Shown here: piece by piece, positions 1 to 64,000 of the stretch
Layout: every line of letters starts with the position of its first letter
Numbering within the stretch: the first letter of the stretch is position 1
Assembly (NCBI RefSeq): GCF_900660755.1
Contig: NZ_LR215050.1
Coordinates: 310,001-374,000, forward strand
Length of the DNA: 64,000 nt
Source: Acholeplasma hippikon
GTDB lineage: Bacteria > Bacillota_I > Bacilli_A > Acholeplasmatales > Acholeplasmataceae
Reading direction: 5' to 3'
The notes under the pieces: model-generated
The model's database searches: none
What the model was told of the DNA's origin: nothing
Seen by the model: only the letters and a program-made list of their open reading frames with translations
Made by a program: the position numbers and the translations under genes

Positions 1-2341
<2,341 letters not shown>

Positions 2342-2345
2342 TTAA

Positions 2346-2372
2346 AAACAGGGAAGCCATACTTCCCTGTTT
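2346..2372 (+). terminator. Hairpin between dnaK and dnaJ (attenuator or processing site)
   Basis: An 11-bp perfect stem (arms 2346-2356 and 2362-2372, core ACAGGGAAG/CTTCCCTGT) with a 5-nt loop follows the dnaK stop. Only a TTT run follows before mixed sequence, so it is a weak terminator at best. It more likely lowers dnaJ relative to dnaK or protects the dnaK 3' end. Confidence 0.6.
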
Positions 2373-2396
2373 ATTCTAAGTTAAGGATGAAAAAGC

Positions 2397-3518
2397 ATGG
2401 CAGAAAAAAGAGATTACTATGAGGTTCTTGGTATTTCCAAGACTGCCTCAGCAGAAGAAATTAAAAAAGCATATCGCGCTTTAGCTAAGAAATATCACCC
2501 TGACGTTTCTAAAGAGCCAGATGCAGAAAAGAAATTTAAAGAAGTTCAAGAAGCTTATGATGTCTTAAATGACCCACAAAAGAAAGCTCAATATGATCAA
2601 TTTGGGCATGCTGGCGCAAATGGAGACCCATTTGGTGGCGCTGGATTTGGTGGATTTAGTGGTGGATTTGGTGGTTTTGAAGATATTATCAATTCATTCT
2701 TTGGTGGTGGTGGACAACGTCAACGTTCTTCAAACGCACGTCAACAAGGTGATGACATTCAAATGCGTATGACAATCGATTTCATGGAAGCAGTCTTAGG
2801 AACTAAAAAACCTGTTGAAGTTGAAATAACAGAAGAATGTGGTCACTGCCATGGAAGTGGAGCGGAAAGTTCTAAAGATGTTGAAACATGTTCTAGATGT
2901 CATGGAAGTGGATATATTAATGTAGACCAAAGAACTATGTTTGGTACAATGCGTACGCAAACAGCATGTCCAACATGTGGCGGCAAAGGTCAAACAATTA
3001 AAAATAAATGTCACGTATGTTCAGGCAACGGACGAGTAAAAACTAAGAAAAAAGTTGATGTTAAGATTCCAGCAGGTGTACAAGATGATATGACATTACG
3101 TGTTCCAGGATATGGTCACGGTGGTACAAAAGGTGCAGAGGCAGGGGACTTATATATTAACTTTAGAGTTAAACCTCATAAACTCTTCAAACGTAATGGT
3201 GCCGATATTGTCTTAGAAGTTCCTATCACTTTTGCACAAGCAGCATTAGGTGATAAGATTGAAGTGCCTACAATTTATGGAAAATCTGAATTATCAATTC
3301 CTCAAGGTATTCAATCTGGTACTGTCTTAAAGATTAAAGATAAAGGTACAAAAGATGTTAGAACTGGTAAACAAGGTGATCAAAATGTTATTATCACAGT
3401 TGAAACACCGAAGAATCTATCATCTGATGAAAAGAAACTTTACGAACAATTAAGAGATCTTGATCAACCAAGAAAGAAATCAGCCTGGGAAAAATTTAAA
3501 GAATTTTTCACAAATTAA
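2397..3518 (+). CDS. dnaJ: Chaperone DnaJ (Hsp40, type A)
   Basis: J-protein that delivers substrates to DnaK and stimulates its ATPase. At 373 residues it is full length. Domains in order: J domain with the HPD tripeptide (KYHPDVS, about residues 33-39); a Gly/Phe-rich region (about 75-110); the zinc domain with four CxxCxGxG repeats ([32 protein letters not shown]), all intact; and the C-terminal substrate-binding domains. The Shine-Dalgarno is AAGGATG about 9 nt upstream. It follows dnaK after 55 nt containing a hairpin. Confidence 0.98.
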
Positions 3519-3540
3519 GAGGGTTAACCACCCTCTTTTT
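3517..3540 (+). terminator. Intrinsic terminator after dnaJ
   Basis: The stem AAGAGGGT/ACCCTCTT with a 5-nt loop is followed by TTTTT, immediately after the dnaJ stop. It closes the grpE-dnaK-dnaJ unit. Confidence 0.9.
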
Positions 3541-3574
3541 GTTATATAATAGTTAGTGTATTGGAGGTATGTAT

Positions 3575-4567
3575 ATGATATTAGTTAAACATCATAATGA
3601 AGGGAATTTAGAACCATTTTTCTATTATGCATTAGAAGCGTATGTACTTAATGAATTATTAAAAGGTGATGAGACATACTTCTTTACATGGAGAATTAAA
3701 GGTATTATCTCTGGTAAAAACCAAGTGATTGAAAATGAAATTAACTTTCCATATGTAAAAGAAAATCATATTAGGTTTTTTAGAAGACCAACTGGTGGTG
3801 GGTCTGTATATTCAGATGAAAATAACACGATGTTTACCATTATTACAAAAAGAAGTAAGGAAAATTTCTCATTTAAAACTTATTTAGGCCAAGTTGTAGA
3901 TGCGTTACGCAAGTTAGGTGTACTCGCAGAATTTAGTGGCAGAAACGATATATTAGTTGAAGGTAAAAAAATATCTGGCAATGCATTTTTACAAAATAGA
4001 AATGGCATGTTAATGCATGGCACAATGATGTATGATTTAGATATTGAAACAATGGTTAGAGCATTGAATCCACCGGATGAAAAATTAATTTCAAAAGGTA
4101 TACAATCTGTTCGTTCTAGAGTAGCAAATTTAAAATCATATTTAAATGGGATGTCACACGATGAATTTATTGAATACTTAGAAAAAGAATTATGTGATAC
4201 CGTGTATGAAATTAGTCCGGAAGAAGTAGAAATGCTTAAAGAAAGAGCTAAAATTTATCAAACAGATAAGTTTTTATATCAAGAACAACCACCATTTACT
4301 CAAGTATTGAAAAAAAGATTTAGTTGGGGTGGATTTGAGATGCGTTTAGATGTTAAAGATGGTATAATTGAAAATACTAAATTTATAGGTGACTTCTTTG
4401 ATTTAAAAGATGACCTAGAAATGCTTCAAGAAGCCTTTAAAGGCGTCTCTTATGACTATAAAAGTTTAGTAGAAGTACTTGATAAAGTCGATATTTCAGC
4501 ATATATCTTAAATGCTTCAAATGATGATTTAAAAGAATTACTAAAAGATGCATTTTTAAATGTGTGA
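3575..4567 (+). CDS. lplA: Lipoate--protein ligase
   Basis: Activates lipoate with ATP and transfers it to lipoyl domains (E2 subunits, GcvH). It is a 330-residue protein with the catalytic-domain motif RRPTGGGSVY and KKISGNAFLQ, whose lysine is the conserved ligase lysine, plus the C-terminal accessory domain, so it is the two-domain LplA/LplJ type. The start at 3575 is preferred to the ATG at 3569 because GGAGGT ends only 1 nt before 3569 but 7 nt before 3575. TATAAT at 3545-3550 is a likely -10. It stands alone between terminators and promoters, and the stop is TGA. Confidence 0.93.
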   Translation: MILVKHHNEGNLEPFFYYALEAYVLNELLKGDETYFFTWRIKGIISGKNQVIENEINFPYVKENHIRFFRRPTGGGSVYSDENNTMFTIITKRSKENFSFKTYLGQVVDALRKLGVLAEFSGRNDILVEGKKISGNAFLQNRNGMLMHGTMMYDLDIETMVRALNPPDEKLISKGIQSVRSRVANLKSYLNGMSHDEFIEYLEKELCDTVYEISPEEVEMLKERAKIYQTDKFLYQEQPPFTQVLKKRFSWGGFEMRLDVKDGIIENTKFIGDFFDLKDDLEMLQEAFKGVSYDYKSLVEVLDKVDISAYILNASNDDLKELLKDAFLNV

Positions 4568-4581
4568 TTTTGATAATTTGA

Positions 4582-4610
4582 TTGACTTATTAAAGTATTT
4601 TGTATATAAT
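4582..4610 (+). promoter_or_regulatory. Sigma-A type promoter for DUF177-rpmF
   Basis: TTGACT (4582-4587), a 17-bp spacer and a perfect TATAAT (4605-4610) form one of the best promoter matches in the window. It lies 20 nt upstream of the DUF177 start. Confidence 0.85.
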
Positions 4611-4630
4611 ACATTAGGTTGAGGTGTTTT

Positions 4631-5068
4631 ATGAAAATAATTGTAAAAGAATTAGAACCAGTAACCTCAATAAATCAAGGACTTGATTTAAGTACATTAA
4701 TTCCTAATGCAGAGGATTTAGTTGCATTAAACAATGTACAAGTTGAAGGTAAAATTTATAAAAAACAAGGCGAAGTTAAATTTAACTTAGAAGTTAAAGC
4801 GGAAGTTGTTCAAAAATGTACAATCTCACTCTTACCTGTTACCTATGATTTAGCTTTTGATACAGAATTGACTTTCTCAGAAGATGAAGAAACATATGAC
4901 TACATCTTAGAAGATGAAATCGATTTGGGTCAAGTTATATTTGCTGAAATATTGATAGAAAAAGAACCATTTGTTTATCATGAATCAGCAGATTTAGATA
5001 AGTTTTTGGAACCAGAAAAAACAGGACACCCTGCTTTTGAAGGCTTAAAAAAGAAATATGATGTTTAG
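4631..5068 (+). CDS. YceD/YlbN family (DUF177) protein
   Basis: Small acidic protein (145 aa) of the DUF177 family, which in most bacteria sits directly upstream of rpmF and is linked to 23S rRNA processing. It has an N-terminal beta-rich part with the family's Cys (VVQKCTISLLPV) and an acidic C-terminal half. The start at 4631 has GAGGTG 5-10 nt upstream; a TTG at 4619 lies before the Shine-Dalgarno and is rejected. rpmF follows after 13 nt with its own strong RBS. The family assignment rests on position and pattern together; the molecular function is not visible. Confidence 0.85.
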   Translation: MKIIVKELEPVTSINQGLDLSTLIPNAEDLVALNNVQVEGKIYKKQGEVKFNLEVKAEVVQKCTISLLPVTYDLAFDTELTFSEDEETYDYILEDEIDLGQVIFAEILIEKEPFVYHESADLDKFLEPEKTGHPAFEGLKKKYDV

Positions 5069-5081
5069 GAGGTGAATAGGC

Positions 5082-5273
5082 ATGGGTGCTATATTCAGAA
5101 GACACAGTAAAGGATCTAAAGGTCGTCGTCGTTCTCATATTAAACTAAAAACTCCAGCAATTATTGTTGACCCTCAAACTGGTGAATTTACTTTACCACA
5201 CAGAGTGACTCCAAACAGTGGTTACTACAAAGGTCAATTAGTTTTAGAAAAGAAGAACAAAGAAACTAAGTAA
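5082..5273 (+). CDS. rpmF: 50S ribosomal protein L32
   Basis: Ribosomal protein L32, 63 residues. It has the basic N-terminal half ([14 protein letters not shown]) and the conserved LPHR and GYYKGQLVL segments. The positions that hold two CxxC zinc pairs in C+ forms of L32 read VDPQTGEF and TPNSGYY here, so the protein is a zinc-free C- form. The ribosome-binding site AGGAGGTGA overlaps the upstream stop. An unusual N-terminus, [11 protein letters not shown], replaces the common MAVPKRKTS, but no better start exists. Confidence 0.95.
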
Positions 5274-5277
5274 TCCT

Positions 5278-5310
5278 AAAGAAAAAGCACGAGGAAGTGC
5301 TTTTTTCTTT
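5278..5310 (+). terminator. Intrinsic terminator after rpmF
   Basis: AAAAAGCAC / GTGCTTTTTT with a 6-nt loop and further A/T pairing outside the core. The U-tract runs up to the TATAAT (5313-5318) of the rsmH promoter. Confidence 0.9.
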
Positions 5311-5335
5311 GGTATAATATGATAGAGGTGTTTTT

Positions 5336-6232
5336 ATGGAACATATTACAGTATTATTAAATGAATCTGTTGAAGCTTTAAACATTAAAGATGGTGGAAT
5401 CTATGTTGATGCAACCCTTGGTGGCGGCGGACACTCAGAGCTCATTTTAAAACAATTAAAAAAGGGTCATTTATATGCATTTGATCAAGACCCATATGCG
5501 CATCAGCGTGCTGGAGAAAGACTCAAAGATTACCCAAATAAAACCTTTATACATGCTAACTTCCAAAAGATGAAAGAAGAATTAAATAAATTAGGTATTT
5601 TTAAAGTTGATGGTATCTTATTTGACCTTGGTTTATCAAGTTTCCAAATAGATGATGAAACAAGAGGTTTTTCATATTTGAAAGATTATAAACTTGATAT
5701 GAGAATGGATACCACAAAAGATTTTAGTGCACATACCGTTGTTAATACCTATTCACAACAAGAACTTGCAGATGTCTTTAGAAAATATGGTGATGAAGTC
5801 AATGCCTGGAAGATTGCTGGTGAAATTGTCAAACAAAGACCGTTAGAAACAACATTTGATATCGTTCGTATCACAGATAGAATTAATCGAAATGTAAAAG
5901 GGCACTCTGCAAAAAGAGTTTTTCAAGCATTACGTATTGAAGTCAATAAAGAATTAGATGTTTTATCAGATGTTTTAGAAGATACATTAGAATTATTAAA
6001 TCCGGGTGGAAGATTGGTTGTGATTACATTCCATTCATTAGAAGATAGAATCACAAAACAATTTATGAAGAAAAATTCTACTTTAGATGTTCCTAAAAAT
6101 GTCGATATTAGAAACTTACCTAAACCACCACTAGTGATGATCAATCGAAAAGCAATCTTACCTAGTGAAGAAGAATTAGAATATAATAAACGTAGTCATT
6201 CAGCTCAACTAAGAATTGCAGAAAGACAATGA
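5336..6232 (+). CDS. rsmH: 16S rRNA (cytosine-1402-N4)-methyltransferase RsmH
   Basis: SAM-dependent methyltransferase (formerly MraW) that makes the N4-methyl of m4Cm1402 in the ribosomal P site. Its 298 residues are near the family norm. The SAM-binding motif DATLGGGGHSELIL lies at about residues 25-38; the family motifs FDLGLSSFQIDD, RGFSY and the C-terminal VVITFHSLEDR are present. GAGGTG lies 7 nt upstream of the ATG, and TATAAT is at 5313. In walled bacteria it leads the division/murein cluster; here no mraZ, ftsL or mur gene follows. The stop is TGA. Confidence 0.96.
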   Translation: MEHITVLLNESVEALNIKDGGIYVDATLGGGGHSELILKQLKKGHLYAFDQDPYAHQRAGERLKDYPNKTFIHANFQKMKEELNKLGIFKVDGILFDLGLSSFQIDDETRGFSYLKDYKLDMRMDTTKDFSAHTVVNTYSQQELADVFRKYGDEVNAWKIAGEIVKQRPLETTFDIVRITDRINRNVKGHSAKRVFQALRIEVNKELDVLSDVLEDTLELLNPGGRLVVITFHSLEDRITKQFMKKNSTLDVPKNVDIRNLPKPPLVMINRKAILPSEEELEYNKRSHSAQLRIAERQ

Positions 6233-6239
6233 TAATAAA

Positions 6240-6273
6240 AAAACCTTTATTCTGTTTAATGAATAAAGGTTTT
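6240..6273. terminator. Bidirectional terminator between rsmH and the minus-strand acyltransferase gene
   Basis: A perfect 13-bp stem (6240-6252 with 6261-6273), 8-nt loop, with A-run and T-run on the two sides. It serves both converging genes. Confidence 0.92.
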
Positions 6274-7042
6274 ATTTTTTATAGTCTGGATCCTTTAAAT
6301 CTGAGTGTTCGTTAAAGTAATCACTCATGATTTGATGAACTTTATCTTTAGTTGCAACATAAGTTTTATTTCTAGTTTCCATTTCAACAACTTCAACTGG
6401 TTCTAAAACGTGAAGGTGTACAAATGGCTTTTTCTTAATTAATTTCATTAATCCTTTAGGTTGTTTATATACATAAACGAAAGGTAGAATTTTAGCATCT
6501 GAATCAGCAGCAAATCTAAATGCTCCACTTAAGAACTTTCTGATGCCTACATGATATGGTTTGATAGATGCCTCAGGCATTACAAGTACAGGTGTGTTCT
6601 TGCTTAATTCTTGTTTTAATTCATCTAAAAAATTAACCATATTTTCTTTTGTCTCAGGAATTGGAATGCCACCTGCTAATCGAAGTAGTTTACCAATAAC
6701 AGGTAAACCAAGGTTAGATTGCAACATGGTTACATAAATTCTTCTAGGAGCAATTGATGTACCTAGCCAAATTGCATCTAAAATATGCATATGATTACAT
6801 ACTAAAATATAACGTCCATTTTTTAAATGTTTTAAATTTTTTCTATTCTTGACCCTTAACCCTCTAAAGATAATACCGTAAATGTAGTAGACAATAATTT
6901 TAACTAATATGACTGTAATGAATGAAAAGAATTTAAATATAGGATTTTGTATAAAAAAATTATAATCCTTTTTTAATTTCACAGGTCTAGCTGGTATTAA
7001 TTTAAAGTCATGTTCTGGTCGGTTGTTTTGATCATTTTCCAT
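6272..7042 (-). CDS. PlsC-like 1-acylglycerol-3-phosphate acyltransferase
   Basis: Membrane-associated acyltransferase of the LPLAT family, likely acylating a lysophospholipid precursor. It has 256 residues. A hydrophobic stretch (IFKFFSFITVILVKIIVYYIYG) precedes the catalytic motif CNHMHILDA (HX4D). Motif III reads PEAS, where PEGT is usual. The start at 7042 is preferred to 7057 because GAGGTT lies about 9 nt upstream of it and the longer form has no RBS. A second PlsC-type gene is at 37555. The exact acyl acceptor cannot be read from the sequence. Confidence 0.85.
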   Translation of the reverse strand: MENDQNNRPEHDFKLIPARPVKLKKDYNFFIQNPIFKFFSFITVILVKIIVYYIYGIIFRGLRVKNRKNLKHLKNGRYILVCNHMHILDAIWLGTSIAPRRIYVTMLQSNLGLPVIGKLLRLAGGIPIPETKENMVNFLDELKQELSKNTPVLVMPEASIKPYHVGIRKFLSGAFRFAADSDAKILPFVYVYKQPKGLMKLIKKKPFVHLHVLEPVEVVEMETRNKTYVATKDKVHQIMSDYFNEHSDLKDPDYKK

Positions 7043-7185
7043 AACTTCTAACCTCATTTGTCACGCTAAGTTGATTATAACATTTTTTTCTTAGAATTTC
7101 ACATAAGATTTAATATAAAACGTATACATTTACTTTAGTAAAAAGTAATTTAAGAAAGCGTGTTATAATTAATTAGGGTGAAATT

Positions 7186-7758
7186 ATGATTTTAGTTTAC
7201 GGAGGCTCTTTTAATCCTCCCACAAAAGCACATTTAGAAATAATCAATTTACTAAATGAGAAACTGAATCCTGAGAAAATAATTATTTTACCAGTTGGAA
7301 ACAAGTATACGTGGAAAAATAATTTAATCTCATTTGAAAAGCGCTTTGACATGCTTCATTTACTCACAAATGAAGTTCGTAATGTTATCGTCTCTGATTT
7401 AGAGAACACAACAACTTTTACAGGGACTTATGATGCATTAAATAAGATAAGCGAAATTTATGAAACCAAAGATATTTATTTTGTTTTTGGAACTGATCAC
7501 CTTGAAACATTACGTCAGTGGATTAACTATGAAGCGTTGTTAAAAACGTATGGATTCGTAATTATTAAACGTAAGAACTATGAAATTGATTTATCGATTT
7601 TTAAGGAATATAATACTAAACACGAAGTGATTTCTTATGATAGTGAAGTATCTTCTACAAAAGTAAGAGAAAACTTAGAAAAATTCAAATCATATATTAC
7701 AAAAGAAGTTTATGAATATATTGTAGCAAATGATTTATATAAGGGAGAAAACTTATGA
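7186..7758 (+). CDS. nadD: Nicotinate-nucleotide adenylyltransferase
   Basis: Transfers AMP to nicotinate mononucleotide, giving deamido-NAD. At 190 residues it has the nucleotidyltransferase signature GGSFNPPTKAH at the N-terminus and the second family motif SSTKVRENL near the C-terminus. A TATAAT (7164-7169) lies 17 nt upstream of the ATG with AGGGTGA between. It overlaps nadE by 4 nt (ATGA), so the last two steps of NAD synthesis are coupled. Confidence 0.95.
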   Translation: MILVYGGSFNPPTKAHLEIINLLNEKLNPEKIIILPVGNKYTWKNNLISFEKRFDMLHLLTNEVRNVIVSDLENTTTFTGTYDALNKISEIYETKDIYFVFGTDHLETLRQWINYEALLKTYGFVIIKRKNYEIDLSIFKEYNTKHEVISYDSEVSSTKVRENLEKFKSYITKEVYEYIVANDLYKGENL

Positions 7759-9605
7759 CATATCAAGGATTTATTAAAGTCGAAATGACTACACCAAAAA
7801 TTACAATTGGCAATCCAAAATTAAATGTTAAACCAATTGTTGAATTACTGAATGCATCAATTTCATCAGTTGTTTTATTTCCTGAATTATCAGTTGCTGG
7901 ATATTCATCAGGAGATTTATTCTTCCAACAAACGTATATTAATCAATCATTAGAGGCCTTAAAAGAAATTATTGAAACAACAACTTTTAAAGGTATTTAT
8001 GTACTTGGTGCACCATTAAAGTTTAATGATGTTTTATACAATACTGCAGTTGTTATTCAGGACAAAAAGATTTTAGGCGTTATACCTAAATGCTTCTTAC
8101 CAAATTCAAAAGAGTTCTATGAAAAACGTTGGTTCCAAAGTGGGCTACAAACAAATTTAGAAGAAGTTAATTTATTAGGTCAAAAAGTTCCATTTGGTAC
8201 CTTATTATTTAAAGATGAAGCAAATGATATTTCATTTGGGGTTGAAGTATGTCAAGACATGTGGGCTATGCATACACCAGGCGATGTCTTAAGTTTAGCT
8301 GGAGCACACTTTATCTTAAATCTATCTGCATCAACTGAAGCAGTAGGAAAACCAGAAGTTAGAAAAAATACAGTATTAGAATCATCTAGAAGACATTTTG
8401 GAGGTTATTTCTATACTTCAAGTGGTGCAACTGAATCATCAACTGATTTAATTTATTCGTCACATAAGATTGCAGCTTCATTAGGTGATTTAATTGCTGA
8501 ATCAGATGTATTAGATGATAAAGAATCACTAGTAGTTGATTTAGACATAGAGGCAATTCGATATCAACGTCGAATTGATTCTACCTTTCGTGACGAGCAA
8601 TTATTTCAGACAAAACAACTTAGAACAATTGCCGTTAAGTTTTATGAAAATAAAGATTATCAACTTTCAAATAAATTAAATACACTTCCTTTTTTACCAG
8701 AGGAAAACAAATTATACGCTTTAAGATTAGCAAATGAACTACAGATCAAAGGTTTAATGAACAAATTCCAAATGATGCCTAACGCAAAGATTGTTGTTGG
8801 TATTTCAGGCGGATTAGATAGTGCACTCGCATTATTAGTTGCTCACCAAACATTTAAGCGTATGAACCGAGATGTTAAAGATATTATTGCAGTAACAATG
8901 CCGTCTAGTATCACATCAACGCATACAAAATCTGATGCTTTAGTCTTAATGAATACATTGGGTGTTACAGCCTTAGAGATTCCAATTAAAACATTAGTAG
9001 ATCAACACTTAAAAGATTTAAATCATGCTGGCAGCGATGATGTCACTTTTGAGAATGCTCAAGCAAGAATTAGAACACTTAATTTAATGAATTTAGCAAA
9101 TCAATATAATGGATTTGTCTTAGGAACAGGTGATATGAGTGAAATTGCATTAGGTTGGATGACATTTAATGGCGATCACATGAGTATGTATAATGTGAAT
9201 GCTGGTTTAACTAAGACATGGGTTCAAGCCTTAGTAAGATATCATAGTGAAACAGCATACACAAATGTGTCTGAGATTTTAAATAATATCTTAGCGCGTC
9301 CAATTTCACCAGAATTAAAAAATAACCAAAGCACAGAAGATTCCATTGGTAAATATGAAATCAACGATTTTATTTTATATCATTTCCTAAACAATGGCGC
9401 TTCAGAATCTAAGTGTGCCTGGTTAGTTAAACAAACATTTGACTTAACTGATAGTGAATCTGAAACATATGCAACAAGATTTTTCAATCGTTTCTACCAA
9501 CAACAGTTTAAACGTCAACCAATGCCAGAAGGGCCAAAAATATTAAAGGTTTCATTGTCTCCAAGAGGAGAATTAAGATTACCTTCAGAAATAAAGAGAA
9601 GATAG
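7755..9605 (+). CDS. nadE: Glutamine-dependent NAD+ synthetase
   Basis: Amidates deamido-NAD to NAD+ using ammonia from glutamine. The 616 residues comprise two domains. The N-terminal nitrilase-type glutaminase has the triad E44 (FPELSV), K112 (PKCFLP) and C166 (EVCQDMW). The C-terminal synthetase has the PP-loop SGGLDS (351-356) and TGDMSEIALGW. Both active sites are intact. The start overlaps the nadD stop (ATGA), with AAGGGAG upstream. Confidence 0.96.
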   Translation: MTYQGFIKVEMTTPKITIGNPKLNVKPIVELLNASISSVVLFPELSVAGYSSGDLFFQQTYINQSLEALKEIIETTTFKGIYVLGAPLKFNDVLYNTAVVIQDKKILGVIPKCFLPNSKEFYEKRWFQSGLQTNLEEVNLLGQKVPFGTLLFKDEANDISFGVEVCQDMWAMHTPGDVLSLAGAHFILNLSASTEAVGKPEVRKNTVLESSRRHFGGYFYTSSGATESSTDLIYSSHKIAASLGDLIAESDVLDDKESLVVDLDIEAIRYQRRIDSTFRDEQLFQTKQLRTIAVKFYENKDYQLSNKLNTLPFLPEENKLYALRLANELQIKGLMNKFQMMPNAKIVVGISGGLDSALALLVAHQTFKRMNRDVKDIIAVTMPSSITSTHTKSDALVLMNTLGVTALEIPIKTLVDQHLKDLNHAGSDDVTFENAQARIRTLNLMNLANQYNGFVLGTGDMSEIALGWMTFNGDHMSMYNVNAGLTKTWVQALVRYHSETAYTNVSEILNNILARPISPELKNNQSTEDSIGKYEINDFILYHFLNNGASESKCAWLVKQTFDLTDSESETYATRFFNRFYQQQFKRQPMPEGPKILKVSLSPRGELRLPSEIKRR

Positions 9606-9609
9606 TAAC

Positions 9610-10743
9610 ATGGAAAAAAAGAAAAAAGTATTTATCGGATTATCAGGTGGTGTTGATTCATCTGTAGCAGCATTACTCCTTTTACAACAAGGATATGATG
9701 TAGAAGCAGTATTTATGCGTAACTGGGACTCAGCAACGAATATGGATTTCAAAGGAAACCCAACATTATATGATGAAACTTGTGAACAAGAAAAAGATTA
9801 TCAAGATGCAAAATTAGTTGCAGATAAATTAGGTATTAAATTACATAAGGTAGATTTTATTCATGAATATTGGGATCGTGTTTTCTCATATTTTATTGAC
9901 GAATATAATAAAAATAGAACACCAAATCCGGATGTTTTATGTAATAACGAAATTAAATTTAAAGCATTTGTAGATTATGCTGAAAAGTTTAATCCTGATT
10001 ATATTGCGATGGGACACTATGCGCAAATTGATCATAGTGGTTCTGAGCCAAAATTATTAAGAGCAGTTGACCAAAATAAGGACCAAACTTATTTCTTAAG
10101 TCAACTTAGAACTGAACAATTAAGAAAAGTTTTATTCCCAATTGGACATTTACCAAAGGAAGAAGTTAGAAGAATTGCTAAAGAAGCTGATTTGGCAACC
10201 GCAACTAAAAAAGATTCAACTGGTATTTGTTTCATTGGTGAAAGACACTTCAATGAATTTTTATCAAATTATCTACCAGCTAAAGAAGGCGATATGCGTC
10301 GCTTAGATGGGACATACATTAAGAAACATTATGGCTTAATGAACTATACTATTGGACAAAGAAAAGGTTTAGGTATTGGTGGAACAGACCAAACAACTGA
10401 TGCATGGTTTGTTGTTGGTAAAGATTTAAAGACAAACACACTATATGTTGAACCAGGATTTGAACATCCATATAGCTATTCTGATAGTGCAATTGTAACT
10501 GAAGTTAAATGGCGCGGAGAAAGAAAAGAAGGCAAGTTTACTGCTAAATTTAGATATCGTCAACCAGACCAAGATGTTATGGTAACTTGGTTAGATGAAA
10601 CAACAATTAGGGTAGATTATCCACAAGGTATTCGTGCAGTTACACCAGGTCAAGTATGTGCAATCTATGATGGCGAAGTTTGTGTTGGATCAGGTTTCAT
10701 TAATGAAGCATTCTATAAGGGAGAAAGACGTCTTTACAGTTAA
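9610..10743 (+). CDS. mnmA: tRNA-specific 2-thiouridylase MnmA
   Basis: Thiolates U34 of Lys, Glu and Gln tRNAs. The 377 residues carry the PP-loop SGGVDSS (about 12-18) and the two catalytic cysteines, C111 (DVLCNNEIKF) and C207 (TGICFIGERHF). It lies 4 nt after nadE, and its stop overlaps the recD2 start (TAATG). The gene appears complete. Its sulfur donor partner (IscS/SufS type) is not in the window. Confidence 0.97.
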   Translation: MEKKKKVFIGLSGGVDSSVAALLLLQQGYDVEAVFMRNWDSATNMDFKGNPTLYDETCEQEKDYQDAKLVADKLGIKLHKVDFIHEYWDRVFSYFIDEYNKNRTPNPDVLCNNEIKFKAFVDYAEKFNPDYIAMGHYAQIDHSGSEPKLLRAVDQNKDQTYFLSQLRTEQLRKVLFPIGHLPKEEVRRIAKEADLATATKKDSTGICFIGERHFNEFLSNYLPAKEGDMRRLDGTYIKKHYGLMNYTIGQRKGLGIGGTDQTTDAWFVVGKDLKTNTLYVEPGFEHPYSYSDSAIVTEVKWRGERKEGKFTAKFRYRQPDQDVMVTWLDETTIRVDYPQGIRAVTPGQVCAIYDGEVCVGSGFINEAFYKGERRLYS

Positions 10744-12983
10744 TGAATGATACATTAAGAGGATATGTTAAATCCTATAAGTATAAAAATGAAGAGAATG
10801 GATATACCATTGCGAAAATGGAAACCGATAGTGGAGAAATCATCACCATTGTCGGTTATTTTCCTATACTCAATGAAGAAGTTTTATATGAATTTACGGG
10901 AGAATTTACATATCATCCGAAATACGGAAAACAATTGAAGGTTTTAACATATAAACGTATTGAAGACCACACAGAAAATGGTTTAATTCGTTATTTATCA
11001 AGTGAAGATTTCACTGGTATTGGTCCGGTTACAGCAAAAAAAATCGTTGATTTATTAGGTTTAGATGCAATTGATAAAATTATAGAAGATGAATCTGTAC
11101 TTTCACCACTTTTAAACCCAATGAAGCGTGTTCGTTTGAAAAATGAACTTATTCAACATAAGGCAACAAATGATGTCTTTATTAAGTTATTAGATTTCGG
11201 TTTAAGTAATAAAGTTGCAGCGAAATTATTTAAAACTTATGGTGCTTACACACTTGATAAATTAAATGAAGATCCATTTAGGTTAATGTATGAAATTGAT
11301 GGGTTTGGATTTGTAAAAAGTCAAGATATCGCAAATAAACTAGGTATCGAAAAAGAAGACATTAGAACACTTAAAGCAGCAAGTATTTATGTATTAGAAA
11401 CTGCTGCCTATGGTGAAGGTAATTTATATTTAGAAAAAGAAGAGTTAGTTGAAAAAGTTCAAAGATTGCTGTATGTTGATGTATCAATAGATGAAGCGCT
11501 TATGATGTTAGAAAAAGAAGCTAAGATTAAATCAGAAGATAATCTTTACTTCTTAAACAGTATTTATTATGCAGAATATCATATTGCTCAATCAATTAAA
11601 TCAATCATCAATCAAGATAAAAAAGCTATTGATCGAAATTTATTAGAACTGTATTTATCTCAAATTGCAATCCAAAAGGGAATTGAATATACAGAAAAAC
11701 AAAATGATGCGATTATTTCTGCTATGCTTAATCCAATGACAATTATCACAGGTGGACCTGGTACAGGTAAAACGACATTAATCGATGGATTATTAACGCT
11801 TTATGCAACATATTATAAGATTAATCTAAAAGAGGTTGAAGCTAAACTTAAAATAGCCCTCATGGCACCGACAGGTCGTGCAAGTAAGCGCATGAGAGAA
11901 CTTTTACATTTTGAAGCGAAGACTATTCACTCACATTTAGGATATGATTTTGATCAAACATATAAGTATTATAAAGATGAACCATTACCACAAAATTTAA
12001 TCATTGTTGATGAGGCATCAATGGTTGATATTTTCTTAGCTAAACGCTTATTTGATGCGATTAAAGTAGGTGCACAAGTTATCATCGTTGGTGATGAAGA
12101 CCAATTACCTTCAGTCGGTCCTGGTTATGTTTTAGGCGATATGATTGCCTCGAAATTAATACCAGTTGTTAGATTAACAGAAATACATCGTCAAGCAAAA
12201 GACTCAAATATCGTACGTCTTGCGCAAAGTGTTAATAAACAAGTACTAGCAGATGAAGATTTAATCTCACATAAAGATGTTATCTTTTACAATGGTAATA
12301 TCGATAATGTAAAGAGCGTCATCTTAAATCAAATTGCAGGGGCAATTAAAAAAGGTTATGATTTAATTAACGATATTCAAGTTTTAATTCCTTTATACAA
12401 AGGTGATTTGGGTATCGATATAATGAATCAAGAAATCCAGAAAAGATTTAATCCCTATTATGAAAAATCATTATCTATGAAAATAGGAGAGAAAACTTAT
12501 TATAGAAATGATAAAGTCATTCAACTTGTTAATGATAAAGAGCGTAAAGTGATGAATGGAGATATCGGTGTTATTGACGATATTATCTTAGGGGAAAAAA
12601 ATACGTTACTTATGAAAGTTGTATTTGATTCAACGATTGTCTATTATGAACAAGCTGATTTAGAAAATATTAATTTAGCTTATGTTGTTTCTATTCATAA
12701 GTCACAGGGGTCAGAATATAAGATTGTATTTTTACCAATTATCAAAAGTTATTTACATATGCTAAAAAAAGAATTAATATATACCGCAATTACACGTGCG
12801 AAAGAATATTTACTTATTTTAGGTGATATGAAATTATTACGTTATGCATCCAATCAGTTAGCTGAAAAACGTCATACTAAATTAAAAGAAAGACTCATAG
12901 AAAATGAAGTAGTTGTTGAGGACAATTTTGATGAAGATTTAGAAGACCCAACAATTCACTTGAGTCCATATGATTTTATGTAA
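10743..12983 (+). CDS. recD2: RecD2-type 5'-3' DNA helicase
   Basis: Superfamily 1B helicase of the RecD2/YrrC type, found in bacteria without RecBC and implicated in replication-fork repair. It has 746 residues. An N-terminal OB-like region and helix-hairpin-helix segments (TGIGPVTAKKIV, about 94-105) precede the helicase core with Walker A GGPGTGKTT (about 337), Walker B LIIVDEASMVD, and the late motif VVSIHKSQGSEYK. The start overlaps the mnmA stop by one base. An intrinsic terminator follows. Confidence 0.93.
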   Translation: MNDTLRGYVKSYKYKNEENGYTIAKMETDSGEIITIVGYFPILNEEVLYEFTGEFTYHPKYGKQLKVLTYKRIEDHTENGLIRYLSSEDFTGIGPVTAKKIVDLLGLDAIDKIIEDESVLSPLLNPMKRVRLKNELIQHKATNDVFIKLLDFGLSNKVAAKLFKTYGAYTLDKLNEDPFRLMYEIDGFGFVKSQDIANKLGIEKEDIRTLKAASIYVLETAAYGEGNLYLEKEELVEKVQRLLYVDVSIDEALMMLEKEAKIKSEDNLYFLNSIYYAEYHIAQSIKSIINQDKKAIDRNLLELYLSQIAIQKGIEYTEKQNDAIISAMLNPMTIITGGPGTGKTTLIDGLLTLYATYYKINLKEVEAKLKIALMAPTGRASKRMRELLHFEAKTIHSHLGYDFDQTYKYYKDEPLPQNLIIVDEASMVDIFLAKRLFDAIKVGAQVIIVGDEDQLPSVGPGYVLGDMIASKLIPVVRLTEIHRQAKDSNIVRLAQSVNKQVLADEDLISHKDVIFYNGNIDNVKSVILNQIAGAIKKGYDLINDIQVLIPLYKGDLGIDIMNQEIQKRFNPYYEKSLSMKIGEKTYYRNDKVIQLVNDKERKVMNGDIGVIDDIILGEKNTLLMKVVFDSTIVYYEQADLENINLAYVVSIHKSQGSEYKIVFLPIIKSYLHMLKKELIYTAITRAKEYLLILGDMKLLRYASNQLAEKRHTKLKERLIENEVVVEDNFDEDLEDPTIHLSPYDFM

Positions 12984-13009
12984 AAGTAGGAGTAAAATCC
13001 TACTTTTTT
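12982..13009 (+). terminator. Intrinsic terminator after recD2
   Basis: AAAAGTAGGA / TCCTACTTTT, a perfect 10-bp stem with a 6-nt loop and T-run, overlapping the recD2 stop. Confidence 0.92.
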
Positions 13010-13077
13010 ATTCAAATTATTATAAAATTTAATAAAAAAAGTATAAAATATAAGTATACATAAGGGGGTATTAACAT

Positions 13078-13509
13078 ATGGATCAAGGTATAAAAGCAAC
13101 TCGAAGGACGTTTGTATATTTAATTTTTATCGTATTTAGTATTTTATATTTAGCATTTTGGATAGAAAGTAACGATAACTTTCTAGTTGCAAAAGATAAA
13201 TTAGGTTTCTTTATTTATGTTTTATATGCTTTATCAGGATTATTTTACATTTTAGCAGTCATCTGCTTATTGCTTCCAAGTTTTAGTAAAAGAGTGATCT
13301 CAAGTCTAACACCCCTTGAAGAAAAGATTATTGAAGAATCAGTTACTGAAATTGAAGTTAATGAGAAGATCATTCGCACAAAAGAAATGGTAATTGAGAA
13401 AAAAGATACACCAAAGCGTCAATTAACATTATTTGCAATTTTACATATCTTAATGGCTGTAAGTGGCTTATTAAGTGTCATTCCTTTAGTTGTTATTATC
13501 AGTCTATAA
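13078..13509 (+). CDS. Unknown membrane protein with three predicted helices
   Basis: A 143-residue protein of no recognised family. Three hydrophobic segments are visible (about 11-28, 44-66 and 118-142), with a charged Glu/Lys-rich stretch (about 78-113) between the second and third that should form a loop or helix outside the membrane. A strong AAGGGGG ribosome site lies upstream. It is bracketed by its own terminators, so it is a single-gene unit. Function unknown. Confidence 0.75.
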   Translation: MDQGIKATRRTFVYLIFIVFSILYLAFWIESNDNFLVAKDKLGFFIYVLYALSGLFYILAVICLLLPSFSKRVISSLTPLEEKIIEESVTEIEVNEKIIRTKEMVIEKKDTPKRQLTLFAILHILMAVSGLLSVIPLVVIISL

Positions 13510-13510
13510 A

Positions 13511-13544
13511 AAAAGTGTTAGGTTTATTAAATCCTAACACTTTT
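13511..13544. terminator. Bidirectional terminator
   Basis: AAAAGTGTTAGG / CCTAACACTTTT, a perfect 12-bp stem with a 10-nt loop, with A-run and T-run at the two ends. It lies between the plus-strand membrane protein and the minus-strand esterase. Confidence 0.92.
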
Positions 13545-13551
13545 ATTTTTA

Positions 13552-14280
13552 TTATTGTTGTCTTGTATGACTGAATAACCAATCAATTAAATCATCAACT
13601 AAGAATGCTCTTCTCCAAGATGGGTGACCAGCATCTTCATATAATGTGAAGCGAATATTAGCTCCCATTTCTTTAAGCATTTTAGCACCTTTAATATATG
13701 CATGAGGTGAAACTGTTGTGTCATCCTTAGAGTGGAATAACCACATCGGTATGTGTCTAATTGTATCTAATTTATTTAAGTCCATAATTCCGCATATTAA
13801 GACGCTTGCTGCAAACTTATTCGGGTAACGCATTAAGTAGTCAATTGCACCGCTTGCACCCATTGATAAGCCACCAATATAAATATGGTCTTCATCGATA
13901 TTATATTTACGTGGTAATTCATTTTCAATGAAGTCATTAAAGATTGCTTGAAGTGGTGTTTTCTCGTTTTTATCGAAATCATATTCACCAGAATAGATTT
14001 TTTCCATTGGCATCCAAGATTCATTTGCAGGAACTTGTGGTGCAATACAAATTGTGTTTTTACCATAGATAGGATGGTTGATTACACGTTTAATGATATC
14101 AGCATTTGGTGTAATATGGAATGCACCATCATTACCACGTTCACCTGCACCATGTAAGAAGATAAATACACGATACTTATCTTGTTTTTCTTTCGGAACA
14201 TATGCACGATAGATTAAAGGTTTATTATCTAAAGTTTTATTTTCATATGTCTCTAAAGTCATATAATCTACTAAATTCAT
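13552..14280 (-). CDS. Alpha/beta-hydrolase, esterase/peptidase-like
   Basis: Serine hydrolase of 242 residues. It has an oxyanion-loop motif FIFLHGAGERG, nucleophile elbow GLSMGASG, then Asp in FHSKDDTTV and His in DAGHPSW, a complete Ser-Asp-His triad. It resembles the predicted esterase/phospholipase/peptidase group (COG4099-like). No signal peptide, so it is cytoplasmic. Its ATG overlaps the pheA stop (ATGA), with GGAG in the pheA tail as RBS, giving translational coupling. The substrate is unknown. Confidence 0.82.
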   Translation of the reverse strand: MNLVDYMTLETYENKTLDNKPLIYRAYVPKEKQDKYRVFIFLHGAGERGNDGAFHITPNADIIKRVINHPIYGKNTICIAPQVPANESWMPMEKIYSGEYDFDKNEKTPLQAIFNDFIENELPRKYNIDEDHIYIGGLSMGASGAIDYLMRYPNKFAASVLICGIMDLNKLDTIRHIPMWLFHSKDDTTVSPHAYIKGAKMLKEMGANIRFTLYEDAGHPSWRRAFLVDDLIDWLFSHTRQQ

Positions 14281-15083
14281 TTGTATACTCCTAATATTTT
14301 TGTTGAAAAATTTTTATTTTTTTCTAGTTCGTTAATTAAATCATTATAATTTTCTCTTAAGAAAGATAATTCAATAAAGAAATTGTATTTTCCTGAAGTA
14401 TTTTTCTTAGGTCTTGAAATAATAGAAGTTAAGTTAATATTTAACATTTTAAAACTATATAAAATATCATGCAATAAGCCTGGTTGATCAATATTTGGTG
14501 ATAAAACAACATAAGCTTTTATCACTTCAAAGTCTGGAATATTTAACTTATTTTCTAGTAAAACAAATCTTGTTTTATTATCTAGTGTATCATGAACATG
14601 ATGAATAATTAGTTCAAAATTTGAAGAAATTAAATGTGTTGGAATAATAGTACATGACTCATTTGGTGATGCTGTAAATCTATTTAATGATTCAGTATTT
14701 GAATCAGTCGTTATATAGTTGAAATGACTGAAATTTTTTAAAAAATTATAGCACTGGGCATGTGCTTTAAATTGAACATAAACGTTTTTGATATTCTCTA
14801 GTGAATTCTCATTTGAGATTAGTGAAAAATCAATTGATAGTTCATTAACATGCGTAATGTAGTAATTTGATTCATAAAGTAAATCAAGTGTTCTTTGAAC
14901 ATACCCATCAATTGAGTTATCAAATGGTAAAACAAGATAATCTCCTAAATATGCTTTCTTAAATACTTGATCAATCGTGTTTTCCATTTCAATTAAAGAA
15001 GATAATGATAAATCAATATTAAATTTTTGACTCGCAATTTCAGCGTAAGTACCAGATGGTCCAAGTGTAATGATTTTCTTCAT
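14277..15083 (-). CDS. pheA: Prephenate dehydratase with ACT domain
   Basis: Converts prephenate to phenylpyruvate in phenylalanine synthesis. In 268 residues it shows the N-terminal LGPSGTYAEIA, the VLPFDNSIDGYVQRTLDLL segment, the KTRFVLLE motif bearing the conserved TRF, and a C-terminal ACT regulatory domain (about 185-268: VLSPNIDQPGLLHDILYSF, then SIISRPKKN). A monofunctional dehydratase is unexpected in a mollicute, and no chorismate mutase or shikimate gene is nearby. RBS AAGGA. The downstream esterase is coupled to it. Stop TGA. Confidence 0.85.
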   Translation of the reverse strand: MKKIITLGPSGTYAEIASQKFNIDLSLSSLIEMENTIDQVFKKAYLGDYLVLPFDNSIDGYVQRTLDLLYESNYYITHVNELSIDFSLISNENSLENIKNVYVQFKAHAQCYNFLKNFSHFNYITTDSNTESLNRFTASPNESCTIIPTHLISSNFELIIHHVHDTLDNKTRFVLLENKLNIPDFEVIKAYVVLSPNIDQPGLLHDILYSFKMLNINLTSIISRPKKNTSGKYNFFIELSFLRENYNDLINELEKNKNFSTKILGVYK

Positions 15084-15158
15084 AATTTTTCCTTTTTGTT
15101 AATAAACATATAAATTGTAACATAATTAAGCAAGAAAGTGCATAAGATTTAAAAATAA

Positions 15159-15177
15159 TTCGAATTCGAAATATAAT
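15159..15177 (+). promoter_or_regulatory. MhqR-box-like palindrome just upstream of the -10
   Basis: The 12-bp perfect palindrome TTCGAATTCGAA (15159-15170) abuts a TATAAT (15172-15177), 33 nt before the mhqO-like start. Its core matches the TCGAATTCGA centre of the published Bacillus MhqR operator (family knowledge). A MarR-type gene in the same operon makes an autoregulatory operator the natural reading. Confidence 0.75.
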
Positions 15178-15209
15178 AAAAGTATGATAAAAAAAGGAAG
15201 TATAAAGAT

Positions 15210-16373
15210 ATGAACATTAAAGGTATACATCATGTGTCATCAATTGTATGGCACGCACAAGAAAACTTAGATTTTTATGCAGGCGTATTAGGATTAAAAC
15301 TAGTTAAAAAAACTGTAAATTTTGATGATGAAAGAATTTACCATACTACATTTGGTAACCATCAAGCAGACTTAGGCACATTAATGACTTTTTTCCCATG
15401 GAAGCAAAATTTTAAAGAAGGTGTGATTGGCGATGGTCAAGTTTTTAAGACAACATTTGTTATCCCTAAGGGAAGCATGTTGTTTTGGAAAGAACGTTTA
15501 GCTAAATTTAAAATTTCGTATAGTGAAGTTTCAAGATTTAATCAAATTTATTTAGTTTTTAAAGATACGCATGGTATTAATCTTGAATTAGTAGAAGATA
15601 CTTTTTATGTTAAAAATAATCATGAATTTAATGGTGTAACAAAAGATTATGCAATTCAAGGAATCATCGGAGCAACACTTTATAGTCATGATTATGAAGC
15701 TACTAAAAACTTTTTAATTGAAAAATTTAATTTAAAAGTCATTGATGAAAATAATTACTTCATTCGATTTGATGCTAATAACAATCAATTCTTAGATTTA
15801 TATAAAGAACAAACTGTTTCATCAAAGATGGGAGCAGGAACAACGCATCATATCGCATTCACGGTAACTGATGATACGTTAGTCTCATTTATCGATGTTT
15901 TAAAAGAAAGTGGAATAAATGTTGAAATAAAGGATAGAAAATACTTTAAGTCAATTTACTTTAGAGAACCGGGTGGCATTTTATTTGAATTAGCTACAGA
16001 TAAACCAGGAATGTTAATTGATGAAGATGACTCAGATGAAATTAAAATTCCTCCTCATTTCACACATCTAACTGATGAAATTAGAAATGATTTAATGCCT
16101 ATATTCGTAAGAGAAATTGATCAATTACAAACTTATAATTATCAAGATAGAGCAAGTTATGAAGATTATATTTTCCATAAAAATGTATTAGACAAGATAA
16201 ATTATTATGCAAAAGAATCAAAAATTAGAGCACTTACTGAAGCAGAGTTAATTGAACGTGACAAATTAAGAAAAGTATATGTGAAGCTAATCGTTGGTCA
16301 AGTTAAACAAAACTTAGAAAATGTATCTGTTGAAGATAAAGATGGAAACATCAGTAGGCTAACAAAAAAATAA
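15210..16373 (+). CDS. MhqO-like ring-cleaving dioxygenase (VOC) fused to a DUF896/YnzC-like domain
   Basis: 387 residues. The first ~300 are two paired glyoxalase/VOC modules of the MhqO type, with metal-ligand candidates in GIHHVSSIV, TTHHIAFTV and GGILFELATD; these enzymes act on hydroquinone or glutathione-type adducts. The normal family end (IPPHFTHLTDEIRNDLMPI) is passed, and residues about 325-387 then match the DUF896/YnzC pattern: INYYAKESKIRALTEAEL, RDKLRKVYVK, LENVSVEDKDGN. MhqO homologues are about 312 residues, so the ~75 extra residues fit a fusion. First gene of a four-gene operon; the RBS before 15210 is AAAAGGAAG. Confidence 0.88.
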   Translation: MNIKGIHHVSSIVWHAQENLDFYAGVLGLKLVKKTVNFDDERIYHTTFGNHQADLGTLMTFFPWKQNFKEGVIGDGQVFKTTFVIPKGSMLFWKERLAKFKISYSEVSRFNQIYLVFKDTHGINLELVEDTFYVKNNHEFNGVTKDYAIQGIIGATLYSHDYEATKNFLIEKFNLKVIDENNYFIRFDANNNQFLDLYKEQTVSSKMGAGTTHHIAFTVTDDTLVSFIDVLKESGINVEIKDRKYFKSIYFREPGGILFELATDKPGMLIDEDDSDEIKIPPHFTHLTDEIRNDLMPIFVREIDQLQTYNYQDRASYEDYIFHKNVLDKINYYAKESKIRALTEAELIERDKLRKVYVKLIVGQVKQNLENVSVEDKDGNISRLTKK

Positions 16374-16384
16374 GGAGATAAGCT

Positions 16385-17371
16385 ATGGATAATATTTTAG
16401 GAATGCACCATGTAACAGCAATTACTTCAAGTGCACCAAAAATTTACAGATTTTTTACAGATATTTTAGGTATGAGAATGGTCAAAAAGACTGTTAATCA
16501 AGATGATATTCAAACCTATCATTTATATTTTGCTGATGATAGAGGAAATCCAGGAACAACGATGACGTTTTTTGACTTTAAAGGCATACGTCGTGCAGTA
16601 CATGGTAATAATGAAGTCTCACGCACCACATTCCGTGTGCCAAGTGATGAAGCAATTTATTATTTTGAAAAAAGATTTGTTAAATATGAAATTAAACATC
16701 AAAAACCGTATAAATTATTTAATAAACTTATGATTAATTTTGAAGATTTTGATGGACAACGTTATGCACTAATTAGTGATGAAACAAAAGCAAGCTATGA
16801 TAAAGGAACTCCTTGGTTTAATGGACCTGTTCCAAATGAATTTGGTATTATTGGTTTAGGACCAGTATTTATGCGTGCAAAAGATTTAGAACGAATGGAG
16901 CGTATATTAACTGATATTTTAGGTTTCAGAAAAGTAGAGAAAGAAAATGCATTCTATTTATATGAAGTTAATGTCGGTGGTAACAATGAATCTGTGATTA
17001 TAGAACATAATTTACTTTTACCAAATGCTGTTCAAGGATTTGGTGGTGTGCACCATATTGCATTTAGAGTGAAAAATAGAGAAGAAATGGCCAAGTGGGA
17101 AGATTTCTTTGAATCATTTGGTATTCCAAATAGTGGTTTTGTTGATCGATATTATTTTAGAAGTTTATATACAAGATTATATCCAAATATCTTATTTGAG
17201 ATTGCAACAGATGACCCAGGATTCATCGATGATGAAGATACTTATGATATTTTGGGTGAGAATCTAACACTACCGCCTTTATATAAAAATAGAAGTGAAT
17301 ATGTGTATAGTGTGATACAATTATTTGATTCATCTGATGCAAATAAAAAACGTGAAAAAGAATACTTGTGA
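16385..17371 (+). CDS. MhqO-like ring-cleaving dioxygenase (VOC family)
   Basis: Second member of the same family, 328 residues, without the DUF896-like tail. Paired VOC modules show GMHHVTAITSSAPK at the N-terminus (His ligand), VHHIAFRVK in the second half and LFEIATDDPGF as the Glu-bearing end motif. It lies 11 nt after the fused paralogue with AAGGAGAT as RBS. In Bacillus, paralogues MhqA/MhqO protect against quinones and thiol-depleting electrophiles; the same role is inferred here. Confidence 0.9.
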   Translation: MDNILGMHHVTAITSSAPKIYRFFTDILGMRMVKKTVNQDDIQTYHLYFADDRGNPGTTMTFFDFKGIRRAVHGNNEVSRTTFRVPSDEAIYYFEKRFVKYEIKHQKPYKLFNKLMINFEDFDGQRYALISDETKASYDKGTPWFNGPVPNEFGIIGLGPVFMRAKDLERMERILTDILGFRKVEKENAFYLYEVNVGGNNESVIIEHNLLLPNAVQGFGGVHHIAFRVKNREEMAKWEDFFESFGIPNSGFVDRYYFRSLYTRLYPNILFEIATDDPGFIDDEDTYDILGENLTLPPLYKNRSEYVYSVIQLFDSSDANKKREKEYL

Positions 17372-17379
17372 GGCATCTG

Positions 17380-17808
17380 ATGGAACAAGATAGTTTAAAG
17401 ACAATGCGAATTTTGTTTAGAGCACATCAAGCAGTTGAAACCTACGCAAAAAAAGACATTCTTTCATATGGTTTAACTTTAAATGAGTTTACAGCTTTAG
17501 AAGTTTTGTATCACAAGGGTAAACTTCCTGTACAAAGTGTGTGCGATGCAGTTTTAATTCCAAATTCATCGATGACATATGTGTTAGACAAACTTGAAGT
17601 TAAAAAGTTAATTACAAGAACTCAAGACAAATTAGATAAAAGAACTTACTATGTTGAGTTATCAGAAAATGGTTTAAATTTTTCAAATGAAATTTTTCCA
17701 AAGCACTATGAACATATGAGAAAAGTATTTGATATACTCTCAACAAATGAACAAGAATCACTTAATCAATTATTAAAAAAAATCGGTTATTTTGCTAAAG
17801 GAGATTAA
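17380..17808 (+). CDS. MarR-family regulator, MhqR-like
   Basis: 142-residue winged-helix regulator. The HTH spans about residues 43-70 (LPVQSVCDAVLIPNSSMTY) and is followed by the wing DKLDKRTYYVEL. The start at 17380 is chosen because GAGG lies 6 nt upstream; the GTG at 17368 lies before that RBS and overlaps the previous stop. A single Cys (VCDAV, inside the HTH) could be a thiol sensor, but this is a guess. Position within an mhqO/mhqD-type operon with a palindrome at its promoter argues for an MhqR-type repressor. Confidence 0.88.
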   Translation: MEQDSLKTMRILFRAHQAVETYAKKDILSYGLTLNEFTALEVLYHKGKLPVQSVCDAVLIPNSSMTYVLDKLEVKKLITRTQDKLDKRTYYVELSENGLNFSNEIFPKHYEHMRKVFDILSTNEQESLNQLLKKIGYFAKGD

Positions 17809-17812
17809 AAAA

Positions 17813-18412
17813 ATGAAGTATTACGTTAGAAATAAAAAATCAAATAAGACGCAATTACTTTTTCATGGTACAGGTGGAAGTTATAGAGATTTAATCTCAA
17901 TTGCAGAATATATAGATCCAAGTTCAAACTATATTGCTTTTGAGGGAAATGAATTAGAAGAAGGCATGCGTCGTTTCTTTAAACGACATGCAATTGGTAA
18001 ATTTGATATCCCTAACTTAGAATTAAATACAACTGAACTTGATAAGGATATCAAAGATATTAAACAAATGAATGAATTTAAAGATACTAACTTTGTTGCA
18101 ATGGGTTTTTCAAATGGTGCAAATATTTTAGAATCATTATTTCAAATGTATCCAGATAGTCTAAAAAACTTCATGTTGTTAAGTCCTGTATATGTAAGAA
18201 AAGATTTGAAATTTAAGGATTTAACAGGACTTAATATCTTAATTGTTACATCATATAATGATCCATATACAACTAAAAAAGACCTTGAGTTATTAATTAA
18301 TGACTTAAAAGATGCAAATGCGAATGTGGATCTATATTTACATGATGCTGGACATCGTTTAACTGAAGGGGCATTAAATTATGCAAAAGATTGGTATTTT
18401 AGAAATATTTAA
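17813..18412 (+). CDS. MhqD-like hydrolase/carboxylesterase
   Basis: 199-residue alpha/beta hydrolase. Visible are the oxyanion motif LLFHGTGGSYRDL, nucleophile elbow GFSNGANI, an Asp in TSYNDPYTT and His in DAGHRLT. The pattern, including NELEEGMRRFFKR, closely follows Bacillus MhqD. It starts 5 nt after the MarR-type gene with AAAGGAG as RBS; the TTG at 17792 is rejected. Likely role: hydrolysis of products or adducts of quinone detoxification, in the cytoplasm. Confidence 0.88.
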   Translation: MKYYVRNKKSNKTQLLFHGTGGSYRDLISIAEYIDPSSNYIAFEGNELEEGMRRFFKRHAIGKFDIPNLELNTTELDKDIKDIKQMNEFKDTNFVAMGFSNGANILESLFQMYPDSLKNFMLLSPVYVRKDLKFKDLTGLNILIVTSYNDPYTTKKDLELLINDLKDANANVDLYLHDAGHRLTEGALNYAKDWYFRNI

Positions 18413-18471
18413 ATGAAATGATTTAAAATCATTTATAATAGATATGCAGTAAAAAGTTAAAGGAGTTTAAG

Positions 18472-18879
18472 ATGGTTAAAGAAATTTCAGCAGGAGCAAT
18501 TGTATATACTGAATCAGAAGGAAAAATCTTATACTTACTTGCCCAAAATAAAAATGGTGGCCACTTTGGATTTCCAAAAGGACATGTTGAAAAAGATGAG
18601 TCAATTATTGAAACAGCGCACCGTGAAGTTTATGAAGAAACTGGTATTATGTTTGAAATTGTAACAGACAAAATGCAAACCTCAACATATCTTATGCCAA
18701 ATGGTATTTATAAAGATGTGTACTATTTTTTAGGTAAAGCAACTAACACAAAAATTCGTAAACAAGATAGTGAAATATCAGTTGCAGGTTGGTATACTAA
18801 AGAACAAGTTTTTAGATACTTAACTTATGATAATGATAAAATTCTTTTCATTAAATTAGCCGGACACCTAGAAAAATAA
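18472..18879 (+). CDS. Nudix hydrolase (Ap4A-pyrophosphatase-like)
   Basis: 135 residues with a perfect Nudix box: G-x5-E-x7-REVYEETGI starting at GHVEKDES (about residue 39). The short length and GxxxFPKGHVE context resemble bis(5'-nucleosyl)-tetraphosphatases, but substrate cannot be read from sequence. It has its own TATAAT (18434-18439) and the RBS AAAGGAG. Confidence 0.88.
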   Translation: MVKEISAGAIVYTESEGKILYLLAQNKNGGHFGFPKGHVEKDESIIETAHREVYEETGIMFEIVTDKMQTSTYLMPNGIYKDVYYFLGKATNTKIRKQDSEISVAGWYTKEQVFRYLTYDNDKILFIKLAGHLEK

Positions 18880-18890
18880 TAATAAAAATG

Positions 18891-18916
18891 CGTATGAAGT
18901 TCTACTTATTCATACG
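18891..18916. promoter_or_regulatory. Hairpin between the Nudix and rlmD-like genes
   Basis: CGTATGAA (18891-18898) and TTCATACG (18909-18916) form a perfect 8-bp inverted repeat with a 10-nt loop. No T-run follows, so it is not a standard terminator; it may be an mRNA structure or an operator for the next gene. Confidence 0.4.
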
Positions 18917-18960
18917 AAGATAAATAGATTTAAAAAAGTAGAAGTAAAGAGAGTAATAAA

Positions 18961-20109
18961 ATGATCAACAAACAAAATGATGATATCTTTCATTTAAGTT
19001 TAAAAGCATCTGATTTTGAAAGCTTAAAGGTAAGTGCCCAACTAACTAAAAAACAAGAAATTGTTGAAACGTTATTTCAGAAAAAAGCCAATCCAATTAT
19101 GAAGAATCCTAATCCAAGAGGGTATCGTCATAAAGCAGTTTTATCTGCAACTAATATTAAGGTTGGTTCAAATAACCAATTACGTTTAGGTTTCTTCGAA
19201 GAAGGTAGTAAAAAAATTAAACCAAGAATTGGTCATTTTTTACATCACCCTGAAATTGATGAAATCTTTAAAACTGTAGAAAAGTTGTTAGTAACATATA
19301 AGTTTAAAGCTTATATGAGTAACTATAAAGAAGGATTAATTAAACACGTATTAATTAGAAAATCTTACGCATTTAATCAATTCATGGTCGTTATTTCAAC
19401 ACAAGGTAATTTATTCCCAAATGCCAAAGATTTTATTAAAGAACTTATCTCAATTCATCCGAATATAACAACAGTTGTACAAAATATACATAGAAAAGAT
19501 ACAAAACTTGTTGTTTTAGAAGAAGAAAAAGTACTTTATGGTAAAGGTTATATTCAAGATAAGATTGATGATTTAATCTTTAATATTTCACCACGCGCTT
19601 TCTATCAAATCAATCCTGCACTCATGGTTGATTTATATCATAAAGCATTAGAAATGGCTAATATAAGCGAGCATGATACTGTATTAGACTGTTATTCAGG
19701 TATTGGAACTATTTCTTTATTAGCTGCTAAAAAGGCTAAAATGGTTTATGGATTAGAAATAAACGATGCCTCAGTTAAAGATGCGATTAAAAATAAAAAA
19801 GAAAATAAAGTTGAGAATGTAAACTTTATCTTAGGCGATGTTGAAAAGACAATTGAAGAGTTTAAAGATAAAGTAGATGTCTTAATTATGGACCCGACGC
19901 GTCAAGGTGCATCTCTTAAGTTTATTCAAGCAGTTCTAAACTTAAAGCCAAAGAAAATTGTATATATTGCATGTGATCCACAAACTCAATTTAGAGATAT
20001 TTGTCAATTAACAAAAAATTATAATGTAAAAGAAATTCAACCGGTTGATATGTTTACCTACACAGCACACGTTGAAAACATCGTATTGCTTTCATTAAGA
20101 ATGCGTTAA
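18961..20109 (+). CDS. RlmD/TrmA-family m5U methyltransferase
   Basis: SAM-dependent RNA uracil-C5 methyltransferase, 382 residues. Visible: SAM motif VLDCYSGIGTISLL, NPALM and MDPTRQGAS, and the catalytic Cys in IACDPQTQFRD. The usual N-terminal TRAM domain and the Cys cluster for an iron-sulfur centre are missing (no Cys in the first 100 residues), so the target (23S rRNA or tRNA) is uncertain. Its last codons (HVENIVLLSLRMR) are repeated in divergent form at 23453, on the far side of the cadmium segment. Confidence 0.88.
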   Translation: MINKQNDDIFHLSLKASDFESLKVSAQLTKKQEIVETLFQKKANPIMKNPNPRGYRHKAVLSATNIKVGSNNQLRLGFFEEGSKKIKPRIGHFLHHPEIDEIFKTVEKLLVTYKFKAYMSNYKEGLIKHVLIRKSYAFNQFMVVISTQGNLFPNAKDFIKELISIHPNITTVVQNIHRKDTKLVVLEEEKVLYGKGYIQDKIDDLIFNISPRAFYQINPALMVDLYHKALEMANISEHDTVLDCYSGIGTISLLAAKKAKMVYGLEINDASVKDAIKNKKENKVENVNFILGDVEKTIEEFKDKVDVLIMDPTRQGASLKFIQAVLNLKPKKIVYIACDPQTQFRDICQLTKNYNVKEIQPVDMFTYTAHVENIVLLSLRMR

Positions 20110-20134
20110 CAAAGCCATTCATATAATAGAACAA

Positions 20135-20178
20135 GAAGCATTTTGCCCTTTAAAACTGGGTAAAATGCTTCTTTTTTA
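20135..20178 (+). terminator. Intrinsic terminator after the rlmD-like gene
   Basis: GAAGCATTTTGCCC pairs with GGGTAAAATGCTTC (one G-T), 9-nt loop, then TTTTTT. It lies inside the putative integrated segment. Confidence 0.92.
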
Positions 20179-20241
20179 CTTTTTGCCCAATATGGAAACA
20201 TATCGAAATTAATGTGGAAACATCTAAAGAAGTTGTTTTTA

Positions 20242-20269
20242 TTGACTCCGCAGTTTATTGTGATACAAT
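20242..20269 (+). promoter_or_regulatory. Promoter of the cad operon
   Basis: TTGACT (20242-20247), a 16-bp gap and TACAAT (20264-20269). The operator palindrome begins 3 bp after the -10, so a bound repressor would block transcription start. Confidence 0.75.
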
Positions 20270-20271
20270 AT

Positions 20272-20299
20272 ATCTATATGAATGAACGCTCATATAGAT
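20272..20299 (+). promoter_or_regulatory. ArsR/CadC-type operator
   Basis: Perfect 10-bp inverted repeat ATCTATATGA / TCATATAGAT with an 8-bp spacer, ending 11 nt before the regulator's ATG. Size and TGA/TCA half-sites resemble metal-sensing ArsR-family operators. Confidence 0.82.
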
Positions 20300-20310
20300 G
20301 GGAGATTAGT

Positions 20311-20679
20311 ATGGATCAAAAAGATATAATAGAGTTTTGTGAATGTAATGTTCTTCACCCTGAAAAAATAGAAATAGCCCATAAAAACTTACTAGATAAT
20401 GAATCTATTTCACTGCTAACTTTGTTCTTCAAAACATTTAGCGATCCCACAAGAATGAAAATCATATTGGCATTAAAAGAAACCGAGTTGTGTGTATGCG
20501 ATCTGTCTGCTGTGATCAATGTCAGTCAATCCGCTGTCTCACATCAATTGAAAACCTTAAGAGAGAATCGTTTGGTTAAATACCGAAAAGTGGGGAATGT
20601 TGTTTATTACTCGCTTGACGATGACCACGTCCACGTGTTAATAACTCAAGCAATGAATCATCTAAAACATAAGTAGAAT
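20311..20679 (+). CDS. cadC: CadC-like ArsR-family metal-responsive repressor
   Basis: 122-residue winged-helix repressor that releases DNA when Cd/Pb/Zn binds. It has the N-terminal cysteine pair C10 and C12 (FCECNV) and the alpha-3 pair C61 and C63 in ELCVCDLS, the combination characteristic of CadC. The recognition helix follows (VSQSAVSHQLKTL). The start at 20311 is chosen over an upstream in-frame ATG (20278) because GGGAG lies about 7 nt upstream and the operator overlaps the longer form. The stop is at 20674-20676, with a 14-nt gap to cadA. Confidence 0.9.
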
Positions 20680-20690
20680 GGAGAAAAAAC

Positions 20691-23033
20691 ATGAAAGAGG
20701 TTAAATATAGTTTATCAGAAATTAGCTGTGCGAGTTGTGCAGATAAGATTGAACAAAAGATAAAGAAGTTAAACGGAGTTGAGGAAGGTTATTTAAACTT
20801 TGTTACAAAAGAAATCAAGGTACAAGTTGCGGATTCAACTGATACTGCAAGACTATTTGACACGATCAAAAAAATTGTGAAAGATGAAGAGGGTGATGTC
20901 GAGGTATGTGAACTAACCCCAAATGTCATTTATGCAATAGATGGTTTAGACTGTGCAAATTGTGCGGCTAAGATTGAAGAAAAATTAAACAAGACCGAAG
21001 GAATTTTAGGTGCCAACGTTGATTTTATAGCAAAAAAACTGACACTTCAATTCAAAAATTCGCTAGATCAAAAACGTATAGAAGAAAAGGTTCAAAAAAT
21101 TATTGATAAAATTGAACCTGGCGTAACGATAGCACAATCAAATGTGAAGAATGAAGATCACGTGGATGAAGAATCATCAATGACGAAAGATTTAATCATC
21201 TTCGGTTTAGGTATCTTACTATTTACTGGAGGATTATTGATTGCTGAAGGAACGGTTTTTCGTTATGTATTACTTATACTAAGTTATTTCATCATCGGTG
21301 GAGAAGTTGTACTGAAGGCAGTCAATAACATATATCGAGGTAAGGTGTTCGATGAAAACTTCTTAATGACGATAGCAACTATGGGTGCATTTGCTATTGG
21401 AGAGCATCCTGAAGCAGTTGCAGTTATGATTTTTTATAAGGTCGGTGAATTTTTCCAAGACGTAGCAGTCAATCGATCCAGAAGATCCATAAAAAAATTG
21501 ATGTCAATCAGACCTGATGTCGCAACGATTAAAAAAGGCAACACTTCTGTGGAAATGCGTGTTGAAGACGTTCAAACTGGAGAGATAATGATCATTAAAC
21601 CAGGCGAAAGAATTCCGCTTGATGGTGAAGTGTTGTCAGGAACTTCCACAATTGACACAAAAATTCTAACAGGAGAATCTGTGCCTGTAAATGTTACAAA
21701 AGGTGAGATGGTACTCTCTGGTTGTATTAATATCAATGGTTTATTGACCGTTAAAGTTACCAAACTCGCAAGCGAATCAACTGTTTCTAAGGTACTTGAA
21801 ATGGTTGAGAATGCAACCAGCAAAAAAGCACCAACCGAGAATTTTATCACTAAATTTGCACGAGTATATACTCCAATTGTCACTTCGTTGGCTGTTTTGA
21901 TTGCGGTAATACTACCACTCGTTATACAAGGTGCAACTTTTGAGGAATGGATCTACAGAGCACTTATATTCTTAGTTATTTCGTGTCCATGTGCACTCGT
22001 TGTATCGATTCCGCTTGGTTTCTTTGGTGGTATTGGAGCTGCATCAAGAAATGGTATCTTAGTTAAAGGTGGAAACTACCTAGAAGCATTAAATAACATT
22101 GAGATTGCAGTTTTTGATAAGACTGGCACATTGACTGAAGGAACTTTTACAGTGACTGAAATTAATACAGCTAATGGTGCAACACAAGAAGAGTTACTCG
22201 AAAAAGCAGCGTATGTCGAAAGTTTTTCTAATCATCCTATCGCTGTCTCAGTCGTCAATAAATACAATAAAGAAATAGATCAAAGTTTAATAACTGATGT
22301 TGAAGAAATATCTGGACACGGTGTAAAAGCAGCCTATCAAAATGATATCATTGCAATCGGGAATGCTAGATTGATGAAAAGAGAGGGTGTTGAATTCAAG
22401 GAATCTATTGCATTGGGTTCGATTATATACATCGCTATCAATGGAAAATATGTTGGAAATATTGTTGTCTCAGATCAGATAAAGCAAGACTCAAAAACTG
22501 CTATTAAAATGTTGAAGTCATTAGGCATTAAAAAAACTGTCATGCTAACTGGTGACAAGAAATTAGTTGCTGATGCAGTTGGACAAGAGTTAGATATCGA
22601 TGAAATTCATAGCGAATTGTTGCCTGAAGATAAGCTCAATATTGTAGAGAAGTTATTACTCCAAAAATCGAGCAGAGGGAAGCTGTTCTTTGTAGGTGAT
22701 GGTATCAACGATACACCAGTATTAGCGAGAGCTGATATTGGAATTGCTATGGGTGGACTCGGTGCCGATGCAGCCATCGATGTAGCTGATGTCGTGATTA
22801 TGAATGATGAACCTTCTAAGATAGGTACTGCGGTCTTTGTGGCAAAAAGAACTAGAAAGATTGTATGGCAAAACATATACTTCGCATTAGGAGTTAAACT
22901 CTTGTTTCTAGCTTTAGGAGCTGTCGGAATCGCAACTATGTGGGAAGCCGTGATTGCTGATGTCGGGGTGTCATTATTAGCAGTACTAAATGCAATGAGG
23001 GTACTCAAATATAACTATAAAATAAATAATTAA
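20691..23033 (+). CDS. cadA: Cd2+/Zn2+-exporting P1B-type ATPase CadA
   Basis: Membrane pump exporting soft divalent metals, 780 residues. There are two N-terminal metal-binding domains, C13-C16 (ISCASCADK) and C88-C91 (LDCANCAAK), and transmembrane helices beginning about residue 168. The intramembrane metal site is C432-P-C434 (SCPCALVV); D476 in FDKTGTLTEG is phosphorylated, and the hinge is GDGINDTPVLARAD. The CPC motif with paired ArsR regulator fits Cd/Zn/Pb export. RBS is GGAG, 14 nt after cadC. Confidence 0.95.
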   Translation: MKEVKYSLSEISCASCADKIEQKIKKLNGVEEGYLNFVTKEIKVQVADSTDTARLFDTIKKIVKDEEGDVEVCELTPNVIYAIDGLDCANCAAKIEEKLNKTEGILGANVDFIAKKLTLQFKNSLDQKRIEEKVQKIIDKIEPGVTIAQSNVKNEDHVDEESSMTKDLIIFGLGILLFTGGLLIAEGTVFRYVLLILSYFIIGGEVVLKAVNNIYRGKVFDENFLMTIATMGAFAIGEHPEAVAVMIFYKVGEFFQDVAVNRSRRSIKKLMSIRPDVATIKKGNTSVEMRVEDVQTGEIMIIKPGERIPLDGEVLSGTSTIDTKILTGESVPVNVTKGEMVLSGCININGLLTVKVTKLASESTVSKVLEMVENATSKKAPTENFITKFARVYTPIVTSLAVLIAVILPLVIQGATFEEWIYRALIFLVISCPCALVVSIPLGFFGGIGAASRNGILVKGGNYLEALNNIEIAVFDKTGTLTEGTFTVTEINTANGATQEELLEKAAYVESFSNHPIAVSVVNKYNKEIDQSLITDVEEISGHGVKAAYQNDIIAIGNARLMKREGVEFKESIALGSIIYIAINGKYVGNIVVSDQIKQDSKTAIKMLKSLGIKKTVMLTGDKKLVADAVGQELDIDEIHSELLPEDKLNIVEKLLLQKSSRGKLFFVGDGINDTPVLARADIGIAMGGLGADAAIDVADVVIMNDEPSKIGTAVFVAKRTRKIVWQNIYFALGVKLLFLALGAVGIATMWEAVIADVGVSLLAVLNAMRVLKYNYKINN

Positions 23034-23398
23034 CTTAAATTATACTAACTTAATAGAGTTTATTCGATTTACGGTTATGTTTTTTAACAAGTCTCTAATA
23101 AAAACAGCTTCATTAAGCCATAAATTAAGGGTGCTAGAAAATTACATATATATGACACTAGGGTGCTAAAATTTTTACACGATTTGAAGGCTAGGGTGCT
23201 AAAGTTGTATTAAACCTCAAAACCTTAGACAGTAGAGTGACGGAGGACTTAAACCCTTTTGAATACTCTTTAGGTGATGAGATAAAATGAGTGTAGTTCG
23301 TATTGGCAATTTAGCATAAAAACCAAAAAATATGTTACTTTGGTATTTTAGCCATCAGTTCAACCATGTAAGGGGAAACATATTTTAGTCGATTTTGA
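23034..23398. other. Non-coding tail of the cad segment; no gene seen
   Basis: About 365 bp with stop codons in all frames and no convincing ORF. It holds three short direct repeats (separate entry) and otherwise unrecognised sequence. It may be the remains of a mobile-element end. Confidence 0.5.
23128..23206. repeat. Three iteron-like direct repeats
   Basis: The core AGGGTGCTA followed by A/G-rich then T-rich bases occurs at 23128, 23160 and 23193, spaced 32-33 bp (about three helical turns). Such spaced repeats are seen at plasmid iterons, recombinase arm sites and the multi-repeat ends of IS21-family elements; which of these applies is not decided by the sequence. Confidence 0.65.
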
Positions 23399-23497
23399 TG
23401 TTACTTCAATACACACAAGGTTGATTTTGCAAGCAATATGGTTTTTTCAACGCACGTTGAAAATATTGTTTTACTTGAATTAAGCTCAAGAAAATAA
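23399..23497 (+). pseudogene. Orphan 3' fragment of an rlmD/TrmA-type gene
   Basis: An open stretch ending in STHVENIVLLELSSRK-stop parallels the last residues of the intact methyltransferase (TAHVENIVLLSLRMR). Similarity is clear from about 23438; an in-frame stop at 23396 closes it upstream. It is followed directly by a good terminator, as expected for a displaced native gene end. Confidence 0.72.
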
Positions 23498-23506
23498 GAA
23501 AAAAAT

Positions 23507-23536
23507 AGTCACATCTTTATAGGTGTGACTTTTTTA
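23507..23536 (+). terminator. Intrinsic terminator behind the rlmD-type fragment
   Basis: AGTCACATC / GGTGTGACT (9 bp, one wobble), 6-nt loop, then TTTTT. Probably the original terminator of the methyltransferase gene. Confidence 0.85.
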
Positions 23537-23617
23537 ATTTTGATTAAGATGATTTTTTTGTGTGAATGCATATATTATTATATAATATATTCAAGTATAG
23601 TAAAGAAGGGGTTTCGT

Positions 23618-24133
23618 ATGCAAATTACAATTAAAAAAGCAACATTTGAAGATGTTGAAGAACTTTCGAAATTTCTTCAACGAACTTACTTAGCAGTTTA
23701 TCAAGATTTTTTATCAAAAGAATATATGAGCCGTGCAATTGAAGTGAATTATACAGCTAATCAACTCAAAAAAGCAATTATTCGTGGTAATGATAGCGAT
23801 AATTTTTGGATAGGTTATTATTTGGCAGTTATTAAAAATAAAATTGTAGGTGTTATTGGTGGTGGAATGACTGATGAATTGTCAGGTATCTATGTGCTTT
23901 ATGTAGATGAAAATTACAATAGATTAGGAATTGCAACACAGTTAGTTGATTTTTTAACACAGAAACAAAAAACACTTGGTGCTAAAAAACAATATGTAAA
24001 AACATTGCAAGATAACTTAAAAGGCAATCAATTTTGTAAAAAAACAGGGTTTAAATTTAGAGATACAAGATTATCTGCCTTTAATAAAGAAAATGAAAAC
24101 TTTATGATTAATTACTACGAAAGAGAAATTTAG
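23618..24133 (+). CDS. GNAT-family N-acetyltransferase
   Basis: 171 residues. The acetyl-CoA-binding segment is YVLYVDENYNRLGIATQLV, with the R/Q-x-x-G-x-A-like loop (NRLGIA); a C-terminal GFKFRDTR segment is usual. The start at 23618 has GAAGGGG upstream, and TATAAT lies at 23581; the reading frame extends further upstream without an RBS. First gene of a three-gene group with a lipoprotein and a second GNAT. Substrate unknown. Confidence 0.85.
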   Translation: MQITIKKATFEDVEELSKFLQRTYLAVYQDFLSKEYMSRAIEVNYTANQLKKAIIRGNDSDNFWIGYYLAVIKNKIVGVIGGGMTDELSGIYVLYVDENYNRLGIATQLVDFLTQKQKTLGAKKQYVKTLQDNLKGNQFCKKTGFKFRDTRLSAFNKENENFMINYYEREI

Positions 24134-24135
24134 AC

Positions 24136-24849
24136 ATGAAAAAAATATTATTAGTATTATCATTTATATTTTTAATGTTATTAACTGGATGTGAATTAAC
24201 ACATATCCAAGCACAGTTTAAACAAAATAGTTTATGGGTAGATGAAAATCAAACCATAGAAATCATTTTTACAGGTCCAAGAAAAGATATTGGAAGTGGG
24301 TATATTACCATTGATGATGTTAAAGTTGATGCATTATTTAAAACATCATCAAATAACGATAAAATATTCATTTATACAAAAGAAACAGTAGAAAATGAAC
24401 CTTATATAGTGTATGATGTCAAAGTTTATATTGAAAATAAGGTATTTGTTAAAGATAAACTTGTGTTAACACAATCAATTGCACATGAAGATGGAACCAT
24501 TGAAACCATTTATGAAAATATCATTTATAGAACTGAGATTAAAGATCAAGAAGTAAAAAGAGAAAATTTAGTAGGAATTAGTTATTATAATAGCGAATTT
24601 GGTATTCGAATTTCATTTGATGAAGTATCATTTTTCGAAGGATATTATAAGGTTTTAATTAATGACCGACCAAAAAATATAAGTGCAACATTTGAATTTA
24701 AAGCACAACAAATTTTTGAAATTAAAGTAGATGAAACTTTAATTCTCACCGGGATTTATAAATTTGAAAATAATAATTTAGTTTTACAATTTGGCACAAA
24801 TGAATTATATCAAGACACCAATGTAATTAATTTAGGATGGTATTCATGA
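24136..24849 (+). CDS. Unknown lipoprotein
   Basis: 237 residues. A short signal peptide ends in a lipobox (LLTGC, Cys about residue 19), so it should be lipid-anchored on the outer face of the membrane. The rest is beta-strand-like with no recognised domain. It starts 2 nt after the GNAT gene and its stop overlaps the next GNAT start (ATGA). Function unknown. Confidence 0.8.
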   Translation: MKKILLVLSFIFLMLLTGCELTHIQAQFKQNSLWVDENQTIEIIFTGPRKDIGSGYITIDDVKVDALFKTSSNNDKIFIYTKETVENEPYIVYDVKVYIENKVFVKDKLVLTQSIAHEDGTIETIYENIIYRTEIKDQEVKRENLVGISYYNSEFGIRISFDEVSFFEGYYKVLINDRPKNISATFEFKAQQIFEIKVDETLILTGIYKFENNNLVLQFGTNELYQDTNVINLGWYS

Positions 24850-25325
24850 ACAAAAGTTATCGATTTGCAGAAGAAAAGGATATTCCATTAGTATTAAAAT
24901 TTATTAAAGAATTATCAGTATATGAAAAAATGGAAGATCAAGTTATTGCCACAGAAACTACACTAAAAGAATGGTTGTTTGAAAAGAAAATCGCAGAAGT
25001 CATTTTTCCAATGGAGAATAATATTGAAGTAGGATTTGCTTTATTCTTTCATAACTACTCCACATTTGTTGGTAGAGCTGGTTTATATTTAGAAGATATA
25101 TATATTATGCCTCAATATCGTAATCGAGGTCACGGAAAATCTATTTTTAAAATCTTATCTAAAATAGCAGTTGAACGTAACTGTGGTCGTTTTGAATGGT
25201 CATGTTTAGATTGGAATGAACCAAGTATTCAATTTTATAAGTCCTTAGGAGCAGTTCCAATGAATGGATGGACAGTTTACCGTCTAACCGAAGAAAAATT
25301 CAAAAAAATAGCTGAAGAACAATAA
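24846..25325 (+). CDS. GNAT-family acetyltransferase, diamine-acetyltransferase-like
   Basis: 159 residues resembling spermidine/diamine N1-acetyltransferases: FIKELSVYEKMED near the N-terminus, LYLEDIYIMPQYRNRGHGK as the acetyl-CoA loop, and WNEPSIQFYKSLGA near the end. The start at 24846 overlaps the lipoprotein stop; the ATG at 24837 would leave no room for the RBS (AGGATG). Polyamine acetylation is plausible but not proven. Confidence 0.85.
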   Translation: MNKSYRFAEEKDIPLVLKFIKELSVYEKMEDQVIATETTLKEWLFEKKIAEVIFPMENNIEVGFALFFHNYSTFVGRAGLYLEDIYIMPQYRNRGHGKSIFKILSKIAVERNCGRFEWSCLDWNEPSIQFYKSLGAVPMNGWTVYRLTEEKFKKIAEEQ

Positions 25326-25385
25326 CGATATTATTACATTATGATAATGATATAATTATCTTAGAAATGAAAGGGAAGGTGTTTT

Positions 25386-26219
25386 ATGACAGATTGGTTT
25401 CTAGGGTTACAAACATGGCAACAAGCACTCGTTGCTGGTATGTTTACATGGTTTATTACCTTGTTAGGTGCTGCATTAGTATTTTTTGCAAAAACAATTA
25501 AACAAAAGATTTTAAACTTTATTTATGGATTTGCGGCAGGTGTTATGGTTGCCGCAAGTTTCTGGAGTTTATTAGCTCCAGGTATTGACTGGGCTGAAAT
25601 TAACGGGGGATTACCAGCTTGGTTAGTTGTAGCAATAGGATTTATGTTTGGTGGTATTTTCTTATATATTACCGATAAGACGATTCCACATATTCACTTT
25701 GGTAAAGACCAAGAACGTGAAGGGATTTCAACAAAATTGAAAAAGACAATTTTACTTGTCTTTTCTATTACCATCCATAATATCCCAGAAGGATTAGCAA
25801 TTGGGGTTGCTTTTGGTGCAATTAATAGAGGAGATACTTCAACTGCAATAGCAGCAGCAACCCTAGCTGCATTAAGTTTAGCCATTGGTATTGGAATTCA
25901 AAACTTCCCAGAAGGTGCTGCAGTTTCTATCCCTTTACGACAAGAAGGAATGAGTAGAAAGAAAGCATTCTTTATGGGACAAGCATCTGCACTTGTAGAG
26001 CCAATGATGGCTGTTTTAGGTGCATTATTAGTGACTTCAATGAAATCAATTTTACCATATGCTTTATCATTTGCTGCTGGGGCTATGATCTATGTTGTTG
26101 TGGAAGAATTAATCCCGGAAGCACAAGGAAGTCAAGAATCTAAAAATAGTCACCATGCTGTATTTGGCTTTATGATTGGCTTCACAATTATGATGATTTT
26201 AGATGTAGCATTAGGATAA
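25386..26219 (+). CDS. ZIP-family divalent metal transporter
   Basis: Membrane metal permease of 277 residues, about eight helices. The metal-binding signatures are HNIPEGLAIGV (helix 4) and NFPEGAAVSIP (helix 5), the classic HNxPEG and H/NFPEG pair of ZupT/GufA-type ZIP proteins. The long cytoplasmic loop contains HIHFGKDQE. A strong RBS (AGGGAAGG) and TATAAT are upstream. Likely zinc import, with other divalent metals possible. Confidence 0.93.
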   Translation: MTDWFLGLQTWQQALVAGMFTWFITLLGAALVFFAKTIKQKILNFIYGFAAGVMVAASFWSLLAPGIDWAEINGGLPAWLVVAIGFMFGGIFLYITDKTIPHIHFGKDQEREGISTKLKKTILLVFSITIHNIPEGLAIGVAFGAINRGDTSTAIAAATLAALSLAIGIGIQNFPEGAAVSIPLRQEGMSRKKAFFMGQASALVEPMMAVLGALLVTSMKSILPYALSFAAGAMIYVVVEELIPEAQGSQESKNSHHAVFGFMIGFTIMMILDVALG

Positions 26220-26262
26220 AACGGAATAAAAAGTTAAAAAATGTAATTTTTTAGATAAATAG

Positions 26263-26290
26263 AATAATCTATTCGGATTATTTAGTTTTC
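26263..26290 (+). terminator. Possible weak terminator after the ZIP gene
   Basis: AATAATC / GATTATT, 7 bp with a 6-nt loop; the downstream T content is modest. Confidence 0.4.
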
Positions 26291-26349
26291 ACTTGCAAAA
26301 TTACCATATTGACTTTATGCTATAGTTGAACGAAAGAAAGGAGATATCT

Positions 26350-27405
26350 ATGAAGAAGATAATTACATTATCTGTGACGATGTTTTTGGTTGCTTTAATG
26401 GCAGCTTGTAAAACAAAAACATATGAAATCGCAATGATAACTGTATATGACAGTATCCAAGATGGCTCCTTTAATCAAGCAACTTGGGAAGGTATTCAAG
26501 AGTACGCCGTTAAAAATAATGTTTCTCATCAATATTATCAACCACTAACAAATTCTGAAGAGGATTACTTAGCGGCAATTAATCGAGCAGTTAATGCAGG
26601 AGCGAAAATTATTATAACTCCTGGGTTATATTCTGGATTTGAAACTAAATATCCTCATGTTAAGTTTGTAATATTGGATGGATTAGAATCTTACAATAAA
26701 GAATCAGATTTAAAAGTTGCAAAAAATGCATTAACGATTTATTTTAATGAACACGAATCAGGATTTTTAGCAGGCTATGCCGCAGTCAAAGATGGATTTA
26801 GGAATTTAGGATTCATTGGTGGTGTTGCATTACCTACAGTTAAAAAGTTTGGTATTGGTTTTGTTGCTGGCGCTTACTATGCATCCTATGAACTAAATGA
26901 ATCAATTATATTTGATCCAAATCATTACAATTATCTAGAAAATTTTTCTGCAAGTGATAAAGTCGTAACACTAGCTGAAAGTTATTATGATGCTGGGGTT
27001 GAAATTATACATGCGGCAGCGGGTGCGGCAAGTCATTCAGTAATTAAAGCCGCTGAAAATAAAAATGCTTGGGTGATTGGAGTAGATATTGATCAATCAA
27101 GAGAATCAAGTCGTGTTTTGACAAGTGCAATTAAAGGTATTGGAGCAGCAACATACCAAGCATTAGTTGCTTTCTATGAAAATAATTTAAGTGATGGCGA
27201 AGTTTGGCATTTAGGTGCTGATGACTTTGCAGTATCAATCCCATTTGAAAGTTCTCGATTTACAGACTTCAATTTTGATGATTATACAGAACTTTATCAA
27301 AAAATTATTAAACAAAAAATTCATGTGCCTTCAACGAAAGAAGAATTAACAACATTCTTGTTTGAATGTAGAAGATTTAATGAAGCATTAATTGAAAGAG
27401 TATAA
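26350..27405 (+). CDS. BMP-family substrate-binding lipoprotein
   Basis: 351 residues. The lipobox is LMAAC, in a signal peptide starting at 26350 (AGGAG about 6 nt upstream; the TTG at 26326 is rejected). The mature protein has the basic-membrane-protein fold: an ITVYDSIQDGSFNQATWEG start, FLAGYAAV, and VIGVDIDQS in the second half, as in PnrA/Med nucleoside-binding proteins. No ABC permease or ATPase is adjacent, so partner and ligand (perhaps nucleosides) are unknown. Confidence 0.85.
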   Translation: MKKIITLSVTMFLVALMAACKTKTYEIAMITVYDSIQDGSFNQATWEGIQEYAVKNNVSHQYYQPLTNSEEDYLAAINRAVNAGAKIIITPGLYSGFETKYPHVKFVILDGLESYNKESDLKVAKNALTIYFNEHESGFLAGYAAVKDGFRNLGFIGGVALPTVKKFGIGFVAGAYYASYELNESIIFDPNHYNYLENFSASDKVVTLAESYYDAGVEIIHAAAGAASHSVIKAAENKNAWVIGVDIDQSRESSRVLTSAIKGIGAATYQALVAFYENNLSDGEVWHLGADDFAVSIPFESSRFTDFNFDDYTELYQKIIKQKIHVPSTKEELTTFLFECRRFNEALIERV

Positions 27406-27428
27406 AGAGGCTTAAGCGCCTCTTTTTA
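27404..27428 (+). terminator. Intrinsic terminator after the BMP lipoprotein
   Basis: AAAGAGGC / GCCTCTTT, 6-nt loop, T5 run, overlapping the stop codon. Confidence 0.92.
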
Positions 27429-27459
27429 TTTGATATAATGAAAATAGGAGGTTAAATTC

Positions 27460-28272
27460 ATGCAAAAGAAAATTGGATTCATTGGATGCGGAAATATGGG
27501 TGAAGCAATCTTAAACGGTTTATTAAATCATAATCATATTCATGCTGAACAAATATATCTTCATACATTTAGGTATGAACGCATGATGGAATTAAAAGAT
27601 AAATATCATGTAAACATAACTAAATCAAATGGAGATGTCGTAAAAGAATCTGATTACATTATTCTTGCAGTAAAACCTAATCTCTATGAATCAATTCTAA
27701 ATGAGGTCAATGGTTTTTTAACTGAGAATAAAGTTATCATTAGTATTACACCATCTTTTACGATATCAGAACTCATAGGTTTAATGAAAGGCAAGGCTAA
27801 AGTTATTCGAACCATTCCTAATACATCATCATTCTATAATTTAGGTTTTACAGGAATCGTTTATGAAGAAAACGAAAATCAAGCATTTAAAGAAGAAATG
27901 AATACGTTCTTTAATTTGATTGGTAAATCAATAGAAATTACTGAAGATAAAATTGCTGTCTTAAGTTCATTATCTGGTTCATCTCCGGCCTTGATATATT
28001 TATTTACAAATGCATTTGTAAATTATGCTAAAGAAAATCAGTTTACAGAAAATGAAGCAAAGTTAATAATTAGTCAGGTTTTATTAGGTGCCTCTAAAAT
28101 GATTGAATTATCTAATATAAATTTAAAAACTTTAGCAGAAAATGTATGTTCTCCAAATGGCTCTACGATAAAAGGTGTTGAAGTTTTTGAAAATGAAAAT
28201 ATAGAAAATATCGTTAAAATGGCCTTGGAAAGTATTACAAAACGCTTTATTGAGATGACTGAAAACAAATAA
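27460..28272 (+). CDS. proC: Pyrroline-5-carboxylate reductase
   Basis: Last step of proline synthesis: reduces pyrroline-5-carboxylate with NAD(P)H. 270 residues with the Rossmann motif IGFIGCGNMGEAIL at the N-terminus, AVKPN at the end of the nucleotide domain, and the C-terminal family segment with SGSSPALIYLF and the late SPNGSTIKGVEVF. RBS AGGAGG. It is a single-gene unit; proA/proB are not in the window. Confidence 0.95.
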   Translation: MQKKIGFIGCGNMGEAILNGLLNHNHIHAEQIYLHTFRYERMMELKDKYHVNITKSNGDVVKESDYIILAVKPNLYESILNEVNGFLTENKVIISITPSFTISELIGLMKGKAKVIRTIPNTSSFYNLGFTGIVYEENENQAFKEEMNTFFNLIGKSIEITEDKIAVLSSLSGSSPALIYLFTNAFVNYAKENQFTENEAKLIISQVLLGASKMIELSNINLKTLAENVCSPNGSTIKGVEVFENENIENIVKMALESITKRFIEMTENK

Positions 28273-28306
28273 ATATGTGAAAATAAGAAAATATTATGTG
28301 ATTTAC

Positions 28307-28334
28307 TTGATTAATATTTTTTCATATGTATAAT
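28307..28334 (+). promoter_or_regulatory. Promoter of the lysine-riboswitch leader
   Basis: TTGATT (28307-28312), 16 bp, TATAAT (28329-28334). Transcription would start about 10-15 nt before the aptamer. Confidence 0.75.
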
Positions 28335-28353
28335 TGAATACAACAATTAAAGA

Positions 28354-28513
28354 TATTTAGAGGTTGCACTTAGAAATAGTAAAATATGGAGCTGGTAAGC
28401 GATGAAGTATTCGAAAGGTCAAAGTGCCGAATAGCAATTAAGACATTAGTTGACTATGGGGTTATAGGAAAAACTTATAACACTCCTACATTTTTATGTA
28501 GAGGCGCTAAATA
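28354..28513 (+). ncRNA. Lysine riboswitch (L box) aptamer
   Basis: A 160-nt element closed by P1 (TATTTAG 28354-28360 with CTAAATA 28507-28513). Inside are the conserved L-box blocks AGAGGTTGC, ATAGTA, TGGAG and GAAAGG...GTGCCGAATAGC, and later GACTATGGGG, in the same order as in Bacillus lysC. It precedes a terminator hairpin and then an amino acid ABC operon, so lysine binding should lower expression of a lysine importer. Assignment is by motif reading, not by covariance search. Confidence 0.87.
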
Positions 28514-28540
28514 ATAAAAATTTAAACATTTTGATTATTT

Positions 28541-28567
28541 AAAGGCGTCTTGGATGCCTTTTTTTGT
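28541..28567 (+). terminator. Regulated terminator of the lysine riboswitch
   Basis: AAAGGCGTC / GGATGCCTT, 9 bp with one wobble and a 3-nt loop, then T-run. The alternative pairing TAAATAAT (28508-28515) with ATTATTTA (28535-28542) uses the 3' strand of P1 and touches the terminator base, so it could be the antiterminator. Confidence 0.85.
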
Positions 28568-28591
28568 TAGAAAAAACAGAGGAGAAGAAAG

Positions 28592-29416
28592 ATGAAGAAA
28601 ATCTTATTAGTATTATCAGTTTTCGGTTTATTCGCATTAGCTGCTTGTTCATCATTAGCGCCTTATGACCTAGAAACTGAAACAGAATTAATTGTAGGAA
28701 TGGAAGCAGCATATGCTCCATTCAACTGGATGGAAACAGAAGCAACTGAATATAACTATCCATTAGCAGGTTCAAATAACTATGTTGCAGGTTATGATGT
28801 TGAAGTTGCTAAGGCAATTGCTTCAGCATTAGGCAAAACATTAGTGATTAAAGCGATTGACTGGGATGGATTAATTGTTGCGTTAAAAGCTGGAGAAATT
28901 GATCTTATTATTGCAGGTATGAGTCCAACTGAGGAAAGAAAGAAACAAATTAGTTTTACTGAAGAATATTATCGTTCTGAAATTGTAATGGTGGTAAGTG
29001 CAAATGGAAATTACGCAAATGCAACTTCATTAGCTGATTTTAATGGTGCAAGAGTCGTTGCACAACAAGGAACAATTTATGATGATTTAATTGCATCACA
29101 AATTACTGGTGCTATTCACAACCAACCATTAGGTAACTACGGTGAATTAACATTATCTGTAACTAGTGGTGTTGCTGATGCATTCATCGCAGAATACCCA
29201 GTTGCTCAATCTATTGTAACAACTGAAGGCAGATTAAAAATTATTGAATTAGAAAATGGCGGATTTGATATGGAAGAAGCTGACGTAGTTGTATCAATTG
29301 GTGCAAGAAAGCAAGATACTGATTTAGTTGAAGCTATCAATGAAGTTTTATCAAAAATAAGTCAAGATACAAGAAATGAATGGATGTTAACAGCTGTTAC
29401 AAACAGCAATAATTAA
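28592..29416 (+). CDS. Amino acid (probably lysine) ABC transporter, binding lipoprotein
   Basis: 274 residues. The lipobox is LAAC at about residue 19. The family-3 solute-binding fold shows LIVGMEAAYAPFNW, GYDVEVAKAIASALGK and GLIVALKAGEIDLIIAGMS, with the ligand-binding Arg region ERKKQISFTEEYY. First gene behind the lysine riboswitch, with AGGAGA as RBS; permease and ATPase follow. Ligand assignment to lysine rests on the riboswitch. Confidence 0.93.
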   Translation: MKKILLVLSVFGLFALAACSSLAPYDLETETELIVGMEAAYAPFNWMETEATEYNYPLAGSNNYVAGYDVEVAKAIASALGKTLVIKAIDWDGLIVALKAGEIDLIIAGMSPTEERKKQISFTEEYYRSEIVMVVSANGNYANATSLADFNGARVVAQQGTIYDDLIASQITGAIHNQPLGNYGELTLSVTSGVADAFIAEYPVAQSIVTTEGRLKIIELENGGFDMEEADVVVSIGARKQDTDLVEAINEVLSKISQDTRNEWMLTAVTNSNN

Positions 29417-29433
29417 TTAGAAGAAGGTTTATA

Positions 29434-30135
29434 ATGATTGAAATAATTCGTGAATATGGGACAGCCATATTAGCAAGTATTGGTATCACACTCTTATTAG
29501 CAGTGGTCGGAACCATTGGTGGTGCAATCGTAAGTTTAGTCTTAGTAGATATGCGCACACAAAAAGTTGATAAAAGACGTGACCATGTCTTTGTGAAAAT
29601 AGTTAAAACAATAGCAAAATGGTTCTCTACAGCATATATTACTGTATTTAGAGGAACGCCAATGATTATCCAAGCATATGTTTTATTCTATGGATTAAGT
29701 CCTGTATTCAGATCTGAATTATGGACACCATTATTAGCAGGTTTAATTATTGTTACATTAAATACGGCTGCTTATATTGCAGAAGTTATCAGAGGTAATG
29801 TAAATAGTTTAGATATTGGACAAATGGAGGCTGCACGTTCATTAGGTTTCTCACGTCGTCAAGCATTAACTAAATTTATTTATCCTCAAGCAATTAAAAA
29901 TGCATTACCATCAATAGGGAATGAATTTATTGTCAATTTAAAAGATACAGCAGTTTTAAGTGTTATTGGAGTGGCAGATTTATTCTTCACGACACGTCAA
30001 ATTTTCGGTAAGACATATGATGTAATTAATACATTCATGCTAGCTGCAATCATTTACCTTATTATGACTAGTTTAACTTCACTATTAGTTAATCGTCTAG
30101 AAAAACGTGGTAAAGGAGTTAAACGAAATGCGTGA
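29434..30135 (+). CDS. Amino acid (probably lysine) ABC transporter, permease
   Basis: Inner-membrane subunit of 233 residues, HisM/ArtQ-type, about five helices. It carries the coupling motif [20 protein letters not shown] that contacts the ATPase and a [14 protein letters not shown] segment typical of the family. A charged cytoplasmic insert (about 43-62, [14 protein letters not shown]) is longer than in the second permease at 32078. It overlaps the ATPase start by 8 nt. Confidence 0.95.
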
Positions 30136-30865
30136 AATTTTAAAAATTGAAAACTTAAAAAAAAGTTTTGGTGAAAATACCATTCTAAAAGATATTAATT
30201 TAACCATTCATAGCGGAGAAGTTGTTACGATCATTGGGTCTTCTGGTTCAGGAAAAACAACTTTACTTCGATGCTTAAATTTATTAAATGAACCCGATAG
30301 TGGAAAAATTGTTTTCCATGGTAATGATTTAATGAATCCTAAAACTGATTTAGATGCGTTAAGAATGAAAATCGGAATGGTTTTCCAATCATTTAATTTA
30401 TTTAACAATAAAAATGTATTAGAAAATTGTACAATCGCTCCTATTTCTTTATTGAAGATGAATAAAGAACAGGCTGAAGAAGTGGCGACTAAATACCTTA
30501 GAAAAGTTGGTATGGCTGATTTTATTCATGCTAAACCACAAACATTATCGGGTGGTCAAAAGCAAAGAGTTGCCATTGCAAGAGCTTTATGTATGAATCC
30601 AGATATTATGCTATTTGATGAACCAACATCAGCATTAGACCCTGAAATGGTTGGAGAAGTTTTAGCAGTTATGAAAGATTTAGCGAAAGAAGGCATGACA
30701 ATGGTGATTGTGACACATGAAATGCAGTTTGCTAAAGAGGTTTCTAATCGAGTGATTTTTATGGACCAAGGTGTCATTCTTGAAGATAATCATCCAGATA
30801 TTATCTTTAATCAACCAAAAGAAGAAAGAACTAAGGAATTCTTAAAACGCTCTTTAAATGAATAA
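30128..30865 (+). CDS. Amino acid ABC transporter, ATP-binding protein
   Basis: 245-residue ATPase, polar amino acid type. Walker [10 protein letters not shown], signature LSGGQKQR, Walker [14 protein letters not shown], and switch [11 protein letters not shown] are all intact. The start at 30128 has AAAGGAG upstream; the GTG at 30107 lies before it. As the second binding-protein/permease pair downstream has no ATPase, this subunit may energise both. Confidence 0.96.
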
Positions 30866-30920
30866 TTCATTTACCCTGATTTGTGTTATAATGTATGTAG
30901 TCTAATGATAGGAGATATTT

Positions 30921-31205
30921 ATGAGTTATAAATCAAGTTTTAGTACAGAAGATATTGATAAATTATTCGAGGCGTTCTTAAAGATTAAAACTAAAGAAGA
31001 GTTTTATAGAGTCTTTGAAGATTTATGTACAATTAATGAAATAAATGACATGGCTTTACGTTTAAAAGTAGCCAACATGCTTAAAAACAAGATGTCATTT
31101 CAGGAAATTTCTAATGCAACTAAAGCTTCAACAGCGACGATATCTCGCGTATCAAAAGCACTTAACTATGGAGCTAAGGGTTACGACATTATTACCGACA
31201 AATAA
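30921..31205 (+). CDS. YerC/YecD family TrpR-like DNA-binding protein
   Basis: 94-residue all-helical protein of the Trp-repressor superfamily, known from Firmicutes as YerC/YecD. The HTH is the segment SFQEISNATKASTATISRV; the N-terminal helices (LFEAFLKIKTKEEFYRVFEDL) form the dimer part. Own TATAAT about 35 nt upstream and RBS AGGAGA. It lies between two amino acid transport units, suggesting a role in amino acid regulation; the ligand is unknown. Confidence 0.9.
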   Translation: MSYKSSFSTEDIDKLFEAFLKIKTKEEFYRVFEDLCTINEINDMALRLKVANMLKNKMSFQEISNATKASTATISRVSKALNYGAKGYDIITDK

Positions 31206-31217
31206 GTAAAAAATTAC

Positions 31218-31268
31218 AAAAGTATACTTCACTACTTTACTTTAATAAAGTGGCGTGGTATACTTTTT
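31218..31268 (+). terminator. Intrinsic terminator after the YerC-like gene
   Basis: Outer stem AAAAGTATAC / GTATACTTTT (10 bp perfect) with an inner stem ACTTTA / TAAAGT, followed by T-run. Confidence 0.88.
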
Positions 31269-31287
31269 TTGTTGAGAGGTAAGAAAA

Positions 31288-32076
31288 ATGAAAAAAATAA
31301 TATTTTTAACAAGTATCATGCTTATTTTATTTACAGTAGCATGTGCAAAAAAAGAGGGCACAGTCTATGAAACTGCTGTAAGTAGAGGAAATTTAGTAAT
31401 CGGTTTAGATGCTACGTTTGCGCCAATGGGTTTCAAAGAAGAAAACGGAGAAATTGTTGGGTTTGATATTGATCTAGCAAAAGCAGTAGGAGAATACTTA
31501 AAGTTAGAAGTAATTTCCCAGCCTATTAATTGGGATACAAAAGAATTTGAACTTAAGAGTAAACAAATTGATATGATTTGGAACGGATTAACGATTACCG
31601 AATCTAGAAAAGAAAATATGTTGTTTTCTAAATCATATATGAACAATAGTCAAATTGTTATTACGAATAGAGAGAGCGTAAAAACTGTCAATGACTTAAA
31701 AAATTTAAAAGTTGGTATTCAAACCAATAGTTCAGCTGAGTTTGCTGTTAAGGATTCAAATATTGCCAATGATATTCAACTCTTGAAGTTTGATGATTAT
31801 GCAACAGCACTTTATGAGTTACAAAATAATTTGATTGATGCAATTGTTGTTGATGATATCGTTGGTAGATATATGTTAACTGTCAAAAATATTACAAATC
31901 TATTTATTTTAGATGAAGATTTTGGCAGTGAAGAATATGGAATTGGTTTTAATTTAGGTGAAATTAAACTTAAAGAAAAGATCGATGAAGCATTAACTTA
32001 TTTATTAGAATCCGGTGTTGCTGCCGAAATTTCTAATAAATGGTTTGGAAATAATCTATTTATTTTAGGAGAATAA
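31288..32076 (+). CDS. Amino acid ABC transporter, second binding lipoprotein
   Basis: 262 residues. The lipobox is FTVAC (Cys about residue 19). Family-3 fold: LVIGLDATFAPMGF, GFDIDLAKAVGEYL, WNGLTITESRKENMLFS. It differs from the 28592 protein in the binding region (N rather than A before GLT), so a different ligand is likely. RBS GAGAGG. The permease starts 1 nt after its stop. Confidence 0.92.
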   Translation: MKKIIFLTSIMLILFTVACAKKEGTVYETAVSRGNLVIGLDATFAPMGFKEENGEIVGFDIDLAKAVGEYLKLEVISQPINWDTKEFELKSKQIDMIWNGLTITESRKENMLFSKSYMNNSQIVITNRESVKTVNDLKNLKVGIQTNSSAEFAVKDSNIANDIQLLKFDDYATALYELQNNLIDAIVVDDIVGRYMLTVKNITNLFILDEDFGSEEYGIGFNLGEIKLKEKIDEALTYLLESGVAAEISNKWFGNNLFILGE

Positions 32077-32077
32077 A

Positions 32078-32698
32078 ATGTCAGATATTATAAATAATCT
32101 CATCAGTGGAGCATTTGTTTCACTAAAGATATTTATAATTACTGCAGTTGTATCTTTAATATTAGGATTAATATTAGCCTTATTATCGCGAAAAAAAATG
32201 TTAAGCAAGATATTAAACATTTACACACTATTTTTTAGAGGGACACCACTCATGATGCAACTAATTCTCATTATGTATGGATTACCTCAGTTAGGAATAT
32301 ATGTTGATAGATTACTTGTTGCATATATAGGTTTTATACTAAATTACACTGCATATTTTATAGAAATCTTTAAATCAGGAATTTCGTCTGTAGACAGTGA
32401 ACAAATTGATGCAGCAAGAGCATATGGGGCAAATGAGTTTCAAGTTGCGAGTTATATCATTATTCCACAAGCATTTAAATTGCAGTTGCCAGTTGTTTCA
32501 AATGAATTAATTAATCTTATCAAAGATACATCAATTGTGACAGTAATTGCAGTTTCAGATATTCTAAGAATAGTTAAGGAAATGGTTTCAAATACTTTTA
32601 CATTAACACCTTTTCTCATTTCAACTTTATTCTACCTAGTAATTAGCTTTATCATTGTAAAAACATTAAAGTTAGTTGATAAAAAGATTTTTAATTAA
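32078..32698 (+). CDS. Amino acid ABC transporter, second permease
   Basis: 206 residues, about five helices, polar amino acid permease family. Shows RGTPLMMQLILIMYGLP and coupling motif DAARAYGANEFQVASYIIIP. RBS GGAGAAT. No ATPase gene follows; a terminator does. It probably borrows an ATPase, the nearest being at 30128. Confidence 0.93.
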   Translation: MSDIINNLISGAFVSLKIFIITAVVSLILGLILALLSRKKMLSKILNIYTLFFRGTPLMMQLILIMYGLPQLGIYVDRLLVAYIGFILNYTAYFIEIFKSGISSVDSEQIDAARAYGANEFQVASYIIIPQAFKLQLPVVSNELINLIKDTSIVTVIAVSDILRIVKEMVSNTFTLTPFLISTLFYLVISFIIVKTLKLVDKKIFN

Positions 32699-32718
32699 AA
32701 GGCTTAATGCCTTTTTTT
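32697..32718 (+). terminator. Intrinsic terminator after the second permease
   Basis: AAAAGGC / GCCTTTT, 5-nt loop, T7 run. Confidence 0.9.
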
Positions 32719-32756
32719 ATTTGATATGTTATAATGATGTAAGTTAAGGTGATAAA

Positions 32757-33341
32757 GTGAAAAATAGAATTTTAGAATACTTAAAAAAAAAATCATTATT
32801 TGATTTTGAAGTCATTGATAAAGAAGAAGTCATTCACGCTTTAGATGATATTTTGTTTGTCTTGTATGTGAAAAAAGAAAATAACTTTATGGATATGAAT
32901 CATCCTAAGCCAATGATAAGTTTAGTTGTTAAAGACCAATCAAGTTTTATTAAATATCTTAGACAAACAGATTTTTATGAATTAGGCAAATTATACAAAA
33001 TTAGATTTTTAAATGCATTCAAGAAATTTTGCGAAAATAATAAAGATTTTGAATCTTACTATTCAGATGATATGTTAGTATCAGTGATTAACTTTCAACA
33101 ACAACTTCAAGCATATTTAATTGAAGAAAACATCAAAGATATTACAGATATCATTTCAATGTATTTAAATCGTTCTGATTTTGACATTAAATTTGATGAT
33201 ACTCCACATCTAAAGATTATCTTTAAAGAAGAAGTAAAATATGAAAATATTAATCTCTTAAAAGAAAACATATATTTATATTTGAAACAATATGAAGAAA
33301 TTTTAGATGATATATTAACAATTGAATTTACCCAAGAGTAA
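32757..33341 (+). CDS. Unknown protein, 194 residues
   Basis: No recognised family. Starts with GTG (AAGGTGATAAA upstream is the RBS; no ATG is near). The protein is rich in Lys, Glu, Asp and aromatic residues, has no signal peptide or membrane segment, and ends in acidic helices (YLKQYEEILDDILTIE). A SYYSDDMLVSVINFQQQLQAYL helix pair is central. Single-gene unit ending in a shared bidirectional terminator. Confidence 0.7.
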   Translation: MKNRILEYLKKKSLFDFEVIDKEEVIHALDDILFVLYVKKENNFMDMNHPKPMISLVVKDQSSFIKYLRQTDFYELGKLYKIRFLNAFKKFCENNKDFESYYSDDMLVSVINFQQQLQAYLIEENIKDITDIISMYLNRSDFDIKFDDTPHLKIIFKEEVKYENINLLKENIYLYLKQYEEILDDILTIEFTQE

Positions 33342-33342
33342 A

Positions 33343-33368
33343 AAAAACCACTTTTTTAAGTGGTTTTT
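33343..33368. terminator. Bidirectional terminator
   Basis: AAAAACCACTT / AAGTGGTTTTT, perfect 11 bp with a TTTT loop, between converging genes. Confidence 0.92.
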
Positions 33369-34245
33369 ATTTATAAATATGGATTCTGTTCTTGCCCATT
33401 GATTTTGATACATAAAGTGCTTTATCAGCGTTATTAAGGGCTTCTTTCAAGTGATTATTAGGTTTGGTGATATAAACGCCAATTGAAACACTTGGATAGA
33501 ATTTAAAGTTTCTTAAACTAGATTGATTGATTAGATTTTTAATGGTTTCACTTCGTTCAGGCGTTTTATCAGACTTTTTGATTAAGACAATAAATTCATC
33601 TCCACCAAAACGGATAACATACTCATTTTCATCTAAATATAAATTAATAGTTTTAGATATGATAGACAGCAACTCGTCTCCCACGAGGTGTCCAAATTGA
33701 TCATTAACTTGTTTAAAATCATCTGCATCAATAAACAAAATATCATAGTCATAAACGTTTATTGGATAATTTCCATTGATAAGTTCTTCTAAAAAGTAAC
33801 GGTTAAAGACTTTTGTTAGTGGATCAATATAATTTAACTTTTCTTTAGCTAATTGATATGTTTCTTCAAACTTTTCCTTGTTAACTAAACTAAAGACTTC
33901 AATCCCACCCACGGTCTCATTATCTTCAACATATGGAATTGTTTTCACTTTTACAGGCACACGATGTCCTTCTTTATGATGAAGATAAATTTGATGTTCC
34001 ATGACGATGTTTTTACGAATTGCAGTTACTAATGGACAATCTTTTATACAAAGTTTTGTACCTTGATTATCAACATGATTTAATGTATCATTTTGACAGT
34101 ACTTCCCCACAAGTTCATCTTTTGAAAATCCAGTTATTCTTTCAGCTATTGGATTGAAATACAGAATTTTTCTGTTTTTATCAACAATATAGATTGCTTC
34201 ATCGAAAGAAGAAAATATCTGCATTAATGTATGTAAACTTTTCAT
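33367..34245 (-). CDS. PAS-GGDEF diguanylate cyclase
   Basis: Makes c-di-GMP from two GTP. 292 residues: PAS domain (about 8-120) with three cysteines (KYCQNDTL, LCIKDCPL) of a kind seen in many PAS-GGDEF sensors, then a GGDEF domain (about 135-292) with DPLTKVFNRYFLEEL, DADDFKQVND and intact active loop RFGGDEF. No RxxD inhibitory site precedes the loop. No membrane helix, so a soluble sensor. The signal sensed is unknown. Confidence 0.92.
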   Translation of the reverse strand: MKSLHTLMQIFSSFDEAIYIVDKNRKILYFNPIAERITGFSKDELVGKYCQNDTLNHVDNQGTKLCIKDCPLVTAIRKNIVMEHQIYLHHKEGHRVPVKVKTIPYVEDNETVGGIEVFSLVNKEKFEETYQLAKEKLNYIDPLTKVFNRYFLEELINGNYPINVYDYDILFIDADDFKQVNDQFGHLVGDELLSIISKTINLYLDENEYVIRFGGDEFIVLIKKSDKTPERSETIKNLINQSSLRNFKFYPSVSIGVYITKPNNHLKEALNNADKALYVSKSMGKNRIHIYK

Positions 34246-34347
34246 AATCTCCCTCCAATTTATATTTTATATAAAATATTAAATTGTCATTTTATTATAG
34301 CATTATCACTAAAAAAGTGTTGAAAAGTTATAAAAAAAATAATCCTA

Positions 34348-35091
34348 TTAAATGGAATTATTTCTTAGTCTAATAGTATGTAGAGTTTTATTTTTAATTA
34401 CATAGCCAATCATATATGGTAATTGGAATAAAAACACGATAAATGAGAATAGTGAATAAACGGTTGTAACATATAAAGCTTTACCAAATTTAGAAATGAA
34501 CCATTCTCCATATGGTGCTGAACCACCTGTACCTATGAATGCAAAATCTGCACCTTTGAAGATTGTGTTTGCTGTTAAAGCAATTGAGAAAATCACAACT
34601 ATTGATAATAATGTATAAATAAAATCTTTTGGTCGATAATGATAAATACCAGATGATAATATTTGAATACCGAAGATAATCATTAATGAATGGTAGAAGA
34701 AACTATTTGCGGTAACAAAGCCACCTTGTAAGACGTTAGATGGATAAAAGATAGTTACTAACCCTGGAATGATTCCTAAAATAGTTGCAGTTAACATTAA
34801 ACGTTTTGGATATTGTTTTTTGAATGCAACAAATGGGAAGAAGTATAGTGCATAACTACAAATATGAAATGGATAATATCCGATGCTAACTTCACCATAA
34901 GTGATATATCCGTGAATTTGTTTTGCAATTTCACTTAATAATATTAAAGAATAAATGATGATAAATGAAATTTTTATACGTTTTTCGCTTTGTCTTGTAA
35001 ATTTATTTAATAGTGTGTTACTAATGATAATAAATGCAATTGAAATAATTAATAATATAATATGTTCTTTTCCAAATAATGTATATTCCAT
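34348..35091 (-). CDS. YwaF/TIGR02206-type integral membrane protein
   Basis: 247 residues, about seven hydrophobic segments. Features of the YwaF/TMEM164-like family are FGKEHIILL at the N-terminus and PFHICSYALYF with its conserved His and Cys. Homologous eukaryotic TMEM164 is an acyltransferase; whether that holds in bacteria is open. Own promoter region and RBS AAAGGAGC. Medium certainty for the family. Confidence 0.75.
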   Translation of the reverse strand: MEYTLFGKEHIILLIISIAFIIISNTLLNKFTRQSEKRIKISFIIIYSLILLSEIAKQIHGYITYGEVSIGYYPFHICSYALYFFPFVAFKKQYPKRLMLTATILGIIPGLVTIFYPSNVLQGGFVTANSFFYHSLMIIFGIQILSSGIYHYRPKDFIYTLLSIVVIFSIALTANTIFKGADFAFIGTGGSAPYGEWFISKFGKALYVTTVYSLFSFIVFLFQLPYMIGYVIKNKTLHTIRLRNNSI

Positions 35092-35271
35092 AAAAAATGC
35101 TCCTTTTCCTCAGGATACATCTATTATATTGCTAAAAATAAAAAAAAGGTGAAAAAGGACCAAGACTCACTTTTTTGTGGATGTTTCTTGATAAACAGTA
35201 AAAAAGTGTTGATATTTGTATAAAAAATTACATATTCCATGTGATATGATTAATACAGAGAGGTTTTCAAG

Positions 35272-36429
35272 ATGAAAAAAATATCATTTATTATACTCAC
35301 ATGCATATTATTACTTACAGCATGTACAAATAAAAAAGAAGAAATTAAACTCACAGTTTCAAACAATCAATTAAATGTAACTGTTGGTATAGGGGTTATG
35401 CTACCTTATGAAATTTCAGGAGCAAATTACCATGATATAACTTTTATATATGATGCTAGTAAAATTAGTGTCATTGATCATTTAGTTGTCGAGGCTTTAA
35501 CCTTTGGATATCATGATATCAAATTAAAGATTGGTGATTTTGATGAGGTTATTACTGTTTATGCAACAACTGGAAAATGGCAGCAAATTTTTAATGACTC
35601 CACAGTAATCCCTCAATTAACAGATGATTTTAATTATGATATACAAGCATCATATGCAATGATTGAGTTTAACAATATTCACTTGAATGACTATCTTCAA
35701 GTCCTTGATAATTTAAAACGCATAGAAGTTGGTTTTTCTATATACTATGAAACAAATATAAATGAAAAAAGAGTGTTGTTTCAAGAAACTAACAATTTAA
35801 AGATTTATATTATATTTCAAGAAATTTCAAACCCGAATTCATTAGAATTAGTTCTATATTTTAAAGAACATTTTGATTTTGAATTTGAGGTTAGAAATAA
35901 TTTTATGGTTTATTTTAATGGAGAAAATACTAATCAAATCGAGATTTCACCTTTTTTAGATGAACCAATTAGTATTGAAGAAACATTGTTAAACAATGGA
36001 TTTATAAAAATTAGCGAATTTATTTATTATCATGAAGAAGCATTTATAACGATAACAATTAATGATAATCAACTTGATATTTGGGTAGATGAAATGTCTA
36101 AAACTTGGAAAAATATTCAAAGTTATTTTAAAAAAACTTATGAAATTAACCTAGCTAACTTTGAAGGCTTTGATAGAATCATCATTGAATCAAATCCTGA
36201 AAGTTATACGAAATATACATACAAACTTTTCGGTATAGAGGATGTTCAAAAAGAACTAAACGCATTTATTGAAAGAATGTCTATCTTAGGTTATGAACTA
36301 ACAAACACAAGCGATAGTCATCAAGGTACACTTATTAACTATGATTTTGAACATATCATTATAGGGTATCATGAATCTCATGGAGACAGTTCAGCAATTG
36401 ACATCTTAATCACAATTTTGCCTTATTAA
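35272..36429 (+). CDS. Unknown lipoprotein, 385 residues
   Basis: Signal peptide with lipobox LLTAC at about residue 18; then an N-terminal Ig-like beta domain (LTVSNNQLNVTVGIGVMLPY) and a longer mixed region with no recognised fold. Asn-, Ile- and Tyr-rich. RBS GAGAGG. It is probably surface-exposed. No operon partner with obvious link; a diguanylate cyclase gene follows after 70 nt. Confidence 0.78.
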   Translation: MKKISFIILTCILLLTACTNKKEEIKLTVSNNQLNVTVGIGVMLPYEISGANYHDITFIYDASKISVIDHLVVEALTFGYHDIKLKIGDFDEVITVYATTGKWQQIFNDSTVIPQLTDDFNYDIQASYAMIEFNNIHLNDYLQVLDNLKRIEVGFSIYYETNINEKRVLFQETNNLKIYIIFQEISNPNSLELVLYFKEHFDFEFEVRNNFMVYFNGENTNQIEISPFLDEPISIEETLLNNGFIKISEFIYYHEEAFITITINDNQLDIWVDEMSKTWKNIQSYFKKTYEINLANFEGFDRIIIESNPESYTKYTYKLFGIEDVQKELNAFIERMSILGYELTNTSDSHQGTLINYDFEHIIIGYHESHGDSSAIDILITILPY

Positions 36430-36499
36430 ATAAATGTGTTTTATTAAAATCTCCGACTTAAATATAGTATAATCTATTCTAAGAATAGGGGAGATTTTT

Positions 36500-37558
36500 T
36501 TGTACAGATTAAAGTACTCTGAAGAGTGGGAAATCAAGCAGTATAGTAATCAAGCAAATATTGTCTATTTAAGTTCGATCGTTTTAACAACGATTATCTT
36601 ACTTATATTGACGTTTTCAAAGGACATATTCTTAATCGTAGCTTCTTCATTTACGTTAATTACGGGAATAATTACGTATGCTTTAAATAGAAAACAAAAG
36701 TATGCACTTGCATCTACAGTGTTTATCTTAACGATTAGTATAAATGCACTCTTTCATCATCTATATTTAGGATTTGAATCAGGGTTTGTATTTTATGTCT
36801 TTAATATTTGCGCATTAATTATTTTTACAAAATGGGAAGATAAAACTAAACAAATTTGGATTATGATAGAAGTAGCCATTTTTTTAGTTGCATCTTTATA
36901 TGTATTAATTGAAGGTATTTTAATTCCAGGTGTAATGTTAAATCAAAACTGGTTTATATTTTATTTCTCAATTAATTTAGTGATGAATGTTATTGGTGTT
37001 GCAAACTCAGCTAATTTTTATGTAAAAATTAGTAAGAATGCACATCAGAAATTAGTTGAATTAGCATCAACAGACAGTCTAACAGGATTAGCAAATAGAA
37101 CAAGTTTTGAGTATAAATTTAGTCTTATTGCTAAGAATAGAAGTGAAGGTGTTGGTATCTTGATGATTGACGTTGATAATTTTAAACAAATCAATGATCA
37201 ATATGGTCATACTGTTGGTGATGAAATTTTAGTTAAAATTGGATCGCTTTTAAAAAAATACGAAAATAATGAATGTTTCCCATCTAGAATTGGTGGCGAA
37301 GAATTTACAGTATTGATCCATACGAACTCTGCTGAAACAGTTTATAAATATGCGGAATCTATTAGAAAAACAATACAGTCAAATAAGTTTAATTTAAACA
37401 TTCCGGTAACTATTTCAGTTGGTGCAGTATTCAAACCGAAGGATTTATTTAAAGACATCAACTTGTTTTCTGAAGCTGATAATTTACTATATAACGCAAA
37501 AAATGACGGCAAAAACAAAGTGAAATTCAAAAAATTTACAGTAACGGATATAACATGA
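36500..37558 (+). CDS. Membrane diguanylate cyclase (GGDEF)
   Basis: 352 residues. About six N-terminal helices (22-180), then a GGDEF domain with DSLTGLANRTSFEYK, DVDNFKQINDQYGH and active loop RIGGEEF, an accepted variant of GGDEF. No RxxD inhibitory site. The start is TTG at 36500: GGGGAG lies 6 nt upstream and no in-frame ATG is close. The stop overlaps the acyltransferase ATG (ATGA). Confidence 0.9.
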   Translation: MYRLKYSEEWEIKQYSNQANIVYLSSIVLTTIILLILTFSKDIFLIVASSFTLITGIITYALNRKQKYALASTVFILTISINALFHHLYLGFESGFVFYVFNICALIIFTKWEDKTKQIWIMIEVAIFLVASLYVLIEGILIPGVMLNQNWFIFYFSINLVMNVIGVANSANFYVKISKNAHQKLVELASTDSLTGLANRTSFEYKFSLIAKNRSEGVGILMIDVDNFKQINDQYGHTVGDEILVKIGSLLKKYENNECFPSRIGGEEFTVLIHTNSAETVYKYAESIRKTIQSNKFNLNIPVTISVGAVFKPKDLFKDINLFSEADNLLYNAKNDGKNKVKFKKFTVTDIT

Positions 37559-38766
37559 AAAAACAAAAAGAAGTAAAGATAAGACACTTTATTATTGGAA
37601 GAATTGCTAAACCATTCGTAATAATTGTGTTAAAAATTAAATATAAATATCATTATAGAAACCACAAGGAACTTAAAAATAAAGGTCCTTTTTTGGTTTT
37701 AGGTAATCACACAGTACCGGTTGACCCAATTTTAATGGGGTTGAATTTCCCATTTCATTTATACTATTTCGCAACAGAACAAATCTTTAATTTAGGATTA
37801 TTATCTAAATTATTAATATTTGCGGTTAATCCAATTAAAAAATCAAAATCATTATCTGATTTATCTGCAATTAGAAAAGCGAAGAAAATTGTACAAGAAG
37901 GCGGTTCTGTTGCAGTATTCCCAGAAGGGAATGTAACTTATGATGGACAAACAAGTCATATCAATCCAAGTATCGTTAAACTCGTTAGATTGTTACGTAT
38001 TCCGGTAATTTTTTATAAAACTAAAGGGTTTTACTTATCTAACCCAAGATGGACTTTAAAAGTAAAAAGAGGTTATACCGAAAGTTATATAGAAAATATT
38101 TTATACCCTAATGACTATGAAAAAATGGATGATGATGAACTATACGAAGTTATTAAAAAATCATTATATGTAAATGCATATGAAGATCAATTCCTTCAAA
38201 CATATGAATACAAAGGTATAAAACTTGCACTTGGCTTAGAACGATTAATTTTCATTGATTTTACAAACGATACACCATTCGTCACTTATACAAAGAAAAA
38301 TAAATTATTATCTAAATCAAGTGATTTATGTTTAACTTATCAATCAAATGGATTTATTAAGTATAATGAGAATACGACTAATTTGATTGAGTTAAATCAA
38401 GAAGTTATCAAGAGTTATTTAAGATTCCTAAAACAAACGAAGGAAGATTTTATAACACTTGATCGTGCAAAGGTGTATGATTTTAGAGAAAAAAGACGAA
38501 AAAGATTAAATAATCATATTGTTCATCTGTATAAACATAAGTTACTATTAATTTCTAAGAAAGAGATAGAACTAACATTTAATCAAATTATTAATCTTGC
38601 GATTCAAGGAAAACGAAAACTAATTATTTATACAAAAGATAAAAATTATCTGCTGACTTTCAATAAGAATGTGAGTCCATATAAATACTTATTAACATAT
38701 CAAAATTATCTAAGTCAAAAAGAGGGAAGAGAAAATGGAGAATTTTATAAATTCGGATTACAGTAG
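37555..38766 (+). CDS. PlsC-type acyltransferase with C-terminal extension
   Basis: 403 residues. The first ~220 are an LPLAT domain with GNHTVPVDPI (HX4D) and VFPEGNVTYDG (motif III). The remaining ~180, Lys- and Tyr-rich and including GLERLIFIDFTND and a KRRKRLNNHIV segment, match no family I know. Coupled by ATGA overlap to the diguanylate cyclase and overlapping the symporter gene by 32 nt. Probably makes or remodels membrane lipid. Confidence 0.85.
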   Translation: MKKQKEVKIRHFIIGRIAKPFVIIVLKIKYKYHYRNHKELKNKGPFLVLGNHTVPVDPILMGLNFPFHLYYFATEQIFNLGLLSKLLIFAVNPIKKSKSLSDLSAIRKAKKIVQEGGSVAVFPEGNVTYDGQTSHINPSIVKLVRLLRIPVIFYKTKGFYLSNPRWTLKVKRGYTESYIENILYPNDYEKMDDDELYEVIKKSLYVNAYEDQFLQTYEYKGIKLALGLERLIFIDFTNDTPFVTYTKKNKLLSKSSDLCLTYQSNGFIKYNENTTNLIELNQEVIKSYLRFLKQTKEDFITLDRAKVYDFREKRRKRLNNHIVHLYKHKLLLISKKEIELTFNQIINLAIQGKRKLIIYTKDKNYLLTFNKNVSPYKYLLTYQNYLSQKEGRENGEFYKFGLQ

Positions 38767-40126
38767 TTGGAGTCTAGTTGTTGAATTTGGTATTATCGCT
38801 TTTACACTAATTCTCGGTAATATACTGAGAAGAAAAGTTAAATTTTTAAGAGATATGTTATTTCCAACTTCAATTATTGCAGGTTTTATTGGATTATTTT
38901 TAAAATTTTTAATTTATCAATTTGATATTAAGATTTCTGGCCAACATATCCTTACCAATGGATTACTTGAGGCAATCACATATCATACAATTGCATTAGG
39001 ATTTATTGCAATGGGGTTAAAATCTGTTAAACAGGAATCAACCAATAAATTAAAAGGGAGACCATTTAAAACAGGACTTTTAATTGTCAATACATATCTA
39101 CTTCAAGGTATTATTGGGATTTTAATAACTGTTGGATTCTCATTAATATATAGTAATATTGCACCTTATGGTGGCTTACTATTACCAATGGGATTTGGTC
39201 AGGGCCCTGGACAAGCAAATAATATTGGCTTAATTTTTGAGTCAAATGGCTTTATTAATGGTCAAACATTTGGTTTAGCAATAGCAACCCTTGGTACGCT
39301 TTGGGCATGTGTAGCGGGTATTTTCTATATTAACCGTCGCGCCAAAGAAGGTAAATTAAAGAGAAGTTCTGAAGAAAAAGTTCAAGTACTTAAAAATTCG
39401 GATATTGAATCATCAGATGAAATTCCGGTAAGTGAAGCAATTGATAAGATGAGTATCCAATTGATCTTCGTCATGGCTGTATATGCAATGACATTTATCT
39501 TTATTAATTTCATCACAAATTTAATTGGACCTTCGTCTGATATCAGTAGATTAATTTGGGGATTCAACTTTATTTTTGGTATGTTATTTGCGATGGTATT
39601 TAAATCCATCTTAAATTTCTTAAGAAAAACAAGATTAATGAAACGTAAATATACGAATGAATATTTATTAAATCGTATTACAGGTGTTGTATTTGACTTT
39701 ATGATTGTTGCATCTATTATGTCAATAAAATTAGAGACATTTAATGATACTGGGTTATGGGTTACATTACTTGTAATGACCACAGTTTGTGGTTTAATAA
39801 CTTATTTCTATTTATTATTTGTAACAAAAAGAGTTTATCCAGATTATCAAAATCAAGCTTTCGCTTCATTGTTTGGTAATTTAACTGGAACGGCTTCAAA
39901 TGGTATTGCGTTACTTAGAGAAATAGACCCAAATTTTGAAACACCGGCAGCAGATGATTTAGTAACAGGTTCATCAACAGCTATTATGTTTGGTGCACCA
40001 ATCTTATTAATCACTGCAGTGATATATAGACCAGAATGGTATTGGTTATGGGGATCAGTACTACTAATGATGATTTTCTTTGCAATTTTCAATTACTTCA
40101 TGTTAAGAAAAGATAAAGTTAAATAA
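38735..40126 (+). CDS. GltS-like sodium/glutamate symporter family protein
   Basis: 463 residues, ten or more helices. Family motifs GFGQGPGQANNIG (first half) and FGNLTGTASNGIALLREID (second half) are the inverted-repeat substrate sites of GltS-type carriers. A hydrophilic insert rich in Glu/Ser (about 205-235) separates the halves. RBS GAGGGAAG lies inside the upstream gene. Substrate is probably glutamate, by family; not proven. Confidence 0.87.
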   Translation: MENFINSDYSSWSLVVEFGIIAFTLILGNILRRKVKFLRDMLFPTSIIAGFIGLFLKFLIYQFDIKISGQHILTNGLLEAITYHTIALGFIAMGLKSVKQESTNKLKGRPFKTGLLIVNTYLLQGIIGILITVGFSLIYSNIAPYGGLLLPMGFGQGPGQANNIGLIFESNGFINGQTFGLAIATLGTLWACVAGIFYINRRAKEGKLKRSSEEKVQVLKNSDIESSDEIPVSEAIDKMSIQLIFVMAVYAMTFIFINFITNLIGPSSDISRLIWGFNFIFGMLFAMVFKSILNFLRKTRLMKRKYTNEYLLNRITGVVFDFMIVASIMSIKLETFNDTGLWVTLLVMTTVCGLITYFYLLFVTKRVYPDYQNQAFASLFGNLTGTASNGIALLREIDPNFETPAADDLVTGSSTAIMFGAPILLITAVIYRPEWYWLWGSVLLMMIFFAIFNYFMLRKDKVK

Positions 40127-40148
40127 TTAACAATAATAAGGGGTAAGT

Positions 40149-41108
40149 ATGAAAGTAAATAAAGGTGAAGTTAATAGAGAATTAGCATTGACTGGGAGGC
40201 TTATTCAAACATTTGTACCATCATTCAGTCAAAATAAACTACCGATTGCTAGATCATTAATGAATTTAATTAAAGGGAGTTGTAAAGTAGATTTATCATA
40301 TGAACAAATCTATATTAAACGTGAGGACGGTACTGACTTAAGAGTATGTATTTATAAACCAAATACAATGAATGAACCATTGCCAGTTGTCGTGTGGATG
40401 CACGGTGGTGGCTATGGATTAGGTATTCCAGAACAAAATGAAAAGTTCTTTAAGCGCATGATTGATGAAACAAATGTAGTCATAGTTTCACCTGATTACA
40501 CATTATCATTTGAAAAACCTTATCCTGCAGCGATCAATGATTGTTATTTAGCTTTAAAATTTACTAAAGATAATGCCTCTCTACTAAATATTAAACCTAA
40601 TCAAATTATGATTGGTGGAGAATCAGCTGGTGGTGGGTTAACTGCTGCACTAAGTATTATCGCAAGAGATAAAAAAGAAGTTAATATTTCTTTTCAAATG
40701 CCGCTTTATCCAATGCTTGATGATCGAATGATTTTCCCTTCAACAATTGATAATAATGATCCAGTATGGGATTCTAAATCAAATAAAGAAGCTTGGAAAG
40801 TTTATTTAGGAGACTTATTTGGAACTGATGATGTTCCACCGTATGCAAGTCCGATGCGTGAAATTGATTTTTCTAATTTACCACCTACATTAACATATGT
40901 AGGGTCTTTAGAAGTTTTTAAAGATGAAACAATGGATTATGTTGATAAATTACTTAAATCTTCAAATGAAGTATATTTTCAACTTTATGAGGGTTGTTAT
41001 CACTCGTTTGATATGTTAAACTCTAATACGGTTATTGCAAATGAAGCCTTCACGTTTTTATTTACAACATTAAGGTATGCAATTAAAAATTATTTTAAAG
41101 AAAACTAG
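40149..41108 (+). CDS. HSL-family alpha/beta hydrolase (esterase/lipase)
   Basis: 319 residues. Hormone-sensitive-lipase-type motifs: oxyanion HGGGYGLG, nucleophile elbow GGESAGGGL, catalytic Asp region SLEVFKDETMDYV and His in GCYHSFD. No signal peptide. RBS AAGGGG, 22 nt after gltS. Short-chain ester substrate likely. Confidence 0.88.
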   Translation: MKVNKGEVNRELALTGRLIQTFVPSFSQNKLPIARSLMNLIKGSCKVDLSYEQIYIKREDGTDLRVCIYKPNTMNEPLPVVVWMHGGGYGLGIPEQNEKFFKRMIDETNVVIVSPDYTLSFEKPYPAAINDCYLALKFTKDNASLLNIKPNQIMIGGESAGGGLTAALSIIARDKKEVNISFQMPLYPMLDDRMIFPSTIDNNDPVWDSKSNKEAWKVYLGDLFGTDDVPPYASPMREIDFSNLPPTLTYVGSLEVFKDETMDYVDKLLKSSNEVYFQLYEGCYHSFDMLNSNTVIANEAFTFLFTTLRYAIKNYFKEN

Positions 41109-41116
41109 GTTGTTAT

Positions 41117-41950
41117 ATGAATATGATTAAATTTAATCCATCAATAGAATTTGTAGGAAAAACAATTAGAGAATATCTGCAAAGTTTATTTGTTGGGAAA
41201 GCAGTTATTTATAAATATTCTTCAAATAAATGGATATTTGTAAATGATAAAAATGTAAATTCAGAGTATCGTTTAAAAGAAGATGATCAAATTGAAATTT
41301 TACTTGAAGAAAAAGATACTACTTATTTTACAAATGAACCAATCACAATCATCTATGAAGATGATGATATCGTATTAGTTGAAAAACCAATTGATTTATT
41401 AGTTCATACGGATGGTAATGAATATGATACTTTAACTGATCGTGTAGGAAACTACTATCAAGAAAAAGGTTATAAACATCCTGTATTACCTGCACATCGA
41501 ATTGATAAAGATACATCAGGTATGGTTTTATTTGCTAAACATTTTGTTGCACTCGCATATTTTTCTAATCTCTTTGAAAATAATAGTATCCATAAAATTT
41601 ACCGCTGTATTGTTGAAGGTAGAATGGAAAATAAAGAAGGAAAAATTGCTTCTAAATTATTATTTGATAATAAACAAAATAAAATGGTTATTTCTAAATA
41701 CGGTAAAGAAGCAGAATCTAAATATGTTGTTGTTAGAAATTTACTAGATGAAACAGTTTTAGATGTGTCAATTAAAAGTGGACGTACACATCAAATTCGT
41801 GTACATTTAGCTTCAATTGGTCATCCTGTTGTAGGTGATAAGATTTATGGACACGAAAAAATAAGGTTGATGCTGCACTTTAGAAAAATTGGCTTTAAAC
41901 ATTTTAGAGATGGTAAAATGTTATTCTTTGAATCTAAATCAGATTTCTAA
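41117..41950 (+). CDS. RluD/RluA-family pseudouridine synthase
   Basis: 277 residues. The catalytic motif HRIDKDTSGMVLF contains the nucleophilic Asp; SGRTHQIRVHLASIGHPVVGD is the second family signature. An N-terminal S4-like segment (KTIREYLQSLF) is present. Target RNA position is not assignable. It lies 8 nt after the hydrolase gene with a weak RBS (TAGGTTG). Its terminator has been split by insertion sequences. Confidence 0.9.
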   Translation: MNMIKFNPSIEFVGKTIREYLQSLFVGKAVIYKYSSNKWIFVNDKNVNSEYRLKEDDQIEILLEEKDTTYFTNEPITIIYEDDDIVLVEKPIDLLVHTDGNEYDTLTDRVGNYYQEKGYKHPVLPAHRIDKDTSGMVLFAKHFVALAYFSNLFENNSIHKIYRCIVEGRMENKEGKIASKLLFDNKQNKMVISKYGKEAESKYVVVRNLLDETVLDVSIKSGRTHQIRVHLASIGHPVVGDKIYGHEKIRLMLHFRKIGFKHFRDGKMLFFESKSDF

Positions 41951-41961
41951 AAAAAACCAGA
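41951..41961 (+). terminator. Left arm of a terminator split by insertion sequences
   Basis: AAAACCAGA (41953-41961) is exactly complementary to TCTGGTTTT (44585-44593), 2.6 kb away on the far side of the insertion. The right arm touches the stop of the converging rluF-like gene and is followed by TATTTTTT. Without the insert they would form an ordinary bidirectional terminator. Confidence 0.75.
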
Positions 41962-42059
41962 CATAGGAAACTATTTAATTAAAACGGACAATAATAAAAA
42001 AAACCTAGAGTTATATGCAAACGGAACTGACCAATAGAAATGGAACTTTATAAAAAAAG

Positions 42060-42938
42060 TTATAATCGGTTTAATTTTCTAAACTCCACAGGAGATAGAT
42101 AACCTAATTTTGCTTGTATTCGTGTTTCATTGTAATATTTTATATATTCTATCACAGTTTGTGCTACAATTTCATTAGAACTTTTGAGATGGGGTTCTAA
42201 ATAGAATGTTTCATGCTTTAGGTTGCTATGAAAACATTCGATAGAGGCATTATCAGCAGGTGTTCCTTTACGGGACATACTCATGGTAATGCCTTTTTGT
42301 TTTACGTTTTCTTGAAATGCATCCGATGTGTATACGGATCCCTGATCACTATGAAGTATACAGTCATCCGTTAACGTTGGTATTTGTCTTAGTGTTTCTA
42401 AAACTAAATGAACGTCCTGTTTGTCATCTATTTTATAAGCTATAATCTCCCCATTATATAAATCAATAATGGTTGATAGATACTGCATTTTACTTCCGAA
42501 TGGTAAATATGTAATATCTGTTACTAATTTTTCTAGCGGTCTTTTTGCGGTAAAATCGCGGTTTAGAATGTTATCCACCACATTTAATGGTTGGCCTGTT
42601 TTCTTACGTTTCATTGGTTTCACCTTACACTGTAAATTGTATCTTTGCATCACCTTTTGAACTGTATTTTTACTTGTTTTTGTCGTTTTAAGTAATTTGC
42701 TATGTATCTTTCGATAACCATACTTGTATTTGTATAGCTGACATAAACGCGTTATTTCATCTTTCAGTTTGTGTTCAGGTCTCTCGTTAGGTGATACTTT
42801 AAGCCATCTGTAGTAATTACTTTTAGATACTCCTAAAACTGATAATATGGTTGTAACTGATAGCCTCTCTTTATAAGAGTCTACGAGTTCTAAGATTATT
42901 TTCCTATCGGCCTGCCCTTCATTTTTATATACTTTTTT
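42060..42938 (-). CDS. IS3-family transposase OrfB (frameshift product, IS-A)
   Basis: DDE integrase-type catalytic domain, read by -1 frameshifting from orfA at the heptamer A-AAA-AAG (42938-42932). The frame is open from there to the stop (about 290 codons). HTH-like IILELVDSYKERLSVTTIL, then the triad in VTDITYLPFG, ILHSDQGSVYTS and ASIECFHSNLKHE, all intact. An independent start at GTG/ATG 42653 would lack the N-terminal part. Start position given is the slippery site. Confidence 0.87.
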   Translation of the reverse strand, partial: KKVYKNEGQADRKIILELVDSYKERLSVTTILSVLGVSKSNYYRWLKVSPNERPEHKLKDEITRLCQLYKYKYGYRKIHSKLLKTTKTSKNTVQKVMQRYNLQCKVKPMKRKKTGQPLNVVDNILNRDFTAKRPLEKLVTDITYLPFGSKMQYLSTIIDLYNGEIIAYKIDDKQDVHLVLETLRQIPTLTDDCILHSDQGSVYTSDAFQENVKQKGITMSMSRKGTPADNASIECFHSNLKHETFYLEPHLKSSNEIVAQTVIEYIKYYNETRIQAKLGYLSPVEFRKLNRL

Positions 42939-43204
42939 AAGATGTCATTTTGAATCTCAAGTTGTTTAATACGCTCTTCATCAGATGTTGCTTTTGGTCC
43001 ATGGCCATAACTATATTGTTTCCCAATCGGTTGTTTTAACCTTTGTAAATCACCATTTTTAAACCAATACCACCAAGTGTATACTTGGCTTTCGCTTTTT
43101 ATACCTAATTTCTCCATGATCTCTTTTACTGGCACGCCAGCTGATTTCATTTCGATTGCTTTGAGTTTAATCTCTTCTGCGTAAAATTTGTTTTTCTCTT
43201 TCAT
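42896..43204 (-). CDS. IS3-family transposase OrfA (IS-A)
   Basis: 102-residue DNA-binding subunit: HTH region EIKLKAIEMKSAGVPVKEI with VYTWWYWFKNGD, then a leucine-zipper-like coiled coil (RIKQLEIQNDILKKYIKM) that ends at the slippery site. The start at 43204 has TGGAGG upstream; an ATG at 43225 lies before it and is rejected. Confidence 0.87.
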   Translation of the reverse strand: MKEKNKFYAEEIKLKAIEMKSAGVPVKEIMEKLGIKSESQVYTWWYWFKNGDLQRLKQPIGKQYSYGHGPKATSDEERIKQLEIQNDILKKYIKMKGRPIGK

Positions 43205-43350
43205 AAATAAAATGCCTCCATTCATTTCATCTTACAATGATTTGAATAGAAGCATTCTTTTTTTATTGTGTCCCATTATATTGGGTCAGTTCCAACTAAT
43301 GCATGTAGCTCCATTTTTTGTTTAAGATAGTTTTTAAAGGAGGAAAGAAA

Positions 43351-43620
43351 ATGAGAGAAAGAAAAACAATCAAACATAGACAATATACAATTGAAGAAAA
43401 AAATGAAATGGTAATTAATTATCTAACTGGTAAATCAAGTGGTTATACTACTTTAGCAAAACAATTAGATGTAGATTCATCTGTGGTTCGAAGATGGGTT
43501 AAACAATATCAAACATTTGGAACAACAGTAGATAGACGTGGTATAGCAACCAAAGAAACAACACCAAACAAAGGTAGACCTAAACAACCAATCAAGTATG
43601 AAGATATGAGTAAAGAATAA
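43351..43620 (+). pseudogene. IS-B OrfA with premature stop
   Basis: 89 residues to a TAA at 43618-43620. HTH part YTIEEKNEMVINYLTGKSSG and SSVVRRWVKQY. The frame continues open after the TAA (LIEELKVYEDIKKQ), which is the expected coiled coil leading to the slippery heptamer A-AAA-AAG at 43653-43659. A nonsense mutation (for example CAA to TAA) therefore explains the short ORF. RBS AAAGGAGG. Confidence 0.82.
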
Positions 43621-43652
43621 TTAATTGAAGAGTTAAAGGTATATGAAGATAT

Positions 43653-44555
43653 AAAAAAGCAGATAGCTTACTTAAGGAATCAAAAGAAAAGTATCAAATA
43701 ATTGATAAATTAAAGTGTAGGTATTCAATCAAGAATTTATGCCAAAGGTTAAAGTGTTCACGAAGCGGTTATTATGATTGGATCGCCCTAGGTAAGCCAA
43801 AATATAAATCCTACAATGAAGCAATAAACAAAACTATATTAGACCAATATTTTAAGGATAAAAGACAAGGAATCGAGCGGCTCCAAATGAATATAAAAAA
43901 AGTACACGGCCTCATCCTGACAAGATATTCCGTGTACCGTTATATGAGACTGAATCAAGTTCAGTCAATCATTAGGAAGAAAAAGTTTAGATGGGGCGCT
44001 AGACCACACATCAAGATACCTAATCTCCTCAAGAGAGATTTTACCACAGAACGCCCAAATGAAAAATGGAGTATAGATATTAGTTATCTTTTCTGTAAAG
44101 AGCGCATACTCTATCTATGTGCAATAAAAGATATGTATGACAAAAGTATAGTAAGTTATAAAATATCTAGATTTATGAGCCATGATTTCGTGTTAAATAC
44201 AGTAAAAATGGCGATTAGTGATGTCCCGCAGCATCAAAGATTAGGATTAATTATTCACTCTAATCAAGGGGCACAATTCACATCACAAGTGTATTCAAAT
44301 TTATTAAAAGAAAATAACATTAAACAGAGTGCATCATTTAAAGGAAGCTGTGTGGATAATAGTCCAATAGAATCTTGGTTTAGTTCATTAAAGAGTGAAT
44401 GTGCGTATTTGAACGATAAAATGAGCGAATCTGAAATGATTTTAAAAGTTGAGGATTATATTAAGTATTACAATGAAGAAAGATTACAAAAGAAAATAAA
44501 AGAGCTCGCTCCGATTCAATATCGAAAACAAGCTCTCTCTAGGTTTTTTATTTAA
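43653..44555 (+). pseudogene. IS-B transposase OrfB, active site damaged
   Basis: Open frame of about 300 codons from the slippery site. It contains KADSLLKESKEKYQII, the linker GYYDWIALGKP, and the DDE domain with SIDISYLFCK and SPIESWFSSLKSE, but the second catalytic position reads IIHSNQGAQFTS, where HSDQG is normal. The first independent ATG is at 43887. With orfA interrupted and D changed to N, the protein should be inactive. Confidence 0.82.
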
Positions 44556-44591
44556 TTGTCCGTTTTAAGGGAACTAACTCTAGATCTGGTT

Positions 44592-45377
44592 TTATTTTTT
44601 ATTAATAAACTCATTAAGCTCGTTTAATTCTTTTTCTGTTAAATAGCGCCAATAACCTTCAGGTAAGTCATTTAAATGGATCGTCATAATACGATCACGA
44701 CGTAAAACTTCAACATGATACCCTAAAGCCTCACACATGCGTCGAATTTGACGATTTAAGCCTTGTTTCAAGGTGATCCTGAATGAATACTCATCCACTT
44801 GTATAATTTCACATGGGAGGGTTCTTTGATTCTTATGTTGAACAGGATTATAGATAATCACACCTGATTCCATTTGAGTAACAAAGTCTTTTGTAATTTT
44901 TTTATCTACTTTAACAAAATATTCCTTATCATGTCCATTTTCAACACGTAAGATCTTATTCACAATATCTCCATCATTTGAAAGTAGAATAAGCCCACTT
45001 GAATCTTTATCTAAACGACCGACTGGAAAAATCTTTTCTTTATAATTCATAAATGTAATCATATTACCCTTAATTGCAGTGTCCGTTGTAGAAATAATTC
45101 CAATTGGTTTATGAAGTGCAATATATACTTTGTCTTGTTTAGGAGAGATTACTTTATTATCAACCATCACAATATCATCAGGATATATACGCGTGCCGAC
45201 TTCAGCAATCTTCCCATTGACTTTAACTCTTTTTACTTCAATCATTTTATCTGCTTCTCGGCGGGATGCAACACCAGCATCAGAAATATATTTATTTAAT
45301 CTAATGGTTTCACGTTCTTCATGATTAAGTTTTAAAGAGCCTTCATTTTTAATTTTATATTGTTTTGCAAAATTCAT
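44592..45377 (-). CDS. RluF/RsuA-family pseudouridine synthase
   Basis: 261 residues. S4 RNA-binding domain (RLNKYISDAGVASRREADK), then the catalytic motif FPVGRLDKDSSGLILLSND with the nucleophile Asp, and LKQGLNRQIRRMCEALGY. The GHDKEYFV segment and overall pattern are closest to RluF. The start at 45377 follows GAGG by 8 nt; the upstream TTG at 45392 is rejected. Target uridine not assignable. Confidence 0.88.
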   Translation of the reverse strand: MNFAKQYKIKNEGSLKLNHEERETIRLNKYISDAGVASRREADKMIEVKRVKVNGKIAEVGTRIYPDDIVMVDNKVISPKQDKVYIALHKPIGIISTTDTAIKGNMITFMNYKEKIFPVGRLDKDSSGLILLSNDGDIVNKILRVENGHDKEYFVKVDKKITKDFVTQMESGVIIYNPVQHKNQRTLPCEIIQVDEYSFRITLKQGLNRQIRRMCEALGYHVEVLRRDRIMTIHLNDLPEGYWRYLTEKELNELNEFINKK

Positions 45378-45543
45378 AAAATTACCTCGCAAATTATTTT
45401 ACCTTTTATTCATGTTTTATTCAATAATAAGTATTTAAAATAGCATGAAATAGACATTTATCAAATAATCATGATTAAAAATCTTTACAAGTTAACATCT
45501 TTACGATAAGATAATAACGGCACATTAAAAAGGAGAGAAAAAT

Positions 45544-46095
45544 ATGCATAAAAACGCTAATCCAGCACCATTAGGCTTACTAGGATTTGGTATGACAACA
45601 ATCTTACTAAACCTTCATAATGCAGGTATCACTGAGTTAAACTTAACAATCATTGCAATGGGTATCGCATTAGGTGGACTTGCGCAAGTTATCGCAGGAA
45701 TCTTAGAATTCAAAGCTAACAATACATTTGGTGGAACAGCATTTACAGCATACGGACTATTCTGGTTATCATTAGTTATGATTTGGGTAATGCCATATGA
45801 ATATGAAAGTTTTATCTCAGTAAATAAAACTGACATGGGATTCTACCTTCTATTATGGGGAATCTTCACATTCTTTATGACAATCGGCACATTAAAACAA
45901 TCTACAACTAATAAACTAGTATTTGGATCACTAACTTTATTATTCATCCTTCTTTCAATTGGTGATTTTGCTAATAGCTCAATTATCACTAATATTGCAG
46001 GATTTGAAGGTATTGTTTGTGGTTTATTAGCAATGTATGGTGCAGTTGCACAAGTTGTAAATGAACAATTAGGAAAACAAGTTTTACCATTATAA
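45544..46095 (+). CDS. Acetate uptake transporter (GPR1/FUN34/SatP family)
   Basis: 183 residues, six helices. The family signature NPAPLGLLGFGMTT is at residues 6-19, and the length equals SatP (about 188). Likely transports acetate or succinate with protons. RBS AGGAGAG. A formate/nitrite-type channel gene follows. Confidence 0.92.
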   Translation: MHKNANPAPLGLLGFGMTTILLNLHNAGITELNLTIIAMGIALGGLAQVIAGILEFKANNTFGGTAFTAYGLFWLSLVMIWVMPYEYESFISVNKTDMGFYLLLWGIFTFFMTIGTLKQSTTNKLVFGSLTLLFILLSIGDFANSSIITNIAGFEGIVCGLLAMYGAVAQVVNEQLGKQVLPL

Positions 46096-46096
46096 G

Positions 46097-46124
46097 AAAT
46101 CAAGCTTAATGCTTGATTTTTTTA
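46097..46124 (+). terminator. Intrinsic terminator after the acetate transporter
   Basis: AAATCAAGC / GCTTGATTT, perfect 9 bp, 5-nt loop, T-run. Confidence 0.93.
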
Positions 46125-46187
46125 TTATAACTTTACTTGCAAATATATTTACTTTCAGTATAATATTTTTGGAAAGTTGGCGAGATT

Positions 46188-46817
46188 ATGAAAAAATATA
46201 GTGAAATTCTTTTAAGAGCTATTCTAGCTGGTTTAATGATCGGGTTAGCTGGAACAGTTTATTTAGCATTAAAAAATACAAATGCAATCGTTGGAGCCTT
46301 TTTATTTAGTTTTGGACTACTTACAATTTGTGCATTAGATTATAAACTATACACAGGCAGAGTTGCATATATTATTGATAATAAACCTGATTATTTAATT
46401 GATATCTTATTAATTATTTTAGGAAATTTAATGGGGACAGTAGTAGTTGCTTTAATTGTTAAATTATCTGGATATACTTCAATTATTAACACAGCTAAAC
46501 ATGTTGCGGATGTTAAACTAGATAAAACGTACATTCAAATGTTTGCTCAAGCAATTTTATGCGGGATTATGATGTATCTTGGCGTTGAAGGCTTTAAACG
46601 CTTTAAGAATGAATTTGCAAAAGTACTAGCAGTTATATTTGCTGTTGCAATCTTTATTCTAGCTGGGTTTGAACATAGTGTAGCAAATATGTACTATTTT
46701 GCTGCTGCAGGATACGTAAGCTTTGATGTTGTAATCGCACTGATTGTGATGATTTTAGGTAATGGTGTTGGGGCAATCATCTTTAATTTCATTGAAAAAA
46801 TAGCCCATACAAAATAA
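46188..46817 (+). CDS. Formate/nitrite transporter family channel
   Basis: 209 residues, six helices; FocA-type proteins are usually about 260-285, so this is a short member. Signature GFEHSVANMYYF matches the FNT motif GxEHSxANM; LCGIMMYLGVEG corresponds to the other half. The central His is present. Transports a small monovalent anion (formate, nitrite, lactate or hydrosulfide); which one is not decidable. Confidence 0.86.
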   Translation: MKKYSEILLRAILAGLMIGLAGTVYLALKNTNAIVGAFLFSFGLLTICALDYKLYTGRVAYIIDNKPDYLIDILLIILGNLMGTVVVALIVKLSGYTSIINTAKHVADVKLDKTYIQMFAQAILCGIMMYLGVEGFKRFKNEFAKVLAVIFAVAIFILAGFEHSVANMYYFAAAGYVSFDVVIALIVMILGNGVGAIIFNFIEKIAHTK

Positions 46818-46842
46818 AAGACTTCGATTGAAGTCTTTTTTT
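46816..46842. terminator. Bidirectional terminator
   Basis: AAAAGACTTC / GAAGTCTTTT, perfect 10 bp with a 4-nt loop, between converging genes. Confidence 0.93.
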
Positions 46843-47158
46843 ATTTTAAATAATTGCTAAAAATATGAAGAATTTCATCGAATGGTATTTCACCTTCTAA
46901 CGATAGATAAAAAGTACTATTTTTATGTTTAATTTGAGGTATTGATTCTGCTAATTTAGGATCAAATCCACCGTAAATGCCAATATGTGTTTTAAATGCA
47001 CCAATATAGATTCTTTTCTTATGATAAAAATATCCAATCATCTGATAAGAATATCGATAAGTGATATCAGGAAAATGATTTAAAATAAGTGAATGTATTG
47101 CTTTTAATCTGGAACTTGTGTTCTCATCGAATGAATAAATATATTCATCAACTGTCAT
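46841..47158 (-). CDS. DUF1801/YdhG-like protein
   Basis: 105 residues resembling DUF1801 proteins: TVDEYIYSF at the start, RLKAIHSLILNHFPDITYRYSYQM in the middle, and a small beta sheet (YIGAFKTHIGIYGG). The start at 47158 has AAAGGAG 7 nt upstream and overlaps the end of the yhhN-like gene by 11 nt. Function unknown. Confidence 0.78.
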   Translation of the reverse strand: MTVDEYIYSFDENTSSRLKAIHSLILNHFPDITYRYSYQMIGYFYHKKRIYIGAFKTHIGIYGGFDPKLAESIPQIKHKNSTFYLSLEGEIPFDEILHIFSNYLK

Positions 47159-47879
47159 TTTTTCTCCTTTGATAACTTGCATGGAAGTAGAAGATACACG
47201 CAAGTGCGATGACATAACTCAACCATATGACAACAGCATCTTGACCTAATACATATGGATTTGTGTCAAATCCTTTAATATCGTTAATACCAATCCATAA
47301 GTCTGAGAAAATAAATACGATATATCCGACTAATAAAACTTTGTATAACTTATCTTGTTTTAAATTAGCAATGGCATAAGTTAGGTTTAACCCTAACCCA
47401 AAACAATATACTAATGCAAGGATTGATAATAATAAATTATCCGTGTTAAAGATGGTAACAAACCATAATAAAATTAGAGAAGCTGCAACCAATAAAAATA
47501 CTTTGTAAAAACGTTTCATACTTATATTATCATGATGCTGGCATAAACTAATAAACCATAAGATATTACCGATAAAAAATCCTAACATGCCAAACGGCAT
47601 TCTAAATCCAGTTAAATTTAACTTTTCTAATAACGGGCGGAATGCACTTGCTAAAAACATATCTCCAATTAAACAAAAAACACCACCTAATATAATTAAT
47701 ATTTTATGTGAAGTTTTCTTATCGTGATCTTTCACATAGACAATAGAATAGAAAATTAGCATCAATTGTAAAATATAGCCTTGGGTGGCATTTAAACCAA
47801 TCCATTCAAAAATTCTAAGAATAAAATAAATTCCCACAGCCATGATTGGAACGAATATCCCATTTTTCTTTAAGTCCAT
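47148..47879 (-). CDS. YhhN-family membrane protein (lysoplasmalogenase-like)
   Basis: 243 residues, about eight helices. The acidic family motifs LIGDMFLAS and IFSDLWIGIND are intact. In animals the family hydrolyses the vinyl-ether bond of lysoplasmalogens; a bacterial substrate is not certain. The start at 47879 follows GAGAGGG; an ATG at 47939 lacks an RBS. Coupled to the DUF1801 gene. Confidence 0.82.
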   Translation of the reverse strand: MDLKKNGIFVPIMAVGIYFILRIFEWIGLNATQGYILQLMLIFYSIVYVKDHDKKTSHKILIILGGVFCLIGDMFLASAFRPLLEKLNLTGFRMPFGMLGFFIGNILWFISLCQHHDNISMKRFYKVFLLVAASLILLWFVTIFNTDNLLLSILALVYCFGLGLNLTYAIANLKQDKLYKVLLVGYIVFIFSDLWIGINDIKGFDTNPYVLGQDAVVIWLSYVIALACIFYFHASYQRRKNDS

Positions 47880-47975
47880 CTTATCCCTCTCTTTTATATA
47901 ATTATACATATTATATGCTATATTTATTTTGATATTCAAATATTACGCTATAATTAAGCTATAGAAGGTGATAAA

Positions 47976-48398
47976 ATGAAAAAAGATTTATCCAAATTAA
48001 CTGAACTTCAAAGAAAGGTTACACAAGAAAACTTTACTGAAAGACCATTTCACAATGAATATAATGATCATTTTGAAAAAGGATTATACGTTGATATAGT
48101 GGATGGAACTCCTTTATTCTTATCAATTGATAAGTTTGATGCAGGATGTGGATGGCCATCTTTTAGTAAACCAATCGAAAGTTCTAAAGTTATTGAGAAG
48201 AGAGATTTATCACATGGAATGATTAGAACTGAAATAAGCAGTAAAGAAGCCGATAGTCATTTAGGACATGTTTTCCCGGATGGACCACAAAGACTTGGTG
48301 GATTAAGATACTGTATTAACTCCGCTTCATTGAGATTTATACCTTATGAAAAGTTAGTTGAAGAGGGTTATGCTGATTGTGTAAAATATTTTGAATAA
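47976..48398 (+). CDS. msrB: Peptide-methionine (R)-S-oxide reductase
   Basis: Repairs oxidised methionine (R form). 140 residues with [24 protein letters not shown] and catalytic Cys in [12 protein letters not shown]. The two CxxC pairs that bind zinc in many MsrB proteins are absent. RBS AAGGTG; TATAAT lies about 24 nt upstream. msrA is not fused or adjacent. Confidence 0.95.
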
Positions 48399-48426
48399 AA
48401 AAACGCTCCATTTCAGGAGCGTTTTA
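48399..48426. terminator. Bidirectional terminator between msrB and malQ
   Basis: AAAACGCTCC / GGAGCGTTTT, perfect 10 bp, 6-nt loop. Confidence 0.93.
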
Positions 48427-48429
48427 TCT

Positions 48430-49899
48430 TTATTTAGAAGCTCTACCGTATAATTTAGTAAATACTTTAACTTTATCTTTAACTTCTTTAGTAATTTGTT
48501 TAGAAGTTAATCTCCATGTCCAGTTACCACCTAAAGTAGAAGGAATGTTAAATCTTCCTTCTGGTCCTAATTCTAAGTAATCTTGAACAGGAATGATTGC
48601 TGTATCAGATACAGTAGCTAGTGTCGCACGAATTAAATGTTCAACTTTGCTTCCTGATTGATAGTTTAAATATGCTAAAGCAAATTTCTCATCATTTTTA
48701 TTTAATGTGTCAAACCATTCTTTAGTCGTCATGTTATCATGTGTGCCAGTATAAGCAATTGAATTTTTCTTATAGTGATGTGGTAAGTAGTCTGATTCAC
48801 CACTTGCATCAAAACCAAATTGTAATAACTTCATACCTGGGAAACCAGTATAAGATAATAAGTTACGTACTTCATCAGTTAAAACCCCTAAATCTTCAGC
48901 GATAATTGCTCGATCTCCTAATTGCCATTTGATTGCATCAAATAACTTGTGAGCTGGACCTTTATACCATTGACCATTTCTAGCAGTTGTATCTCCAAAT
49001 GGAATACCAAAGAAGTTGACAAAGCCAATGAAGTGGTCAATACGTACCATATCAAACATGCTTGTGTTTGAACGCACACGATCAATCCACCAAGAGAAGT
49101 ATTCGTTTTCTAGCACTGGCCAGTTATATAATGGGTTACCCCACAATTGACCATCTGCAGAGAAGTTATCTGGTGGAACACCAGCAACTAATATAGGTTT
49201 TCTATTTTCATCTAATTGGAAGTATTGAGGTTTTGTCCATACATCTGATGAATCATAAGCAACATAAATTGGCATATCGCCAATAAATTTAACTCCATTA
49301 CTATTAGCATAGTTTTTTAAGTTATACCATTGTTGGAAGGCTTTAAATTGCATAAAATATTGGAATTCAACTTCTTGTTGTAATTCAATATGATGTGCTT
49401 CAACAGATTCAGGTTTTCTAAATCTAATATCTTCTGGCCATTCAATCCAAGAAATACCGTTATGTTTACCTTTAACAGCCATAAATAATGCATAATCAGG
49501 TAACCAATATGAATTATTTATTAAGAAATTAATATACTCACCATTTGATTTATCAAATTTTGCATACGCTTTTCTTAAAGTTACGAAACGATCATCATAT
49601 ACTTTAGCATAGTCAACATAAGATGGATTTACGGTTGAATCAATAATATCTTTCTTTGTTAATAAACCTTCCTCAACTAAAAAATCTAAGTCGATGAAGT
49701 ATGGATTTAGTGCAAAAGCACTAAATGTTTGGTATGGAGAATCTCCATACGAAGTAGGACCTAATGGTAAAATTTGCCAATAGGTTTGATTAGTGTCTTT
49801 TAAGAAGTCAACAAAGTTATAAGCTTCTTTCCCAAAAGTACCAATACCATAATTAGATGGTAGTGATGAAATATGTAATAATATTCCACTTGTTCTCAT
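48430..49899 (-). CDS. malQ: 4-alpha-glucanotransferase (amylomaltase)
   Basis: GH77 enzyme that disproportionates maltodextrins inside the cell. 489 residues. Motifs: SSLPSNYGIGTFG, FIGDMPIYVAYDSSDVW, VRIDHFIGF (nucleophile Asp), IIAEDLGVL (acid Glu) and TGTHDNMTT. All catalytic residues present. The ATG overlaps the stop of the upstream glucosidase (ATGA), with AAGGAG as RBS. Confidence 0.97.
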   Translation of the reverse strand: MRTSGILLHISSLPSNYGIGTFGKEAYNFVDFLKDTNQTYWQILPLGPTSYGDSPYQTFSAFALNPYFIDLDFLVEEGLLTKKDIIDSTVNPSYVDYAKVYDDRFVTLRKAYAKFDKSNGEYINFLINNSYWLPDYALFMAVKGKHNGISWIEWPEDIRFRKPESVEAHHIELQQEVEFQYFMQFKAFQQWYNLKNYANSNGVKFIGDMPIYVAYDSSDVWTKPQYFQLDENRKPILVAGVPPDNFSADGQLWGNPLYNWPVLENEYFSWWIDRVRSNTSMFDMVRIDHFIGFVNFFGIPFGDTTARNGQWYKGPAHKLFDAIKWQLGDRAIIAEDLGVLTDEVRNLLSYTGFPGMKLLQFGFDASGESDYLPHHYKKNSIAYTGTHDNMTTKEWFDTLNKNDEKFALAYLNYQSGSKVEHLIRATLATVSDTAIIPVQDYLELGPEGRFNIPSTLGGNWTWRLTSKQITKEVKDKVKVFTKLYGRASK

Positions 49900-51587
49900 T
49901 TTGTCTCCTTAACCTTGATAGCTATAGCTTCATAAGGTTTTAAAATAATTTTATTATTATCAATTGTTAGCTTGTCATAATTATGAATGATGATATCTTC
50001 AATTTCATATCCGGTTAAATCAAATGATTCCTCATTTGTACTAAATGAGTTAATGACAATCATTTTCTCTTGATTTAACGTTCTTTCATAAGCGAAGATT
50101 ATTGGATCATTTTCAATCAACATATCGTATGAGCCGTATGTAATTAAGTCTTTGTATTTAGAAAAGCGACGTAAAGAAATTAATTTTTGATAATAAGAGA
50201 AAATTGAGTTTTCATCATTAATCTGATCAAACACATTGATTTCTTTATAATTTGGGTTGACTAAGAACCAAGGTTTTACTTTCGAGAAACCTGCGAATTC
50301 TTCTGAACTCCATTGCATCATCGTTCTAGGATTGTCTCTTGATGTTAATCCCATTTTCTTTAAAATATAATCTTTTTTATCTGGTTCATTTTTGACCCAG
50401 TTGTTGTATCCAGTAATTGTTGAAATATCATTAAACTCAGTCGGAGAAGTAAATGGATAACTTGTCATTCCAATTTCTTCACCTTGATAAATAAATGGTG
50501 TTCCACGTCCAAGATACATTAAGTTTGCGAGCATCTTAGCGCTCTTTTCATGGTACGCTAAGTTTCCATAGTGTGACACAACACGAGGTTGGTCATGGTT
50601 TAACCAGTTGAGTGGTAACCAACCATTGTCTTTAAAACTATTTTGCCATTTTCCAATGGCTTTTTTTAAATCGAGCACTCTTACTTTTAAATCTTTTAAA
50701 TCAGTAATGTCATGTATGTTGTTACACCAGTTATGGTCAAAATTGAAAACCATTGATAATTCTTCACTACCGAAACGAGCGTATCTAGTTGCTTGGTCGA
50801 TTCCGGCTTCTCCACCAACTTCACCAATTGTGAATGCATCATATTGTTTAAATAGATTTTCGTATAAATAATGCAAGTAATCATGTACTTTTGGTAAATT
50901 ACTGAATTTAAACCAATCTAGAACAATACCCTCACCCATTTTAGAATCTTCAAATGGAGCTTTTTCTAAATGTGAAACTGCATCAATTCTAAAACCATCA
51001 ACACCTAAGTCTAACCACCATTTACCGACATTAACCATTGCCTCTTTAACTTTTGGATTTTCCCAATTTAAATCAGGCATTTTATCTGAGAAAATCTTCA
51101 TGAAATATTGATTGGTTTGTTCATCATATTTCCATGCAGAACTACCAAAGAATGATCCCCAGTTCGTTGGTTCACGTTTAACTCCGTTTACATATTTGGG
51201 AGGCTGCCAAATATAGTAGTCCCTATATGGGTTATCTACTGATTTTCTTGATTCTAAGAACCATTCATGTTCATCAGAAGTATGATTTAATACGAAATCT
51301 AAGATAACCTTAATGCCAAGACTATGTGCTTTATCTAGTACTTTTTTAAAATCATCAATTGTGCCGTATGCATTAGCAATACTTAAGTAATCTCTAACAT
51401 CGTATCCATTATCATCCATCGGTGAATCATAGAAAGGCGTTATCCAAATTAAATTAATCCCTAAAAGATGTAGATAATCTAATTTTTCATATATCCCATT
51501 TAAATCGCCAATGCCATCATTGTTGGAATCGAAAAAACTTTTTATGTAGATTTGATAACCTACTGATTCCATCCACCATTTTTTCAT
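49896..51587 (-). CDS. GH13 alpha-glucosidase (oligo-1,6-glucosidase type)
   Basis: 563 residues, the size of MalL/oligo-1,6-glucosidases. No signal peptide, so it acts on imported oligosaccharides. GH13 motifs: ILDFVLNHTSDEH, DGFRIDAVSHL (nucleophile Asp), IGEVGG (acid Glu; a Gly follows where many have GxxW) and WLNHDQPR. The calcium-type loop DSNNDGIGDLNG is near the N-terminus. RBS AGGA. A cre-like site lies about 60 nt upstream of the ATG. Confidence 0.92.
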   Translation of the reverse strand: MKKWWMESVGYQIYIKSFFDSNNDGIGDLNGIYEKLDYLHLLGINLIWITPFYDSPMDDNGYDVRDYLSIANAYGTIDDFKKVLDKAHSLGIKVILDFVLNHTSDEHEWFLESRKSVDNPYRDYYIWQPPKYVNGVKREPTNWGSFFGSSAWKYDEQTNQYFMKIFSDKMPDLNWENPKVKEAMVNVGKWWLDLGVDGFRIDAVSHLEKAPFEDSKMGEGIVLDWFKFSNLPKVHDYLHYLYENLFKQYDAFTIGEVGGEAGIDQATRYARFGSEELSMVFNFDHNWCNNIHDITDLKDLKVRVLDLKKAIGKWQNSFKDNGWLPLNWLNHDQPRVVSHYGNLAYHEKSAKMLANLMYLGRGTPFIYQGEEIGMTSYPFTSPTEFNDISTITGYNNWVKNEPDKKDYILKKMGLTSRDNPRTMMQWSSEEFAGFSKVKPWFLVNPNYKEINVFDQINDENSIFSYYQKLISLRRFSKYKDLITYGSYDMLIENDPIIFAYERTLNQEKMIVINSFSTNEESFDLTGYEIEDIIIHNYDKLTIDNNKIILKPYEAIAIKVKETK

Positions 51588-51643
51588 GTTAATTCCTCAT
51601 TTCATTAACTCAATCTTAACAAATATTTTTTTAAATGAATATA

Positions 51644-51657
51644 TGACAACGCTTACT
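51644..51657 (-). promoter_or_regulatory. cre/LacI-type operator candidate upstream of the glucosidase
   Basis: TGACAACGCTTACT fits the Gram-positive cre consensus TGWAARCGYTWNCW with one mismatch. It overlaps the amylase stop and lies 57-70 nt before the glucosidase ATG. Confidence 0.6.
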
Positions 51658-52933
51658 TTTTATTTACTAAAATGATAATTGGTTCAGATGTTAGATTAAT
51701 CACATGATTTACAATTGGAATAATTTCGTTATTGATTAAATTCATATATAAACCATCCGGTAAATCAGTAGGAGTGAATCGTTCATTAGTCAAATTAAAT
51801 ATACCGTATATTTTTTCATTTTTTAATGTATATGTAATTGTTGCAACTTGATTATGAACAATATACTCAAAACTACCAAATGCAAAGATAGGATGTTTTT
51901 TAATTTCAATAAGTCTTCTTATAAATTCTCTATAGTTTGAGGGAATAAATTCAACTTTATCGATTGTGAATAAATCTGGTTTATGGATATTTTTATTTTC
52001 TTGACCAGCATAAATCATCATTGCTCCACGTAAGAAGAAGTTTAATGCAGTTATGTGTTTCAATTTAACTTCATCTTGAACTTTATAAGCGATTCTATCT
52101 TGATCGTGGTTTTCTAAAAAACGTAGTTTGACATAATTTTTTGGAAATATCGCCTCTTGTTTCCAAGTTTCTTTAAGAAACATTTCTAGCGTAACATTTC
52201 CGTTAATAAGGCCATTTAAATAATCAAAATTGTCATAATCATATGCAATATCGAATGCTTGGAAGACTTCAGAGTCACTTAAAGCATCATACCCTATATC
52301 ACGTAGATATTTAACAAATCCTTTATCAACAGATTCAGCTAGCCAAATTAAGTTTGGATTTATTTTTTTTACTTCTAATCTCGCTTTTAGCCAAAAATCT
52401 AGTGGTAATAAACTTGCAACATCACATCTAAATCCATCAACAATTTCACCCCAGTACTTTAACACACTAATTAAGTAGTCTTGAACTTCAGGTAAATCAG
52501 TTTTTAAATCTGCAATATCAGTCCAATCGCCAACACGATTTGCAAGTTCACCATTTGATTTTCTAAAAAACCATTCGGGATGTTCAACCGTTAAAACAGA
52601 ATCTCTAGATGTATGATTGAAGACAATATCAATCATCACCTTAAGTCCATGTTCATGTGCTTTATTGACTAATAATTTAAAATCTTCAATAGTTCCATGC
52701 GACTCATCAATCTTCACATAATCATAGATTGCATATGGTGAGCCAATATCACCTTTTCTATCCTTTATACCGATAGGATAAAACGGAAGAAGGTAGATAT
52801 AATCTACCCCCAAATCCCTTATCGTCCCCAAATTTTCAATTATGCCTTTAAAATCACCATTATCACTATATTGTCTTGTGAAGATTTGATAGATTGATGC
52901 ATTTCTTAATTCAAAATTTGTGTCTCTAGCCAT
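51653..52933 (-). CDS. GH13 alpha-amylase-family enzyme, intracellular
   Basis: 426 residues, compact, no signal peptide. GH13 motifs: MIDIVFNHTSRDS, VDGFRCDVASL (nucleophile Asp), IWLAESVD (acid Glu) and FLENHDQDR. It is shorter than the glucosidase because the C-terminal domain is small. It starts 2 nt after the pullulanase stop, RBS AGGA, so they are one transcript. Likely cuts maltodextrins; specificity unclear. Confidence 0.9.
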   Translation of the reverse strand: MARDTNFELRNASIYQIFTRQYSDNGDFKGIIENLGTIRDLGVDYIYLLPFYPIGIKDRKGDIGSPYAIYDYVKIDESHGTIEDFKLLVNKAHEHGLKVMIDIVFNHTSRDSVLTVEHPEWFFRKSNGELANRVGDWTDIADLKTDLPEVQDYLISVLKYWGEIVDGFRCDVASLLPLDFWLKARLEVKKINPNLIWLAESVDKGFVKYLRDIGYDALSDSEVFQAFDIAYDYDNFDYLNGLINGNVTLEMFLKETWKQEAIFPKNYVKLRFLENHDQDRIAYKVQDEVKLKHITALNFFLRGAMMIYAGQENKNIHKPDLFTIDKVEFIPSNYREFIRRLIEIKKHPIFAFGSFEYIVHNQVATITYTLKNEKIYGIFNLTNERFTPTDLPDGLYMNLINNEIIPIVNHVINLTSEPIIILVNKK

Positions 52934-52935
52934 TT

Positions 52936-55725
52936 TTATTGTCCTTTTTTCTTTTTAATCACGAAGAAGGCTACAACGCCTAATCCAATTGCTACCACTG
53001 ATGTTGTTGATGCAACAACTACTGGAACTAAATTGTTTTTAGATTCTTTCATCGTTGATTCAAAATCAGTATGATCTAATACTTTATCAATACTTAAAAT
53101 ATAGAAACCAGTAGCTTCTAGTTTGATTTCTTTTGAGGCAGTAGTTAAGTTTCCTACTGTATCTAGTTCAACTTTCCAATTGCCTGCTGGAAGTTTAGCA
53201 GTTAAATCAGTTGTGTTCGCATTCGCAATCACTAATAATGTTGTATTTTGATTTGGATTCTTGATGATATATGAGATAACACCTTTTTGATTGTTGAACA
53301 CAAATCTTAAGTTTTGGTTGATCGTTTCATTAGATGCCATGCGTAATTCAGCATGTTCATTTCTTATATCTAATATTTTTTTAAATTTTTTGTAATGGTC
53401 TTGATATTCTTTCTTCCAATTCCATTGAATTTGGTTAACTGAATCAGGTGATTGGTATGAGTTGTGATCAAATTTACCATCTGGAAGTTCTTTACTTCTT
53501 AAGAATTCATCACCTGCATGAATGAATGGAATACCTTGTGACGTCAAGATTAATCCATGTGCTTGAAGAGAAATTTTCTCTAAATCTTCTAATCTGTTAA
53601 TTGGCTCTAAAGATAAATATAATTTGTCGTGTAAAGTATTATTATCGTGAGCAGTAACATAGTTAATAATCTTACCCGGATTACCATGCCATACATTATA
53701 ACCTGCATTATCTACGTGTGAAATACCACCAGTAATTCCATATTTAACTTTATTTTTTGTTGTGAAATCACCCTGAACAAATCCACCCATCCAACTTGAG
53801 AAGACAGAACCTTTAATACCATCACGTGTATCATCATTGAATGCGCCAACACGATCTAGATTAACAATATTTTGTTTACCTGCTTGTTCTGATTCAGGAA
53901 GTGTAGAAGTACCTCCAGTCCAAGGCTCTCCATAAATTAGTATGTTTGGATTTAATTGATGAAGTTTTTCTGACAATTCATTCATAGTTTCTACGTCATG
54001 TAATGCCATGAGGTCGAATCTAAATCCACCTAATTTATATTCTTCAGCCCAGAACATTACTGAGTCAACGATAAACTTTCTAACCATATATCTTTCCGAT
54101 GCTGTTTCATTACCAGTTCCAGAACCGTTGGAATATGCACCAGTAGAAGTAAATCTATGATAATATCCAGGGACGATTAAGTTAAAGTTAGAATCTGCAG
54201 ATAGACCAGTATGATTATAGACAACGTCCATATTAATTTTGATACCAGCTTCATCGTATGCCTTAACAACTTGTTTTAGTTCATTAATTCTTACTAAGCC
54301 ATCATATGGGTTGGCTGAGTAATTACCTTCAATAGCATTAAAGTTTAACGGCATATAACCCCAGTTGAACGAATTATATGTTGGATCATTTTGTTTAGTT
54401 TCGTCAATTGCATTGCCATAATCAAAGAAAGGTAAAATTTGTAAATGTGTAATACCTAATTCTTTAATATGATCAAAACCCGTGCTTAACCCTTCGTATT
54501 TAGTTCCTGTTTCAATTAAACCTAACCATTTACCACGGTTAGCTTCAGTACCATTCCAAGAACTATGTGTTGTAAGGTCGCGAACGTGTAATTCATAAAT
54601 AATCGCATCAGTTTTGTTTGTGATATTAGGCGTTGTGTTTACATTATTCCAACCTTCTGGGTTTGTTCTTGTAAAATCAACAATCATTCCTCTTAAACCG
54701 TTAATACCAACGCTCTTCGCATATGGATCAACAATATCTTGGTTAATTCTTGAACCATTTGTCACATCATAAGTATAGTATTTACCGTGTAAATCACCAG
54801 CAACTGTAACTTCAAAAATACCTTTATCTTTTTTTATCATTTGATAAGTTTGTTTAACATTTGAACCACCTAATGATTGAGGTGTGCCACTATCATAAAC
54901 ATTTAAGACCACATTTGTAGAAATTGGTGCCCATACTTTAAATGTTGTAGAAGAAGCACTATAAATAGCTCCTAAGTCACCATCATATGCAAATTGGTCA
55001 TTAAATTCATCCGAATTATATAAACCATCAAATGAGATATCGATCTTAGCTTGTTCACTGTTATCAGAGAACTGATGTGAAAGTACATATGATTTTCCTA
55101 AATCAATTGGATTAGCTAAAGTAATTTTCCCACTTTTCTTGTCATCTGATAATTCAATTCCTTCAATATTTATCGACAATTCGACATTATTTTCCATAAT
55201 TTTAAGTTCATTTGCTGTAACTTCATGTGTAGTAGTAAACGAAATTGTTGTTGTATTTGTAAATGTTGCTGTCTTAAATTTTGCATATCTCGAAGGTCCG
55301 TTTGGATCATTTAAAGATATACCAATTGCAAAATCACCTTCAACAAAATAGAAGTGTTCATCTGATTTAGCAGGATCTAATGTAATAAATCTGTCAGCAT
55401 CAACATCTTTTTGTTCCCAGTTGCCTTTTCGGATAATTATTCCAATTTTAGTTGAACCATTTAATTGGGTGTTTTTATCTAAAATAGCCACTTTTCCACC
55501 GAAATTGAACTCATTTGGGGTAGTATCATCAACAAATTGATGTGCACTGCCTTCTCCTGAGACTGGTTCATTTTGCCATACCCAAGCATCCCAGTTTGTG
55601 TAGTTTTGGTCAAATCTGTAGTAGTGAAGATATACCTTTCCTTCTACAGTATCGGCTGCATATACACTACCTACCGATAAAAAAGCCATTAAAAACAAAA
55701 TAAATATATATAATTTTCTTCTCAT
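52936..55725 (-). CDS. pulA: Type I pullulanase, membrane-anchored
   Basis: Extracellular alpha-1,6-glucan debranching enzyme, 929 residues. Signal peptide (1-23, ending VYA); CBM41-type starch-binding module (YLHYYRFDQNYTNWDAWVW); CBM48-like region; GH13_14 domain with MDVVYNHTGL, GGFRFDLMALHD (nucleophile), IYGEPWTGG (acid) and YVTAHDNNTL. A C-terminal helix (LVPVVVASTTSVVAIGLGVV) followed by KKKKGQ anchors it in the membrane. There is no LPXTG motif. RBS GGGG. Confidence 0.94.
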   Translation of the reverse strand: MRRKLYIFILFLMAFLSVGSVYAADTVEGKVYLHYYRFDQNYTNWDAWVWQNEPVSGEGSAHQFVDDTTPNEFNFGGKVAILDKNTQLNGSTKIGIIIRKGNWEQKDVDADRFITLDPAKSDEHFYFVEGDFAIGISLNDPNGPSRYAKFKTATFTNTTTISFTTTHEVTANELKIMENNVELSINIEGIELSDDKKSGKITLANPIDLGKSYVLSHQFSDNSEQAKIDISFDGLYNSDEFNDQFAYDGDLGAIYSASSTTFKVWAPISTNVVLNVYDSGTPQSLGGSNVKQTYQMIKKDKGIFEVTVAGDLHGKYYTYDVTNGSRINQDIVDPYAKSVGINGLRGMIVDFTRTNPEGWNNVNTTPNITNKTDAIIYELHVRDLTTHSSWNGTEANRGKWLGLIETGTKYEGLSTGFDHIKELGITHLQILPFFDYGNAIDETKQNDPTYNSFNWGYMPLNFNAIEGNYSANPYDGLVRINELKQVVKAYDEAGIKINMDVVYNHTGLSADSNFNLIVPGYYHRFTSTGAYSNGSGTGNETASERYMVRKFIVDSVMFWAEEYKLGGFRFDLMALHDVETMNELSEKLHQLNPNILIYGEPWTGGTSTLPESEQAGKQNIVNLDRVGAFNDDTRDGIKGSVFSSWMGGFVQGDFTTKNKVKYGITGGISHVDNAGYNVWHGNPGKIINYVTAHDNNTLHDKLYLSLEPINRLEDLEKISLQAHGLILTSQGIPFIHAGDEFLRSKELPDGKFDHNSYQSPDSVNQIQWNWKKEYQDHYKKFKKILDIRNEHAELRMASNETINQNLRFVFNNQKGVISYIIKNPNQNTTLLVIANANTTDLTAKLPAGNWKVELDTVGNLTTASKEIKLEATGFYILSIDKVLDHTDFESTMKESKNNLVPVVVASTTSVVAIGLGVVAFFVIKKKKGQ

Positions 55726-55751
55726 CGTGAAACCCCTTTCATTACAACTTG

Positions 55752-55757
55752 ATTATA
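55752..55757 (-). promoter_or_regulatory. -10 box of the pullulanase operon
   Basis: TATAAT on the minus strand, 27 nt before the pullulanase ATG. A clear -35 is not seen; the cre-like site at 55783-55796 lies just upstream. Confidence 0.6.
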
Positions 55758-55782
55758 TCATCATAAAAAACGAGTAATAAAG

Positions 55783-55796
55783 TGAAAACGGTATCA
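55783..55796 (-). promoter_or_regulatory. cre/LacI-type operator candidate in the divergent region
   Basis: TGAAAACGGTATCA fits the cre consensus with one mismatch. It lies between the divergent pullulanase and maltodextrin-transport operons, upstream of the pullulanase -10, and could act on both. Confidence 0.6.
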
Positions 55797-55897
55797 TTTT
55801 ATATCCATATGACTTGATTAACTTACTGAAATATAAGAAAATGTAGGTGTGAGAAAAATGAATGCGATTACATTCTTACTCAGGAGGAAAGAAAGAA

Positions 55898-57262
55898 ATG
55901 AGAAAAAGTTTAATCATTGCGATTATGTTACCAATTCTTGCTTTAGCATTAGTTGCTTGTACTCAAAAGAAACCATTAGAAATTTGGGTTGGTATTGAGT
56001 CTCAAGCGTTCTACCAAGAAAAAGCAAACGAATACAAAGAAATTTACAAAGAAAAAACTGGTAAAGATTTCCCGGTTAATATTTCAGTTAAAGCAGTAGA
56101 TACTGGTACAGCTGGCGGGGTTTTCCTAAACGACCCAACTACAGCAGGTGATATCATCACAGTTGCTCATGATAACTTAGGTAGATTGATTGCAGGATCA
56201 TCTGCAATTGCACCAATTCAATCAGAATCATTAATTAATCAAATTAACAACGATAATCATGAAGTATATGTAAATGCGATCAAAGGTAAAGTTCAAGGCG
56301 AAGAATACTACTTTGGTGTTCCATACATCGGACAAGCTTTAATCCTTTACTACAACAAACAATACATCTCAGCTGAACAAGTTCAATCATGGGAAGGTAT
56401 TTTAGAAGCTGCAAAAGCAGCAAATAAACAAGCTTTATCAATTACTGGTACAGATGGATTTAACAATTCATTCCTATTATTAGCAGTTGATGAGGAAACT
56501 AAAACAAGTTCATTACAATTATATGATGATGCATCATTCGAAAATAACTATGCAACTGGCGCTGACGTATTATCTTTCTTGAAATATGGCCAAATGTTAT
56601 TTACAACTCCAAATGGTGCTAAACGTCCAACTGATTCAGGTTGGCAAGTAGAACTTCAACAAGGTGTTTCATTATCAGTAGTTGGTGGAGCATGGCACTT
56701 TAACTCAGCTAAAGCAGCATTAGGTGCTAATTTAGGTATTGCAATTTTACCTTCATTCACTTTAACTGAAGAAACTGTATATGATGTTGCAAACAATTCA
56801 GAATTAGTTGGCAAAACATTTAGATCAGGTACATTTGCTGACGTTAAAATGTTTGTTAAGAATAAAGTTTCTAAATACTCTGAGTACTTAGATGACATCT
56901 TAGCATACTTCTCAAGTAAAGAAGTTCAAGAAGAATCATTTGTGGTAGCTAACAACTTACCAGCATATAAAAATGCAACTGCTGAATTTGATTCTTTAAA
57001 ACCTGAAAATGCAACAACACCAGATGGAAAATTAGCATTAGAATTAGCTAGCGCTCAATTAGATATGTTCCAATATGGTAGACCTCAACCATTTGGTCAC
57101 CATGTGAACTTTAACTTCTATTACTACTCTAAAAATGCTCCTGAAAAAATTATGGACTTATTAGATAACGCTAGAGGTCAAGAAAACTTCCAAACTGACG
57201 CTAAGATTTTAGAAGTGATGAAGAAAGTTGAAAATATCTGGAAAACAGGAAAAGAAGAGTAA
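55898..57262 (+). CDS. Maltodextrin ABC transporter, binding lipoprotein
   Basis: Extracytoplasmic sugar-binding protein, 454 residues, family-1 binding fold. Lipobox ALVAC in a signal peptide that starts at 55898 (AGGAGG upstream; the ATG at 55862 precedes the RBS). Mature start KPLEIWVGIESQAFYQEK is typical; VPYIGQALILYYNKQYI and VVGGAWHFN line up with maltose/maltodextrin-binding proteins. First gene of the plus-strand starch operon. Confidence 0.92.
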   Translation: MRKSLIIAIMLPILALALVACTQKKPLEIWVGIESQAFYQEKANEYKEIYKEKTGKDFPVNISVKAVDTGTAGGVFLNDPTTAGDIITVAHDNLGRLIAGSSAIAPIQSESLINQINNDNHEVYVNAIKGKVQGEEYYFGVPYIGQALILYYNKQYISAEQVQSWEGILEAAKAANKQALSITGTDGFNNSFLLLAVDEETKTSSLQLYDDASFENNYATGADVLSFLKYGQMLFTTPNGAKRPTDSGWQVELQQGVSLSVVGGAWHFNSAKAALGANLGIAILPSFTLTEETVYDVANNSELVGKTFRSGTFADVKMFVKNKVSKYSEYLDDILAYFSSKEVQEESFVVANNLPAYKNATAEFDSLKPENATTPDGKLALELASAQLDMFQYGRPQPFGHHVNFNFYYYSKNAPEKIMDLLDNARGQENFQTDAKILEVMKKVENIWKTGKEE

Positions 57263-57275
57263 GGAGTTGTAATTT

Positions 57276-58691
57276 ATGAAACCAAATCAAAATTGGTTCT
57301 TAAAGCAACTAAATAAAATTGGAAACTTCTTCAAGAACTTTGGTTTAAAAATTTCTGAACCAATGCGAAAGGGAAGTATCTTTACTAGACTATCATATTT
57401 AATTATGGGGTTTGGTAACTTATCAAGAAAACAAATCGGAAAGGGATTGGTGTATTTATTTACACAAATCTCCTTCCTTGCTTTTATGATAATTTCACCA
57501 ATTATACCAGCAGATAAAAATACACCTCTTGGATTCAAAGCTTTAGTTAATTTAGCAACGCTTGGTACAAAAGAAGGAACTGTATGGCAATTAGGGGATA
57601 ATTCGCTATATATGTTACTTTACGGTGTATTCACATTAGCATTGATTTTCTTATTTATGATTGTATATTTCCACCAAGTTGGAAGTTCATACAGAGTTGA
57701 TCAAGCCGTTATAAATGGTAAGAAAATTAGTAGCTTTAAAGAAGATTTATTCGAATTAACAGATTCAAAATTCCATGTTACGTTATTGGCACCTGCCATT
57801 ATGGGAGTATTTATTTTAACAATTATTCCTAACGTATTCATGATTTTAGTAGCATTTACAAATTTTGACCAAGAACACCAACCTCCAGGACAATTATTTG
57901 ATTGGGTTGGATTTGCAAATTTTGCCTCATTGTTTGACGGTTCAAGTGGTTTATCAGGATTCTGGGGCGTACTTGGATGGACATTAATTTGGGCATTCTT
58001 TGCAACATTTACAAACTATATTTTTGGTATCTTACTTGCATTATTAATCAATAATAAGTTAATTAAGGGTCAAAAATTTTGGAGAACAGTTTTTGTTTTA
58101 ACGATTGCAATTCCTCAATTCGTTTCCTTACTACTTATTAAGTACTTATTTGCTGAGTATGGTCCAATAAATGAATTGTTATTAAATTTAGGTATTATTA
58201 CCACTAGAATGAACTTCTTAGGAAACGCTTCAAACGCATTAATACCGAAGATTATGGTTATTATCATTAACTTATGGGTTGGTATCCCATACACGATGTT
58301 AATGACATCAGGTATCTTAATGAATGTACCTACAGATTTATATGAAGCTGCTGAAATTGATGGTGCAACAAAACCTCAAATATTCAGAAAAATTACATTA
58401 CCATATGTTATTTTCGTAACCACTCCATATTTAATTACAACATTTATGGGGAATATTACAAGCTTTAACATTATCTTCTTATTAACCGGAGGCGGACCAA
58501 ATGCTAGTGCAGGTTCTAATCCAGGGGATACTGACTTATTAGTTACATGGTTATTTAGATTAACGGTTGATCAATCAAATTACAGTTTAGGTGCTGTAAT
58601 TTCAATCTTAACTTTCATTATCATGGCTATTGGTACATTAATCTCTTATAGAAGAAGTAAAGCTTATAAAGAAGAGGGGGCTTTCCAATAA
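57276..58691 (+). CDS. Maltodextrin ABC transporter, permease MalF type
   Basis: 471 residues, about eight helices, with a long N-terminal part (two helices and a loop) before the core domain, as in Gram-positive MalF/MdxF. Coupling motif EAAEIDGATKPQIFRKITLP contacts the ATPase. RBS AAGGAG, 13 nt after the binding protein; its stop overlaps the next start (TAATG). Confidence 0.94.
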   Translation: MKPNQNWFLKQLNKIGNFFKNFGLKISEPMRKGSIFTRLSYLIMGFGNLSRKQIGKGLVYLFTQISFLAFMIISPIIPADKNTPLGFKALVNLATLGTKEGTVWQLGDNSLYMLLYGVFTLALIFLFMIVYFHQVGSSYRVDQAVINGKKISSFKEDLFELTDSKFHVTLLAPAIMGVFILTIIPNVFMILVAFTNFDQEHQPPGQLFDWVGFANFASLFDGSSGLSGFWGVLGWTLIWAFFATFTNYIFGILLALLINNKLIKGQKFWRTVFVLTIAIPQFVSLLLIKYLFAEYGPINELLLNLGIITTRMNFLGNASNALIPKIMVIIINLWVGIPYTMLMTSGILMNVPTDLYEAAEIDGATKPQIFRKITLPYVIFVTTPYLITTFMGNITSFNIIFLLTGGGPNASAGSNPGDTDLLVTWLFRLTVDQSNYSLGAVISILTFIIMAIGTLISYRRSKAYKEEGAFQ

Positions 58692-59623
58692 TGAGTGAAG
58701 CTAAAGTTAAAAAAACCCTTGGCGTAAAAGCAAAAAGAAGAATTACAAAGGTATTCTTATATATAACCTTAGTTGTACTTTCTATCATCTGGTTATACCC
58801 AGTTTTATGGATGGTATTAACTGCATTTAGAGAAGAATACAATGATTTAGGAAACCTAATAGGTATCGTATCAGGAAAATACATTCCATCAGGATTTGGA
58901 TTTGAAAACTTTAGAAGATTACTATTTGGTAATGCTGAAAGTGCTCACTATAGTACTGGTTGGTTCCCTAGATGGTTCTTAAATACATTAATTGTTTCAG
59001 TCTTCACATTCGTGTTATCTACAATTTTCACATTATCTGTAGCATACGTAATGAGTAAGATGAAATTTAAAGCAAGAAAACCATTCTTAAACGTTGCATT
59101 GATTCTTGGATTATTCCCAGGTTTCATGTCAATCATTGCTATTTATCATATTTTACAAACATTCGGATTCTTAAATACTTATGCTGGATCAATGATAGCA
59201 TTAATCTTATGTTATTCAGGTGGCGCAGGTTTAGGATTCTACGTTGCGAAGGGATTCTTTGATATTATCCCAGATTCATTAATTGAATCAGCAAAATTAG
59301 ATGGTGCAACTAATTTACAAATTCTTGCACAAATTGTATTACCTTTATCAAAACCAATCATTATCTATACTGCATTAACTTCATTTTTAGGTCCTTGGAC
59401 AGATTTCGTCTTTGCTAAGGCCATTCTTGGTGCACAAAATCAAGAAAGATTTACAGTTTCAGTGGGCTTATATTCTATGATGAATGGTCAATTCTCTGAT
59501 GGTAACCTATTTACTACATTCGTTGCGGGATGTCTACTTGTATCAATTCCAATTGTTACATTATTCCTTTCAATGCAAAAATATTATGTATCTGGTGTTA
59601 CTTCAGGAGCGGTTAAAGGCTAA
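58691..59623 (+). CDS. Maltodextrin ABC transporter, permease MalG type
   Basis: 310 residues, six helices. Coupling motif ESAKLDGATNLQILAQIVLP. N-terminal basic tail and LYPVLWMVLTAFRE are typical of MalG/MdxG. One-base overlaps (TAATG) with both the upstream permease and the downstream amylase show tight coupling. Confidence 0.95.
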   Translation: MSEAKVKKTLGVKAKRRITKVFLYITLVVLSIIWLYPVLWMVLTAFREEYNDLGNLIGIVSGKYIPSGFGFENFRRLLFGNAESAHYSTGWFPRWFLNTLIVSVFTFVLSTIFTLSVAYVMSKMKFKARKPFLNVALILGLFPGFMSIIAIYHILQTFGFLNTYAGSMIALILCYSGGAGLGFYVAKGFFDIIPDSLIESAKLDGATNLQILAQIVLPLSKPIIIYTALTSFLGPWTDFVFAKAILGAQNQERFTVSVGLYSMMNGQFSDGNLFTTFVAGCLLVSIPIVTLFLSMQKYYVSGVTSGAVKG

Positions 59624-61230
59624 TGAAAAAAACATATCTACTCTTAGTATTCATTTTAAGTTTTATAGTTATTAGTTGTAACCGTACAAAAGAATATAAA
59701 ATACCAGTAGATGATAATTTAAAGGCAGCTATGATTAGTGATAATTACAGAGTTTACTATGAAATCTTTATTGGATCATTTAGTGATTCAAATAATGATG
59801 GCATAGGTGATTTAAAGGGGATTATAAATCGATTTGATTACTTAAATGATGGTGATCCAAACTCGGGTCAAAGTCTAGGTATTGATGGGATTTGGTTATC
59901 TCCAATGATGCCTTCACCGAGTTATCATAAATATGATGTAACAAATTATAAAAATATTGATAGTAAATTGGGAACATTGGATGATTTTGAAGCTTTAATC
60001 AAAATAGCTAATGAACGTGATGTTAAAATCATTATAGATTTAGTGATTAATCATACTTCAGATTGGCATCCATGGTTCAGAGAATTTAAAAAGTCTTATC
60101 AAGAAAATGATTTAACAAATCCTTATCGCGATTACTACACAGTAAAACATAAGGATAACTTAGATTTAAATAGCAAATATTATCCAATATATAGTGGTAG
60201 CGACTATTACTATGAAGGTAACTTTTCATCTAGTATGCCGGAATTGAATTTTGATAATCCTAAAGTAAAAGAAGAAATAGCTGACATAGCAAAATTTTGG
60301 ATAGATTTAGGTGTATCAGGTTTTAGATTAGATGCCGCAAAATATGTTTATTTTAATAATACTGAGAAAAACTTATCATTTTGGGACTGGTTTATGACAA
60401 CTGTAAAATCTTATAAAAGTGATATTTACGTTGTAGGTGAAACATGGTCATCAGAAAATGAAATGTTACCGTACTATCAAAACTTTAACAATTTTGATTT
60501 CTCATTCTCACAACTTGATGGTGAAATTGCACAAGCTGCTAGAGTCACTTCATCAGTCAAAAGCTTTGTTTCAAATGTGAAAACATACTATGATAAAGTA
60601 CTTGCAATCAACAACGAAGCGATTCTATCTCCATTTATATCAAATCATGATATGGACCGCGCGGCTGGATACTTAAATGTTGAAGATGGAATCATGGGTA
60701 TGGCAGCAAACCTATACATTCTTGGTCCAGGAAATCCATATATTTATTATGGAGAAGAAATTGGAATGAAGGGATATAGAGGTACTGCAAATACAGATGC
60801 AAATAGAAGATTGGCAATGTTGTGGGGAGATGGAGATAAAGTTAAAGATCCAACAGGAACAACATATGATAGTTCATTTCAAGTAAACGGTACTGTTAAA
60901 ACGCAGCTTAGTGATAAAGATAGTCTCTATAATCACTATAAGAAATTGATTATGTTAAGAAAAGCTAATCCTGAAATTGCAAGAGGAACTTATACGCCAA
61001 TTACATACCAAGAAAAAGATACATTTGGTGGCTTTATAAGTTCATATGAAGGAAGCACAGTTGTTGTTTTCCACAATACAGGCATTAAAGAATTAGAAAT
61101 TGATTTATCAAAATATACAGATATTCAGTTAAGCATCCTACGCGGATATGCTGGTAGAGGTACTGCTGAATTATCTTCTGATGGTAAAACATTAAAAATT
61201 AGTGGTTTAACATCAGTCATTTTAAAATAG
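59623..61230 (+). CDS. GH13 alpha-amylase/neopullulanase-like lipoprotein
   Basis: 535 residues. The lipobox FIVISC (Cys about residue 19) predicts a surface-anchored enzyme. GH13 motifs: IIDLVINHTSDWH, SGFRLDAAKYV (nucleophile Asp), VVGETWSS (acid Glu) and FISNHDMDR. The calcium-loop DSNNDGIGDLKG is at about residue 55. It would cut starch outside the cell, beside the transporter. One-base overlap with malG. Confidence 0.93.
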   Translation: MKKTYLLLVFILSFIVISCNRTKEYKIPVDDNLKAAMISDNYRVYYEIFIGSFSDSNNDGIGDLKGIINRFDYLNDGDPNSGQSLGIDGIWLSPMMPSPSYHKYDVTNYKNIDSKLGTLDDFEALIKIANERDVKIIIDLVINHTSDWHPWFREFKKSYQENDLTNPYRDYYTVKHKDNLDLNSKYYPIYSGSDYYYEGNFSSSMPELNFDNPKVKEEIADIAKFWIDLGVSGFRLDAAKYVYFNNTEKNLSFWDWFMTTVKSYKSDIYVVGETWSSENEMLPYYQNFNNFDFSFSQLDGEIAQAARVTSSVKSFVSNVKTYYDKVLAINNEAILSPFISNHDMDRAAGYLNVEDGIMGMAANLYILGPGNPYIYYGEEIGMKGYRGTANTDANRRLAMLWGDGDKVKDPTGTTYDSSFQVNGTVKTQLSDKDSLYNHYKKLIMLRKANPEIARGTYTPITYQEKDTFGGFISSYEGSTVVVFHNTGIKELEIDLSKYTDIQLSILRGYAGRGTAELSSDGKTLKISGLTSVILK

Positions 61231-61274
61231 TTCATAAAAATAGCACAATAGTGCGTAAATTAAAGGAGAAGAAT

Positions 61275-61853
61275 ATGAAAAAGTTTTTAACATTAGCAGT
61301 TGCTATTGTTGCTACTATTGTTTTAGTAGCTTGTGGTCCAAAAGTAGATATGGACACTAAATTAGAAGATGCAGAACATAATTACTTTGTTACTGGTCAA
61401 TTAGCAGGATGGGGTGATGCAGTAGGTAAAGCTGAATTTACAATGGCTGCAACAAACAGAGGGGATTCACGTATATCATCAATCGTTGATGATTTAAAAG
61501 ATGCAAAATTCGTATATGTAATTGAAGCAACTTTCTCAGCAGAAGCTGCTGGTTGGGATGTTAAATATACAATCGATGGAACTGAAAAGACATTTGACGG
61601 TAACTTAACAGTTAAAATCTTACAAGTTAACAAAGATGCTGAAGCTCCAAACTGGTGGGGACAAAACCCAGAATCAGGTAAGTTTGATAACTTAACTCCT
61701 GCAACATTATACCTTCCTCCATTCCAAGAAGCTAACGAAAATGGTGCTGGTGACTGGAACGGAAACCCAGTAGTTATGGAAGCTGGTACTTATTACATCG
61801 TTTATGTTCAATACGCTAATAACCATCACGGTTTAGCAGCAATTAAAAAATAA
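61275..61853 (+). CDS. Small unknown lipoprotein of the starch operon
   Basis: 192 residues, lipobox IVLVAC. Start at 61275 with AAAGGAG upstream; the GTG at 61251 lies before it. The mature part is rich in Trp, Tyr and Gly (QLAGWGDA, PNWWGQNPESG, DWNGNP) and ends in beta strands, a composition common in sugar-binding modules. No catalytic motif. Last gene of the operon, before a terminator. A surface glucan-binding role is an inference. Confidence 0.8.
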   Translation: MKKFLTLAVAIVATIVLVACGPKVDMDTKLEDAEHNYFVTGQLAGWGDAVGKAEFTMAATNRGDSRISSIVDDLKDAKFVYVIEATFSAEAAGWDVKYTIDGTEKTFDGNLTVKILQVNKDAEAPNWWGQNPESGKFDNLTPATLYLPPFQEANENGAGDWNGNPVVMEAGTYYIVYVQYANNHHGLAAIKK

Positions 61854-61865
61854 CTTTTAATTGAA

Positions 61866-61897
61866 AAGAGGCACCTAAAAATAGGTGCCTTATTTTC
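61866..61897 (+). terminator. Intrinsic terminator of the plus-strand starch operon
   Basis: AGGCACCTA / TAGGTGCCT, perfect 9 bp, 4-nt loop, then T-rich tract. Confidence 0.9.
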
Positions 61898-61928
61898 TTG
61901 AAAGAAATTTTAAATAATGGTAAATTGG

Positions 61929-61942
61929 TGTAAACGTTTGCA
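61929..61942 (+). promoter_or_regulatory. cre/LacI-type operator overlapping the ATPase promoter
   Basis: TGTAAACGTTTGCA matches the cre consensus TGWAARCGYTWNCW at every position and is almost a perfect palindrome. It overlaps the -35 (TTGCAA, 61938-61943). Confidence 0.85.
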
Positions 61943-61966
61943 ATCTAAGATATATTATTATATAAT
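61938..61966 (+). promoter_or_regulatory. Promoter of the sugar-transport ATPase gene
   Basis: TTGCAA (61938-61943), 17-bp spacer, TATAAT (61961-61966). The operator covers the -35, so a bound LacI-family protein would repress. Confidence 0.8.
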
Positions 61967-62023
61967 ATTTTTGATAGAAATCTTGCGTCTATCCAATTCA
62001 ATATAATTTTTAGGGAGAATATA

Positions 62024-63151
62024 ATGGCAACATTACAATTAAAAAACATCAACAAGGTGTATTCTAATGGTGTACAAGCCGTTTTTGATTTCAATTTAGA
62101 CATCAAAGACAAAGAATTCATCGTATTTGTTGGACCATCTGGTTGTGGGAAATCAACTACCCTCCGTATGATCGCGGGCCTTGAGGACATTAGTTCAGGC
62201 GAATTATACATTGATAATGAATATAAGAACGATACAGCACCAAAAGATAGAGATATCGCAATGGTATTCCAAAGCTATGCGTTATATCCACATATGACTG
62301 TGTATGATAACATTGCTTTTGGTTTAAAATTACGTAAAGTTCCTAAAGCAGTAATCAAAGAAAAAGTACATGCCGCAGCGGAAATCCTAGGTTTATTACC
62401 TTACTTAGATCGTAAACCTAAAGCTTTATCTGGTGGACAAAGACAACGTGTCGCATTAGGCCGTTCAATTGTTCGTGATGCAAAAGTCTTCTTAATGGAC
62501 GAACCATTATCAAACTTAGACGCTAAATTACGTGTCGTAATGCGTGGAGAATTAATTAAATTACACAAACAATTAAATACTACTACAATTTACGTAACAC
62601 ACGATCAAATCGAAGCCATGACAATGGCAACTAGAATCGTAGTTATGAACAAAGGTTACATCATGCAAGTTGGTGAGCCAAAAGAAATTTATGACAAACC
62701 AAACAACATGTTCGTAGCTGGTTTCATGGGAACACCTCCAATGAACTTCATCAATGGTGTAGTTGACGCTAAAGGTGTATTCCATGCCGGTACATACAAG
62801 ATTACTTTACCTGCAGATAAATTCGAAATCATCACTGAAAATGGATTTATCGACAAACCAGTAGTTCTTGGTATCCGTGCAGAAGATATTCATGATGATG
62901 AAATCGTTATGCAAGCTCATCCAAATGGAATTATCGATGTAGTTGTTGATGTTTCAGAATTATTAGGTGCTGAAACAAACATCTACACAGTAATCAATGA
63001 TGCAACTGTTATTGCTAAAGTTAATGCAAGAACAAATGTAAGAATTGGTGACAAGATTAAGTTAGGATTAGACTTAAACAAGATTCATTTCTTCGATCCA
63101 GTATCTGAAAACAGATTAGTAATCGATCCAAATAAGTTAGCAAAAAAATAA
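62024..63151 (+). CDS. Sugar ABC transporter ATPase (MsmX/MalK type)
   Basis: 375 residues. Walker A GPSGCGKST, signature LSGGQRQR, Walker B VFLMDEPLSNLDA, switch VTHDQIEAM, then the C-terminal OB-type regulatory domain of the MalK/UgpC group. RBS AGGGAGA. It is transcribed apart from the permeases, as for shared ATPases like MsmX, and may serve several sugar importers. Confidence 0.96.
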   Translation: MATLQLKNINKVYSNGVQAVFDFNLDIKDKEFIVFVGPSGCGKSTTLRMIAGLEDISSGELYIDNEYKNDTAPKDRDIAMVFQSYALYPHMTVYDNIAFGLKLRKVPKAVIKEKVHAAAEILGLLPYLDRKPKALSGGQRQRVALGRSIVRDAKVFLMDEPLSNLDAKLRVVMRGELIKLHKQLNTTTIYVTHDQIEAMTMATRIVVMNKGYIMQVGEPKEIYDKPNNMFVAGFMGTPPMNFINGVVDAKGVFHAGTYKITLPADKFEIITENGFIDKPVVLGIRAEDIHDDEIVMQAHPNGIIDVVVDVSELLGAETNIYTVINDATVIAKVNARTNVRIGDKIKLGLDLNKIHFFDPVSENRLVIDPNKLAKK

Positions 63152-63163
63152 TCTAAATAAATT

Positions 63164-63199
63164 AAAGAGTAATCATGCAAGAGGGTTACTCTTTTTTTT
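63164..63199 (+). terminator. Intrinsic terminator after the sugar ATPase
   Basis: AAAGAGTAA / TTACTCTTT, 9 bp, then a long T-run. Confidence 0.92.
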
Positions 63200-63226
63200 A
63201 TATAATATAAGTAAAAGAGGTGGACT

Positions 63227-63739
63227 ATGATTTACAATATCAAAGTTAAAGATTCAAACTATATGATGAGTTCCTTAGAAACTTATAAGGGGAAAGTTAT
63301 GCTTATAGTGAATACTGCAACAAAATGTGGTTTTACAAAACAGTATGAAGGTTTACAGTTACTTTATGAAAAATACGAAGATAAAGGATTTGTAATATTA
63401 GATTTCCCATGTAACCAATTTTTGATGCAAGCGCCAGGTTCAGTTGCTGATATAAAAAGTTTTTGTGAACTAAATTATCATACGACATTTCCTTTATTTG
63501 ATAAAATCAAAGTTAATGGATTTTTTGCGCATCCGTTATATCGTTATCTTAAGTCCAATTCACCTCAAGAATTTGGTCCAGGTCAAACAGAAGTTTTACA
63601 ATCAAAAAAACTAAAAACCAAGGAAATTAAATGGAATTTCACCAAATTTTTAATAGATAGAGATGGCACCATATTATATAGATTTAGTCCACAAGTTACA
63701 CCTGAAGAGATTGAAAAATTTGTAGTAAAGATACTATAA
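63227..63739 (+). CDS. Glutathione peroxidase-family protein (Cys type)
   Basis: 170 residues, thioredoxin fold. Catalytic Cys in NTATKCGFTKQY; the Gln/Trp partners lie in DFPCNQF and IKWNFTKFLIDRDG. The second Cys region (KSFCELNYHTTFPLF) is typical of thioredoxin-dependent forms, so reduction by thioredoxin is likely rather than glutathione. RBS GAGGTGG. Confidence 0.93.
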   Translation: MIYNIKVKDSNYMMSSLETYKGKVMLIVNTATKCGFTKQYEGLQLLYEKYEDKGFVILDFPCNQFLMQAPGSVADIKSFCELNYHTTFPLFDKIKVNGFFAHPLYRYLKSNSPQEFGPGQTEVLQSKKLKTKEIKWNFTKFLIDRDGTILYRFSPQVTPEEIEKFVVKIL

Positions 63740-63764
63740 TCAAATAATAATGAAGCCATTAATT

Positions 63765-63795
63765 GCTCGCTAATTTGACTTTAGCGGGCTTTTTT
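63765..63795 (+). terminator. Intrinsic terminator after the peroxidase
   Basis: GCTCGCTAA / TTAGCGGGC (one wobble), 7-nt loop, T6. Confidence 0.9.
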
Positions 63796-63849
63796 GATAA
63801 AATAATAATCGTTATACATATAGTATGCAATGGAGGAAAAAACAAACAT

Positions 63850-63912
63850 ATGGATGATACAAGTAGTGGACAGAGGACGATTGAAGAGCCTTTAGATTGG
63901 AGAACAATCTAA
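63850..63912 (+). CDS. 20-codon ORF upstream of the CNNM/CorC gene
   Basis: ATG at 63850 with GGAGG about 13 nt upstream encodes a polar peptide starting MDDTSSGQRTIEE. Its TAA overlaps the ATG of the next gene (TAATG). It may be a leader peptide coupling translation, or the original N-terminus of the next protein if a frameshift occurred. Not recognised as a family. Confidence 0.45.
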   Translation: MDDTSSGQRTIEEPLDWRTI

Positions 63913-64000
63913 TGGTTAATATTTTACTAATTGTTCTTGTCATCGTTCTAAATGGTATTTTTGCATCAAGTGAAATGGCTATCGTTTCAGCAAATAGAAA
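63912..64000 (+). CDS. CNNM/CorC (hemolysin-like, UPF0053) membrane protein, 3' end outside window
   Basis: Only the first 29 codons are visible: a transmembrane helix and the family signature LNGIFASSEMAIVSANR of the CNNM/DUF21 domain, found in CorC/TlyC-like proteins linked to Mg/Co efflux. GGAG lies about 10 nt upstream of the ATG, inside the short ORF. Confidence 0.82.
   Translation, partial: MVNILLIVLVIVLNGIFASSEMAIVSANR

Follow-up and report, generated by a model that had tools for sequence, protein, structure and literature searches.

Does a bacterium that lacks a cell wall carry a self-regulated operon for quinone detoxification, together with an operator to match? The question is raised by a 64,000-nt stretch of the Acholeplasma hippikon genome (contig NZ_LR215050.1, positions 310,001 to 374,000; hereafter the window), in which the original prediction placed a complete mhq-like operon: two MhqO-type dioxygenases, a MarR-type regulator and an MhqD-type hydrolase behind a single promoter. 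Four plus-strand genes do occupy 15210-18412 among the open reading frames of the window, and their coordinates and spacing (intergenic gaps of 11, 8 and 4 nt) are as predicted. The locus comprises:

15148 to 15177, plus strand: promoter with a weak -35 (TTTAAA at 15148-15153 or TTAAAA at 15149-15154) and the -10 TATAAT at 15172-15177, from a promoter scan and a 46-site alignment
15156 to 15173, no strand assigned: candidate MhqR-type operator TAATTCGAATTCGAAATA with core TTCGAATTCGAA at 15159-15170, a palindrome kept 5' of the operon in relatives
15210 to 16373, plus strand: MhqO-type ring-cleaving dioxygenase of 387 aa, two VOC modules and a C-terminal DUF896, 42% identical to B. subtilis MhqO (3OAJ)
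16385 to 17371, plus strand: second two-module VOC dioxygenase of 328 aa, nearest solved relative 1ZSW (B. cereus)
17380 to 17808, plus strand: predicted MhqR-type MarR repressor of 142 aa, nearest structure S. aureus MhqR (9QDR)
17813 to 18412, plus strand: MhqD-type alpha/beta hydrolase of 199 aa (NCBIfam MhqD 115 bits; 2H1I E 3.6e-38)

The gene 5' of the operon lies on the opposite strand and is presumably pheA-like, as named from its sequence; the next gene on the 3' side is a separate NUDIX gene (Pfam). "Complete" proved too strong a word for an operon that has MhqO-type, MarR and MhqD-type genes but contains neither a quinone reductase nor a nitroreductase, in contrast to the B. subtilis regulon. 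An AT-rich hairpin 3' of the hydrolase gene (18405-18445, z -2.2) is a possible weak terminator or processing site.

The regulator has the MarR Pfam match expected of it, and its best structure match is S. aureus MhqR (SaMhqR), at E 7.2e-29 with 57 of 131 positions identical. Seven of nine key DNA and quinone residues are identical to those of SaMhqR and invariant in a 34-row alignment that includes SaMhqR itself: the DNA contacts S63, S64, Y67 and R88 (SaMhqR S65, S66, Y69 and R90) and, in the quinone pocket, F37, E41 and H109 (SaMhqR F39, E43 and H111). The two exceptions are SaMhqR S68, replaced by Thr in our regulator and in 31 of the 34 rows (a conservative change), and the pocket residue F11, which is Met here and variable among relatives. 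The signature was compared with that of 14 other MarR proteins of the relatives, left from 24 loci after 10 without a tblastn match were dropped. Among these, F39 occurs in one, E43 in none, S65, S66 and Y69 in two each, and H111 in three; R90 occurs in 13 and therefore does not discriminate. Structure match, residues and operator together support assignment of the protein as a putative repressor of the MhqR family.

For the enzymes, the predicted identities held unevenly. The first dioxygenase stands as MhqO-type: it matches 3OAJ at E 7.7e-77, and its modelled two-module VOC fold agrees with that structure at a TM-score of 0.92 (target length). H7-H8, H213-H214 and E260 are invariant across 16 aligned rows, and we take the conserved His/His/Glu to be metal ligands. 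The second had also been called MhqO-type, but its structure matches place 1ZSW (4.9e-65) ahead of 3OAJ (1.2e-51). The nearest structure of the hydrolase, 2H1I, is a carboxylesterase with which its Ser, Asp and His stretches align, but its NCBIfam MhqD score (NF047577) is far under the 325-bit curated cut-off and is not an equivalog match. We regard it as related to MhqD and probably alike in function.

The palindrome that had been predicted beside the -10 of the operon promoter is present: the core lies inside the -35/-10 spacer, and the right end of TAATTCGAATTCGAAATA overlaps TATAAT. The promoter scan rated the -35 poor and found 24 sites in the window as against 24.0 in shuffles; given this lack of excess, the promoter call rests on operator position and conservation. 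The core had further been equated with the centre of the Bacillus MhqR box. One spelling of that consensus was not found in the literature searched, and the comparison was made instead with the S. aureus MhqR operator, given as the 9-9 bp palindrome TATCTCGAA-ATCGAAATA in PMC12893000 and PMC6798810. TAATTCGAATTCGAAATA is identical to it at 15 of 18 positions, and an operator of this 9-9 bp palindromic type is thus found on the -10 of the operon.

A search for further boxes in the same genome, which the original prediction had proposed as a check, returned no second copy of the exact 12-mer TTCGAATTCGAA, which occurs once in 1.47 Mb, at the operon. With up to three mismatches allowed to the 18-mer TATTTCGAATTCGAAATA, the operon site (one mismatch) was joined by one other (three mismatches, one in the core). 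This second site, TACTTCAAATTCGAAAGA, was not taken as an operator: its core is changed, and on the plus strand, the one examined, no gene of at least 70 aa starts within 250 nt downstream. One box means one operon, and the regulon in this genome appears to be a single self-regulated operon.

How far box, regulator and enzymes travel together was assessed in relatives, from which we fetched 25 regulator homologs and 13 further loci and examined 32 distinct loci, 25 of the first set and seven of the second (L057-L060 and L068, repeats of loci already counted, and L069, from Hymenobacter at 33% identity, were left out). The second dioxygenase lies directly 5' of the regulator in 27 of the 32, the hydrolase is present in 24, and all four genes occur in the window order in 15, one of them (L034) with its first gene disrupted. 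Queried with the S. aureus operator, 23 of 31 loci showed a match upstream that was significant on shuffling (p<0.01); the window and L064, which has too little upstream DNA, were excluded here, and for L033 the start used lay 5' of the box. The local consensus TATTTCGAATTCGAAATA gave a site of at least 13/18 in 30 of 32 evaluated loci, window included; L055 and L067 yielded no convincing upstream site in either scan. TATAAT overlaps the right end of the box across the 46-site alignment, which is partly circular within the 18 bp, as 30 sites were picked by similarity and 16 by the exact 12-mer.

Across 61 genomes, the box (plus one flanking base) occurs in 22 of 26 that bear the regulator (E below 1e-28) and in two of 35 that do not (Fisher 1.5e-10, shared ancestry ignored). 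One of the two box-only genomes, G058, is 85% complete, and the four other sampled members of its genus all have the regulator. The four regulator genomes without an exact box have one change (G004), a variant (G009, G022) or a variant before the regulator alone (G006). A regulator profile search of 160 genomes of the order found strong homologs (E below 1e-50) in 45 and weaker matches in four more. The predicted conservation of regulator, box and enzymes as a module is thereby borne out: they are found jointly across Acholeplasmatales, with the SaMhqR signature residues kept.

Two minor observations belong here. At L034:2719-3709 (Acholeplasmataceae UBA4853) the frame of the first dioxygenase is broken, by decay or assembly error, and the other three genes are intact. 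About 10 nt upstream of the box (15140-15145 in the window) a weaker element, GCA(A/T)AT, recurs at many main and secondary sites in relatives; it could be a further half-site or else an upstream promoter element.

The box reaches beyond the operon in relatives. G007 lacks the second dioxygenase in its operon and has such a gene elsewhere, with a perfect box of its own some 50 nt upstream of the start, so that each part of this split operon has a box. Of 17 further box sites, 13 adjoin a gene for an FMN reductase, a VOC enzyme, an MhqO-like or second-type dioxygenase, a luciferase-like monooxygenase or an mhqD-like hydrolase (identified by Pfam for 10 proteins, the rest by likeness). The others are L135, L136 and L137, where neither strand has a gene of 70 aa or more that begins within 250 nt of the box, and L133, where the contig breaks off on one side of the box and a GH88 gene lies on the other. 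MhqR is described as controlling dioxygenase and quinone reductase genes in B. subtilis and S. aureus, and on this pattern of sequence the box and regulator of the relatives are read as an MhqR regulon. In L140, L145 and L147 one box lies between divergent genes for a VOC protein and for an unknown protein of about 130 aa (one was tested and had no Pfam match), the latter a candidate new member of the regulon.

Taken together, the findings give good support for a genuine MhqR-type operon and operator in an Acholeplasma, and the locus is very probably a self-regulated, MhqR-kind operon for detoxification of electrophiles (quinones). A dimer of the 142-aa MarR protein would sit on the palindrome between -35 and -10 and block the promoter. 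Quinones or hydroquinones would enter the F37/E41/H109 pocket and shift the DNA-binding loop, releasing the repressor; quinone-driven release by such a shift has been proposed from the SaMhqR structures. The derepressed operon would then supply two ring-cleaving dioxygenases that open the ring, a hydrolase that processes the cleavage products, and more repressor, the operon being self-limiting because the repressor is encoded within it.

Could the MarR protein act at this box and yet have another aromatic compound, such as a phenolic acid or a homoprotocatechuate-like catechol, as its natural inducer, with matching substrates for the enzymes? VOC dioxygenases act on many catechols, the pocket residue F11 of SaMhqR is replaced, and by E-value the best NCBIfam match of the regulator is HpaR, of the homoprotocatechuate operon, although at 50 bits it is under the 121-bit cut-off. 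Against this, the SaMhqR structure matches far better than any other (7.2e-29 vs 6.7e-7 for HpaR), no aromatic catabolic genes were seen adjoining the operon, and E41 and H109 are invariant, their counterparts E43 and H111 contacting the quinone carbonyls in SaMhqR. We consider an inducer other than quinones unlikely. Far less probable still is a palindrome that is a chance AT-rich sequence or the site of another regulator, with the MarR protein acting elsewhere: AT-rich DNA often contains short palindromes and -10 motifs, and promoter-like sites in the window are no commoner than in shuffles, but the 12-mer is unique genome-wide, the full 18 bp is conserved in distant genera, and the box both co-occurs with the regulator and is re-used before functionally related genes.

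The quinone-responsive MhqR-type operon proposed here is best compared with S. aureus mhqRED, as described in PMC6798810 and PMC12893000. Each has a MarR repressor (putative here, sharing seven of the nine key DNA and quinone residues), a 9-9 bp palindromic operator at the promoter, and one operon, autoregulated there and apparently so here, for a dioxygenase and an MhqD or MhqD-type hydrolase. They differ in gene order (R-E-D vs dioxygenase-dioxygenase-R-D here), in operator position (-6 to +12 vs between -35 and -10 here) and in the DUF896 fusion of the Acholeplasma operon. The B. subtilis MhqR regulon (azoR2, mhqNOP, mhqED and mhqA; PMC6798810) likewise has an MhqO-type dioxygenase, an MhqD-type hydrolase and a similar operator; however, it is spread over several operons with an azoreductase and a nitroreductase, whereas here there is one box and one reductase-free operon, which would be a natural one-operon version of the MhqR regulon. 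The literature searched held no report of MhqR in Acholeplasma, Mollicutes or Erysipelothrix and none of an Acholeplasma with a ring-cleaving dioxygenase; papers on Acholeplasma, quinone and MarR looked unrelated in the parts available. An experimentally known quinone-sensing repressor, with its operator and regulon, would be extended to Acholeplasma, a moderate surprise given the wide distribution reported for MhqR homologs in Firmicutes.

The host fits the description "wall-less". Its genome (99.46% complete) has no penicillin-binding transpeptidase domain, which is present in 10 of 14 control genomes, and the named species nearest to it, judged by the regulator gene, are Acholeplasma oculi, A. 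granularum and A. laidlawii. The module as a mark of wall-less bacteria was nonetheless ruled out: Erysipelothrix is walled, three of its loci (L062, L065 and L067) share the four-gene order of the window, and the box recurs at several Erysipelothrix loci. What remains of the claim of a module outside walled Bacilli is that it is kept in Acholeplasmatales without being peculiar to wall-less bacteria; a cell wall is no prerequisite for it.

The DUF896 fusion is an addition that the original prediction missed. DUF896 (PF05979) forms the C-terminal part of the first dioxygenase (residues 326-380; 16185-16349), with a Pfam score above the gathering score. The model of the 387-aa protein (mean pLDDT 88.8) has long helices at 314-339 and 344-370 after the 3OAJ-like core, in a block of pLDDT 89-95. 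Stand-alone DUF896 proteins, of which we take YnzC to be an example, share this 55-residue helical hairpin, but here it is fused to a dioxygenase. Of 16 aligned first dioxygenases, 13 have the domain according to Pfam; those lacking it seem to be the three Erysipelothrix rows, two of which have a shorter tail that looks similar. It occurs once each in 14 of the 61 genomes, always at the end of the MhqO-type dioxygenase gene, and in these (our genome and 13 related ones) it is the sole DUF896 found. Matches occur in 86 of 392 genomes sampled from the phylum: nine lie in frames of 397-408 aa, all of the MhqO-type dioxygenase family, and the other 77 in stand-alone frames of 58-103 aa.

The fusion gives a functional context to a domain of unknown function. 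We suggest tentatively, as a reading with somewhat less than even chances, that in Acholeplasmatales that keep the operon the genome's only DUF896 became permanently joined to the C-terminus of the quinone dioxygenase, tying its function (possibly docking or oligomerisation) to electrophile defence; if so, the function of DUF896 would be open to study in these organisms. In G003 the frame of the DUF896-bearing dioxygenase gene is broken.

Follow-up and report, generated by a model that had tools for sequence, protein, structure and literature searches.

An MhqO-type dioxygenase fused to a DUF896 hairpin in a putative MhqR-type operon of Acholeplasma hippikon

The fusion gene and its operon

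The window, that is, the whole 64,000-nucleotide stretch of Acholeplasma hippikon DNA analysed here, carries on its plus strand a 387-residue fusion gene (15210–16373), read as a single open frame with no internal stops. Residues 1–310 (15210–16139, plus strand) form a double VOC enzyme similar to MhqO, with a Pfam match to PF00903 (Glyoxalase) at 3.8e-18. The phmmer alignment with Bacillus subtilis MhqO (3OAJ) has an E-value of 7.7e-77 and 43% identity, and since it covers residues 4–309, the MhqO part stops where its homologues stop. The structural comparison by Foldseek agrees (TMt 0.92, rmsd 1.8 A). The metal ligands of 3OAJ are His11, His218 and Glu266 (PMC12673573); these correspond to H8, H214 and E260 of the fusion, so that the His-His-Glu site is intact, and all three ligands are invariant across 16 homologues. 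A linker of constant length in all fused orthologues (residues 311–325, 16140–16184, plus strand) leads to the DUF896 domain (residues 326–380, 16185–16349, plus strand), which comprises a two-helix hairpin and an EDKDGN stretch.

DUF896 is a widespread family with solved structures and, to our knowledge, no known function. Its members are usually free-standing proteins of about 60–90 residues, a habit that lies outside the definition of the PF05979 profile; the domain described here is instead the C-terminal part of a 387-residue protein. Within the full protein, residues 326–380 match PF05979 with 50.7 bits (E 1.6e-13), about twice the curated gathering cut-off of 24.2 bits, and the tail alone scores 55.5 bits. 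A profile built solely from free-standing DUF896 proteins of other families still gives 40.8 bits. A chance match was considered and rejected, as none of 2000 shuffled tails scored above 12.9 bits. In the structural model, the tail forms helices at 314–339 and 344–368 with pLDDT of about 88–95. Folded alone, it has the YnzC structure 3BHP as its top PDB match (prob 0.99, TMt 0.79, rmsd 1.6), with an E-value of 0.32, as expected of so short a hairpin. The domain has no cysteine and is therefore not itself a thiol switch. The MhqO–DUF896 fusion proposed in the earlier note is real: both Pfam domains lie in one frame, the boundaries fall where they had been placed, and the profile search and structure prediction suggested there both identify the tail as DUF896 with the two-helix YnzC fold.

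Three genes follow on the plus strand. The first (16385–17371) encodes an MhqO-type paralogue of 328 residues (PF00903, E 8.4e-12); Pfam finds no DUF896 domain in it, in line with the earlier reading of this neighbour as tail-less. The second (17368–17808) encodes a MarR-family regulator (PF01047, 4.7e-10), presumed to be MhqR, whose downstream position is conserved. The third (17792–18412) encodes an MhqD-like carboxylesterase, matched by NF047577 (quino_deg_MhqD) at E 3.6e-33, under the equivalog cut-off. The order of fusion, MhqO paralogue, MarR and MhqD is the same in all fusion loci except one (genome G002), where the MhqO paralogue has moved away.

The fusion gene is preceded by a palindrome, TAATTCGAATTCGAAATA, at 15156–15173, a putative MhqR site differing by one mismatch from the orthologue consensus TATTTCGAATTCGAAATA. 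It is a 9-9 inverted repeat and matches the published MhqR operator of Staphylococcus aureus, TATCTCGAA-aTCGAaATA (PMC6798810). The palindrome overlaps a promoter-like element, TTAAAA-17-TATAAT (15149–15177, plus strand), including its -10-like TATAAT; this element scores 10 of 12 matches in a consensus scan, and such sites are no commoner in the region than expected by chance. All 12 of the order-level loci have such a palindrome 5' of the fusion gene; that of G003 lies within a long open frame, yet 5' of the start used by the other orthologues. Genome-wide, the pattern occurs once in A. hippikon (with up to 2 mismatches) and 1–5 times in its relatives, and the reversed control pattern has no site in the A. 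hippikon genome. Another copy stands upstream of an FMN-reductase-like gene in six genomes, and G002 has an additional one upstream of the moved paralogue. As judged from the sequences, this distribution is the shape expected of an MhqR regulon.

Two further observations concern the second site. Most Acholeplasma genomes carry a second MhqR-like palindrome 5' of the FMN-reductase-like gene (L173, L176–L179), and G001 has it there although the mhq operon is absent.

The LexA profile (PF01726) has no match in the A. hippikon genome. Because the gene stands behind an MhqR-type operator and the LexA profile finds nothing, we infer that DUF896 in this lineage is under quinone-type rather than SOS control. 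The link to electrophile stress drawn in the earlier note is supported by the MarR and MhqD genes and the operator, and the SOS link that it mentioned for DUF896 does not apply to this genome.

Conservation of the architecture

The fusion gene holds the only DUF896 copy of this genome. Within the family, DUF896 is present in 12 of 88 genomes, a set identical to that of the genomes in which the fused gene has a close orthologue; a further 31 have only a distant MhqO type and no DUF896. The order, sampled with 160 genomes, yields 14 above-cut-off DUF896 matches, all of them MhqO fusions; one of these (G007) is split by a run of N. The survey of relatives advised in the earlier note thus finds 13 further genomes of the order that share this architecture. 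In other groups of the phylum, among them staphylococci and Paenibacillaceae, DUF896 lies in short frames, and no above-cut-off match is joined to an enzyme of this kind.

The junction (residues 281–326, 46 residues) is free of indels in all 12 full-length members of the order, namely this protein and 11 orthologues. Pairwise identity is 0.45 in DUF896 and 0.43–0.52 in the enzyme part, and the DUF896 dN/dS of about 0.04–0.30 indicates purifying selection, with a constraint equal to that on the enzyme. The core DUF896 residues L327, N331, L342, E346, R354 and Y357 are invariant in the 12 fused proteins. The earlier note named a frameshift as a way in which the idea could fail. The reading that two genes were merged by a frameshift or by an assembly artefact has practically no chance of being correct. 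Nothing was found in its favour, and it is refuted by the 11 full-length orthologues with their indel-free junction, by the recurrence of the architecture in the 13 other genomes of the order, by the selection acting on the tail and by the absence of free DUF896 from all of those fusion genomes.

The same comparisons bear on what the tail does. The main rival to the explanation given below is that the hairpin has become a private oligomerisation or stability element of the dioxygenase and no longer does the job of free DUF896. A linker of constant length would suit a packed structural part, and in the alignment the DVTPxKL end, a usual feature of free DUF896, has been lost from the fused copies. 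Moreover, the Erysipelothrix-type orthologues (L054, L059, L152–L155) keep the spacing and carry a shortened, hairpin-like tail below the DUF896 threshold, one of them being tail-less. Since these orthologues keep the enzyme with a shortened tail or none, the enzyme does not depend on the tail in every lineage, and MhqO without a tail is the norm in other bacteria. However, a private element does not readily account for the six invariant core residues, and it would make coincidental the independent operon link between free DUF896 and MhqO described in the next section. This reading is rather unlikely. The preferred explanation, a hairpin that works with partners, fits the fixed linker, by which the hairpin would be held in a set position, and the invariant residues, which would mark a shared partner or surface. 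In a tree of the fused tails and the free DUF896 groups (74 columns), long branches meet, and no particular free group stands out as the source of the fused tails.

Free-standing DUF896 genes in two contexts

A test independent of the fusion is offered by an extra DUF896 paralogue, here called type 2, found in many Paenibacillaceae and staphylococci. The type-1 genes correspond to classical YnzC, with lexA within 1.5 kb in all 30 staphylococcal loci fetched. Electrophile-stress markers (MhqO, MhqD, FMN reductase, a second GAPDH, nitroreductase or a luciferase-like monooxygenase) are found no more than 1.4 kb away, on the same strand, at 27 of 32 type-2 loci of Paenibacillaceae. All five staphylococcal type-2 loci have a TetR or luciferase-like gene, again on the same strand and within 1.4 kb. 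Such markers occur at none of 48 loci with lexA-type or other DUF896 genes. These counts are to be read in the light of some markers having been picked from the very loci they count, and of related genomes not being independent; with markers fixed beforehand (MhqO, MhqD and FMN reductase), the comparison is 15 of 32 Paenibacillaceae loci against 0 of 48. In five Paenibacillaceae loci (L180, L181, L183, L189 and L190), mhqO itself lies inside the apparent operon, and in L180 and L189 the gene order is mhqO-mhqD-gap-DUF896. The neighbour families were confirmed by Pfam on examples. Loci with no marker include surroundings with catalase and a Dps-like gene (L188, L199) or with Hcp (L208).

Several side observations can be made on these loci. 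Many Paenibacillaceae (L180–L212) have the extra DUF896 gene together with FMN reductase and a second GAPDH, or with mhqO-mhqD, GAPDH being found at 16 loci; these loci look like an operon for backup glycolysis and quinone detoxification. In L208 (4525–5814), a hybrid-cluster-protein (Prismane) gene is divergent from a DUF896 paralogue, which hints at nitrosative stress. The staphylococcal loci (L147–L151) contain TetR, a luciferase-like monooxygenase (TIGR03571) and DUF896, with VOC and NmrA-like genes adjoining in most; the monooxygenase is absent in L147 and L151. Free-standing DUF896 is also retained in many strongly reduced genomes (0.7–1.6 Mb) of one family of the class.

These contexts bear on a further possibility, that the tail serves the SOS response, as is thought for YnzC, and that the fusion merely borrows a promoter. 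Free YnzC is indeed a LexA-regulon gene, and in Bacillus pumilus ynzC, listed under the LexA heading, rises 8.9-fold with H2O2 (PMC3896406); the staphylococcal type-1 loci with their adjacent lexA point the same way. Against this stand the MhqR-type operator of the fusion, the lack of a LexA match in its genome and the absence of lexA from all 32 type-2 Paenibacillaceae loci, which together make an SOS role of the tail very unlikely.

Published expression data favour a response of DUF896 genes to electrophiles. In S. aureus, no gene is induced more strongly by citral than SAOUHSC_02893, which is annotated as DUF896 and rises by a factor of 2^9.7 (PMC10213633). The genes SACOL2588-89, described as 'unknown function, TetR1 regulon', are among the S. 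aureus operons most induced by methylhydroquinone (510–536-fold) and by HOSCN (1059–1304-fold) (PMC6798810, PMC10715087). They are probably identical to SAOUHSC_02892-93, the staphylococcal DUF896 operon, because locus-tag interpolation (anchored at SACOL2578/SAOUHSC_02880 and SACOL2669/SAOUHSC_02983), the matching induction and the TetR neighbours in staphylococcal genomes agree; no direct statement equating the two was found in the literature searched.

Other reports touch on DUF896 from different directions. Spr1327 (DUF896) is among the potentially essential proteins of Streptococcus pneumoniae (PMC4143570), and one of three replicates of a Streptococcus mutans MecA interactome showed a DUF896 protein at about 5-fold enrichment (PMC10845952). 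The latter would suit a tail acting as a degradation or regulatory handle, for example one by which an adaptor feeds the enzyme to Clp proteases after stress. The enrichment is a single weak observation, and a handle of this kind is improbable.

No literature was found on an MhqO–DUF896 fusion, nor any joining Acholeplasma, glyoxalase and dioxygenase, and none that names DUF896 an electrophile-stress family. The earlier note regarded the tie between DUF896 and electrophile stress as the first known to it. Induction of a DUF896 gene by an electrophile had already been published in the citral study; what stands of the claim is the connection to the family, which is undrawn in the literature searched.

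Proposed role and comparison with known systems

The best explanation of these computed results is as follows. The fusion would be an extradiol dioxygenase of the MhqO type, with hydroquinone- or quinone-type electrophiles as the compounds it cleaves. This substrate class is suggested by its relatives and rests on B. subtilis genetics, since a heterologous MhqO showed no activity in vitro towards the compounds assayed (PMC12673573). The gene would head an MhqR-type operon that is switched on when a quinone frees the palindrome at 15156–15173 of its MarR repressor, presumably the regulator encoded downstream. The YnzC-fold hairpin tethered to the C-terminus of the dioxygenase is most likely a protein-interaction or adaptor module cooperating with electrophile-detoxifying oxidoreductases. 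It may place or stabilise these enzymes, or pass them on to a partner. The module would be fixed in cis in Acholeplasma and its order, and a module of the same kind would be supplied in trans from the detoxification operons of Paenibacillus and staphylococci. Taken as a whole, this explanation has about an even chance of being right.

Because DUF896 occurs both as a fixed fusion tail and as free genes beside the same kinds of enzyme, a role in electrophile stress can be proposed for it. This family, filed under the DNA-damage response, probably also serves in the defence against reactive chemicals. The broader proposal is that a second, electrophile-stress branch of DUF896 extends across Bacillota, with hairpin proteins or tails partnering MhqO, FMN reductase, luciferase-like monooxygenase and backup GAPDH, and with the Acholeplasma fusion as the covalent version, which would point out a direct partner; it is a serious possibility, falling just short of an even chance. 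Through the fusion, MhqO is named as a physical partner of DUF896, and exposure to quinones and other electrophiles as the stress. The Paenibacillus and staphylococcal operons provide independent, testable cases for its role, and the finding may account for part of SACOL2588-89, one of the operons most induced in S. aureus under thiol stress.

Among known systems, B. subtilis MhqO (3OAJ) and its MhqR regulon share with the fusion the double-VOC fold, the metal ligands, the MarR and MhqD partners and the operator type; the B. subtilis protein ends where the Acholeplasma protein runs on into DUF896. The YnzC/UPF0291/DUF896 proteins (PF05979; 2HEP, 3BHP) have the helical hairpin and the core residues in common with the fusion tail. 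However, YnzC is a free, LexA-linked protein of 60–90 residues, whereas the fusion tail is C-terminal in a dioxygenase, MhqR-linked and without the DVTP end. The S. aureus operon SACOL2588-89/SAOUHSC_02892-93, if the two are indeed the same, likewise contains DUF896 and answers quinones and other thiol-reactive compounds; its DUF896 is free-standing and under TetR control, whereas the Acholeplasma fusion would be under MarR. A luciferase-like monooxygenase is the DUF896 partner in three of the five staphylococcal loci, unlike in Acholeplasma. Finally, the S. aureus mhqRED operon also places a MarR regulator, a ring-cleavage dioxygenase and a carboxylesterase under one operator, and the Acholeplasma operon differs from it in its gene order, its second dioxygenase and its DUF896 tail.
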